From the IMG/VR virus record IMGVR_UViG_3300017527_000470, positions 1-40,756 of that record: a DNA stretch of 40,756 bases; one strand, given 5' to 3'. A program made the translations under genes and the position numbers. Source of the DNA: a virus. Shown here in pieces: positions 1-40,756 of this stretch (position 1 is the stretch's first letter; the number at the start of each line of letters is the position of its first letter). The notes beneath the pieces are model-generated. The model worked only from the letters and a program-made list of their open reading frames with translations. It was not told the origin of the DNA and did no database searches.

Positions 1-249
1 CGGAAAGTAAGGCAATTTATGAATTATTCGTTTTTTGCCGTATTCGTTTTTAACCATTTTTACGTAAGGCGCAGTATGAAATGTTTTGGTTTTTAGCTGC
101 TCGTATATTTGATTGAAGCATTGCAGCGGATTTCCGTCAACCCGGCGCACTTCTTTGTAATGGGTTTTTCCTCGCTTGGCGTTTTGATGAGCCATTGCGA
201 TATTTTCCAGGCTGCACAGACGCTCAAATAAATTGCTGTACCGTTTCAT
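1..249 (-). CDS. DGR reverse transcriptase, N-terminal part (cut by window edge)
   Basis: Only the first 83 codons are present; the frame runs open off the left edge. The protein begins MKRYSNLFERLCSLENIAMA, followed by HQNAKRGKTHYKEV and later RIIHKLPYFP. This is the characteristic opening of reverse transcriptases of diversity-generating retroelements (a Lys/Arg-Tyr-x-Asn-Leu start, then an Asn/Leu-rich helix and an ARKGK-like basic stretch). The catalytic YxDD motif would lie outside the window. In this family the enzyme copies a template-repeat RNA into cDNA while misincorporating at template adenines, and the cDNA replaces the variable repeat of the target gene. The assignment is strengthened by the adjoining template repeat (360-476) and the adenine-specific differences in the target (520-636). 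The start codon (247-249) has only a weak ribosome binding site. No avd accessory gene is visible in the window. Confidence 0.9.
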   Translation of the reverse strand, partial: MKRYSNLFERLCSLENIAMAHQNAKRGKTHYKEVRRVDGNPLQCFNQIYEQLKTKTFHTAPYVKMVKNEYGKKRIIHKLPYFP

Positions 250-359
250 GGGTCTGCTTATTTCGCCCCTGAGCCTTCCGTTTCCGTACCAGCACATACG
301 AGGCATCGTTTTGTGTTTTGCCAAGCGGCAAGGTTGGAGTCGTTCGCAGCATGATCAAA

Positions 360-476
360 TAAGCTGAGCTGCCTGCCGATATTCGTCTTCGAATTCGAAG
401 ACGAATTATTCGAATTCACGTAGAACGCACCTGCATTCGTGCCATTATTCGCGTTACCGCCAACATGAGCGACACG
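360..476 (-). repeat. DGR template repeat (TR)
   Basis: This 117-bp stretch aligns without gaps, at a fixed offset of 160 bp, to the 3' end of the target gene (520-636). Read on the minus strand it is rich in AAT/AAC codons. Where the two copies differ, the template has A in 20 of 21 positions, for example AAT to GGT, AAT to TTT, AAC to GAC and ACG to GCG. It lies between the target gene and the reverse transcriptase gene, the usual DGR position. An 85-codon open frame (258-512) runs through it, but that frame simply follows the target's reading frame and is more likely template RNA than a gene. A perfect 26-bp palindrome (381-406) sits inside. Confidence 0.93.
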
Positions 477-516
477 TGCACAACCCCAACCGAAAAACAA
501 TCGCGGACGCATACGT

Positions 517-1881
517 TTAAAAGCAGAGCCGCCCGCCGATAGTCGTCTCCGAACCCGAAGACGAATAATTCAAAGCCACGCAGAACGCACCTGCACTCGC
601 GCCAAAACCCGCGTCACCGCCAACAAGAGCGACACGCCAACCCGAGTCATTATCATTATCAAAATGCGTATAGTAATAATCTGTTAAATATGTCGAGCTG
701 CTACCTCCGGTAGAAGATGGCCAAATACCCGTAAAATCAATAACATCAGTGGCATATCCATCAGCCTGAGCCAGTGACCCGGCCAATGTGTAGTTTGTAT
801 CTGTATCATCGGCAAAATCGGTGTAGTCTCCAGCCAAATATAGGCGAGATCCGTTAGCGGAGGAATTATGTATATTAATTCCGTCTAAAAACTGCCACAC
901 ATTTCCCCACCAATTTTCGATTCCCCGATAGGTCATGTAGTCGCCAGATTGGCTACTGGCAATAGACCCGCCAGCCGACACATTATTTGTAACATTGCCA
1001 TCACCATTGCTTGTTCCGGTAATACCGATATAGCCACCAGCCCCAGTCTCACCGGCTATCCACGTCCCGCCCGATAACGCTGTACGCCCATTACCGATTT
1101 CCGACTGTGAGTAAAAGCTGGCGTATTCTGTGAGATAAAGCACACTGACAATAGAATACGTGTATGCATCCATATGATGCCAGCCTGTACCTCGCTGCTC
1201 CGCCATCGCACGAAACTCAGCGCGAGTCTCTGAGGTCTTTGGGTAGTTGCCAGTAATCGAGCACAATTTATCACCACTGGCATACCCGTTTATATGCACA
1301 TTACCGGGTGCAACCATAGCGCTAGCCGAATCATCATACATTGTGCCCTGGTAAGCTCCGATATAGCGATAATCGACCTGTGACCCAGCTTTGGTGAATG
1401 CTGGATGTATTATAGAATTTTCTATACTGCTATCTGCAAGGGTAAGCTGAAATGACGATTCACCCACAAAAAAATATCTATAATCTCCCGATCGTGCTTG
1501 AATGTAATGAAATACGGGAATTTGAACCATTACTTGGCCATCCGTTCCGTCTAAAACGGCGGCGGTGGAACAGTTTTCTTTTAACGTTGAATCGGATGAA
1601 CATAGATAATAAGCAACCGTTCCTCCATCAGTTAAAATAACCCTTCGCATCTGTTCTTGAATCGGCCACGATGTAACAGCTTCCTCGGTGAATATGCTAT
1701 TGGCGACGGTCCCAATCTGATAAGTATCAGCATTTTGGTCCCAAATAACTCCGTAGGCTATTCCCTGAGAATTACCACCAAATAAATCTATTGCCCTCAT
1801 ACCAGCATTGGCGGAAGATGAAATCATGCAAAGAAACAGCATGCAAAGAAACATCATGTAAAAATATATTATTTTTTTCAT
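517..1881 (-). CDS. DGR target protein: secreted C-type-lectin/FGE-fold variable protein
   Basis: The 454-residue protein carries the variable repeat at its extreme C-terminus, as DGR targets do, so its ligand-binding surface is the part being diversified. The motif GIENWWGNVWQFLDG (around residues 320-335) and the final GWRVALVGG...AGAF...GGRLCF pattern are typical of the formylglycine-generating-enzyme-like / C-type lectin fold used by DGR targets. The N-terminus (about residues 1-27) is a clear Sec signal peptide: MKK, a Phe/Leu/Met/Cys-rich core, then SANA before Gly. The start codon overlaps the upstream stop by four bases (ATGA), implying translational coupling. In phages such targets are usually receptor-binding tail proteins. 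The signal peptide makes surface display by the host cell an alternative. Domain and DGR role are confident; location is inference. Confidence 0.9.
   Translation of the reverse strand: MKKIIYFYMMFLCMLFLCMISSSANAGMRAIDLFGGNSQGIAYGVIWDQNADTYQIGTVANSIFTEEAVTSWPIQEQMRRVILTDGGTVAYYLCSSDSTLKENCSTAAVLDGTDGQVMVQIPVFHYIQARSGDYRYFFVGESSFQLTLADSSIENSIIHPAFTKAGSQVDYRYIGAYQGTMYDDSASAMVAPGNVHINGYASGDKLCSITGNYPKTSETRAEFRAMAEQRGTGWHHMDAYTYSIVSVLYLTEYASFYSQSEIGNGRTALSGGTWIAGETGAGGYIGITGTSNGDGNVTNNVSAGGSIASSQSGDYMTYRGIENWWGNVWQFLDGINIHNSSANGSRLYLAGDYTDFADDTDTNYTLAGSLAQADGYATDVIDFTGIWPSSTGGSSSTYLTDYYYTHFDNDNDSGWRVALVGGDAGFGASAGAFCVALNYSSSGSETTIGGRLCF
520..636 (-). repeat. DGR variable repeat (VR) at the 3' end of the target gene
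   Basis: This is the recipient copy of the template repeat and encodes the last 39 residues of the target protein (RVALVGG through GGRLCF). Relative to the template, changes fall at coding-strand adenines: H to L, N to D, NN to GF, T to A, N to S, Y to C, N to A, N to Y, N to G, K to E, N to T, R to G, Q to R and S to C. Only one substitution is at a non-A position (TCG to TTG). Invariant positions are mostly codons without A. Matching runs from the 9-bp CGTGTCGCT block up to the last sense codon, and the gene stop lies immediately outside. Confidence 0.93.
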
Positions 1882-2306
1882 TGTTCAAATGCCCCATTGT
1901 TACCAGGTGTTAATATATCGGATTTCATACGATTCCACATTAGAGTCCGTAAGCCTATTCCTATCGATGTTCCGACATCCTGTTGACGAATTTTAAAAGA
2001 AAATACACCGGAAAAACAATGATCAGTTTCGTCTTGTGGTGTTTCCGGATTATCATCAATATTTGTGCATGTCCATGTTCTCCAGGATGCCGAACTATCA
2101 CTGTGTCTAATTGGATTGCTGTTTGCATCGACCCAGCGCCATTTGATTTTCATAAGCTTTTTGCCGGCATTTATATAATCGATATACCAGTCTATTTTAA
2201 CCGCTGTCGGTGTATCAATAGTTTCCGGTAGATTCAGCGTAATGGTGTCAGCAAATGCAATTGAAGCTATTGAAACAAACAAGATAATTAAAAATATTTT
2301 TTTCAT
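1878..2306 (-). CDS. Small secreted protein of unknown function
   Basis: This is a 142-residue protein beginning MKKIFLIILFVSIASIAFA, a textbook signal peptide with likely cleavage after AFA. The mature part is rich in Trp, Asp and Thr and contains Cys residues that could form disulfides (WTCTNIDD...DHCF), in keeping with an exported protein. I chose the start at 2306 because AAGGAG lies 8 bp upstream; a longer in-frame extension reaches into the preceding gene and has no such site. The mature sequence begins with a predicted beta-rich stretch (DTITLNLPETIDTPTAVKIDW). It is coupled to the DGR target gene downstream by an ATGA overlap, so it may be a partner, chaperone or anchor for the target. 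I do not recognise the family. Confidence 0.75.
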   Translation of the reverse strand: MKKIFLIILFVSIASIAFADTITLNLPETIDTPTAVKIDWYIDYINAGKKLMKIKWRWVDANSNPIRHSDSSASWRTWTCTNIDDNPETPQDETDHCFSGVFSFKIRQQDVGTSIGIGLRTLMWNRMKSDILTPGNNGAFEQ

Positions 2307-2320
2307 TTTGTATCTCCTTT

Positions 2321-2818
2321 CTATTCTGACCACACTCCAACTTCGGTTGTGATCATCCAATATGTGTTGTCTATTGCAACCCAGCATAGTTTAGCCAAGC
2401 CAGTTGCGTTTGATGTATAAGCGGTCGCGATGGTCAGCGCCGTACCGTCTTTTACAAATCTGTCACCAGTCCCCGGAGTAACCGTGATTGCTGCCGATAC
2501 CCCTACTCCTTGCGCAGCACAGCCTGATTTTCCAACTGCCGCAGTATCCAGAGTCCAGGCAATCGCGTCGTTGTCGTTGTTAACAAAGATTGATCCTTTA
2601 GATTCGTCAACATCGTCAGTGCCAATGGTATATGTTGCCGCTGTTTTTAATACTACATTTATCTTAGACAACGAGGTTCCCTTGACAATTATCTCGTCGG
2701 AAACTAACACATTGGAAAACGACTCATAGGGCACCCCATTGATGACAACCCGAGCGCCCATGGTAAATACGGCCAATGCAAGCAAGATAGCCAGAATGGC
2801 AAAACTTTTTTTCTTCAT
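2321..2818 (-). CDS. Secreted/surface beta-rich protein, unknown function
   Basis: This is a 165-residue protein starting MKKKSFAILAILLALAVF, a lysine-rich n-region and hydrophobic core consistent with a signal peptide or N-terminal anchor. The rest is Thr/Val/Ala-rich and predicted to be beta-structured. It includes a segment around IGTDDVDESKGSIFVNNDND and a C-terminal WVAIDNTYWMITTEVGVW, which looks like a small trimerising or decoration-type domain. The start is fixed by AAGGAGG five bases upstream of ATG. It lies between the structural protein ending at 2844 and the secreted protein at 1878-2306, in the tail-tip/DGR part of the operon. I cannot assign a family. Confidence 0.7.
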   Translation of the reverse strand: MKKKSFAILAILLALAVFTMGARVVINGVPYESFSNVLVSDEIIVKGTSLSKINVVLKTAATYTIGTDDVDESKGSIFVNNDNDAIAWTLDTAAVGKSGCAAQGVGVSAAITVTPGTGDRFVKDGTALTIATAYTSNATGLAKLCWVAIDNTYWMITTEVGVWSE

Positions 2819-2843
2819 TACTCCTCCTTAATAATTATCCCGG

Positions 2844-3419
2844 TTAGTTTAACGGGGAAAAAATCAATTCCAGACCAAAGGTGCTTACATCCGTATTGTC
2901 CCAGGCTACCCGGATCAGATCATCTTTTTTGCGCGGCAACCTCTCGTTGTCGTTAACAGCATAAATCAAATCGGTGATCCCGGCCAAATCCAATGTGTAT
3001 AGTTTTAAATCATAGGCTGAACCCAGGTCGGAATCAACTGTCAAGGTAATGTTTTCCGATGTCGTCGGCGCTGCCGATAAATGCAGTCGAAAACCAAAGA
3101 AGGTATAATCTTTCTGAGACTTGACCGCCACCTTAATCGTTTCGGTGCCTCCTGGGGTTTCAGCCTTGTACGGTGCAATAATGTCAATTTCATCGGTTGC
3201 CGGAACATTGGTTATTTTTCGCAGCCCGTTATAATTAGTAGTCCCCTCGATGTAAACAACAGATCCGGCCAAAAGCCCATGGTCGGCCGTGGTGGTTAAT
3301 TTGACGGTCCCATTTTCATTATCAGCAACGGCGGTCGCTGCAATCGTGTGGGCCAACCCCTTTGCGCCTGTTACCGGAATGATTTCAAGATATTTTGCCA
3401 ATTCGTTAAAAGCTACCAT
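2844..3419 (-). CDS. Virion structural protein candidate (beta-sandwich)
   Basis: This 191-residue protein has no signal peptide. Residues around 40-80 (VKLTTTADHGLLAGSVVYIEG...LRKITNV) resemble a short repeat widespread in phage structural proteins, in which a GL.aGd.V.I.gt..YnG.y.V pattern occurs in beta-rich tail and fibre proteins. The C-terminal half (TFFGFRLHLSAAPTTSENITLTVDS...LIFSPLN) resembles small decoration or collar-type domains. I chose ATG at 3419 because GGAGGT lies 7 bp upstream; an earlier ATG overlaps the stop of the giant gene and lacks a site. It follows the polyvalent protein gene directly. The role is inferred from composition and position. Confidence 0.7.
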   Translation of the reverse strand: MVAFNELAKYLEIIPVTGAKGLAHTIAATAVADNENGTVKLTTTADHGLLAGSVVYIEGTTNYNGLRKITNVPATDEIDIIAPYKAETPGGTETIKVAVKSQKDYTFFGFRLHLSAAPTTSENITLTVDSDLGSAYDLKLYTLDLAGITDLIYAVNDNERLPRKKDDLIRVAWDNTDVSTFGLELIFSPLN

Positions 3420-3433
3420 TTTTTTGACCTCCA

Positions 3434-6400
3434 TTACTCGTTTAAAAGTTTATAGATTTCTCGCAAACTATTCCCGCCTCCAGGTTGATCGCGGTCAACT
3501 GCCGGCTGCCCGCCGCGTGGTGGGATTGATACCTTCTGTCTACGTTTCTGATACGTGTCCCGGTACCAGCGTAAGGCTAATTGATACCGCTCTTTTTCAT
3601 CCTCATTTAAGGTTGCCAAAAACTTTCGATGATCTTTCTTGGCCAGCGAACCCAAAGGGGCGCTGCGTCTTAACGAACTTGTGATCCCGGTACTAGTCCC
3701 GCCTAACTTGTAATATTTACCCAAGTACTTTTCGGCGGCTTTCAAATCCCCATATTTCAAGCTTTGTTTGTAATAATAAAGTGCCTTGCTTTTATTTGTC
3801 GGTGATATGCTCGGCCGTTCCATTCCGGTCTTTCTCAAATAATCAAAGGTTTTCGATTTGATATCGTAATACGCGGATTCCCCTGGATCCGAATTGTAAA
3901 AACCCAAAGCCATTAAGTCATTTAACAACCGCTCGCCTGTAGTGTCCCCGCGCTTGGGTTTTCCGACCAACCAACCGTAAGCGCCATTTAACGAAAACAA
4001 CCGGGTGACATGTTCCAGCTTGTCATAAATGGGCCTAGGGTTAAACGGGTCCGGCCAAAAAGACGTTCCTGACAGCGTTTCCGCACCGGCCTTGATATCG
4101 GGACGAATCCCGGAAATAATTTTGATAATCGGTGCCAGGGCGGCTTCCTTGACCTTTTCACCGAATGTGGCTTTCTTGCTTATGACGTCCGCAATATCCT
4201 TGTGAAGGTCCTCGCCACCAAACCATGCTAAAGCATCAGAAAGCGCACCCTGGAACCGTAATGAAACAACTGAACCATCCTCACGGCGGCCAAAGATAAT
4301 ATGTAACTGCCGGCGCTGCGCCTCGCCCAATTCATCGTCCTCGTCCGGGAAGAACGTTCGATTCCAAACATTGGCCAATACATAGATGGCGGTGGCCTTT
4401 GCGGCCAACTTGGATCCCTTCCAGGCAACGTTCGCACCGACCAGGGGAAGCGCCCGGCCAATCTTTCTGGCGCCCTGGCCCTCATGTTTAAGGTTTCTCA
4501 TTAACCGAACGTACCTGGGGGCATTGACCTCCAGCCAAGAATTTCCCGTTATCATAACTTTACCGTCTTGGCGCATAACCCAAGTTCCGTTTGGTGTTTT
4601 GGGACACCACACTTGACCCTTATAACATTCGCGGCCAATTTCCCATTTGAAAAGTTGAACTCTATCGCGTTTTTTAACATAGATGCTTTTATGGTCTTCT
4701 ATCTTTGAAAATTTCCCGTTAGCTTTCTTAGGTCTGATATGGCCAGCCTTCCCAAGAATGTAACAAAGAATTTGGAACGCATCGAGAACAGGGCCTTCGT
4801 TTTGAGTAAACGCTACAAATCCATTGACTTTCGTTCCCTCAGCGGAAATCATCGCCTCATACATCGCCTGACATTCTTTTTCTCCGAGACGAGTAACAAT
4901 AGCCGGCAAATCATCTTTTAATTTAAATACGTTTCTAATCGCGCCAAGTTCTCCGGCCTTTAAACGAAAACAGATAACACCGGTTTCGGGATGCACACTT
5001 TCAGATGATATATAATCTGAAAATTTTTCCCTTATCATTTCGACTCTATCAGGCTTTTTTTGGTAAAGCATAGCTTCAAATGAATTAGGTGAATATTTTC
5101 TTGTTCTAAAATATCCATCGGTGACAAGCCATCCGAGCAAAGAAGACTCTGTTTCGTTTAGAATACTTTTTTCAACAAAGTCGTGTGGGGCAACAATCGG
5201 TAAGTGTTGATGTGATTTTAAGTCTTTGGCTAAAACAATTTTACGTTGATCTTTATATTTTTCAATGACTACCATACGGTGATCTTCGGTAAACTGATAT
5301 TTAAATCCCCATTTGTTTTTTATAGTAATAAGTTCATCATCGAATGGAAACACAGCTTTATTTTGAACTTTTTGCCATTCTGTGCAACGAGTTTTAAGAT
5401 TGTATGTCAAAACCTTTTCACCAGTATTAAGACTTTCGTGTCGCTTCCATCCTTCACGTGTCAAAATCTCCGTATCTTCAGGGACACAATAAAACGGAAT
5501 TAAGTGACGACGGAGCCATTGGCCGGAATGGGTAATATTACCATAATCTCCAATGAGTTCCCGGGCTAATTTCGCGGCCTTTTCGGTATTGTCCTTAATA
5601 CCATCGATTTCGGCCTTGTTCGATGCTGCATAAATATTTTTATCTCCAGCTGCTATCCGGTCCTGGAAATACCTGAAAGCGGCTAACCTTAAAATGTTTT
5701 CCCGGTAATTGGTAAAACCCTGCAATCCTCGCCACCCCTGTTTGATAAGGTTAGGCTTTTCACCGGTGATCGCTTGCATGTGTTTATCGTAGGCCAATTC
5801 TCGGGTCACGTCCGCCACTTCCTGAACCGACCAACCGGATCCGACCACCCCCAGGGAATGAGCAAGATCGATTTCTTTTTGAAGTTCTGGCGAAATCTTT
5901 TTTCTTTTCCAGTCTTTATAAACGTCCCGGGTGGCCCCGGCCATATACTTGAAAACGATTTTCGGATCATATGCCAGCGCAATATCCAAGTCGCCGGACA
6001 TGTTGTTCACATTGTATTTAATTACGCGATACGGGTTGATCAAGATCCATTGTTTCCAGCCAGTCATCATTTTACGCGATGCCACTGAAATCATATGATC
6101 TTCCAACTTCACGTCATAACCGTCTAAAGTTTTGGCGACATCGGTAGGGACAATCCATTCGACATCTCGGCCGCGCGCCAAAATTTGCTTGATCTTGTCT
6201 GCATTTTCTTCCCCGATCACCATTTCCCCTGCCTGAACTGCATCCACAATTCGATCAGACAATGAATAGGCTTTGTACCAGGAAGTCCCCGGTGCCGGTT
6301 TCCAGATAACATGATCATCAGGCATAATATCGGTCGGCTTTTTAAAATCGCGCCCCAGGTATTCCTTGATAAATTCGTTTCGCTGCCGGATTGCCCTAAA

Positions 6401-9400
6401 TATTATGCCGGCTGCCGGAGCGCCTTCCAGATTTTCAGACATCATGTGGTTGAAATATGCCCATGCCCTGGATCCCAGCTCATCAAAAGGGAACGGGATC
6501 GGGACCGGGTCCCGCATATCGTCTTTGGCTCGCGCCTTTTCGTCTAAAACTTCGCGCTGCCATTCTTCCAGGGCTTCGATAACATCAGTAAAATCCCTGG
6601 ACCCGTTTTCCAGCTTGCCCTTTTTGGCCATATTGCCAATCCAGCTTAGGCCTTTGGCGACCTCGGCCTTGAAGGGGGAGAGCGGATCGGCTTCTTCCTG
6701 GACCATGGCAGCGGTCCATTTCTTGCCGCTTGTACCCTGGGCGGTCAAACGCTCAGCCTCATTGACATATAGCTGATGCAGATTCATTGACTTTGCTTGA
6801 GTCTTTAGGGCCGGCATAATATCTGCTAAATCTTGAATTCGCCCCATGGTGTATTTGGTATCAAGCTGTGAAATCGCCTGAGCGATAACCTCAAATTCAG
6901 ATTCAGCGTAATCCGAATTATAGTCCTTGGAAGATCCTATCCGGCCGCGCTGCCACCCTTTCTTTTTCAACCGTACATCTTTTGATGATACACCGATGCC
7001 TGGATAATAATCGCTGCCGATTTCTCTGACCGCTCGGTACTGTAATACTTGGTGATGAAAATAGCGCTCATCTTCCATGACGGATTCAGGCAATAACTTG
7101 GCATCTACCAAAGCCCGTTTTAATTTGTTGTTGAACAAGGTACGGCGTTCAAGGGCATCTGCGATAACCGGATCTCTTTCAGCAATCTTGTTTAACCGGG
7201 CCAAATATTCGCGAGCGGTTTTAATGTTAAACCCAAACGGTAAATTATTCGGATCTTTGAGCAATCCGCTTTCAACGTCTTTGGCCATATCGTCCATCAG
7301 CAACTTATGGGCAAACACCTTGTACTGGTTTGGTTTCAGATTCCCCATAATTGCAGACAAGGCCTGACCAGCACGCCTGGCGCTGTTGCTTGGAACTTCC
7401 TGATAAATTCGCAAAACATTAGCGATATCAGAATATTCTTTCGGATCCAAATACGGTCGATGCCGGGTACTGCTATGCCAGATATCTTTTAAGGTATCGC
7501 CAAACTTTTCGAAAAATGATAGGCGCCCCAGGCCCTTGGAAGCTTCCAGGGCGGTTGCCACCTCTTTGGGCAATCCTGTGGTGGGATCGGAATCAATGTC
7601 CGGGGACGTAAAGAAAGCATCCGGCTGCGCTGCCTGGAGTGCATCGATGTACGTTTGCGTGATCGGGTCAATCCGGTCCTTTACCGACATTGCCGCTTTG
7701 TTTTCAATAAACGGGGTGGCAAGCTTGTAGAATTTTGTGGAAATTTCCTCTGTATCTAAGGTTTCAGTCGTAAACGTTACTCCGGTTGCATCGCCCTCAC
7801 GTGCGGTAAATTGATACATAGGGTCCATGTCAATCGCGGACCGGTCCCATTCCCCGTCAAATTTGATATCGTTTCCAGGATTAGCCGTATTGAATATTTC
7901 CGCCTGTTCATAACCCGGGTGATCGATTTTAGGTGAAAATACAACCCGGTAATCCGCCGTCGACAAATCAACGGCCGTGGGTGCGTTCGTCGCCCTTTTA
8001 ACCGAAAATAAAGGCATGCCTTCGCCCATGGCCTTGTCACGCATTTGGGTGGTAATCGGCAACGTCCACATTTGCTGATATTTATCCTCGGCCTTGCGGA
8101 CGGCATCGACATAATAAGATGGCGGCTTGTCGGCGCCCGGCCATGGATTGGGATTAAATACGGCCATACTGTAACCCTTGCCGACTTCCAATCCCCTGGC
8201 TTGATCACTTAGCCACCTGGAAGCCGCATGGTCGCCTTCTTTATGGGCTTTTCTTGATGCTGCGCTTAAAAGCTTTGAAGTTATTTCTTCGCTGATATTT
8301 TTATTGACAACCGTGTGCCCTGATTCGACGTGAGAATAACCCCAGGCCTTTTTGTTGAAAAAGTTGTTGACCATGTTTTTTACTTTTTCATCATAAAAAA
8401 CCCGCATGGGCTCGCCACCGACTTTGAGGTCAAGGCCGTTTAAAACGGGGGTCGCATCACCAGCATCTCGCTTGTCAATTAGCCTTTGTGCTATTTCTTT
8501 GCCAACATAGTCTTCAAGATTTTTCTCTGTTACGTCTCCCTTTGATATGGCCGGTTCAACATCGTCCTTGTTTTTCCATGCCATAAACTGCTTGGTGTCG
8601 GAGTGCCACTGAACCTCATAAACCTGCTCACTCAAATCATACCGCTCTGTCTGAACCTCGCCCGGTGTCCATGAAATGGTGTCGTAACCGCCTTCAGCGG
8701 CATACCGCACCATGCGCTTGAATGCCAGCATTGGCCAGGTTTTTTTGAATGGTGCGTCAGGTACGCCTTTTTGGTTTTCTATCTCCTTGACGACATGAAA
8801 ACCGCCCTGCAACTTCCCCCAGGATTCATCCGCGTTTAATTTTTTTGTGACATCCTCGGCCTGCTTTTTCGTATCGAATGTGTTATAAACATCACCGTTC
8901 GCATATTTAATCCTGAAGACTGTTTCACCGCCAATATACCCTATTTTGCGCCCCGCCTGGTGCCAATCGCTCTGGATTTCTTCTATAAACAGAACCTTAC
9001 GTCCCTCGGCGTCGGTGCGGTCATTGAAGCGGACATGGGCAACAACGTTGGGTTCCTCCCAGTGAGCGCCTCGGAAAGCGGTTCGCGTTGCTTCAGTATC
9101 GGACTCTCGCATTACCATATCAATCTGACGTTTAAGATTTCCTATTTCGCGCTTTAAAGTTTGTACATGTTTCAAAGAAACAGATTCGTCCGCTTTATCA
9201 AGATCTTTTTCTAATGCTTCCTTGTTTACAATCAGTTCTTTTAATCGTTTGTCCCTGGCCGCACGTTCAGCTTTAATGTCTGGTGGCAACGTCAATAAAA
9301 GTTCCTGATAGTTTTTCCCCATGGGAAGCTGCCAGGTATCATGCCTGGGTTCATCTTTAGACGGTTCGGCATAATCCATACCGCCTCCCATGTCGATTTC

Positions 9401-12400
9401 TTCCCGGATAGCGTCTGCTAAGCGTTGCTCAATATAATTTTTTGCTTCGGGCAAAGATCCCGTTGTATCATCCCAATGGTCACCGTCTTGAGTTATAACA
9501 TAATAGACCGAACCCACGTCTTCGCCTTCTTTTTCAATCTTCCAGTTACCCATTTCCCCGGTTATCGGATTCCGATTGGTACCGTTCCACGTGGAACCCT
9601 TACCGCCCTCTACTTCGATCCAATCAATTTTTGCGGCCTCGTCAATTGAATCTTCGAAAAGATCATTCGCATAATCACTGGCAAAGTTCCGCATTGTTTG
9701 TTCATCCTTGAAAAACATTGCCGATCCGAATACGTCCTTTATTTCCGGGCTGCCTTCAATAAATAATGTCCAGGTATCATCTTTTGCTTTTTCCGCCTCA
9801 AATTTATATTCTTTTGGGTCCAGAGGGTTTGTCCACGTAGCCTCGTATTCATCGGCGGTGCCGACTTCTTGTGGCCAATTTATATACCCTTCCTGCATGG
9901 TGTCATCGCTTGACTGACGGGATTTATAACTAACCTCACGCACTTCTAAATTGTTGGCCTGTAACCAATTCATGACGGCTTGTTTTTTAATCTTGGCCGC
10001 CCCCTGGTCCGCAAGCCATTCGTCTAATCCGGACCATTCAAGCTCCTCGGATTTAAACGCGCCTTTTTTAACCAGGGCATCGATGGTTGCTTGATATTGG
10101 GCAGGGGTGCCCTTGCCTTGCAACTTGGCTTCCAGGGTCTTTTCCATTTTCGAGTAAAACCCAGGGGACTTAACCGAAAACAAAGCTTGCTGGTAAGCCT
10201 GGCTTTTTTCAAGCTCTTGTAGATTTTCAACCTGGTATTCGCTTAATCCTGTGGCTGTTTGAATTTCATCGCGAGTGGCTTCCGGGTTGTCCCTGGTGTA
10301 GGCCACATATTTTTTGATGGGTTCGTGCCAGCGGCGCTTTGTTTTGATCGAAAAAAGCGCCTGTTCTCTCGCTTTAACCGAAAAAACCGGATCCTTAGTG
10401 CCCAGTTTTGCCAACCCCGGGGACACGCCCTTCGATGCTTGTTTATATTTACTTAATGTACCGGCATCAGCGTGTGAAATTCCTTCTTCGAGAATTTCAA
10501 ATAATTGAAGTGTATCACCGAATTGTCGGGTGAAGGAACGTAAAAATTCAGATCTTCCTGGTACCGAGTCAATTCGCTGCGTTGAATTGAAAAGATAACC
10601 ACTGGCGTTCAAATCCTCGGCGGTTTTGATCAATGCCGTGGTGAGTTCTTTCGTGTTGGTCGGCTGCATGGGCACAAAACCAACAGGTTTCAATCCCCCG
10701 TCAAGAAAAAGAAAACCCTCGGCATTGTTATGAACACTTGCCAGATAATCGCGAGCTAAAGCACTATTATTAACAGAGCTGATGGCTTTAAAACCCGCCA
10801 ACCGGTTAAGGTACCGCTCTTTGACCGGCAATTTCATGGTCCGGGATATAGGTTGGATTTTTTTAGACGCGCCGGTTTGCAGATCAACATAGGATGTCCC
10901 GGAAATAACCAATCCGGAAACCTTGATTCCAGCTATACTGGTAGCTTCATTTAGATATTTAAATGTACTGATATCTTCGGGACTTGCGGTGATTGAGGTG
11001 CTCGGATGGTTGTGGATAAAATATGCAGTTTTAGCGCCTTCGGTATTTAAGAGACGACCAACAGCTTCATTGCCCTGAAAGGGTGCGCTGGATTTAATTC
11101 CTTTGCTGTACTTGTGGATTTCTAAAACCAACCCGTTTGCGTCAGTGGCTACGACGTAGAGTTGTTCTTGGGCGGACTTTCGGATAGGGGCAAGTAAGGA
11201 CGCTGCCTCGTCCAGGTTCCTAACCACCCGGCCGGCGGATCCGAGCCAGCCGGTGGTTGCCATTCGGACTTTTTGAGCGCGAGCCTGTACGTCAAACTTA
11301 TCAGGTTTCTTTTTCGCCTTTGGTTTAGTCGCTTTTGAAGCCACTGGTTTAGCTTCGGGCTTTTCGTGTTTGACTGTAATGCCTTTGTCGCCGAAGTCGA
11401 ATTCAAACTGCTGGCCTTTGAAAATGGGCAATTCCATCTGCCCGGGTTTTTTGAACTTCGGGCTGAACTTGGCTTTTTCGGTGTCGGAAATTTCAAGATC
11501 TTCATCGGTTATTTCTTGCTTCAATTTTTTACGGTCTTTTATTCTATGTTTTTCCTTGGGTTTTGTCAAGGATTTAACACTTGCTGCCAAATCCTGTCGC
11601 CTAACCTGAACCTTATCATTAGGACTAAGTTCAATCGTCATACCGTCTTTCAAGGTCACGCCGAACGGATCCTTTTCGATGACCTCGTAAACATCCCAAC
11701 CGCGGGTGGATTCGCCCTCGATTAAAGTCAGCTTCTTGCCCATGGGCAGATCTTCAGCTTCCATCGTTTGATAATCACCTGGCGGCGGCTCCTCGGCTTC
11801 GTGTATAATTTCCGCCTTGGCTTCTTTTTCCTGCTCGGTAAGGTGATCGGCCTTTTTTTCCATCAGGTCCCCGGCAACTCGGCCGCGTTTTAAAACCGAT
11901 GGATCATTAAGCACGTCCAGCAAGACTTCATCCGGTCCCAACCAACCATCGTCTTTTAACTGCTGCTCTAAGGTGTCCCAGGGCATACCGGTTTTTTGAC
12001 GGGTCAGATACATCGCGCCGGGGCTGTTTTCCGCCATTGTTTTACGTTCGCCCTTGAATTGATCGCCCCACTTGATACCGCCCGCTGCTAAGATGGCGCC
12101 CCTGAAGGTGCGGACATTGGCGCCGGCCGTTGACCGCTTCTTAATTTTAGGCGGATTTTTCTTGTCGTATGCGGCGATTGCGTTTTTAAGGATCCCCAAA
12201 CGCTGGCTAACCGCGGAGGTGGTATCGCCAACCACATTTTTAATGGCCTTATCTTTTTTCTGCGCGGCTGTCAGTCCGCCAACCAGGGCATCATATTCCT
12301 GCTCGGGGGTTACTTTTTCGGGTACTGTTTCCCGTTGATCTCCAGTGCGCTGCCCTTCGGCAAGTCCCTTAGAAATTCCTGGAGGGATTTCGCCCCGTCC

Positions 12401-15400
12401 GGCTCTTTTACCTGCAGCTTCACGTTGCGCCTTGTCCGTGTGGAGTCTTTCTTCGGCTTTGGTAACTGTTTTCGCTGTGCCATGGCTAAATTGTACCTCA
12501 TATTGAATTTTTTGACCGTCCGCGGTGATGACGGTCAAGGGGTTTTTGTTTAGGAACTCCACTACACGTTTGTTTAGTAGTTCTTCGAGTTGAGCGGCGT
12601 CATCTGATTGGACGATAAACTCATCGCCTGAAACGTGATACGTGTCCGCCTCGGTAATGGTCTTCAGCGCATTGCCAAAATTGATGAGCATGGCATCGCC
12701 GGCCTGGTGGCCAAAATTGTCATTGATATATTTAAGGCTGTCCAGGTCGATTGATGACACATGCGCTTTTCTGGTGTCTTCCAGATCAAAGGCTTGTTTA
12801 TTTCTTAACCCGGTTAGATAATCAGTGTTCGAAGCCTCGCGTAATTCGTCCTCGGTCATTTCGCTGGCTTTTTTCCTGGGCTGCATACCTGCTAAAATGC
12901 GAGCGTGAATTGTCTTTAGGGCCTCATCAAGATCCGTGTCCGCCTCGATGGTGGTGCCCATACGCTTGGCCAGGTCCATAAGTCCGGCCGGCCGTTTCTC
13001 CAACAGGGCTTTACCTGCTTCGATAAACTTGGCTTCATCCATATTTTTCGCATTGACATAGATCTTGCGAAACTCTTTGTCCCAGGCCGGGGGCTCGCGT
13101 GTTTCCAACCCTTCTTGCCTGCGCTCGGCCGCTCCTGGCCGCGCCTTTTCGCGGCGATCACCCTTGGCAGGCTTCGGGATCCCACGGCCGGAAGCAATGG
13201 ATTTGATTATAGCCAGGCGCTCTTTGATCGGCGTTTCAGTGTCGGCGATGATATCAGCTGCAGCTTTTTTGGCATCCGTGCTAAGACCCTTAACGATGTG
13301 ATCGAATTCCACCTGCAGGGGCATTTCCGCGGCTCGCGCTGCTTTCTGCTCGGCGGTCATCGGCTTTTTTACTTCGGCCGGCTTTTCGATGGTCTTATCC
13401 GTAACCTGGGTTTCTCGACGGGCAAATTCACCATACACACCGGCAAGGGCGTCTTGGGCATCATTCATTTGTTTGAAGAAAGCAGCATCGATACTTTTGC
13501 CCTTTCTCATGGCGGTTTTGATTGCTTCAACCAAGTCTTTTACGATTTGAGCTAATTGTTTTCCTAAAGTCGGGTTTTCTTTGTTAAGTTTTTGCCAGAA
13601 GTCTTTTTTTGTAAACTGCTGGCCGACAAAATCAGCTATAAATTCCTCGGTGGAAAGCGCCTCGTCGGCTGTCATTTCAGCCACGCCGGCCACTTTACGA
13701 GCCTTGTTGGCCGTATCAAGATAATCGGTGATATCGATATCCAACTCTTTGACCTTGCCAACCAGGGTGTCATACAGATCCGAGTGATCTCTTTTTAGCC
13801 GGTGCAATGATTCGTGCCCTAAAACGGTTATATAGGGATCACTGGCCGTTTCATTCAAATATATCTGACCGGTTTCCGTATCCACCAATCCATTAAGCCC
13901 ATCGATTTTACCTTTGCCCTTGTAAACGGTTATATCAAGCCCCAGGGCCTTTGCGATTTTGACAACCGAATGAACGTTCTTTTTTTCGGGATCCACTCGA
14001 ACAGCTTCAACCTCGGCGCCTTCTTCAAGGCTTTCAGATATTAATTTTTCCAAAGCGGGTAAGCGCTCACCTGCTATGGCCCTCTCTGCGCCCGGAACCT
14101 CGGTAGGTTCACCGGCCGGTGTTTCAGCTGGTATTCCGGCCAATTCCCCCAACCGGGTGTAAAGCGGATGTGACGGATCTATATTTTTCCGCATAGACTC
14201 GACATCTTCGGCGGTCAATACCCCGGCCTTAAAATCATCGCTGAGGCCCTGGAGGACTTCTTCCACGGCCGGATCTATCTTTTCCCCGGCCACTGGGTCC
14301 TTTCTGGCCTTTGGTACGCGTGGTGCGCCTGTGCCGCCCAAAATAGCGCCATAAAAAGCGGCTACGTTGCCCTGGGGAACACCTTCACGAAGTCCCTGGG
14401 AAACCAGGGTGTTTATTAATTCGGGGTTTTCCTGTAGTTTGGCGATGTAATCCGGATCCTGCGCCCAATTTTCCCAAAATTTCGATGGTACCTGTTGAAC
14501 GGTTTCCGTAATCCATTCGGTTGCGCCGCCCATAACCCTATCAAGTCCGAACTTTAACAAAGCGCCTTTAATCAGTTTTCGGGTGATAGGGTTATTTAAC
14601 ATGAAGCCCAAAGACAGCATTTCAAGAGGCGCCTGGCTCATCGAGGATCCCCATGCCGCTGTTCGCGCCCGCTCGGGATCGACACCTTCCGCGATCAATC
14701 CATCGTATTCGCTGCTGGCAATCTGCATGGCCATCCAAATACCGCTGGAAACACCTCCGGTGGTCATAAATGCCGCCACCTGGCTTGCCATCTGCGACGC
14801 CATGCCGACGACTTCTTCCATGTACTTGGTGAACTTAGGTTTTGTTGAAAGACGGTTGTAATATTCAGTGTCGGGTTGTAACCGCTCTAATTCCGCAATC
14901 TTTTCAGCGATGGGGTTCAACACTGCATTGGTTGATCCTTCATAATCCGATTTCATCATATCGACATAATACTTTGATCGATCAATCGGATCTTCCAAGT
15001 CGTATTGAGTAACATCCGGGGTATCGGTCTGGTCGCGGGTAAGCATTTCGATTGCTCTACCGGTTGCCCTGGCCAATCCCTTATGGCCTTCTACCAAAGC
15101 CTTGACCGGCTCGAAAGCGCCCGGATCGGCGTCCGCTGGCCGGTATGGTTCCGTCCCGGCCGCTGCATGAAACAAACTTTCTGCAATAGGGCCACCCATG
15201 GTCGTTGTAAATGCGGGCAAATATTTCTGAATAAACGAAGGGCCTTCGTCTACCGGTGGTTTCTGGCCGGTGAAAGAAGGATCACTCCAAATATCGTCCG
15301 GATCATAGGCTTCGGCCTGGTCCCCGGTACCGGCATCAAACTTTGGGATTTGCGTGACCTGGCCGGGTTGGTCTTCAACCCCTGCCGTTTCCGGTTTTAA

Positions 15401-15496
15401 ATCCCACTGGACCTGATCTTCGGATATCACGTTGATATCCGGACCGGCTTCCCATTCAATGGCGCCTGGATCTATCTCACTTAATTTCGTCGGCAT
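3434..15496 (-). CDS. Giant polyvalent (ejection/internal virion) protein with metallopeptidase, GGDEF, JAMM and intein
   Basis: This is a 4020-residue multi-domain protein, about 3704 residues after intein removal. I chose ATG at 15496 because GGGAG lies 8 bp upstream; a TTG ten codons earlier has no site. Visible parts, in order: a zincin motif HESLH (561-565) with a following EEFIADF (617-623); a GGDEF domain (about 885-1050, TDYLTGL 891-897, SGDEF 956-960); a RadC-like JAMM motif H-x-H-x7-S-x2-D (1495-1508); blocks shared by phage polyvalent proteins, such as HWEEPNVVAHVRFNDR (from 2145) and IEEIQSDWHQAG; linkers of type FS(V/I/P)K; a long alpha-helical C-terminal region split by an intein (3337-3652) between LIPFY and SWLEVNAPRY. 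Its size, its place at the end of a short-tail module and the lack of a tape measure suggest a protein packaged in the head and ejected with the DNA. That role is inference; the domains are seen. Confidence 0.85.
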   Translation of the reverse strand: MPTKLSEIDPGAIEWEAGPDINVISEDQVQWDLKPETAGVEDQPGQVTQIPKFDAGTGDQAEAYDPDDIWSDPSFTGQKPPVDEGPSFIQKYLPAFTTTMGGPIAESLFHAAAGTEPYRPADADPGAFEPVKALVEGHKGLARATGRAIEMLTRDQTDTPDVTQYDLEDPIDRSKYYVDMMKSDYEGSTNAVLNPIAEKIAELERLQPDTEYYNRLSTKPKFTKYMEEVVGMASQMASQVAAFMTTGGVSSGIWMAMQIASSEYDGLIAEGVDPERARTAAWGSSMSQAPLEMLSLGFMLNNPITRKLIKGALLKFGLDRVMGGATEWITETVQQVPSKFWENWAQDPDYIAKLQENPELINTLVSQGLREGVPQGNVAAFYGAILGGTGAPRVPKARKDPVAGEKIDPAVEEVLQGLSDDFKAGVLTAEDVESMRKNIDPSHPLYTRLGELAGIPAETPAGEPTEVPGAERAIAGERLPALEKLISESLEEGAEVEAVRVDPEKKNVHSVVKIAKALGLDITVYKGKGKIDGLNGLVDTETGQIYLNETASDPYITVLGHESLHRLKRDHSDLYDTLVGKVKELDIDITDYLDTANKARKVAGVAEMTADEALSTEEFIADFVGQQFTKKDFWQKLNKENPTLGKQLAQIVKDLVEAIKTAMRKGKSIDAAFFKQMNDAQDALAGVYGEFARRETQVTDKTIEKPAEVKKPMTAEQKAARAAEMPLQVEFDHIVKGLSTDAKKAAADIIADTETPIKERLAIIKSIASGRGIPKPAKGDRREKARPGAAERRQEGLETREPPAWDKEFRKIYVNAKNMDEAKFIEAGKALLEKRPAGLMDLAKRMGTTIEADTDLDEALKTIHARILAGMQPRKKASEMTEDELREASNTDYLTGLRNKQAFDLEDTRKAHVSSIDLDSLKYINDNFGHQAGDAMLINFGNALKTITEADTYHVSGDEFIVQSDDAAQLEELLNKRVVEFLNKNPLTVITADGQKIQYEVQFSHGTAKTVTKAEERLHTDKAQREAAGKRAGRGEIPPGISKGLAEGQRTGDQRETVPEKVTPEQEYDALVGGLTAAQKKDKAIKNVVGDTTSAVSQRLGILKNAIAAYDKKNPPKIKKRSTAGANVRTFRGAILAAGGIKWGDQFKGERKTMAENSPGAMYLTRQKTGMPWDTLEQQLKDDGWLGPDEVLLDVLNDPSVLKRGRVAGDLMEKKADHLTEQEKEAKAEIIHEAEEPPPGDYQTMEAEDLPMGKKLTLIEGESTRGWDVYEVIEKDPFGVTLKDGMTIELSPNDKVQVRRQDLAASVKSLTKPKEKHRIKDRKKLKQEITDEDLEISDTEKAKFSPKFKKPGQMELPIFKGQQFEFDFGDKGITVKHEKPEAKPVASKATKPKAKKKPDKFDVQARAQKVRMATTGWLGSAGRVVRNLDEAASLLAPIRKSAQEQLYVVATDANGLVLEIHKYSKGIKSSAPFQGNEAVGRLLNTEGAKTAYFIHNHPSTSITASPEDISTFKYLNEATSIAGIKVSGLVISGTSYVDLQTGASKKIQPISRTMKLPVKERYLNRLAGFKAISSVNNSALARDYLASVHNNAEGFLFLDGGLKPVGFVPMQPTNTKELTTALIKTAEDLNASGYLFNSTQRIDSVPGRSEFLRSFTRQFGDTLQLFEILEEGISHADAGTLSKYKQASKGVSPGLAKLGTKDPVFSVKAREQALFSIKTKRRWHEPIKKYVAYTRDNPEATRDEIQTATGLSEYQVENLQELEKSQAYQQALFSVKSPGFYSKMEKTLEAKLQGKGTPAQYQATIDALVKKGAFKSEELEWSGLDEWLADQGAAKIKKQAVMNWLQANNLEVREVSYKSRQSSDDTMQEGYINWPQEVGTADEYEATWTNPLDPKEYKFEAEKAKDDTWTLFIEGSPEIKDVFGSAMFFKDEQTMRNFASDYANDLFEDSIDEAAKIDWIEVEGGKGSTWNGTNRNPITGEMGNWKIEKEGEDVGSVYYVITQDGDHWDDTTGSLPEAKNYIEQRLADAIREEIDMGGGMDYAEPSKDEPRHDTWQLPMGKNYQELLLTLPPDIKAERAARDKRLKELIVNKEALEKDLDKADESVSLKHVQTLKREIGNLKRQIDMVMRESDTEATRTAFRGAHWEEPNVVAHVRFNDRTDAEGRKVLFIEEIQSDWHQAGRKIGYIGGETVFRIKYANGDVYNTFDTKKQAEDVTKKLNADESWGKLQGGFHVVKEIENQKGVPDAPFKKTWPMLAFKRMVRYAAEGGYDTISWTPGEVQTERYDLSEQVYEVQWHSDTKQFMAWKNKDDVEPAISKGDVTEKNLEDYVGKEIAQRLIDKRDAGDATPVLNGLDLKVGGEPMRVFYDEKVKNMVNNFFNKKAWGYSHVESGHTVVNKNISEEITSKLLSAASRKAHKEGDHAASRWLSDQARGLEVGKGYSMAVFNPNPWPGADKPPSYYVDAVRKAEDKYQQMWTLPITTQMRDKAMGEGMPLFSVKRATNAPTAVDLSTADYRVVFSPKIDHPGYEQAEIFNTANPGNDIKFDGEWDRSAIDMDPMYQFTAREGDATGVTFTTETLDTEEISTKFYKLATPFIENKAAMSVKDRIDPITQTYIDALQAAQPDAFFTSPDIDSDPTTGLPKEVATALEASKGLGRLSFFEKFGDTLKDIWHSSTRHRPYLDPKEYSDIANVLRIYQEVPSNSARRAGQALSAIMGNLKPNQYKVFAHKLLMDDMAKDVESGLLKDPNNLPFGFNIKTAREYLARLNKIAERDPVIADALERRTLFNNKLKRALVDAKLLPESVMEDERYFHHQVLQYRAVREIGSDYYPGIGVSSKDVRLKKKGWQRGRIGSSKDYNSDYAESEFEVIAQAISQLDTKYTMGRIQDLADIMPALKTQAKSMNLHQLYVNEAERLTAQGTSGKKWTAAMVQEEADPLSPFKAEVAKGLSWIGNMAKKGKLENGSRDFTDVIEALEEWQREVLDEKARAKDDMRDPVPIPFPFDELGSRAWAYFNHMMSENLEGAPAAGIIFRAIRQRNEFIKEYLGRDFKKPTDIMPDDHVIWKPAPGTSWYKAYSLSDRIVDAVQAGEMVIGEENADKIKQILARGRDVEWIVPTDVAKTLDGYDVKLEDHMISVASRKMMTGWKQWILINPYRVIKYNVNNMSGDLDIALAYDPKIVFKYMAGATRDVYKDWKRKKISPELQKEIDLAHSLGVVGSGWSVQEVADVTRELAYDKHMQAITGEKPNLIKQGWRGLQGFTNYRENILRLAAFRYFQDRIAAGDKNIYAASNKAEIDGIKDNTEKAAKLARELIGDYGNITHSGQWLRRHLIPFYCVPEDTEILTREGWKRHESLNTGEKVLTYNLKTRCTEWQKVQNKAVFPFDDELITIKNKWGFKYQFTEDHRMVVIEKYKDQRKIVLAKDLKSHQHLPIVAPHDFVEKSILNETESSLLGWLVTDGYFRTRKYSPNSFEAMLYQKKPDRVEMIREKFSDYISSESVHPETGVICFRLKAGELGAIRNVFKLKDDLPAIVTRLGEKECQAMYEAMISAEGTKVNGFVAFTQNEGPVLDAFQILCYILGKAGHIRPKKANGKFSKIEDHKSIYVKKRDRVQLFKWEIGRECYKGQVWCPKTPNGTWVMRQDGKVMITGNSWLEVNAPRYVRLMRNLKHEGQGARKIGRALPLVGANVAWKGSKLAAKATAIYVLANVWNRTFFPDEDDELGEAQRRQLHIIFGRREDGSVVSLRFQGALSDALAWFGGEDLHKDIADVISKKATFGEKVKEAALAPIIKIISGIRPDIKAGAETLSGTSFWPDPFNPRPIYDKLEHVTRLFSLNGAYGWLVGKPKRGDTTGERLLNDLMALGFYNSDPGESAYYDIKSKTFDYLRKTGMERPSISPTNKSKALYYYKQSLKYGDLKAAEKYLGKYYKLGGTSTGITSSLRRSAPLGSLAKKDHRKFLATLNEDEKERYQLALRWYRDTYQKRRQKVSIPPRGGQPAVDRDQPGGGNSLREIYKLLNE
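4541..5488 (-). mobile_element. Intein with LAGLIDADG-type homing endonuclease in the polyvalent protein
   Basis: This is a 316-residue in-frame insertion (residues 3337-3652) that begins with Cys (CVPEDTEILTREGWK, block A) and has the block B pattern FTEDHRM. Two endonuclease helices are visible: LLGWLVTDGYF, and the later MYEAMISAEGTKV. The C-terminal splice block reads TWVMRQDGKVMITGN and is followed by Ser as the +1 extein residue. The flanking extein joins smoothly as HLIPFY/SWLEVNAPRY. The penultimate residue is Gly rather than the usual His, a variant I recall from other phage inteins. Protein splicing would restore the uninterrupted host protein. The full-length open frame and intact blocks suggest it is active. 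Confidence 0.92.
12340..12850 (-). other. GGDEF (diguanylate-cyclase-like) domain region within the polyvalent protein
   Basis: The encoded segment has the ordered motifs of a GGDEF domain. TDYLTGLRNKQAF comes first, then SIDLDSLKYINDNFGH with the metal-binding aspartate region (917-919) and AGD (932-934), then the signature SGDEF (956-960), VQFSHGTAKT, and a final helix AEERLHTDKAQREAAGKR equivalent to the AD-LY-AK ending. The first Gly of the signature is Ser, a change tolerated in some active cyclases. The upstream inhibitory RxxD site is absent (TEAD at 948-951). Catalysis of c-di-GMP synthesis is possible but unproven. Confidence 0.8.
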
Positions 15497-16526
15497 ATGC
15501 CATACTCCCGTCACTATATTTAACAACCTTGCGGCCTTTGTATTTGCCGGTTTTTACAATGGTTTTTTGCCCTGATGGTACTTTCTTTCGAACTACGGTA
15601 GGGGACTTGCTGCCTTCTTCTCCAGTATCAGTCGAAACATCGGTTACCGATGACCTCGGCTTCGAGATTTCTTTTGTTTTCAATTCAGCCTCAATGACCT
15701 GGCGCTCTGCTCGCATTCCTTTCAACTCTTTGGCAAATGCTTTTGATTCTGCATCGGTCAACGTATTGTTGATCGTGGCTTCAAAAACTGCTTGGGTTAA
15801 TTTGCGTTCATCGGTGAGAAGCTGTGTACGGCGTTTAAGATTGGCTTGCTCTAATGTTTGTTTTTTAGATTTTCGCTCACTCGCCTCTGTCATGGCCGTG
15901 CTAAGATCTTTGGCCTTTTGTCTTTTAAGCTTCCCGGCCGCTGCCTGTTCTTTAGCCGCGTTATCAAACTGATTCATCATTTGGTTATAGGCATTGACCG
16001 CGGTTTCTCTTTCGGCGGTCAAAGAAGATCCCAAGTGAGCCCGGTAGCGCTTAACCTCACTCATCCAGAATTTTTTTTGATCATCGTCTAACAAGTGCCG
16101 GTCCTGCCAGGTAACCTGGTTTTGGAAAACACTGGTAAACAATTCCGGTAAATCCGTTTTCGATATAGCGTTCAAAGAAGCTGTGGTATTGAAATTAAAC
16201 GGATTACCATCGGGCATGTTCTCGCTTTGCAGTTGCTTGAATACCGAATTCTCAAAATCACCACGCCGGGATAGATCCGCTGGAGGCCTTCCCGCGTTTA
16301 ATGCAGGATCCTGAAACTTTGGATCCCTTCCTAACATTTGATCACGGGATAATTCAGAACCTTGGATAGGGGTTCCCCCATATCGCGCCTGGCTAACATC
16401 GGCCTCCATTTGTGCCATTTCCGGATTATCGATATACGGCTGGATATCAGTTTCAGTTAGGGTGAATTCATTTCCTCCCGTATCAACCCCGGATGTTTGT
16501 TTTAACGCTTCTCTTAATTTTGGCAT
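15477..16526 (-). CDS. Internal virion/ejection-type coiled-coil protein candidate
   Basis: This 349-residue protein is highly charged and mostly helical. A long Lys/Glu/Gln/Ala-rich coiled-coil region spans about residues 170-290, and a Ser/Thr/Gly linker leads to a small basic C-terminal motif (KTGKYKGRKVVKYSDGSMAYAD), a short SH3-like or tag-like unit of the sort I associate with phage internal proteins. It has no signal peptide or membrane segment. GAGGTGAG directly upstream sets the start. Its stop overlaps the start of the giant polyvalent gene by 20 bases, so the two are probably translationally coupled. Position and composition suggest an internal head or ejection protein that acts with the giant, but no catalytic motif is visible. 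Confidence 0.7.
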   Translation of the reverse strand: MPKLREALKQTSGVDTGGNEFTLTETDIQPYIDNPEMAQMEADVSQARYGGTPIQGSELSRDQMLGRDPKFQDPALNAGRPPADLSRRGDFENSVFKQLQSENMPDGNPFNFNTTASLNAISKTDLPELFTSVFQNQVTWQDRHLLDDDQKKFWMSEVKRYRAHLGSSLTAERETAVNAYNQMMNQFDNAAKEQAAAGKLKRQKAKDLSTAMTEASERKSKKQTLEQANLKRRTQLLTDERKLTQAVFEATINNTLTDAESKAFAKELKGMRAERQVIEAELKTKEISKPRSSVTDVSTDTGEEGSKSPTVVRKKVPSGQKTIVKTGKYKGRKVVKYSDGSMAYADEIK

Positions 16527-16538
16527 AACTCACCTCGT

Positions 16539-17249
16539 TTATATCGGACGTAAATTACCGGTAAACGGATTACGGGTATAGTGATATGTATTCCCACCCA
16601 TTTCTACCCCACCACTGGCACCGGATCCCTCGGTATCGGGTGTGGTTGTCGAAACGGTTTTCTCGCCTTTAAGATAATCCGCCCACGCATTTTGGTAGGT
16701 TTGCATAGCCGCATTGGTTTGGGCCTGGAAATTAGCCATTTCTTCCTGGCGTTGCAGATCCAGTTCCGCCATATGTTCCGAACGGGCCTCTCGGCCGGCG
16801 CCGCCCATGACCTTTTCAAGCCCGGTCCCGTAACCCTGCAATGCTTCACGTAAGGTTAGTTTGCGAACATTGGGATTTTCGTAATTCTTACCCATGGCTT
16901 GCTGCATGGTTTGACGTAGGGTTCTAACCCCTGGGGCAGCTAATTTTTGAGTCATCGCCCGGATAGCCCGCTTATTTACCTTGGGCGCTTTGAAAGTCGG
17001 CATGTCCGGCAGTTCAGGGGCATCGCCTTTGCGGACCGTCCGGGTGGTGGTAGTACTGCCGGTTGGCCCCCGGCTACTTCCACCACGGCCTAACAGGGCA
17101 TTAAATCGATCGGTTTTAACGTTAGTAAACCGACCATCACTTGGCGCCTGTTGTGCCCCCGCGCTTCCGGGTTTTACGCCAGACGAATATCCCGAGGTTT
17201 CAAAACTTTGTAAATATTTACTTGCCCTTGAGGCAAATGGAGTGATCAT
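16539..17249 (-). CDS. Internal virion protein candidate, helical
   Basis: This is a 236-residue protein. The start at 17249 overlaps the upstream stop as ATGA and has AGGAGA about nine bases upstream; a longer in-frame form would reach into the previous gene. The N-terminal third is disordered and rich in Ser/Gly/Thr, with a run of threonines. The middle holds basic helices (KVNKRAIRAMTQKL, RQTMQQAM) and an amphipathic helix (LDLQRQEEMANFQAQTNAAMQTY). The C-terminus has a GGxTYHYTRNPFTGNL pattern. The profile fits small podovirus internal-core or ejection proteins that precede a giant internal protein. No specific family is recognised. Confidence 0.65.
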   Translation of the reverse strand: MITPFASRASKYLQSFETSGYSSGVKPGSAGAQQAPSDGRFTNVKTDRFNALLGRGGSSRGPTGSTTTTRTVRKGDAPELPDMPTFKAPKVNKRAIRAMTQKLAAPGVRTLRQTMQQAMGKNYENPNVRKLTLREALQGYGTGLEKVMGGAGREARSEHMAELDLQRQEEMANFQAQTNAAMQTYQNAWADYLKGEKTVSTTTPDTEGSGASGGVEMGGNTYHYTRNPFTGNLRPI

Positions 17250-17743
17250 GTCGCCTGTCTCCTCTTTTGCCCGCAATTACGTTGCCTGGCCGCGGACCGC
17301 TTTCGTCGCGCCGAGCTTTGCGGTTTAAATGGTTTATGGACCGGGACTCCCAGGTCCATTAATATTTCATGCGGATATTTATCGTCCAGGATCGGCTCAC
17401 AGCTACAAGCCGGATCGGGACAAACCCACCAACTTTTTGAATGATCATCAATCATACGTGTTCGATCATCATTGATCGGCTCTAAACTCATTACCATCTT
17501 ACAAACCGGACACTTCGGGGACTTGTCGATTAAAATCCGGGTTGCTTCAACAGCCTTGCGGTTAATTACCCTGGCATTTTCGCCAAGATGATATCGTAAA
17601 TACCCCGGAATTTCGCCGGCATCAATGCCGGTCCGCTCACAATGTATTTGAAACGTTAGAAAATCTTGCATCATAGATAGCGGAAATGCAGCAAGCTCTA
17701 AATCAAGTTTTTCTATACGCTCTTTTGTTAATTCTTTTTCCAT
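17246..17743 (-). CDS. Zinc-ribbon-like protein of unknown function
   Basis: This 165-residue protein has an N-terminal helical part (about residues 1-70). A putative zinc-binding module follows, CPVC (around 78-81) paired with CPDPACSC (around 108-115), and then a strongly basic Arg/Lys/Gln tail (SSARRKRSAARQRNCGQKRRQ). The basic tail suggests nucleic-acid or nucleoprotein contact. Its stop overlaps the next start as ATGA, and it begins three bases after the upstream stop, so it is tightly embedded in the operon. No obvious Shine-Dalgarno sequence precedes it, in line with translational coupling. The molecular role is unknown. Confidence 0.65.
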   Translation of the reverse strand: MEKELTKERIEKLDLELAAFPLSMMQDFLTFQIHCERTGIDAGEIPGYLRYHLGENARVINRKAVEATRILIDKSPKCPVCKMVMSLEPINDDRTRMIDDHSKSWWVCPDPACSCEPILDDKYPHEILMDLGVPVHKPFKPQSSARRKRSAARQRNCGQKRRQAT

Positions 17744-17746
17744 TAA

Positions 17747-19096
17747 TTACGCGCACTCCCATTCCCAATATCGTAACTGCATAGAAAGTGTATTATGTTG
17801 CGCTCTAAGAAAATACCACTTACCACCGCTTTCATGGCACGGCCTAGTCGTCCACTGTCCAAAGGAACTACATTCTTCGTATATGCCTTGCCATCGGATA
17901 GTCCCCCCACAAGTCCCTGGGGGCTTGGTTAAAGTCCATGAGCCTGGATACGGCAAACATGGGTTGGTCCAACTACCGCAATTATAGGCGGCGCGATCAG
18001 CCTCACACTCTCCGTCGGTATCCGCACCACTTTGAGCCGCCGAACTAATCCTCATTACTTCTTTGTGATATTGCTTTTGATAACCCACGACAACCGTAGC
18101 AGTAACCGGCCAAAGGTTTTCAAATATACTTCCGCTACAATTGATATCCCAGGATGCCGCTGCCACCAACCCACATTGACTTGCTTTTTCATCCCAATAA
18201 CCGGTAGTATTCCGGACCGAGCCTGTAACCACTATACCGCAACCGTCTGTTACGGTAATTATAGCGGACCCACATGAACTCGGTCCCGCAATTAACGTAT
18301 TACTTCGACCGGCATCCGAATAGCTTGAAAGCGTATAGCCTTCCCCGGAAACTTCCCAATCAAACGGCCCCGCGCCCCCGGTTACAAAAACCGCGGCGGT
18401 CGCGTCCTGAACAATCGTTTCGGCGCTGTTATCCCAATCCCATTCCAGTTCAACAGTCGCCGGGCAATAAATAACCGAAAATTCCCATGTACACACTCCC
18501 CCGGACGCGGTGACTGCGGCAATTTGAACTGCGTAAGCATCATCTTCTGTCTCATGTTCATGGTAGTCATTCGGGTCAAATGAATCCAGGGCCTTGGCGC
18601 TGACTATAGTATTTGGGAATTCATCCAGCACACTGGCGTTAACCGATTGATAAGAAGATAATAACTCAGCCGGGCCATAATTAACGTATAGTCTAATCAA
18701 CAAATCTTCGGGCAAAACACCAATACCTGAAAAAGTCGTCTCGCCCTTTTTTATGGACGATGGTCCTCGTGGTATACCAAAAAGGCACCCGGTAAAACCA
18801 GGCTCGCCAAGATCTCCAGGCCCGCCCGGCGGCTCGGCGTCATGCGGCGGAATTTTCCAATCATCCGGGATCCCCGGAGGAACAAAATTAGTGGGCGGAT
18901 CATACGGCGTCCAATAATGTTCCATTTCCGGATACTCGTCATCCATATACGGTTTTTTGTCATCGGAATGAGGCCGTTTGATACGGTTGTCATATTGCTT
19001 GTCACTGGGACGTTTCATGGCCGATGTATAATCATCGGCGTGCATATAAGTCCGATGGCCATAATCCTGCTCAATGATTGTCGGCTTATCAGCCAT
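17747..19096 (-). CDS. Large beta-rich structural protein, Cys-rich C-terminal part
   Basis: This is a 449-residue protein. The start at 19096 is set by GGGAG seven bases upstream and shares one base with the preceding stop (TAATG). The N-terminal about 110 residues are Pro/Asp/Tyr-rich and probably disordered (YWTPYDPPTNFVPPGIPDDW, then a PPGGPGDLGEPGFTG stretch). The middle contains an Ig-like/PKD-like stretch (ATAAVFVTGGAGPFDWEVSG...SSCGSAIITVTDGCG), a pattern common in phage and surface proteins. The C-terminal about 130 residues have many cysteines (GECEADRAAYNCGSW, TCGG, ECSSF, PCHES). It is likely a tail or appendage component. The cysteine content is unusual for a cytoplasmically assembled virion protein. 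Confidence 0.65.
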   Translation of the reverse strand: MADKPTIIEQDYGHRTYMHADDYTSAMKRPSDKQYDNRIKRPHSDDKKPYMDDEYPEMEHYWTPYDPPTNFVPPGIPDDWKIPPHDAEPPGGPGDLGEPGFTGCLFGIPRGPSSIKKGETTFSGIGVLPEDLLIRLYVNYGPAELLSSYQSVNASVLDEFPNTIVSAKALDSFDPNDYHEHETEDDAYAVQIAAVTASGGVCTWEFSVIYCPATVELEWDWDNSAETIVQDATAAVFVTGGAGPFDWEVSGEGYTLSSYSDAGRSNTLIAGPSSCGSAIITVTDGCGIVVTGSVRNTTGYWDEKASQCGLVAAASWDINCSGSIFENLWPVTATVVVGYQKQYHKEVMRISSAAQSGADTDGECEADRAAYNCGSWTNPCLPYPGSWTLTKPPGTCGGTIRWQGIYEECSSFGQWTTRPCHESGGKWYFLRAQHNTLSMQLRYWEWECA

Positions 19097-19368
19097 TAGT
19101 CTCCCTTGGCGGTTATCGAAATACTTGGACCCGCGCCCGATACGGTGACATTGGGTTGCTTGCCCGTTGCCGTAATACTTGGCCTTCCGGCTGATACAGT
19201 CGGCTTGCTCATAATCCCAATTGCAAGAAAAGTGCCGGCATAGCAAGCCGTTACCGCGTGTCTTTGAGCGTAGCTTATTATAAGATCAGAAGGATCCACT
19301 CCTGAAAATATTGAAAACAACAACAGGCCGGTTGCTGATTGCCGTTTAAGTTTTGTGTCAACCGCCAT
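19096..19368 (-). CDS. Small conserved phage protein
   Basis: This 90-residue protein begins MAVDTKLKRQSATGLLLFSIF and then GVDPSDLIISYAQRHAVTACYAG. The pattern, a short basic Lys/Arg-x-Ser-Ala helix followed by a loop with tail-like YxG, is one I associate with small conserved phage proteins next to tail or appendage genes. The C-terminal part is a Thr/Val/Ser/Gly-rich repeat: KPTVSAGRPSITATG is followed by KQPNVTVSGAGPSISITAKG, two imperfect copies of a P-x-[VI]-[TS]-x-[ST]-G unit. It is flanked tightly by the genes at 17747-19096 and 19371-20228. The function is unknown; a structural or assembly role is inferred from context. Confidence 0.65.
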   Translation of the reverse strand: MAVDTKLKRQSATGLLLFSIFSGVDPSDLIISYAQRHAVTACYAGTFLAIGIMSKPTVSAGRPSITATGKQPNVTVSGAGPSISITAKGD

Positions 19369-19370
19369 AT

Positions 19371-20228
19371 TTATGCGTCCCCCGCCCCGAACTCACCTCT
19401 TGTAAATAATGAAGCTGAATCAGAAATATCCGAAGTGTGATCCTTATTGTCCTGGGCATCGTTGTAAACGTGAATCTTGGTCGGTGTAGTTTCGATTTTA
19501 TTTCGCATAAATTTATATAAATAGTCCAGTTTGGTCATAGCGTCCGGATTTACCGGGGGTGCTGTATCCCCCGGTTCGCCCCTGGCGTCATCGAGCATGG
19601 CGAGAATAGCGTCAAGAATAAGATCCAATCTTCCGCCGTTAATCCAATCGGTTAAGGCCCCCATCCTGGCCGCTGTGATCTCATCGGTAGCTGCAAGTTG
19701 AGTATCTAAATCAAGTCCACCCGCGTCACTGATCGGCACACCGCCGGCTGCGTCGGCTGCCGCTGCCGGCAATGCCGTACCCGCAAGCCCTCGCGTGGCA
19801 CTATAATTATCACAAGCGGATTCCAGGTTGTCTGCTGCTGCGGTGTCCTCACTAACAGCCTTAACATTGATGTCCATAAAACCCGTGTCTTTGGCTACAA
19901 ATAGTGAATCGTAAGCTGCCTCGGATAGAACCATAAATTGCATTCTGACCGGCAAACAGACCGAATCGTCTTGAATAACGATTGTCATCATGCCTTCCGT
20001 ATCGGTGTGAGAGGTCGTCAAAGTCAAATTATAGTATCCGTCGCAACTTGCGATCGCCGCCCAGGTGGCCGCTGAGATATCCGTCACTGCACTCGCGTCA
20101 TGTTTGATCAACTCGGCTTCATCAGCGGTGCTAATGTCAACACCTGTTTCCGGCGTAAATCCGTCTGTAACATCTACACACACACCGACAACCACTTTAA
20201 CCTGTGTATTTGCCCTTAAATATTGCAC
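19371..20228 (-). CDS. Conserved phage structural protein (YLKANTQVKV-type)
   Basis: This 285-residue protein begins at a GTG codon with AGGAG seven bases upstream. An ATG two bases earlier is in another frame and stops after four codons. The N-terminal 110 residues (YLRANTQVKVVVGVCVDVTDGFTPET, then STADEAELIKHDASAVTDIS, DGYYNLTLTTSHTDTEGMM) match a beta-sandwich module I recognise from many metagenomic phages, where it sits among virion structural genes. A low-complexity Ala/Asp/Gly helical linker follows (DINVKAVSEDTAAADNLE). The C-terminal part (TKLDYLYKFMRNKIE) is a short amphipathic helix. A tail or appendage role is likely; the biochemical function is unknown. Confidence 0.7.
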   Translation of the reverse strand: MQYLRANTQVKVVVGVCVDVTDGFTPETGVDISTADEAELIKHDASAVTDISAATWAAIASCDGYYNLTLTTSHTDTEGMMTIVIQDDSVCLPVRMQFMVLSEAAYDSLFVAKDTGFMDINVKAVSEDTAAADNLESACDNYSATRGLAGTALPAAAADAAGGVPISDAGGLDLDTQLAATDEITAARMGALTDWINGGRLDLILDAILAMLDDARGEPGDTAPPVNPDAMTKLDYLYKFMRNKIETTPTKIHVYNDAQDNKDHTSDISDSASLFTRGEFGAGDA

Positions 20229-20229
20229 A

Positions 20230-21333
20230 TTACGCTCCTATGTTTTTAGTATAATGGTGCATCACTATTGGTATTGTCCCGGACCCTTCCGGCGGATATT
20301 CGTCTGTCAGCGTTATCAAACTGTCAAACAAAGAGTGATAGGTGGCTTTAACCCAGGCATCGGATCGTTCTACCGTGCTAATTCGAAATTCAGAAATCTT
20401 ACCATGAAGCCGATAATCACCACTTGCAGCATTCTCCCTTCTAAAAACATGAAAAGGGGTCGTTATCGTTCTGTTAGTCCCTGAACCCCCACCATCGTCC
20501 GCCCCATTTAAAAAGCAACCATGAGTTCCAGCATTGTATGTTAACGCTATATTGTACCAAGTTGATTCGCCCAAAAGCGTATTCGCTGGAACTAAAGCAT
20601 CCCAACTACTTCCATTCCCGGTATATAACCCCCATTTGGTTGTACCGTTCGTGTGGTCCACCATAAGGGTAATTTTATGATTAAATCCAAAAAGCTGATC
20701 ATACCCGGGGTCAGGTCCTCCAGTATCAATATAAAATTGGGCTTCAACCGTAAAAAGGCTCGTAAAAGCATATGAAGCGCAATCTATGTAATCTCCGTCC
20801 GCGTTCGCCTGTAAGGCCTTATTCCCGTTCGGACCGTCTACCAGCGTAAGAGATCCTGCAAGCGTTTCCGTGGTACCATCAGCCGAATTTTTAAGCGTGG
20901 TGCCATCATACATGTGCAGAACTCTGTCGAAATCAGAATCCCAAACAGCTTGCGCCGGTGCATCCCCAATATCCCCCACATTGGTCGTATTGTCAGCATG
21001 GGCCGAATCATAATAAAGATATAAAGTGGTATCGGCACCCGAAGCCACGGCCGGGACCTTGACATGCAAAATTGCAAGCTCGCTGGCATCGTCCCAATGT
21101 TCAATTTCAACCTTACATTCTGTTACTTCGTCATCTTCGGTAACTGCTATTTTAAGCCGATTGGCATCTGAGGCAAGCTCATCAAAAACCTGAGAAATAT
21201 CAGAACTGTCAATGCCCGACGATGATGATAGTTTCACCATAACCGGAAAGTTTGTCAAAGCCCCATCGATTTTGGTGTTATCAATTACAAGCTCAATTCT
21301 CTGTTCTGCTGCCCAACCGCTTAACCAGGCCAT
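20230..21333 (-). CDS. DUF2341/LamG-like carbohydrate-binding appendage protein
   Basis: This is a 367-residue protein. Residues 1-110 (RIELVIDNTKIDGALTNFPV, then LYLYYDSAHADN) match the DUF2341 type of beta-domain. Residues from about 130 to 340 form a concanavalin-A/LamG-like jelly roll (FTVEAQFYID, STWYNIALTYNAGTHGCFLNG, GKISEFRIS). This pairing is common in phage and secreted proteins that bind glycans. There is no signal peptide, so it is likely a virion appendage or tail-fibre-type protein that contacts cell-surface polysaccharide. A two-base gap separates it from the next gene. The fold call is good; ligand and location are inferred. Confidence 0.75.
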   Translation of the reverse strand: MAWLSGWAAEQRIELVIDNTKIDGALTNFPVMVKLSSSSGIDSSDISQVFDELASDANRLKIAVTEDDEVTECKVEIEHWDDASELAILHVKVPAVASGADTTLYLYYDSAHADNTTNVGDIGDAPAQAVWDSDFDRVLHMYDGTTLKNSADGTTETLAGSLTLVDGPNGNKALQANADGDYIDCASYAFTSLFTVEAQFYIDTGGPDPGYDQLFGFNHKITLMVDHTNGTTKWGLYTGNGSSWDALVPANTLLGESTWYNIALTYNAGTHGCFLNGADDGGGSGTNRTITTPFHVFRRENAASGDYRLHGKISEFRISTVERSDAWVKATYHSLFDSLITLTDEYPPEGSGTIPIVMHHYTKNIGA

Positions 21334-21343
21334 AGTTTACTCT

Positions 21344-21682
21344 TTATACAATTACGATAGGTTCAATTGGAAATTTGATTTGAAACTTAAACGGCTTGCT
21401 GGCGCCGTAATTAACCGAAGTATAGGTCCCTTCCAGGGTCAAAATCCGCTGAACGATATCATTACCATCCACGGCTAAATCATCGCCGGATAGCTCAATT
21501 GTTTCCGAAGCTTCGGGGGTAACAATGGAAACATCCTCCCTGGAATTAATGAGATTGCCTTTCAAATCGGTCAACGTCCAGGTCGCAACATCTGGCGCCA
21601 TGGCATTATTATCCTCGTCTAAAAAAGCCGTGGTGATCCAATAAACACCTTGCTCATTTGCCATCGTTGTTAGAACGATCAT
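21344..21682 (-). CDS. Small beta-sandwich structural protein
   Basis: This 112-residue protein is composed mainly of predicted beta-strands (GVYWITTAFLDEDNNAMAPDVATWTLTD, RILTLEGTYTSV, KFQIKFPIEPIVIV), an Ig-like or tail-accessory pattern. A second ATG (MANEQG, six codons later) could also serve as the start. It overlaps the 60-residue gene upstream by 29 bases, suggesting translational coupling, and is followed after ten bases by the LamG protein gene. The typical W-T-L-T-D...N-S-R pattern is one I recall from short phage proteins located between nozzle and fibre genes. Exact function unknown. Confidence 0.65.
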   Translation of the reverse strand: MIVLTTMANEQGVYWITTAFLDEDNNAMAPDVATWTLTDLKGNLINSREDVSIVTPEASETIELSGDDLAVDGNDIVQRILTLEGTYTSVNYGASKPFKFQIKFPIEPIVIV

Positions 21683-21836
21683 TTTTTATTTTCCTTTTTA
21701 TGCCGTGCTTTGGCCGGGTCCAGAATCCTTCAGTATTTAGTGGTGGTTCAGGACCAATCGATTTTGTCTCATAAAATTGCCGTTTCCATGGCTTCGTAAC
21801 ATCGCCTGGCGGATACTTTTTTACCTTTCTGTCCAT
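21654..21836 (-). CDS. Small basic protein, unknown
   Basis: This is a 60-residue, Lys/Arg/Pro-rich protein (VKKYPPGDVTKPWKRQFYETK). It overlaps the end of the nozzle-like gene by 16 bases and the next gene by 29 bases. AGGTGA four bases before the ATG supports translation, and both overlaps fit the compact style of the operon. No domain is recognised. It could be a short adaptor or accessory peptide. Confidence 0.5.
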   Translation of the reverse strand: MDRKVKKYPPGDVTKPWKRQFYETKSIGPEPPLNTEGFWTRPKHGIKRKIKNDRSNNDGK

Positions 21837-24226
21837 AAGTTCACCTGGAATCCTACTTCCAATAGATAAAATTCTTCGTCCTTTTTGCTATTGCCGATTT
21901 TAACCGATATTAATTCACTGGTCCGGTTGATTGGAATCCGATGCCTACGAACTAATTGGCTACCGATTCCTGGCGTGATCGGGATCGCGGTTGATCCATC
22001 GGCTATGTTATTGCTAAAAATCTGTAAAATCGCGCTACCACTTTCAATGGCTTTGGCAATCAAAAGCAATTCTTCCAGATTAAGAACCTGGCCGCCGTCT
22101 GATAGTTCAAACGTTAAAGAAGCATCGATGCCGGTTGAAACGTCGTTATAGCCGTAATTAAGCTGGTAGACCGTACCGTCATCGATCCCGCCCCCTACCT
22201 GAACGATGGTTGTCTCGCCGGATCCCGCCGCCACATTGGCCATGCATGAAAGTTCCTGGGCTACGGTATCAAAGGACCACTTTTTAGTAACCAGGTCGAA
22301 AACAGGATAAATATTGGGAAGCGTAGCCGAAGAACCGGATACTAATCCAATTCGGATAACATTTTCCTGGGTATCATGTTCCAGCCACATTTCAGACTCA
22401 TAGCCTCGACGAATGCACTCGTCTTTGGTGGGCTCAAAATAGTTTCTGATATCATCTGAAATAATCGTTATGGTCCGGCCGTCTGTAACGCACACGCCAT
22501 ATCGACTGAGGAAAAAGGCCAATGTTTTGATAGTTTCATCGGTGGCTGTCGCGGTCAAAACCCCGTCCACAATAGCCACTGATTTGGCATTCATGCTGCC
22601 AATCTTGGAACTTAAAACCAGCTTGCCAAAAGTAGACGGTGAATAACCTTCAAAAAGAGTAACACACCCGCCCTCTACTCCCTTTTCTTCCTGCCAGACC
22701 ATCAGTTCATTGTGAAATCGTTTGGCCGCAACTACCGCATTGGCGCGGCCATCGCCCGCTTTTAAAATCCCGTAATCAGATCCATTTAAAACCATCGGGC
22801 TATCTTTCTGGCTGCAGTAAATGTATGCCGGCCATCGGTTGAACGTATAACAAGCCCGGTCCTTCCATACGCAATGAGATTTTGATTTTCCCAATTCAGA
22901 AACATTAAAATAAGGCATAACCAAAATTGAGATAACCGTATCGGCCGTAATCTCACTATCCCAAATAAGCTCATACCAATAAGCCTGATACTGGCTGGTC
23001 CCGAATTGGTGGGGGTGAGCAGTCATTCGGGGAAACGTAATCCAGCCGGCATTTGACATCCCGTTGGTACCATCCGCGGTACTGCCAACCGATACCCAGG
23101 AATTGCCATCCCAGTATTTCAAACTGGTCAAAGCGGTCCCCGTATCGTTGGGGGTCGCCCCAGGGTCGATATAAATCCCTTCGATCGGATCGGTGGCCGC
23201 AATGACTATTTTTTTACCTGACGCCAATTCATCCAAATCAACGGCGCCAGCCGCGTAGGTTTCCCATGTACTAGTTCCTTCAACTTGGACCTCTACCGCA
23301 TATTGGATAACCCCGTTCCAAACATTTTCCAGATCCAGCCAAGACGTGTCATATGTTACATAGGTAATCCGAACCGTTGCGCTTAACGCTGCCGATACGC
23401 GTAGTTGGTACCAAAAACCACTTGAACCATATAGGTACTTAGGTAAAAGATCGGTGGGCATGGTCCAGGACATCTTGCCTGACTGCCCCAGGGTGGCGCC
23501 TCCATCGTCTGTGGCATCGGCAAACCCGCTGACCGCTGCCCAGGTCCCGTCTGATTTGGGATAATATATCGACGCAACCGCAGCATTTGAATTGGCCGTG
23601 CCAACCGTCAAGGTGATCGACTTGACCGGCATCGGGGTTCTGAAAAATATGCAATGGCCGTTTGCCTGGGTATCCAGGGCATCTAAAATTGCCTCGGTAT
23701 CGTCGTTAATGCTGATATTATCCGAATAATCTTCTCCGATAACTGGTACCGCGCCAATCGATGAGCCCTTGTGGACATAAAGCTTTTCAATCGCACTTGA
23801 GGTCCCCCCATAAATTTGATGCTGATCAACCCCATTAGAGTGCAATAAAACATCGTCCATCACGCCCCAGGTGGCCGGAATTTGATTCGCGGATCCGGAA
23901 AAAATTTCAGAACCAAACACGCCAGCCGTCACGGTAGGGGGTTGAGAGGTGGCTTCTAAGATATCGCCATCGGACATTTGAGCAAAGAAGTGCTGTTCGT
24001 CCACCAACGTCTTTTGGAATTGATAAAGGGTTAAAACTTTGTTGGTACCATCGGCGGTTGAATGCAGTTTGCGTTGGCCGCCACGTTGCCGGAATCCTGG
24101 GTGACGGTTTCTCAAATTTTGCATTTGAGACAACCCACCAAACGGGATTGAACTTTTCTCAATGGCCGTGATACAGCCGCCTTCGACGGGAATCGCCTTT
24201 ATGTCGGTATATCGCTCAAGGGGCAT
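21821..24226 (-). CDS. Tail nozzle/hub-like protein (P22 gp10-type position)
   Basis: This 801-residue protein is rich in predicted beta-strands with repeated Trp/Tyr-bearing segments, such as SLTFELSDGGQ and VFDLVTKKWSFDT, suggesting a propeller-like architecture. The N-terminal part (GGLSQMQNLRNRHPGFRQRGGQRKLH) resembles a motif I associate with nozzle or DNA-stabilisation proteins of short-tailed phages, where an early RPGF/RxGQ patch precedes a large beta-propeller. It follows the adaptor-like gene (24242-25102), the order expected for a podovirus tail: portal, adaptor, nozzle. AAAGGA six bases upstream sets the start. Exact homology to P22 gp10 is not shown, but size, order and composition agree. 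Confidence 0.6.
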   Translation of the reverse strand: MPLERYTDIKAIPVEGGCITAIEKSSIPFGGLSQMQNLRNRHPGFRQRGGQRKLHSTADGTNKVLTLYQFQKTLVDEQHFFAQMSDGDILEATSQPPTVTAGVFGSEIFSGSANQIPATWGVMDDVLLHSNGVDQHQIYGGTSSAIEKLYVHKGSSIGAVPVIGEDYSDNISINDDTEAILDALDTQANGHCIFFRTPMPVKSITLTVGTANSNAAVASIYYPKSDGTWAAVSGFADATDDGGATLGQSGKMSWTMPTDLLPKYLYGSSGFWYQLRVSAALSATVRITYVTYDTSWLDLENVWNGVIQYAVEVQVEGTSTWETYAAGAVDLDELASGKKIVIAATDPIEGIYIDPGATPNDTGTALTSLKYWDGNSWVSVGSTADGTNGMSNAGWITFPRMTAHPHQFGTSQYQAYWYELIWDSEITADTVISILVMPYFNVSELGKSKSHCVWKDRACYTFNRWPAYIYCSQKDSPMVLNGSDYGILKAGDGRANAVVAAKRFHNELMVWQEEKGVEGGCVTLFEGYSPSTFGKLVLSSKIGSMNAKSVAIVDGVLTATATDETIKTLAFFLSRYGVCVTDGRTITIISDDIRNYFEPTKDECIRRGYESEMWLEHDTQENVIRIGLVSGSSATLPNIYPVFDLVTKKWSFDTVAQELSCMANVAAGSGETTIVQVGGGIDDGTVYQLNYGYNDVSTGIDASLTFELSDGGQVLNLEELLLIAKAIESGSAILQIFSNNIADGSTAIPITPGIGSQLVRRHRIPINRTSELISVKIGNSKKDEEFYLLEVGFQVNLWTER

Positions 24227-24241
24227 GACTTATCCTTTTTC

Positions 24242-25102
24242 CTAAATAGCTACTCCACCCACTTTAGGGCCAAAATTCGTAAATATGTCCTCATATTCCT
24301 GGTCCCCGCCTGGCGCCGTGAATTCAACCAAAGTGGATCGAAGCATATCGTTGCTTTTCAAAATGTCCTGGGCATTGGGTTTGCGTTTGGCAAGGGGGTG
24401 TTCCATCCGGATTGCAAGGGACGCTCGGGGGGCAATCAAATCATGGGACCAATCGGGAATTTCAGGTACCAGCCCATAGGCTTCATTCAAGGCGGGTGTT
24501 TCGGCTGCAATCGTCGCCACCCTGGCCGCGCTATAATCGCTAACCGTATCCACCCAATCGCCGGTAATGTTTTCGACAACCATTCCATTGAAGTAATCAG
24601 CTATCTTGGGTGCCTGGGTACAAAATGTCATTGACAATGCGGATCCGGCCACCACCAACCCATGATGAACGATACGCGGCTTTCGCATGTAAATAAGCGT
24701 ATAAACCTTGCTCCCCCCGGCCTGGTCGAGTACTAAAGTATTACCCACGCGCCGATAAGTCATTTCGCTTCCGGTCGAATTGGTTAATCGCCGCTGAGTC
24801 TCGTCAATTTTGGTAACTTTAACGCCTTCGTTATTTTTGAAATATATCAGGCGCCCAAAGTCCCAGGGAAGCGTATAAACTGAGTTGACCCCGGTTAAAT
24901 CAACTTCCTCTAAAAACAAATCGGGAACCCGCCTGGCTATCATAGCATAAAGTTCCCGAATCGTTTCGTTAATTTTTTCAACTATATAATCGTTATCAAA
25001 TCCTCCCAGGGTATCTTCCCCGCGTACTTTGGCTTCGGAATACTCGCCGAGCGCTCGGCGCACCGACGCCACCAAAGCATAACAGTTTTTGTATGTTGAC
25101 AT
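24242..25102 (-). CDS. Tail adaptor-like protein
   Basis: This is a 286-residue protein. It starts with a helical region (LVASVRRALGEYSEAKV, YIVEKINETIRELYAMI) and continues with alternating beta and alpha segments (VYTLPWDFGRLIYFKN, KVYTLIYMRKPR). A long helix-forming adaptor with a beta insertion is typical of short-tail connector (gp4/gp11-like) proteins that dock below the portal. GGGAGG six bases before the ATG sets the start. It is followed by the nozzle-like gene and preceded by two small phage proteins, consistent with a neck role. I infer the function from fold-like features and gene order. Confidence 0.6.
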   Translation of the reverse strand: MSTYKNCYALVASVRRALGEYSEAKVRGEDTLGGFDNDYIVEKINETIRELYAMIARRVPDLFLEEVDLTGVNSVYTLPWDFGRLIYFKNNEGVKVTKIDETQRRLTNSTGSEMTYRRVGNTLVLDQAGGSKVYTLIYMRKPRIVHHGLVVAGSALSMTFCTQAPKIADYFNGMVVENITGDWVDTVSDYSAARVATIAAETPALNEAYGLVPEIPDWSHDLIAPRASLAIRMEHPLAKRKPNAQDILKSNDMLRSTLVEFTAPGGDQEYEDIFTNFGPKVGGVAI

Positions 25103-25125
25103 GCTTCCTCCCGCATTGTCTTATC

Positions 25126-25869
25126 CTATGTGAGGTCGTAATTTTTAACCGCTGGTTTCCTGGTCGGAAATGGGGTCCCGTAAAGCTTCTCATGTTTTGC
25201 GGCTATTTCTGATAAAACCTCTTTCGGATAAGTTTGAATATCGGTCCAGTTTTTAATCACCCAACCAATATAGCGTTTTGAATTCATCTTGGTCATAGTG
25301 GCTTTGATTGCCTCAAAGTCGGTGTCGCCGTTGTCGCCCTGGGGTTGCTGTTTGCCGGCCAAAGACATAAGTTGTTTAAAGTTGCTGGTAAGTTCGGCCA
25401 CCTGGTCTTTTAAACCGTCAAGCGCTGTATCTTTCTTGCCAATCTCGTCTTCTAACTGTTTATTTTGTTCCATCAACAAAGAAATCTGCTTGCTGGAAGT
25501 GTCCTCGAGCTTATACGGTTCCAGCATTTTAATTCCTAATCGCTTGGCATTGGCCATAACGTTTGAGGGCGGCTTGACAAATGTTCGGTGGGTCTGCTCG
25601 CGCTGTTCGTTAATTTGATTGTACTTAACGCATTGATCGGTCCAGAATGAGTTCCACCTTTCCCGGCCTTTTTTGATCTTTTCAATTTCGATTTCGCCTT
25701 CATCTCCATACTCTAAAGATATCAAGCCACGGTTGCCATAATTGTGGATGATCTGGCGCCCCATTGCGTCTTTGACTTTTTCCCGACTGTTGGGTGATAG
25801 CTTATAATTTTGGCCGTTCCAGGTTACGGTGATTTCCTCGTCTGTTGGATTTAAAATTACCATTGCCAT
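25126..25869 (-). CDS. Coiled-coil phage protein, unknown function
   Basis: This is a 247-residue protein. The N-terminal about 60 residues form a small beta domain (VTWNGQNYKLSPNSREKVKD). A helical middle and a coiled coil follow (ISLLMEQNKQLEDEIGKKD, continuing to about residue 170). The C-terminal part (YIGWVIKNWTDIQTYPKEVL) is helical. The start codon has a strong AAGGAGG site six bases upstream. Sitting between capsid-region and tail-adaptor genes, it may be an assembly factor or a minor structural protein. No catalytic or metal-binding motif is visible. Confidence 0.65.
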   Translation of the reverse strand: MAMVILNPTDEEITVTWNGQNYKLSPNSREKVKDAMGRQIIHNYGNRGLISLEYGDEGEIEIEKIKKGRERWNSFWTDQCVKYNQINEQREQTHRTFVKPPSNVMANAKRLGIKMLEPYKLEDTSSKQISLLMEQNKQLEDEIGKKDTALDGLKDQVAELTSNFKQLMSLAGKQQPQGDNGDTDFEAIKATMTKMNSKRYIGWVIKNWTDIQTYPKEVLSEIAAKHEKLYGTPFPTRKPAVKNYDLT

Positions 25870-25926
25870 TTTTTATTCCTCCTTGTAGCTCAATAAAGAC
25901 TAGTTATATTCCTAGCCAGAATGAAA

Positions 25927-26376
25927 CTATCTGTTTATTGCATTTTGAAGTTCATCGACGGTTTTGCCACGCGGCTTTAAATTAATCCGCCGAAATGTTG
26001 AATTGAATTTACCTTTGTCTAAACGGGCGAACCTGGGGGCAAGTTGAAGCTTATCGTCGCGGGTCATGTCGCGGATAGTATCGTAGCGCTTTTTCTTTTC
26101 CTTTTCGCGTACCCGTTCCAGGTAGGTAGCCGTCGCGTTTAGACGGCTTTTCATGGATTGCCTATGGGTATCGGATTCCTCTAACTTGATAATCTCGCGC
26201 TGATCGGGATGTCGGAATCCGCCACCTTTGTCCTTAACCATCAGTACTGGGACTTTCCCGCCAACCGCTCGCTGGTAAGTAATTACAAAATGACCATGGT
26301 TGTTTTCGTAATAACAACCCAGTTTTGGGTCCAGCCTTTTCAAGTCATTTAAAAAAACTCTATCCGGCTCATACAT
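25927..26376 (-). CDS. Conserved small phage protein (MYEPDRVFL-type)
   Basis: This 149-residue protein begins MYEPDRVFLNDLKRLDPKLG and continues CYYENNHGHFVITYQRAVGG. A later basic helical section (SRLNATATYLERVREKEKKKRYD) precedes a short C-terminal tail ending in DELQNAINR. I recognise the N-terminal pattern from small phage proteins encoded between head and tail genes, but not their function. The start at 26376 fits this pattern and has AAAGGAG 12 bases upstream; an earlier ATG (26412) has no ribosome binding site. It overlaps the end of the sulfotransferase-like gene by eight bases. Confidence 0.6.
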   Translation of the reverse strand: MYEPDRVFLNDLKRLDPKLGCYYENNHGHFVITYQRAVGGKVPVLMVKDKGGGFRHPDQREIIKLEESDTHRQSMKSRLNATATYLERVREKEKKKRYDTIRDMTRDDKLQLAPRFARLDKGKFNSTFRRINLKPRGKTVDELQNAINR

Positions 26377-27019
26377 TTGCCACCACTTCTCCTTTAGGTT
26401 TATGAAGGGCATTTAGTTTGTGATTTAATAATACTACTTGGCTTTTTTCTTTTATGCCAACAAACGAAAGCATTTGTTGTTGTCCACTTCTAATGTTTAG
26501 TGCGTAGTCTAATTCAACAACCACAAAGTTATCCGGATATCGATCAGCTAAATAATCGGCATGGGCGTAATATTCATCCCAATACGCGCCTATGGCCTCT
26601 TTCTTGGGCAAATCATATGCCGGCCACTGATAAGACAAATTTGTATCGACATCGTGATTCGGATCCCAATGCAACGAACCTGGGTCTGTCCAGTGATTAT
26701 TGAATGGACTATGATTCATAAATGATTCAACAACCTCATTTTTAGGCCGCTTTAAACAAATACATTTGGGGTCCTTTATATTGCCCATAATCAATCCGAT
26801 ATAATTAATCCAGACATATGAAACCGACGCGATAATCGGTGAATCAATATTTATTAGAAGACCGCCCAGCCGTTCCCAAAATATATTTTTATCAGTAACC
26901 CACGGCAACGGAACGCCTTCGTGCTTACTTGCAACGTCTGGTTGCGCCGCAAGTATTTTTGAAAGCGTCCAGGTACCGCAACGCCCGGTACCACAACCGA
27001 ATATCATTTTAGAAATCAT
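26369..27019 (-). CDS. Sulfotransferase-family-like protein
   Basis: This 216-residue protein has an N-terminal phosphosulfate-binding loop, FGCGTGRCGT (about residues 7-16), of the GxxRxGT type seen in PAPS-dependent sulfotransferases. A mid-protein CLKRPKNEVVESF (about 88-100) resembles the 3'-phosphate-binding segment. The family transfers sulfate from PAPS to hydroxyl or amino groups of sugars, lipids or peptides. No signal peptide or membrane segment is evident. It is the last gene of a four-gene glycan-modification-like cassette with the methyltransferase and two glycosyltransferases to its right. The start is uncertain: ATG 27019 is preferred over a TTG nine bases upstream, and neither has a good site. 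Substrate unknown. Confidence 0.75.
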   Translation of the reverse strand: MISKMIFGCGTGRCGTWTLSKILAAQPDVASKHEGVPLPWVTDKNIFWERLGGLLINIDSPIIASVSYVWINYIGLIMGNIKDPKCICLKRPKNEVVESFMNHSPFNNHWTDPGSLHWDPNHDVDTNLSYQWPAYDLPKKEAIGAYWDEYYAHADYLADRYPDNFVVVELDYALNIRSGQQQMLSFVGIKEKSQVVLLNHKLNALHKPKGEVVANV

Positions 27020-27044
27020 GGGCGCCAAATTAATTAGTTAAAGA

Positions 27045-27611
27045 TTACAAGCAAATGTCTTTGCTTTCTAAAACGCCACTATTTACATTATCGAATACGC
27101 ACATAAACATTTTTGAATTAGCAAACAAACAACGACCGCCAACCTTTTGTGGACTCAATAACGACCAATGCTTTTCTTGATCATGTCCATGCCATGATTG
27201 TTGCTCAAGTGATCCCGCCCAATTAGGGGCAACTACCAGGGTATATCTTGAAAACTCTTTTGCTTTTTCAAGCGCTTTTTCCCATTGTCCATCTGGCCAA
27301 TGTTCTAAGATATCTCCCAAATAAATAAGATCAAAGCTACGCTTAATTTCACAACCAAGCCAATTGCAGATATAGATTTTGTTATAAACGTATTTATGAA
27401 CATCCGTTAAATAGTTGGGGTCAATTTCAACACCTTGTAAATCCAATTCCCAGGTGCGCTTATTAAGCCGCCCCCAATTCCAATCAAAACATTCCCTGAA
27501 TAAAAATCCATACCGACCGTTCCCCGCGCCAACGTCAAGAATAGACATGGGCTTAATTGCCAGGGCAACCGATAGTACTTTAGGAATCATATTGAAATCA
27601 GATGACGGCAT
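27045..27611 (-). CDS. Class I SAM-dependent methyltransferase
   Basis: This 188-residue protein shows the class I methyltransferase signature. Motif I is ILDVGAGNGRYG (24-35), motif II ends in VEIDP (about 61-65), and FDLIYLGDILEHW (about 93-105) marks the substrate-side strand and loop. It has no signal peptide, so it acts in the cytoplasm. Such enzymes can methylate sugars, lipids or proteins; its location beside two glycosyltransferases and a sulfotransferase-like protein suggests methyl capping or decoration of a glycan. A gap of 66 bases to the upstream glycosyltransferase holds only a tiny possible peptide. The substrate is unknown. Confidence 0.85.
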   Translation of the reverse strand: MPSSDFNMIPKVLSVALAIKPMSILDVGAGNGRYGFLFRECFDWNWGRLNKRTWELDLQGVEIDPNYLTDVHKYVYNKIYICNWLGCEIKRSFDLIYLGDILEHWPDGQWEKALEKAKEFSRYTLVVAPNWAGSLEQQSWHGHDQEKHWSLLSPQKVGGRCLFANSKMFMCVFDNVNSGVLESKDICL

Positions 27612-27681
27612 TTAAAACGCTACACCTTTTTTGGCGTTTTCTATGGCACTTTTTGCATATTTTATAAATGATATCAGTCAT
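27598..27681 (-). CDS. Possible 27-residue Cys-x2-Cys peptide bridging two genes
   Basis: A tiny frame begins at an ATG that overlaps the stop of the glycosyltransferase (ATGA) and ends across the start of the methyltransferase. It encodes a very basic peptide with a CKKCH motif (MTDIIYKICKKCHRKRQKR and so on). The exact coupling at both ends is suggestive, but the frame is so short that chance is a serious alternative. If translated it may act mainly as a translational relay. Confidence 0.25.
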   Translation of the reverse strand: MTDIIYKICKKCHRKRQKRCSVLNAVI

Positions 27682-28361
27682 TTACGGCCATCTTTCCAAT
27701 ACCCATGCCCCGAATTAATCAATTCCCATGCCGATTGTAATGCCTTGCGGTTGTAGGGGCTAACCAAAATTTTTGCGATATGTTTGATTACAATATTCTG
27801 ATCAACTGTTATTTTTATGCCCGCCTTATATAGCTGCCAGCAAAAGTAAAAATCATCGCATAAGTGCCGGACACAACCCGCGGCGTCATAAATATCTTTA
27901 AAATAAGGCAACTCAACACCGTCAAGGGCATGAGGGTTAATCATCATGGCCCCGGTACCGGTCATATCGCATTCAAAAACCTGATCTGCAGGTGGTATCA
28001 TATACTCAAACGTAGGGGTTGTGATGCCGTCTTTTTTTTGTTCCCCAGTGATTTTATAAGTTGTACACTCATACGGGGAATATCTTGAAACGTTCAATCC
28101 TGTTACGACTGGCTCTTGATGGGCTATAAGCATCCGAACATAATCGGGTGGATAAACCTGATCGGTATCCATGAAAATAACTCGGTCATAATTGTATTTC
28201 GCTTCGTTGATCGATACATTGTGCCTTTCAGCGGCGGTAAACTGAGTAAACCACCCGAAACGAAACTGCCAATTAGCCGGCAAGTGCCAAGTTCCCATCT
28301 GTCTTAAAAACTCGGTTTCAACCCATTCCCGGCTGACCGATACTGCAATCAAACATTTCAT
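27678..28361 (-). CDS. GT-A-type glycosyltransferase 1
   Basis: This 227-residue protein has a Rossmann-like N-terminus (KCLIAVSVSREWVE) and the metal/nucleotide-sugar motif VIFMDTDQVYPPDY with DTD at residues 65-67. The later segments ECDMTGTGAMMI and a conserved IVIKHI are shared with the neighbouring protein at 28371-29066, so the pair probably arose by duplication or belongs to one subfamily. The fold is that of inverting family-2-like glycosyltransferases, and no transmembrane segment is evident. The start is set by AAAGGA seven bases upstream. It likely adds a sugar to an acceptor with the adjacent enzymes; donor and acceptor are unknown. Confidence 0.8.
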   Translation of the reverse strand: MKCLIAVSVSREWVETEFLRQMGTWHLPANWQFRFGWFTQFTAAERHNVSINEAKYNYDRVIFMDTDQVYPPDYVRMLIAHQEPVVTGLNVSRYSPYECTTYKITGEQKKDGITTPTFEYMIPPADQVFECDMTGTGAMMINPHALDGVELPYFKDIYDAAGCVRHLCDDFYFCWQLYKAGIKITVDQNIVIKHIAKILVSPYNRKALQSAWELINSGHGYWKDGRK

Positions 28362-28370
28362 ATACGTCCT

Positions 28371-29066
28371 TTACTCAAATCGCCACTGATAACTGTCATC
28401 GATTTCAAGCACACCTAAATGCTTAACGATAATTTGCGTGTCACACCAAACCTGGCAACCCATTTTATTTAATCTATTAACAAACGCGACATCTTGCATG
28501 ATCTTGACTTCGTTGGTCCCGGGTATAAATTGATCCCCAAACCACGGTTTTTTCATTTCATCCAAGATATCAGCCTCAAACATCATGGCACCGGTACCGA
28601 TAATCTCAGCCTTTACAATTGCGCCCGAATCCCTGGTAATGGGGACTTGCTCGCCATTATCCGGATGTAACATCATTCCAATTGGCTGAAACGGCCTGGT
28701 CCCCTGCCCGGGACGATGCCCACGAATTGGGATCAAGCAATTGACAACCTGTTTTCTTCTCATCCATTGTTCCAGGTTTCCGGACTGCATCCAGGCAAAC
28801 ATTTTTTTAATCATATCCGGTTCCGGGTAAACCTGATCACCGCCAAGTATTAAGATATGCGTAGCGTTCCATTTAAGCGCTTCCTCGCACCCTATTTCGT
28901 GTCTGCGGTCCGGGGTTCGGCCGGTTCCAAATATCAACTTACAATTAGGGGGTTTTTCAAGCTCGTCATAGGTTTCCCACGTTCGGCGCCATATCATATC
29001 CAAACCCCATGGGATTACGATAGCAAGTCTGATGCCCCCCCAATTGTATAATTTAGTTTCAAACAT
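28371..29066 (-). CDS. GT-A-type glycosyltransferase 2 (paralogue-like)
   Basis: This 231-residue protein carries a Rossmann-like start (RLAIVIPWGLDMIW) and an ILGGDQVYPEPD motif (about 73-84). There the usual DxD becomes GGDQ, so a single aspartate (77) is retained. Later it shares IGTGAMMFEADIL and IIVKHLGVL with the glycosyltransferase at 27678-28361. The altered DxD is notable: it may be metal-independent, a non-catalytic partner, or still functional through Asp77. The two genes lie nine bases apart. It has no obvious ribosome binding site. Genes at either end of this cassette are virion genes, so its product may modify particle proteins or the host envelope. Confidence 0.72.
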   Translation of the reverse strand: MFETKLYNWGGIRLAIVIPWGLDMIWRRTWETYDELEKPPNCKLIFGTGRTPDRRHEIGCEEALKWNATHILILGGDQVYPEPDMIKKMFAWMQSGNLEQWMRRKQVVNCLIPIRGHRPGQGTRPFQPIGMMLHPDNGEQVPITRDSGAIVKAEIIGTGAMMFEADILDEMKKPWFGDQFIPGTNEVKIMQDVAFVNRLNKMGCQVWCDTQIIVKHLGVLEIDDSYQWRFE

Positions 29067-29070
29067 AATA

Positions 29071-30012
29071 TTAAGTTGTTACGGTTACCACACCGACCTT
29101 GTTTACTGCGTTAACGTCATAAGACTCGATGATATACTGACAGGTCGGCGTAAAAGTCGCGCCGGTCCCCGTATTGCCGGACGGTGAAATGGCTCGGCTA
29201 AACAAAGTCGCCATGGTCGGCGCACCACCCGCGGTTCCATCCGAAGCCGCTGCGGATCTGGTCCGGGTAGCAACCCCTCGGCAAATAAACGTACAATCTT
29301 CGACTCTCATGCTGGAAGCCAACCCGCCGCCCTCAACACATGCTCGCCAGCGCTCGGCCTTTTTGGGGCACACTGCATCGTTGAATACGCAGGCTTTAAC
29401 GAGAACATTTGTCGCCAAATGGTTTAAAATTGCAACCTGGGGGTGGATACTGGCATTGGCCGCAACGGTATTTAACAGCTTGCAACCGTTAAACTCAATG
29501 TTGTCGCCACTCAACGTTGAAATCATGTGATACATATCGTATCCCATTTCAAATTCGCAGTTGATGATTTTTACATCGCTGGCTGCAACCCGAATTAACC
29601 TGGCTGCTGCGGTCACGGAAGAACCGGCAATAATACGCAAGCCATACAGCTTGTTATCATCAGCGGTGAGATTAAAGCCATTGATAGCGGCATTGATGGT
29701 CAGGGTTGGTCGCATGTCCCCGTTACCATGGCCAATAATACTTAAACCAATTTTACTTGTAAGCGCGGTCGTGATAGTTTCCACGTGTCCGGGGAGAAGG
29801 TGAATCTCATCCCCCCTCGATGCCTTGGCCGATGTAATGGCCGCGGCCAACGTGGTTAACAAACTGTCCGCGCTTATACGACTTGTTGCCAACTTATATG
29901 CTTCCGTTCCGTCTGTACCGACATAAAACTTCTTAATGCCGGCTGTCCCGCCAATATCAAGCTTATGCTCACTGATCAGAGCATCATTTGCTATATTTCT
30001 ATTTTTAATCAT
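29071..30012 (-). CDS. Right-handed beta-helix protein (head decoration or appendage candidate)
   Basis: This 313-residue protein has the repeating short-strand pattern of a pectate-lyase-like beta-helix: LSIIGHGNGDMRPTLTI, KLYGLRII, VKIINCEFEM, NIEFNGCKLLN, VLVKACVFND, MRVEDCTFIC. The N-terminal part (KKFYVGTDGTEAYKLATS) is a typical cap. AAGGGG eight bases before ATG 30012 sets the start; a longer frame reading from 30075 lacks a site. Its place directly after the major capsid gene suggests a capsid-associated or receptor-binding protein. No lyase catalytic residues are identified. Position in the operon is the main argument. Confidence 0.75.
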   Translation of the reverse strand: MIKNRNIANDALISEHKLDIGGTAGIKKFYVGTDGTEAYKLATSRISADSLLTTLAAAITSAKASRGDEIHLLPGHVETITTALTSKIGLSIIGHGNGDMRPTLTINAAINGFNLTADDNKLYGLRIIAGSSVTAAARLIRVAASDVKIINCEFEMGYDMYHMISTLSGDNIEFNGCKLLNTVAANASIHPQVAILNHLATNVLVKACVFNDAVCPKKAERWRACVEGGGLASSMRVEDCTFICRGVATRTRSAAASDGTAGGAPTMATLFSRAISPSGNTGTGATFTPTCQYIIESYDVNAVNKVGVVTVTT

Positions 30013-30065
30013 TTTAAATTCCCCTTCATAGTTTACCCCTGCGTTATGCAGGATACTTGGAAGTG

Positions 30066-30094
30066 AAGGGGGCATTAATCGCCCCCTTTCGGGG
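30066..30094 (-). promoter_or_regulatory. Two mutually exclusive hairpins between capsid and beta-helix genes
   Basis: Just after the major capsid gene, the minus-strand RNA can form a small CCCC-GAAA-GGGG hairpin with a GNRA loop (30083-30094) or an 8-bp stem AAGGGGGC/GCCCCCTT with loop GATTAAT (30066-30088). The two share the same G run, so only one can form at a time. There is no clear U run on this strand. The structure could stabilise or limit capsid mRNA read-through, which is inference. Confidence 0.45.
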
Positions 30095-30130
30095 TTATTG
30101 TTTTTTTAGACTTGGGATCGACGACCCGAT

Positions 30131-31450
30131 TTAGAACAAGCTCGGCTCAACCAAATCTTTGATTAAAGTCAAACAGTTACGCTGCTCGGCACCCAGGTTC
30201 GTATAAATGCGCAAAAACTGGTCCCATTCGTCATAGCCTTGACGCTGATGAATTTGCTGGTCCAGCTTGCCCCAACCCAAAGCCGCCATCTCATACTTCT
30301 GAATCGCGCCGGCCGGCTCACAAAAAATCTTGTTCGGGGGAAGTGCCGGATCAATGATCATCTTGACGGAACCATCACCGCCGGCAAAGGTCAACTTTTC
30401 ATAGCCGCCCTCTAGCTCTTGGGCCTGATAGCGAACATCAGGTAAAAGCAAGTTGGCGTATTTGCGTCGCTGGCCTAAACCCATACGCATACAGGCAACT
30501 CTTTTGCCGCTCTGGGTCCGGGTGATATCCAGGGCTTGGAGCATCAGGTCGAGGGTGAGCTCGCGGTTGACTCCCGAATTTCCCACCATATTAGCTTCCC
30601 ACATAGGGTAGCTTGCCACGGTGATATTTTCAAAAGTTGCCAGGAGCGTACCGTCATCATAGATGCCCTCGAGTCCGGTCATTTCAACCGGAGTGTCTGA
30701 GGTGGCGTGAGCCGCTTCTCGGGCGCCGGATCGGACCACGAACTGGCCGGAGGCTAGAACATCGGTTGTGATGGTATAGCTTCTGGCTGCAACTATCGGA
30801 TGATTTGATTTGTACGTCCCATCATTGACTTCCATTTCCATGGTCTTCGCAACCGGGTCCACACTCGCAACCCTAGAAGCGACTGAGGACTGATCAATCG
30901 CACCGGCGACATAAGAGTCAACAACCATACCAGGTATAACCCTGCTAACCCCCAGGTCATTATCCATGGTAATTGTCCAGGTTGTCGTACCCGTGGTGGT
31001 CACGGCATCGGACGCCGCCGATAGAGTCCCCAGCAGGCCGAACCCGTCGCCACAAGCTTGACGGTTCAGATCAACCACAATGGCTTCATAAATATCAGTA
31101 ATGGAATCTGCAAGCCCTTCCACAAAAGCCGCCATATCGCCCTTGGACGCTTCAATCGCGGGACCAGTCATCCGTAAAGTACCATAGATGTACTTCGGAC
31201 TGATTTTTCCCTGTTTGTACTTCCCGGCCAACGGATCGGGTAGGATTTCAGACTCACGCCTGGCGCCCACGCCCTGAGCTCGTGCCCACCGGGTCCCGAA
31301 AACGTACCCCAGGCCGCGGGGTTTGCGTTCGGATTTCGGGAAAAGGTTATAAGTTGTCTTCTCATCAACGAATTGATTTTGAAGGCCCTTGCCATAAACG
31401 TTTTTTAACTGCTCTTGCATTGCAGTCAAATCGTGAAAATCAATTGCCAT
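30131..31450 (-). CDS. Major capsid protein (HK97-fold-like)
   Basis: This 439-residue protein carries the typical profile of an HK97-type major capsid protein. An N-terminal arm (FHDLTAMQEQLKNVYG, then VDEKTTYNLFPKSE) is followed by a spine-helix-like segment (MTGPAIEASKGDMAAFVEGLADSITDIYEAI) and a beta-rich P-domain insertion (GTTTWTITMD...RSYTITTDVL). The C-terminal part resembles an A-domain (RVACMRMGLGQRRKYANLLL, KMIIDPALPPNKIFC). It lies directly after the scaffold gene, the usual order. AGGAGA nine bases upstream sets the start. It would assemble as 415 or more copies per head in this family. Confidence in role is high from order, size and sequence features. Confidence 0.88.
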   Translation of the reverse strand: MAIDFHDLTAMQEQLKNVYGKGLQNQFVDEKTTYNLFPKSERKPRGLGYVFGTRWARAQGVGARRESEILPDPLAGKYKQGKISPKYIYGTLRMTGPAIEASKGDMAAFVEGLADSITDIYEAIVVDLNRQACGDGFGLLGTLSAASDAVTTTGTTTWTITMDNDLGVSRVIPGMVVDSYVAGAIDQSSVASRVASVDPVAKTMEMEVNDGTYKSNHPIVAARSYTITTDVLASGQFVVRSGAREAAHATSDTPVEMTGLEGIYDDGTLLATFENITVASYPMWEANMVGNSGVNRELTLDLMLQALDITRTQSGKRVACMRMGLGQRRKYANLLLPDVRYQAQELEGGYEKLTFAGGDGSVKMIIDPALPPNKIFCEPAGAIQKYEMAALGWGKLDQQIHQRQGYDEWDQFLRIYTNLGAEQRNCLTLIKDLVEPSLF

Positions 31451-31490
31451 TTTAATAATCTCCTATGAATTTCCAATGCAATGAATCGGG

Positions 31491-32315
31491 CTATTTATTA
31501 AAAGCGCCCAAGCTTTGCATCAGAATTTTTTTAGCTTCTTTTAGATTTTTGGGGTTTGATGAATCTTTTGAATCAGCGGATTCTGCGGCCTGTGTTGTCG
31601 GAGTAACTTTCGGGATTTTTACTTTGCCGTCCAGGTAGCGTTTAATAACTGCCTGTTCAAACGCGGCTATTTTGGTTAATCCCTTTTTTGTTAAGCGACG
31701 AACGGCGGCTTTATCGGTGATATCAACCTCATTTATGGGGTTATCGACTCCCATAAATTCCCTTATAAACGTCCGATACTCTTTAGGCGTTTCTTTATTG
31801 GCCTTAATGGCCGTGTTAACAGTTTCGGTAAAGTCGCCAAGCGCTTGCTCGGCGGCTTTGGATGCCTTTTGGCGCTCCACCTGGGTCAAGTTTTTTTTGT
31901 GCATCGCGCTTTTTTCTTTTTCCAATCGCGCAATGGTTTCCTCGGGGGTTTCTTTTTCCTTGAGCTTTTCGTTTTCCTGTTGTTTCCAGGATCTTTGATA
32001 ATTCTCTAAGGTTTTGGAATTTTCAATGAGATCATCCAGGTCATTATCACCGATTTTGCCTTTCATCTGATTCAAACTGGAAATAAAGTCTTTTAATTCA
32101 TCGGCGGAGTCCAGTCCGTATTCGTCCAGGATTTCCTCGATGTCTAGTTTGATCTCAGCGCCCTTATCATCGCCGGTACCCTTGTCGTCAGTTTTTTTAC
32201 CGGCATCACCCTTGTCACTGGCTTCACCCTTGTCGCCGGTATCGCCTTTGTCGCCGGTATCGGTGTTAATGGCGTTTCCGTCTGCATCAATTTCTTTGGT
32301 TGCTGCTGCTGGCAT
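31491..32315 (-). CDS. Capsid scaffolding protein
   Basis: This 274-residue protein is acidic and helical, with no membrane segment or catalytic motif. The first 45 residues are a low-complexity Gly-Asp-Lys-Thr repeat (DTGDKGDTGDKGEASDKG). A helical core follows with coiled-coil character (LEKEKSAMHKKNLTQVERQK), and a basic C-terminal end (NLKEAKKILMQSLG) that could contact the capsid shell. This composition and the location immediately upstream of the major capsid gene are diagnostic for scaffolds. AGGAGG seven bases before the ATG is an exceptionally strong site, suiting the high expression a scaffold needs. It lies downstream of a terminator and a leader hairpin. Confidence 0.82.
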   Translation of the reverse strand: MPAAATKEIDADGNAINTDTGDKGDTGDKGEASDKGDAGKKTDDKGTGDDKGAEIKLDIEEILDEYGLDSADELKDFISSLNQMKGKIGDNDLDDLIENSKTLENYQRSWKQQENEKLKEKETPEETIARLEKEKSAMHKKNLTQVERQKASKAAEQALGDFTETVNTAIKANKETPKEYRTFIREFMGVDNPINEVDITDKAAVRRLTKKGLTKIAAFEQAVIKRYLDGKVKIPKVTPTTQAAESADSKDSSNPKNLKEAKKILMQSLGAFNK

Positions 32316-32344
32316 ATATTGCCTCCTATTGTTTACAGGCCGGG

Positions 32345-32420
32345 GTAGGCGGTCCTACATCGGAAGTAAACGTATTTGGTTTAAGGGTGCGCGTCCTGGT
32401 GATACGGCACCTGGACGCGC
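32345..32420 (-). promoter_or_regulatory. Structured leader upstream of scaffold/capsid genes
   Basis: A 32-nt stem-loop (32389-32420) has an 8-bp GCGCGTCC/GGACGCGC stem, a single mismatch and a GGTG/CACC inner stem. A second small hairpin, GTAGG/CCTAC, lies at 32345-32358. Both sit between the terminator at 32435-32479 and the scaffold start. They could stabilise the capsid mRNA or shape its translation. No convincing promoter is seen between terminator and scaffold, so transcripts may arise by read-through. Confidence 0.5.
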
Positions 32421-32434
32421 TCCCCGGTAACAGG

Positions 32435-32479
32435 AAAAAAAAAGCGCAACACGGCTACAAACGCACCGTATTGCGCTTT
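32435..32479 (-). terminator. Intrinsic terminator
   Basis: On the minus strand a 14-bp stem (AAAGCGCAATACGG paired with CCGTGTTGCGCTTT, one G-U) with an 11-nt loop is followed by nine Ts. It ends transcripts coming from the packaging/portal block and separates them from scaffold and capsid. Confidence 0.85.
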
Positions 32480-32578
32480 AATTTCTCCTTATAGCAATGA
32501 CAATGCCGGCCAGCATGGTCATTACCTTAACTTTTATTTGTTTATTTGTTTCAATTCATGCTTCGCGTGAGAAGCGAC

Positions 32579-32902
32579 TTAAAAATCTTTGCCGGGTTTG
32601 CCCCAGGCCATTTCAGTAATCTGTAATCCCAAATCGTTGTTGCCACTTTTTTTGCCTGATTTATAATCGATATTCTCATGAAACGAAACCCGGGTTACTT
32701 GGGCTTTAGCAAGAAAGTAAACTTCATCGCCCGCGGAAATATTTTCAACATCGATTTTCAATTTCTCTATCGATTTATCTTCAAGGCTGACCTCCAATCC
32801 CCAGGGATAAACAGGCTCATTTTCCTCCGGGACCGCGGCAAGCACGCTTTTGGTTTTCCGCAACGTTTTCTTGGGCTTATTTTTCATTGAAATTAATTTC
32901 AT
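32579..32902 (-). CDS. Capsid staple-like protein
   Basis: This 107-residue protein begins MKLISMKNKPKK and continues with YPWGLEVSLEDKSIEKL, then GDEVYFLAKAQVTRVSFHE and LGLQITEMAW. The order, a short MKLI-x-MK start, a basic helix, a PYGL-type strand, a beta-barrel core and a terminal LQIT strand, is the pattern I associate with capsid staple proteins of phages. Such proteins pin neighbouring capsomers on the outer shell. Its place between portal and scaffold fits. The start at 32902 has a GGGGG-type site six bases upstream; a longer frame lacks one. Confidence 0.75.
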   Translation of the reverse strand: MKLISMKNKPKKTLRKTKSVLAAVPEENEPVYPWGLEVSLEDKSIEKLKIDVENISAGDEVYFLAKAQVTRVSFHENIDYKSGKKSGNNDLGLQITEMAWGKPGKDF

Positions 32903-32952
32903 ACATCCCCCTAATTGTCGCGTATATCGGTTAAATGTCAATCAAATTCACA

Positions 32953-35115
32953 TCACATTCGTTGGCCGGCTCCCGCGTCCGGCATTAATTCGGCCATGTC
33001 TGGCGCCGCTGCTTGGGTACCAACTCTGGCCGCGTTCCCCTGTATTAAGGCCGCCTTCATTTGTTCTTCCTGGGCAACAATATCCATCATAGCCTTATGG
33101 GTATCACAATGCGCAATAGCGATATCTTGGACTTCGGGGTCTAGGTGGACAAACTCACTGGATAAAATATATCGCCGGTGAGCCTCGTAATGGACTGTGT
33201 GATCGTCGTATTTATAAAGCGGGTCATCGGATATGACGGTTGGCTGTGCGTCCTGTTCGCCGTCGTTGTTGACATCGCCTAACGATAAAAACAAGCCCGG
33301 AATCACTGGGATTTCAATATAACCACCATTGAGGTCCTGTTCGGTGGGTTCAACTTCTACAAAAGCCTTCTCTAAATCTTCGGTTTTAGTATTTCCGATC
33401 TTGTGGTTTTCGGACCGAGCGCGATCCAGGTCGACGTTGCGCTTATCTTTGAAGCCGGATAACCCCAGTCGTCGTAAAATATCCGATCGGTATTCGGGAT
33501 CCAAATCGGATTGGGCTGAAAAAAAGCCGGATTCGGTAAGTTTTAAAAGCATTTGGGTTCGGCCGGCATGGGTTGACGTGGATCCAGCCGACAACTCTAA
33601 ACGAACATCGGTATTATTGCGAAGATCGGCGCCTTTAAACGCAATTGCCTTGGGCTGATTGCCACGGTCCATAATTTTAATCAATCTGGATTCCGAATAA
33701 ACCTCCTGGGCCAAAATTAATTGTTTGCGTTTAACGCGCTTGAGAGCCCGATAAAAGCGTTCAATGTCTGGAAGGTGACCCTGTTCGGCCGCGTCTCTTA
33801 ATATGTCCACCATGATGCCGCTAGCCTGGCTGGTGGGCGCTTTTCCCCGCAACACGTTCTTGGGATCCCCGGCTGCATCCTGGGACACTGACCGGTGAAT
33901 GTCACGTTCCATTAAGACCTGTTGGGGCAATGGGGTACCGTGACTGATATCCGGGCGCTGGCCGCCGCTTAGCATCGCGTCATACTGTAAAGCAAAAACA
34001 GTTTGGCCGTACTTGGTAATTCGCTTAATGTTCACATCGGTGGGAATGGTTACCAGGGGACGGCCAACGCCTTTACGGTTTGTTTCAAGGTCCTGATCGA
34101 TTTGGTTAATGGAATTTTGGGGTGAGATTAAATCATTGACCCCTGGGTCACTCCAGAACCGTCCAGGGACATAATGATAATGATAATCGGTTAAAGTATA
34201 ATTCCATTTCCCGCCGTCGCCGGCCGGGATCGGCAATCGCTCGTACCTGAAACAAAGCTGATCGCCGACGATTGCCGCGTAAATTCCTTCGGGATGTTGC
34301 CTGGTTGGCCTAAATTCGATCTCTTTAAACAATACCAGGTCATCGTCTTCGTAAGTTTGATCCTGGTGAATTTCCATGCCGTCACCCTTCCATGGGCTTA
34401 CGTTAGCTACCATGGTTGACAGTTTCTTTTCATAATTTATCACTGGAAGTTCGGAACTTTGTTCATTTACCAGGATTTTAAATGTATCTTCTACCCACTC
34501 CTGGGGCTTTAAAGATTTAATACCGACAAATCGTTTTTTAGTGAGAATATCCCCGAATGAGTCCAGGGCGATATTGAATGGGCTTACGTGCTGGCTTGTA
34601 ACATCCCCAGTGCTGATCGGCGCCCCGTTGGCATCGAAAACCCAATTGTCATTTTGCATTACTGGAAATGTTCGGTCAAACGATATTCCGCATAAAATCA
34701 TCCAGATAATTTCTTTTTCTTTTTCATCTAAATGAAATTCATCGTTATCAGTTTCAAGCCACCGTAAAAAACTTTCGCCCATTTCGGCGGCTTCTATATC
34801 TTCCTGATCGTTGGAATTGGGCCATATGGTTATCACGTATTCTTTGTTTAGAATAAGAGATTTCATCGACCGGATATAATCGCGGATAATATTTGATACG
34901 GGAGTTGGGGTGAACGCTGATGGGATTATGGGCCTAAATTCCTGGGTTGATCGCGCCCACTGGAACCACTGTTCGCCCATGTAATACAGAATGTTTCGAA
35001 ACCAAATCCGTTCAAGGATCTGCTGTGTTACATTGCGGGTGCGGTCAAAGAGTTTTTCTGCAACTTCGATGATTTTTTCATCGGTAATATTTCGATCTGT
35101 TTTATCGATAGCCAT
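32953..35115 (-). CDS. Portal protein
   Basis: This 720-residue protein has portal-type features. An N-terminal helical and wing-like part contains WFRNILYYMGEQWFQWA and VSNIIRDYIRSMKSLILN, followed by a central region with NSINQIDQDLETNRKGVGRPLV. A long helical segment runs through QLILAQEVYSE, and the C-terminal barrel region is Asp/Asn-rich. It follows the terminase block and precedes staple, scaffold and capsid genes, the standard order. It would form the dodecameric DNA-entry ring at one vertex. GAGGG five bases before ATG 35115 supports the start. The C-terminal tail (MKAALIQGNAARVGTQ) is helical. Role assigned from motif pattern, size and order. Confidence 0.85.
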   Translation of the reverse strand: MAIDKTDRNITDEKIIEVAEKLFDRTRNVTQQILERIWFRNILYYMGEQWFQWARSTQEFRPIIPSAFTPTPVSNIIRDYIRSMKSLILNKEYVITIWPNSNDQEDIEAAEMGESFLRWLETDNDEFHLDEKEKEIIWMILCGISFDRTFPVMQNDNWVFDANGAPISTGDVTSQHVSPFNIALDSFGDILTKKRFVGIKSLKPQEWVEDTFKILVNEQSSELPVINYEKKLSTMVANVSPWKGDGMEIHQDQTYEDDDLVLFKEIEFRPTRQHPEGIYAAIVGDQLCFRYERLPIPAGDGGKWNYTLTDYHYHYVPGRFWSDPGVNDLISPQNSINQIDQDLETNRKGVGRPLVTIPTDVNIKRITKYGQTVFALQYDAMLSGGQRPDISHGTPLPQQVLMERDIHRSVSQDAAGDPKNVLRGKAPTSQASGIMVDILRDAAEQGHLPDIERFYRALKRVKRKQLILAQEVYSESRLIKIMDRGNQPKAIAFKGADLRNNTDVRLELSAGSTSTHAGRTQMLLKLTESGFFSAQSDLDPEYRSDILRRLGLSGFKDKRNVDLDRARSENHKIGNTKTEDLEKAFVEVEPTEQDLNGGYIEIPVIPGLFLSLGDVNNDGEQDAQPTVISDDPLYKYDDHTVHYEAHRRYILSSEFVHLDPEVQDIAIAHCDTHKAMMDIVAQEEQMKAALIQGNAARVGTQAAAPDMAELMPDAGAGQRM

Positions 35116-35122
35116 CAGTCCC

Positions 35123-35284
35123 TCACTTTTTCGTTGGCTTCCAATCGCTATAATGAATTGCATTTAACAAGCGCGCCTGGCGCTTGGCGTTCCTAAGTGT
35201 CATCCCGGATCCCTTGATCCCTCGGGGGGTGAAAACTCTGTATTTGCCCTTGCGCTTACGGTCTTTGGTGATTTTGGCCGGCAT
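35123..35284 (-). CDS. Small basic phage protein
   Basis: This 53-residue, very basic protein reads MPAKITKDRKRKGKYRVFTP, then RGIKGSGMTLRNAKRQARLLNA. The ATG at 35284 has AAGGGA nine bases upstream; a TTG seven codons earlier is less likely. I recall the pattern KGKYRVFTP.G.K..G.TLR.AK.Q.RLLNA from small phage genes located next to the portal. A nucleic-acid-binding or packaging accessory role is plausible but unproven. Confidence 0.65.
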   Translation of the reverse strand: MPAKITKDRKRKGKYRVFTPRGIKGSGMTLRNAKRQARLLNAIHYSDWKPTKK

Positions 35285-35297
35285 AACGAAAATCCCT

Positions 35298-35606
35298 TTA
35301 TTCAAGTTCTATTTCAACTTCCGGGTCCAGCTTGGCTAATACCTGGTCTTTGATTTTGGATCCATCCGAACTCCCATAATGAAAATTGTAAACTACCCCG
35401 ATAATAGTAGTCCAGGTCCCCACTATCATGCCCAACATACCTACTATTTGTAAACCAAGATGGCCTTCGGGCAAGGAAAGTCTGCTGCCAAAAAACAAAA
35501 TGCCGAAAAATCCTAATGTAACCAAGATATATCCGGCAATTGCGATAAACCCCAAAATCGCCCTGGGTGTTGATGTTAATTGTTTTAACCGTTCACGTAT
35601 GGCCAT
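35298..35606 (-). CDS. Two-transmembrane-segment protein (holin-like candidate)
   Basis: This is a 102-residue protein with two hydrophobic stretches, at about residues 18-39 (GFIAIAGYILVTLGFFGILF) and 52-73 (QIVGMLGMIVGTWTTIIGVV). The N-terminus is basic and the C-terminus charged. Size and topology match class II holins, small proteins that open the inner membrane at lysis. An alternative is a general membrane protein of the packaging/assembly region. No endolysin gene is visible nearby, which lowers the holin case. AAAGGGG six bases upstream marks the start. Confidence 0.55.
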   Translation of the reverse strand: MAIRERLKQLTSTPRAILGFIAIAGYILVTLGFFGILFFGSRLSLPEGHLGLQIVGMLGMIVGTWTTIIGVVYNFHYGSSDGSKIKDQVLAKLDPEVEIELE

Positions 35607-35616
35607 ATTTCCCCTT

Positions 35617-35877
35617 TCAATTAACCGGCAACCGGTCCACTTCCTGTTTGTCGCGGTCGGTAATGCCGTATAGTTCTTCTACTTCGGCAACATCGTCGGC
35701 CACTTTGGGTTGCGCCTTTTGCAAAACCTTTCCAACGGAATAATCATGGTAATCTTTTGCCATAAATCGGTCGCGCAATTCTCGAGTATCGGACCGATGA
35801 AAAACAGACTGCATGATGATAATTCCAACCAATACCGCTATGATCCCACCAAAGACTAAAGCCTGTATGTCAGCCAT
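35617..35877 (-). CDS. Small single-membrane-segment protein
   Basis: This 86-residue protein has one N-terminal hydrophobic segment (about 7-25, VFGGIIAVLVGIIIMQSVF) followed by an acidic, helical soluble domain (DRFMAKDYHDYSVGKVLQKAQ). The topology resembles an inner-membrane spanin or a small membrane-anchored assembly factor. It is next to a two-segment holin-like gene, which raises the possibility that the two form a lysis pair, but no lysozyme is identified. The site AGAGGT, six bases upstream, supports the start. Function unassigned. Confidence 0.5.
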   Translation of the reverse strand: MADIQALVFGGIIAVLVGIIIMQSVFHRSDTRELRDRFMAKDYHDYSVGKVLQKAQPKVADDVAEVEELYGITDRDKQEVDRLPVN

Positions 35878-36026
35878 TATTTACCTCTGTGCGCCGATAA
35901 ATGCAATTTCCATCCCCGTCCGCGATGATTTTAAACCCCACAACAAATGTAAATTTTCTTTGTATTACACAAAATTTTAAATCTTGCCAATAATACGGGC
36001 ATCGCCGGCATAACCTTATCCGAGCA

Positions 36027-36251
36027 TCATGTTCCATGTGAAACTATTTCAAAACCTGGTAAAAATTTTGCGTCATCGGCCGGATCGGCTACTAATACCA
36101 ATTCCCTATCACCATGAAGCAATAGATCGTAAGTTATTGTTCTAAACTTTCCTTGTTCTGCAATAGACACCGCAAATTGCATACCGACAATCTGATCGGT
36201 AAAGACATCGCAATGTCCGAGAACATCGCAATTACGGTTGAATACTCTCAT
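36027..36251 (-). CDS. Small phage protein, unknown
   Basis: This 74-residue protein (MRVFNRNCDVLGHCDVFTDQ, and later FRTITYDLLLHGDRELVLVAD) has mixed alpha/beta character. It begins inside the last 20 bases of the zinc-ribbon gene upstream and has a weak AAGG site. No catalytic or binding motif is recognised. A packaging-block accessory role is inferred only from its location. Confidence 0.5.
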   Translation of the reverse strand: MRVFNRNCDVLGHCDVFTDQIVGMQFAVSIAEQGKFRTITYDLLLHGDRELVLVADPADDAKFLPGFEIVSHGT

Positions 36252-36399
36252 TTGCCTTGTCCCTGGCTCCGTCCAGTTGCGCCGGACTCACGTAATCCCA
36301 AATAATCCGGCAATCCCTACACTCTAAAAAGACCATCGCGTCAAAATCATCAACCCTGCCCCGGGTGAGCGGTTGATCGCAATTGGGACATTTTTTCAT
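36232..36399 (-). CDS. Small zinc-ribbon protein
   Basis: This is a 55-residue protein with two CxxC pairs, CPNC (about residues 4-7) and CRDC (about 29-32), a rubredoxin-like or ribbon-type zinc site. It starts at ATG 36399, shortly after the large terminase ends, with AAGG upstream. Its two-cysteine-pair layout could bind DNA or a protein partner. A short Asp/Trp region follows (IIWDYVSP). No functional assignment is possible. Confidence 0.6.
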   Translation of the reverse strand: MKKCPNCDQPLTRGRVDDFDAMVFLECRDCRIIWDYVSPAQLDGARDKANESIQP

Positions 36400-36413
36400 G
36401 GGGGGCCTTGTTG

Positions 36414-38351
36414 TCACTCTTGGGCCTCCTCTTGGCTTGCACGGATCTTGTCGAGTTCTGACCATATTTTTTGGTGCGCCGGCGTTAGCGCTTTTCGTTT
36501 TGCTTTTTGGATTTCACTTTCTATCATAACATGAATTTGATCTTCGGGTATTGAAAGCGGCCGGGACATCGCAATGTGGCAATTTTGAACAATAACACCA
36601 TTTGCAATGGCAAAACTGTGATAATCATCAACCACCAAGCAATAAACATCATGTTTACCGAAAGGCCGGACCTTGACCGCTTTTATCGTTTTGCCACCGT
36701 AATTTTGTCGCGCAAGATACCGAACAGCATTGCTTTTTTTGACTCCGTACAACCTGGTAAATTTGTCCACAGGCTTTGCAGATCCGCTCCTCCATTCCGA
36801 AGTAGAATCAACAGCTTTTACCCATGTCCCATCTGATTTTAGTATTTCGTGATCGGGAGTACAAATAAGTCGATGTCCATCTGAAAACAATACTTCAACC
36901 GTATCAGCTAATTTACGGGTCAATCTACAATCGTGATATTTCGCATACTTATCGCCAATAGTTAAAATTTCGCCACAGGTTCCAACCAGATCCTTAATTT
37001 TAACTAAACCTTGCATGGTTTGTATTAAAGTGTTTTGATGGACACATGCTTCATCGTACACGTGATCCTCCTGGTCGGTGTCAATATCCTCGGGTTTATC
37101 CTCATCCATGGCCAAATAGGGGATGGTCCGGATAAAATTCGTGCATGATTCATAGACAACCATCATGGGCATTTCAATGTTGTTATCGGGTACCTTCAAT
37201 CGTTCTCGAAATTGCCTAATTTTTAATTTGCGTTCTGGATCCCCGGGCCGAAGTTGGATGCCGAATCCACGAAAAACCTCGGCGGTACTGGGCCCCTGGC
37301 CGCCACCTTGGTAATTTGGTTTTTTGCTGAAACAATCGGGACCGGCCAACCTGTCTGTGACGCGGTTGTGTATACCAGCTTTGTGCTCACGCTCCAGGAT
37401 TCCCTCGGCAACTTTGGAATCTTCAATTCGTAATCCTTCATCCGGGGTTTTGTTCCAGCCGTACCATTCCATACACCGGTAAACGCGCCCGTCCGCGTCC
37501 ACCCACCACCAACCAATTGAAAACGGCTTTCCGTATCCCCAGTCATAGGTCATTATGACCGGGACATAATCGGGTATTGGAAAGTCCGGAATAATGTGCC
37601 GTTTTTGTGACCAGTAAAAAGCCTGGCCGATAAAAACATCCCAATCGCCCAAAAGCCAGGCGCGACGCAGGGCCGGATCCGATATCGATAATAATCGACG
37701 GACATATTTCGGATCGTTTTCACAAAGCACTTTATTTTCATGTAAAAACGACGGAATGAAAACGCGTGTTTCTTCTTTTTCTTGAAAAACATCATATGGT
37801 TTAATACCGTCGACATGACCGGCTGAACCTAACTTGAAATATTCCTTAACTTGCATGTGACCGGATCCGCCCGGGTTCCCGGTACCAAACATATGACAAG
37901 GAATCCCTTGCGCTGATCTTAAAGACCCTTTGAGTTTGTCGACCATCTTGGTGAAGAATGGAAACGTTGTGCATTCATCGATACTGATTTCCGTAAAAGC
38001 ATGGCCAACCCAATCATTGACAAGTTCAAGTCGTGTAACCGCTGCAAAGATAATGTCTGCGCCATTGTCAAAGCGGACATGATTGATCTGTTGATCGCCA
38101 CCGATCCGTTCGGCTGGTAACCCTTCGGTGATTAAACCATCGACGCGCCGACGCATTTCGTTAAACTCTTTATATTTGCGCCGGACAACCAATCCATTCC
38201 AGTGGCGCTTATACCGATCCGCGCCAATAATATGGCGCCCTATAAGGCAATCGGATTTCCCACCACCTCTGGATCCCCCAAAGAAGGGAAAATCAATTGG
38301 ACACTGAACCGCCCTGACCTGGGGTCCATGTTGTGGGATCCAAATCGGCAT
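36414..38351 (-). CDS. terL: Terminase large subunit, with mini-intein
   Basis: This 645-residue protein (490 without the intein) packages DNA by coupling ATP hydrolysis to translocation and cutting concatemers. Walker A is GGSRGGGKS (25-33) and Walker B is ISIDECTTF (IDE at 124-126). The RNase H-like nuclease begins at TYDWGYG (Asp270). A mini-intein (436-590) interrupts the protein at DHVYDEA/CHIAMSRPL, near the third nuclease acidic motif, a functionally critical and common intein site. The stop of the small terminase gene and this start are directly adjacent (TAA-ATG). Order in the operon and motifs make the role confident. Confidence 0.95.
   Translation of the reverse strand: MPIWIPQHGPQVRAVQCPIDFPFFGGSRGGGKSDCLIGRHIIGADRYKRHWNGLVVRRKYKEFNEMRRRVDGLITEGLPAERIGGDQQINHVRFDNGADIIFAAVTRLELVNDWVGHAFTEISIDECTTFPFFTKMVDKLKGSLRSAQGIPCHMFGTGNPGGSGHMQVKEYFKLGSAGHVDGIKPYDVFQEKEETRVFIPSFLHENKVLCENDPKYVRRLLSISDPALRRAWLLGDWDVFIGQAFYWSQKRHIIPDFPIPDYVPVIMTYDWGYGKPFSIGWWWVDADGRVYRCMEWYGWNKTPDEGLRIEDSKVAEGILEREHKAGIHNRVTDRLAGPDCFSKKPNYQGGGQGPSTAEVFRGFGIQLRPGDPERKLKIRQFRERLKVPDNNIEMPMMVVYESCTNFIRTIPYLAMDEDKPEDIDTDQEDHVYDEACVHQNTLIQTMQGLVKIKDLVGTCGEILTIGDKYAKYHDCRLTRKLADTVEVLFSDGHRLICTPDHEILKSDGTWVKAVDSTSEWRSGSAKPVDKFTRLYGVKKSNAVRYLARQNYGGKTIKAVKVRPFGKHDVYCLVVDDYHSFAIANGVIVQNCHIAMSRPLSIPEDQIHVMIESEIQKAKRKALTPAHQKIWSELDKIRASQEEAQE
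36582..37046 (-). other. Mini-intein in the large terminase
   Basis: This 155-residue in-frame insertion (residues 436-590) starts with Cys (CVHQNTLIQTMQG) and has a block B CTPDHEIL with its TxxH. It ends YHSFAIANGVIVQN before Cys as the +1 extein residue. The size leaves no room for a homing endonuclease, so it is a splicing-only intein. The penultimate residue is Gln rather than His. Removal would restore YDEA-CHIAMSRPL in the nuclease domain. Confidence 0.9.
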
Positions 38352-38915
38352 TTAAGCATTGCCTGGAATCTGTCCCGGGTCAATTTCAACATCCGTTTTA
38401 CGAGCTTCTTTGACCTCGGCCTCCCACTGGGCAATCGACATGGGACCGGACGGGACTGCCACCATAGATTCAGTTTTAACCGGTCCGCCGTCCCGGCCGG
38501 TGATCTCGACGTGTTTAGACTTTCTCCAGCGGTCCGGCGCTCGGTTGGTCAACCAGTCCATACAACCCTTGGCATCCGGGACCACCATTTTCCGAACACG
38601 CTTGGTGACCATCATTTTGGATTCTTGCTGCCCGGTTTTCGGGTTTGTCCATTCAACCGGTTCCTTAGTGGTTTCATTGTAAGCAAAGCCGGTGCAACGT
38701 TTAAAGAAAGCCTTTTCGATTACCTCGGTATCAAACACGTCTTTGCCGCGTTTTAATGCCGCCTTAAATTCCGGATAATCTTTTTTCCAATTGCTAATAG
38801 TGGCCCTGCAAACGTCGAATAACGCGGCTAATTTTTGATCAGTAAAGCCACCTTCGACACACGCAACCTCGGCCATTCGGATATAATCTTCTTTAAATTT
38901 TGTTTCTTTTCCCAT
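38352..38915 (-). CDS. terS: Terminase small subunit
   Basis: This is a 187-residue protein with an N-terminal helix-turn-helix (FTDQKLAALFDVCRATISNWK, about residues 24-44), typical of small terminases that recognise the packaging site. A helical oligomerisation section (AALKRGKDVFDTEVIEKAFF) follows, then a C-terminal acidic tail (EVKEARKTDVEIDPGQ) that could contact the large subunit. It is immediately upstream of the large terminase. AGGAGG seven bases before the start is strong. A 167-nt structured leader precedes it. The order and the HTH make the assignment reliable. Confidence 0.88.
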   Translation of the reverse strand: MGKETKFKEDYIRMAEVACVEGGFTDQKLAALFDVCRATISNWKKDYPEFKAALKRGKDVFDTEVIEKAFFKRCTGFAYNETTKEPVEWTNPKTGQQESKMMVTKRVRKMVVPDAKGCMDWLTNRAPDRWRKSKHVEITGRDGGPVKTESMVAVPSGPMSIAQWEAEVKEARKTDVEIDPGQIPGNA

Positions 38916-38989
38916 GACGCCTCCTATCGCGACTTTGCGGCTAAATCTTTAAATCAGCGGGCATGACGCGACCGTGACGTGATTAAAGT

Positions 38990-39076
38990 TTGGTTGGAAG
39001 CGACCTTAATCGAGAGAGGTACCCTCCGCTTTCTTTTCACCGGTGGGAGCCCATCACTGCCTCCGGCGCCAACCAA
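38990..39076 (-). ncRNA. Predicted three-way-junction RNA element before terS
   Basis: An 87-nt segment can fold as a three-way junction. P1 pairs TTGGTTGG (39069-39076) with CCAACCAA (38990-38997), a perfect 8 bp. P2 is CGCCGG (39063-39068) with CCGGTG (39038-39043), 6 bp. P3 is AAGCG (39027-39031) with CGCTT (38998-39002), 5 bp. P2 starts directly after the 5' arm of P1 and P3 ends directly before its 3' arm; only AAAAGA separates P2 and P3. Neither hairpin is followed by a U run, so this is not a simple terminator. It lies between the lysine-rich gene and terS. No known riboswitch or ribozyme class was matched by eye. Confidence 0.6.
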
Positions 39077-39082
39077 GTTTGG

Positions 39083-39250
39083 TTAATATTTTTCTGCTTC
39101 TTCAAGGGCTTTTTCGTAATCCTTACGGGCTTCTTGAAAATAGCTGCCGGCTTTGATGGGGGGTTTTTTCTTTTTCTTTTTTTTCTTTTCGTCCTCGTCC
39201 TCGTCGTCATATCGGCTGAAATACTTTTTAATTGCCTCGGTTAATTTCAT
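39083..39250 (-). CDS. 55-residue acidic/lysine-rich protein
   Basis: This short gene, easily missed by length cut-offs, encodes MKLTEAIKKYFSRYDDEDED, then eight consecutive lysines and a helix ending in LEEAEKY. GAGG seven bases before the ATG supports translation. The gene stands between the SH3-like gene and the structured RNA element. The acidic-then-polylysine pattern suggests a nucleic-acid-bridging or DNA-condensing accessory. No known family. The frame runs cleanly between its neighbours, supporting its reality. Confidence 0.6.
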   Translation of the reverse strand: MKLTEAIKKYFSRYDDEDEDEKKKKKKKKPPIKAGSYFQEARKDYEKALEEAEKY

Positions 39251-39278
39251 GTCACTGCCTCTTGGTTAATAAAATTAG

Positions 39279-39671
39279 TTAACCTATTTCCGAACTTTTT
39301 TCCGGGTCTTTTTTTTCGGGCTCCACACCTGTCATGTATAACCGGGCGCCAACTATCAAATTTTCAGGATACCATCGTTCCCGGCTGTCTGTGGTCCCGG
39401 TTTCCACCAGGTAAACATGGGTTCCCTGGTTAAACACGACCGCCGCGCCAACCACGCTGCCTTTAAGCGGGGTGGTTAAGATTTCGACATATTCACCGAT
39501 ATGAAATTTGAAATTGGCTTGCATGGCGGGAGGTGGAATCGGTGGCTTTGGTGGGTAAACGTCGGGCAATGTATAATTGCCTGGGATGTCTGGTGATGTA
39601 ATGCGCCTGTTATCCGAATCTTCCTTCGCCTCATTTTCCGGACTTTTTTCCGGTCCTGTTTCTTCTGGCAT
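39279..39671 (-). CDS. Small SH3/KOW-like phage protein
   Basis: This is a 130-residue protein with a disordered Pro/Glu-rich N-terminus (YPPKPPIPPPAMQ) and a compact beta-barrel-like part: FHIGEYVEILTTPLKGSVVG, HVYLVETGTTDSRERWYPEN and LIVGARL. The pattern, a turn with G.V.I.....G.V followed by a W-Y-P-E-N-L, is reminiscent of SH3 or KOW-type barrels. AGGAGG marks the start. It lies early in the operon between the Fn3-like protein and the lysine-rich protein. Function unknown. Confidence 0.6.
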   Translation of the reverse strand: MPEETGPEKSPENEAKEDSDNRRITSPDIPGNYTLPDVYPPKPPIPPPAMQANFKFHIGEYVEILTTPLKGSVVGAAVVFNQGTHVYLVETGTTDSRERWYPENLIVGARLYMTGVEPEKKDPEKSSEIG

Positions 39672-39695
39672 ATGCCTCCTCCTGGTTAAGATTAA

Positions 39696-40133
39696 TTATT
39701 TAGGGCCAAATCCAGTGTTGGCTGCGGGGGGTTCAAAATATATAAAACCAAAGGGGACCGGAACGCGGGCGACATCGGTATTATCGCTCCAGGTGATTTC
39801 TGATTCTTGAATGTCGGCGGGGGAAGCTTCGGGAATACGGATGGTTTTAACACCGGCCAACCAGCGGCCTTCTTCGGGGAATGTAATAACATGTTCGAGC
39901 GCTTCGGTTTCCTCGCCGGATTTAATCGCGGTTGTTTTATTAGCGCTCTCTTTGACAATATAGACCTGATATTTAACCTGGTCGGTTGCGGGTATGGTGG
40001 CGCCGCTGCCGGTTGTAGTGACGGCATCCCAGGCAACGGTCGCCTGGTTGGCCACGGTCCACTCAACCGCATGGGCGCTGATGGTTAACGCAAACAACAC
40101 GAAAAATAAAATAATGAGTGTTTTCTTGATCAT
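39696..40133 (-). CDS. Secreted Fn3-like protein, first gene of the leftward operon
   Basis: This 145-residue protein begins MIKKTLIILFFVLFALTISA with HA before VEWT, a signal peptide with likely cleavage after SAHA. The mature part resembles a fibronectin-type-III domain: QATVAWDAVTTTGSGATIPA, QVKYQVYIV, HVITFPEEGRWLAGVKTIR and SEITWSD. I recall such Fn3-like, export-tagged proteins next to terminase genes in other phages. An AAGG-type site lies before the ATG. It is the first gene after the leftward promoter. Export suggests a periplasmic or surface role during infection or lysogeny. Confidence 0.7.
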   Translation of the reverse strand: MIKKTLIILFFVLFALTISAHAVEWTVANQATVAWDAVTTTGSGATIPATDQVKYQVYIVKESANKTTAIKSGEETEALEHVITFPEEGRWLAGVKTIRIPEASPADIQESEITWSDNTDVARVPVPFGFIYFEPPAANTGFGPK

Positions 40134-40181
40134 AATTAAACCTTTCCTTTAAGTTTTGTTTATAAGTTTTAAGTGGGGGAC

Positions 40182-40220
40182 GGGGACCCTTTGAAAATTT
40201 CACCCGTCAAAAAGGTCCCC
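40182..40220. repeat. Imperfect inverted repeat, GGGGACC-type
   Basis: Arms GGGGACCCTTTGA (40182-40194) and TCAAAAAGGTCCCC (40207-40220) pair with one bulge. It lies in the 5' leader of the leftward operon. The GGGGAC core resembles REP-like sequences associated with IS200-type transposases in some genomes. It could be a REP-like element or an mRNA leader hairpin. Confidence 0.4.
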
Positions 40221-40251
40221 GCTGGCACAAAGGAGAAATCGCCTACACATT

Positions 40252-40280
40252 ATTAAAAACGATTTATTTTGATATGTCAA
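40252..40280 (-). promoter_or_regulatory. Leftward sigma70-type promoter
   Basis: On the minus strand TTGACA (40275-40280) is separated by 17 bp from TTTAAT (40252-40257), a 6/6 match at -35 and 5/6 at -10. It points into the Fn3-like gene and the whole leftward virion operon. Operator-like repeats lie just upstream. Confidence 0.7.
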
Positions 40281-40292
40281 GAAAACAACAAG

Positions 40293-40338
40293 TGATAATT
40301 ATCAAACCTGATCAGCAAGTGGGTGGATTTGATCAGCA
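40293..40338. promoter_or_regulatory. Operator-like repeat cluster
   Basis: A perfect 12-bp palindrome TGATAATTATCA (40293-40304) is followed by two direct copies of TGATCAGCA (40309-40317 and 40330-40338) spaced 21 bp apart, two helical turns. They lie directly upstream of the leftward promoter, a plausible regulator-binding region. Confidence 0.45.
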
Positions 40339-40392
40339 CTACCAGATCACAGCCTATTGCTTGACCAAGCCATGAGGTTTTTAAGAAGTACG

Positions 40393-40420
40393 CGTGAGCG
40401 GCCGATAAGGGCCGCTCACG
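40393..40420. promoter_or_regulatory. Strong 11-bp hairpin
   Basis: CGTGAGCGGCC and GGCCGCTCACG pair perfectly around a 6-nt loop (GATAAG on the plus strand). It follows the short minus-strand frame ending at 40427. U runs are weak on both strands, so a terminator is possible but not certain. Confidence 0.45.
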
Positions 40421-40426
40421 ACGATT

Positions 40427-40606
40427 TTAAGAAATAACGATTGCGGGCAATTTTAGTTCCTTGATTTTTTCCAGGAAATAATCGCGAATTGCATCTTGAC
40501 CAAATTTCTTACCCCCCTGATAGGCTATCACCCGGGGTGATAGCCTATCCCCCCCACTTGCATAAAGAAATATATCCCTTATAATACTCCCAATTGTTTG
40601 AATCAT
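40427..40606 (-). CDS. Possible 59-residue protein overlapping the palindrome
   Basis: A minus-strand frame of 59 codons (MIQTIGSIIRDIFLYASGG, and ending KKFGQDAIRDYFLEKIKELK then LPAIVIS) covers the nested palindrome and the rightward promoter. The helix-like C-terminal half looks coding, but there is no ribosome binding site and it would be antisense to the rightward promoter. It may be a remnant or spurious. Confidence 0.3.
   Translation of the reverse strand: MIQTIGSIIRDIFLYASGGDRLSPRVIAYQGGKKFGQDAIRDYFLEKIKELKLPAIVIS
40519..40549. repeat. Nested 31-bp palindrome
   Basis: Two perfect 15-bp arms (GATAGGCTATCACCC and its complement) flank a single G. Each arm itself contains an 11-bp near-palindrome GATAG-S-CTATC, so the site holds two small dyads within one large one. 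It lies nine bases before the -35 box of the rightward promoter, a typical place for an operator. A terminator for leftward transcription is the alternative. Confidence 0.6.
40558..40585 (+). promoter_or_regulatory. Rightward sigma70-type promoter
   Basis: TTGCAT (40558-40563) is followed by 16 bp and a perfect TATAAT (40580-40585). It would drive the HTH gene starting at 40639, 54 bp downstream of the -10 box. Confidence 0.7.
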
Positions 40607-40638
40607 TTTTCAATATGCTTTAACAACGGGAGTATACC

Positions 40639-40756
40639 ATGCGAACGGATTCAAAACTTACCCTCCATCCTACACTCAATGACGTCCAGGCATCAGAATT
40701 TGTAGGAGTTGCAGTTCAAACCCTCAGAAACTGGAGAAGTCTCAATAAGGGACCCG
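40639..40756 (+). CDS. HTH/excisionase-like protein, N-terminal part (cut by window edge)
   Basis: Only the first 39 codons are present. The start MRTDSKLTLHPTLND is followed by VQASEFVGVAVQTLRNWRSL and NKGP. This matches the helix-turn-helix of MerR/excisionase-type small regulators (HTH_17-like: a-x-x-a-a-x-x-L-G-V-s-x-x-T-l-r-x-W-r). GGGAG eight bases upstream and a strong promoter before it confirm expression to the right. It is divergent from the late operon, so it likely belongs to the regulatory or integration module. Function remains uncertain because the gene is truncated. Confidence 0.7.
   Translation, partial: MRTDSKLTLHPTLNDVQASEFVGVAVQTLRNWRSLNKGP

Follow-up and report, generated by a model that had tools for sequence, protein, structure and literature searches.

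An Avd-less diversity-generating retroelement in a tailed phage, with an RT-17-type RNA between template repeat and reverse transcriptase

Results

Gene content of the locus

The window analysed here comprises 40,756 nucleotides, positions 1 to 40,756 of the IMG/VR virus record IMGVR_UViG_3300017527_000470. On its minus strand a gene for a phage tail protein is followed, in this order, by a template repeat (TR), a structured spacer RNA and the 5' end of the reverse transcriptase (RT) of a diversity-generating retroelement (DGR; see Table 1 for details). The variable repeat (VR) lies at the 3' end of the tail gene, the putative target, and ends at its stop codon. Elsewhere in the window there are family matches to terminase, portal and major head protein, and the setting is therefore a tailed phage; the initial annotation had assigned repeats, target gene and RT start to a phage or prophage.

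The window also contains an open frame of 4030 aa (3434-15526, minus strand) with a GGDEF domain at residues 900-1028 and a RadC-like JAB domain at residues 1440-1547; near the end of this frame an intein-like stretch (CVPEDTEILTREGW ... MITGNS) was noted by eye.

Table 1. Features of the DGR cassette and their positions in the window
Feature	Position	Strand	Details
DGR reverse transcriptase, 5' end	1-249	minus	83 codons, cut by contig end; PHROG_1423 reverse transcriptase, E=7e-15
Structured RNA in TR-RT spacer	249-338 (model R1); 250-335 (Rfam RT-17, RF03020)	minus	Covariance scores given in the text
Template repeat (TR)	360-476	minus	117 nt, 30 adenines; gap-free alignment to VR
Probable IMH*, TR counterpart	about 360-379	minus	Position in TR matching the IMH
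Target gene, 454 aa phage tail protein	517-1881	minus	PHROG_5302 tail protein, E=2e-78; stop codon at 517-519
Variable repeat (VR)	520-636	minus	Last 39 codons of target gene; gap-free alignment to TR, offset 160
Probable IMH, VR 3' end (GGCGGGCGGCTCTGCTTT)	520-539	minus	Terminal differences constant in L006/L007/L008, similar in window and L006

The reading frame of the target gene is open. In a profile search its best match was structure 5vf4 (E=7e-7), which is TaqVP, a DGR variable protein of Thermus aquaticus (PMC6328139). The same structure was the top match in a fold search (Foldseek), albeit a weak one (E=0.016); identity to TaqVP is low and the structural model of the target is of low confidence (pLDDT 59). 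A C-type-lectin-like VR domain is predicted at the C-terminus of the target, and the tail protein probably contacts the host and would bind its receptor.

Template and variable repeats

Alignment of the two repeats reproduced the coordinates, the 160-bp offset and the absence of gaps reported in the initial annotation. In the coding sense, TR and VR were found to differ by 21 substitutions (12 A>G, 6 A>T, 2 A>C and 1 C>T), 20 of which lie at template adenines (hypergeometric P=3.4e-14 for at least 20 of 21); this matches the earlier count, which had given at least ten A>G changes and a single C>T. No substitution was observed at any VR adenine across the 117-nt alignment, and this fixes the direction of mutagenesis as TR to VR. 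With only one of the 21 changes at a base other than adenine, the interpretation of the pattern as a DGR fingerprint is supported, and the bias extends to the relatives of the window, where 1631 of 1719 TR-VR differences in 87 related loci are at TR adenines.

The TR also lies within a short open frame (258-512) which likewise matches the tail family, as might be expected had the 3' end of the target simply been duplicated in tandem and then diverged under positive selection, with no retroelement involved. Such an origin is scarcely credible, given that the substitutions are confined (the one C>T apart) to the adenines of one copy, with none at a VR adenine, that an RT follows, and that the identical order recurs in scores of loci. 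Inside the TR a perfect 26-bp palindrome (381-406; 13-bp arms, no loop) was observed, which is broken in the VR; it may form a structure in the template RNA or in the cDNA, or may be an echo of repeated AAT/TCG codons.

In three near-identical contigs of one relative (L006, L007 and L008) the last ~20 nt of the VR are constant and carry fixed differences from the TR, while the remaining VR varies. The VR end of the window (CGGGCGGCTCTGCTTT) is likewise GC-rich and has CGGCTCTGCTT in common with L006, and across the clade the adenines of the last 20 nt differ in ~82% of cases, compared to ~60% inside the repeat. This clade-wide excess and the constant ends are the pattern expected of an IMH/IMH* pair, and the last four adenine differences of the window (AGG>GGG, CAG>CGG, AGC>TGC and TTA>TTT) sit in this 3' part. 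These four, out of 20 adenine differences in all, are thus probably fixed between IMH and IMH* and not newly made, which would bring the mutagenic count nearer to 16. Beside the IMH boundary, the VR of L008 has a 3-base insertion relative to the TR, found in this one of the three contigs and possibly a trace of cDNA joining.

Variation among near-identical and related contigs

The only contig near-identical to the window (L004) differs from it by one mismatch in 7.8 kb, located outside the cassette, and carries an identical VR; a search of the viral collection for VR variants, with N at the template adenines, returned L004 alone, with the same VR. For the population of the window, the term 'active' is for this reason limited to the substitution pattern. 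The initial description of the element as active-looking thus holds for the adenine pattern and is backed by VR-only variation in close relatives, but finds no echo in the identical VR of L004.

Such variation was observed between L019 and L023, which differ at 16 of 1656 columns (a 1.66 kb overlap), all in the VR and all at TR adenines, with the TR identical. Among L006, L007 and L008, 31 columns vary in the VR and none in the TR; between L006 and L007, 4 of the 19 VR differences are at non-adenine positions. On this comparison of contigs, close relatives do show DGR activity. L006 and L007, otherwise near-identical, also differ in a dense tract upstream of the target and outside the cassette (L006:481-640), which looks like recombination.

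The cassette of the window itself could be a relic, once active, in a lineage which no longer diversifies its tail gene. The identical VR in the only near-identical contig would fit this, as would an RT readable only to codon 83 and the lack of a hairpin downstream of the VR; no stable GC-rich hairpin or cruciform was found just after the VR of the window (z=+1.65), while such a hairpin is present in some relatives (L012 and L021) and is needed by Bordetella phage BPP-1 for efficient homing. A relic is nevertheless improbable. Both the target frame and the 5' end of the RT are open, an intact spacer RNA is present (80 bits) and the TR-VR differences are nearly all at adenines, the single other change leaving little sign of drift; furthermore, a pair of near-identical contigs need not differ in the VR.

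The reverse transcriptase and the genes that follow it in relatives

The match to PHROG_1423 bore out the claimed start of a DGR RT, which begins at position 249 with MKRYSNLF, a start conserved among relatives. The frame is open over its 83 codons, and the catalytic part lies beyond the contig. Complete RTs of relatives are ~330-380 aa in length and have the YxDD motif in the form YCDD or YMDD; that of L028 matches Pfam RVT_1 and PDB entry 8ub7 (at 4.5e-40), labelled only 'Reverse transcriptase' in the table of matches, which we take to be the BPP-1 RT. Recovery of the rest of the gene from an adjacent contig, as had been suggested, did not succeed: an exact search of the viral collection with the first 30 bases of the window found no other viral contig, and L004 also stops inside the RT.

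In relatives, a gene for a protein of ~100 aa (seed L028:4784-5113) was found just after the RT at 121 loci (60 viral and 61 genomic) and at none of the BPP-1-like loci, and a second conserved small gene (PHROG_11557; L028:4440-4784) directly follows the RT in 78-82 loci. Neither gene is present in the window, as is expected because the region after the RT lies off the contig. Many of the genomic loci bearing these genes may be prophages. An in-frame fusion of the ~100-aa protein with the RT occurs twice, in Mangrovibacterium marinum and in a Prolixibacteraceae MAG (L130 and L131), and L085 likewise has a single open frame spanning both the RT and this domain, truncated where the locus ends.

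There was no convincing match for the ~100-aa protein in Pfam, NCBIfam or the PDB sequences. Its structure, predicted with confidence (pLDDT 92), has the order strand-strand-strand-helix-strand-strand, as in OB folds. When a viral structure library was searched, the best matches were RTs that carry an additional domain; other phage proteins came next, several of them binding single-stranded DNA, and a PDB fold search gave weak matches only. Going by the model, the protein probably has an OB fold and resembles nucleic-acid-binding proteins.

Layout of the cassette and absence of Avd

An Avd gene (bAvd, PF22296) was found neither in the window nor in 43 records of its clade, compared to 22 of 22 BPP-1-like contigs in which it is present; most of the clade records may be fragments, so that only in the vicinity of the cassette can the absence be taken as firm. 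A local Avd search over all loci agreed with the absence of Avd in the window clade. The HRDC accessory domain (PF00570) was not found in this clade, nor was PF05635, for which the sole match, weak and below the cut-off in a search with no positive control, was in a BPP-1-like contig.

The window has the target-TR-RT order without avd. This order is known, for example, from crAssphage LMMB, placed by its authors in RT lineage 3 (PMC7290462), a lineage of Wu et al. as cited there. The stop codon of the target lies 40 bp from the TR (43 bp from repeat to repeat), which leaves no room for avd at that point. The layout had been described initially as very compact; the short distance stands, but it is nothing unusual for the Avd-less clade, in which 127 of 164 loci (77/92 viral, 50/72 genomic) have a VR-TR gap no longer than 150 bp, compared to 387-471 bp in 54 BPP-1-like relatives. 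Compactness, which follows from the target-TR-RT order without avd, was dropped as a special feature after this comparison.

A conserved RNA in the TR-RT spacer

The spacer between TR and RT scored 46.5 bits with Rfam RT-17 (gathering score 40.4), which was the only Rfam result, and 80.4 bits with R1, a model of our own. The Rfam Phage_DGR spacer RNA ('Bacteriophage Diversity-Generating Retroelement RNA') was not found in the window; it was found at the BPP-1 spacer, in the same position before the RT.

The structure of the spacer was predicted by aligning 36 spacers taken from related loci, and consists of a hairpin (UUGCC-NCUU-GGCAA) together with a stem in two parts around an invariant GUA and a nearly invariant GAA. 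Compensatory changes on both sides were observed for 10 of the 10 pairs in this alignment, and 92.5% of cells are paired, versus 25-44% when slid; the observed values were reached by no shuffle. The R1 element was detected at the RT start in 77/79 viral loci (32 of which had been used to train R1, one being equal to the window), in 73/80 genomic loci, none of which had been used in training, and in 0/66 BPP-1-like loci. In L078 another RT-17-like match (32.7 bits), additional to the first, lies away from the RT at 2805-2897.

In most loci the RNA ends at the RT start codon, as would be expected if it were a leader regulating the RT gene in cis and not the RT-binding or priming part of the template RNA, and its Rfam name says only 'RT-17'. 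A leader is nonetheless unlikely, considering that the RNA sits where BPP-1 has its own spacer, one that folds, brings in the RT-Avd complex and acts as primer for cDNA synthesis (PMC12875486), and that the TR-RT distance is tight (median ~110 nt). By analogy with BPP-1, the RT-17-type spacer would be the part of the template RNA that binds the RT and primes the cDNA. The sequence data suggest that the previously unassigned RT-17 RNA belongs to the machinery of this kind of DGR.

Discussion

DGRs are directed hypermutation machines, and what is known of how they work comes mainly from BPP-1, in which Avd is required. Yet Avd is missing from a sizeable share of DGRs, and about a quarter have no accessory homologue (PMC7290462). 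The DGR type found in the window is itself known, and the new value lies in the comparison with relatives, from which a probable function emerges for the RT-17 RNA along with a candidate OB-fold accessory protein for Avd-less DGRs.

The window cassette is almost certainly a phage DGR of the known Avd-less target-TR-RT type, and a mechanism is proposed that would connect the parts observed, namely the repeats and their adenine bias, the identified target, the RT fragment, the conserved RNA structure and the VR-only variation of relatives. A transcript running through the TR and the RT-17-type spacer RNA would be bound by the RT, and the cDNA would be primed in or next to the spacer. Copying would then proceed through the TR with random misincorporation at adenines, and the cDNA would replace the VR, with the GC-rich IMH as its anchor. 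In the C-terminal domain of the tail protein, as many as 26 adenine positions could be rewritten in this way.

The relatives also suggest that the OB-fold-like protein may assist the Avd-less DGR. It is tentatively proposed that Avd-less DGRs are a distinct type of ribonucleoprotein, in which RT-17 serves as the RT-binding and cDNA-priming spacer and the OB-fold-like protein takes the place of Avd, a proposal which we hold at slightly short of an even balance; its RNA half is present in the window, while its protein half would be supplied by what is seen in relatives. Avd-less DGRs would thereby gain testable parts, a structured RNA of ~90 nt and a small OB-fold-like protein, and an orphan Rfam RNA would gain a likely function. 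The compact cassette, with ~40 bp between target and template in the window, may also be easy to rebuild in the laboratory.

The likeness of the window to RT-17 is above the gathering threshold, although the name of that Rfam family gives no link to DGRs. No paper naming RT-17 turned up in the literature searched, which did not extend to the paper defining this Rfam family (PMC5737381) or to the principal survey of DGRs, and either a link to DGRs or the small gene after the RT might already have been noted in earlier literature.

The DGR of crAssphage LMMB (PMC7290462) resembles that of the window in its target-VR-TR-RT order, lack of avd, IMH/IMH* and tail target, which is of the C-type-lectin kind as predicted for the window, and R1 scores 60 bits on its spacer; it differs in belonging to another phage group and in having an RT of 431 aa with a C-terminal extension. 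The BPP-1 DGR has in common with the window a TR and VR, adenine mutagenesis, a tail-gene target, an RT and a structured spacer RNA before the RT. In BPP-1, however, Avd lies between target and TR, the spacer is of the Rfam Phage_DGR family and a hairpin follows the VR, whereas the window has no Avd, an RT-17 spacer and no such hairpin.
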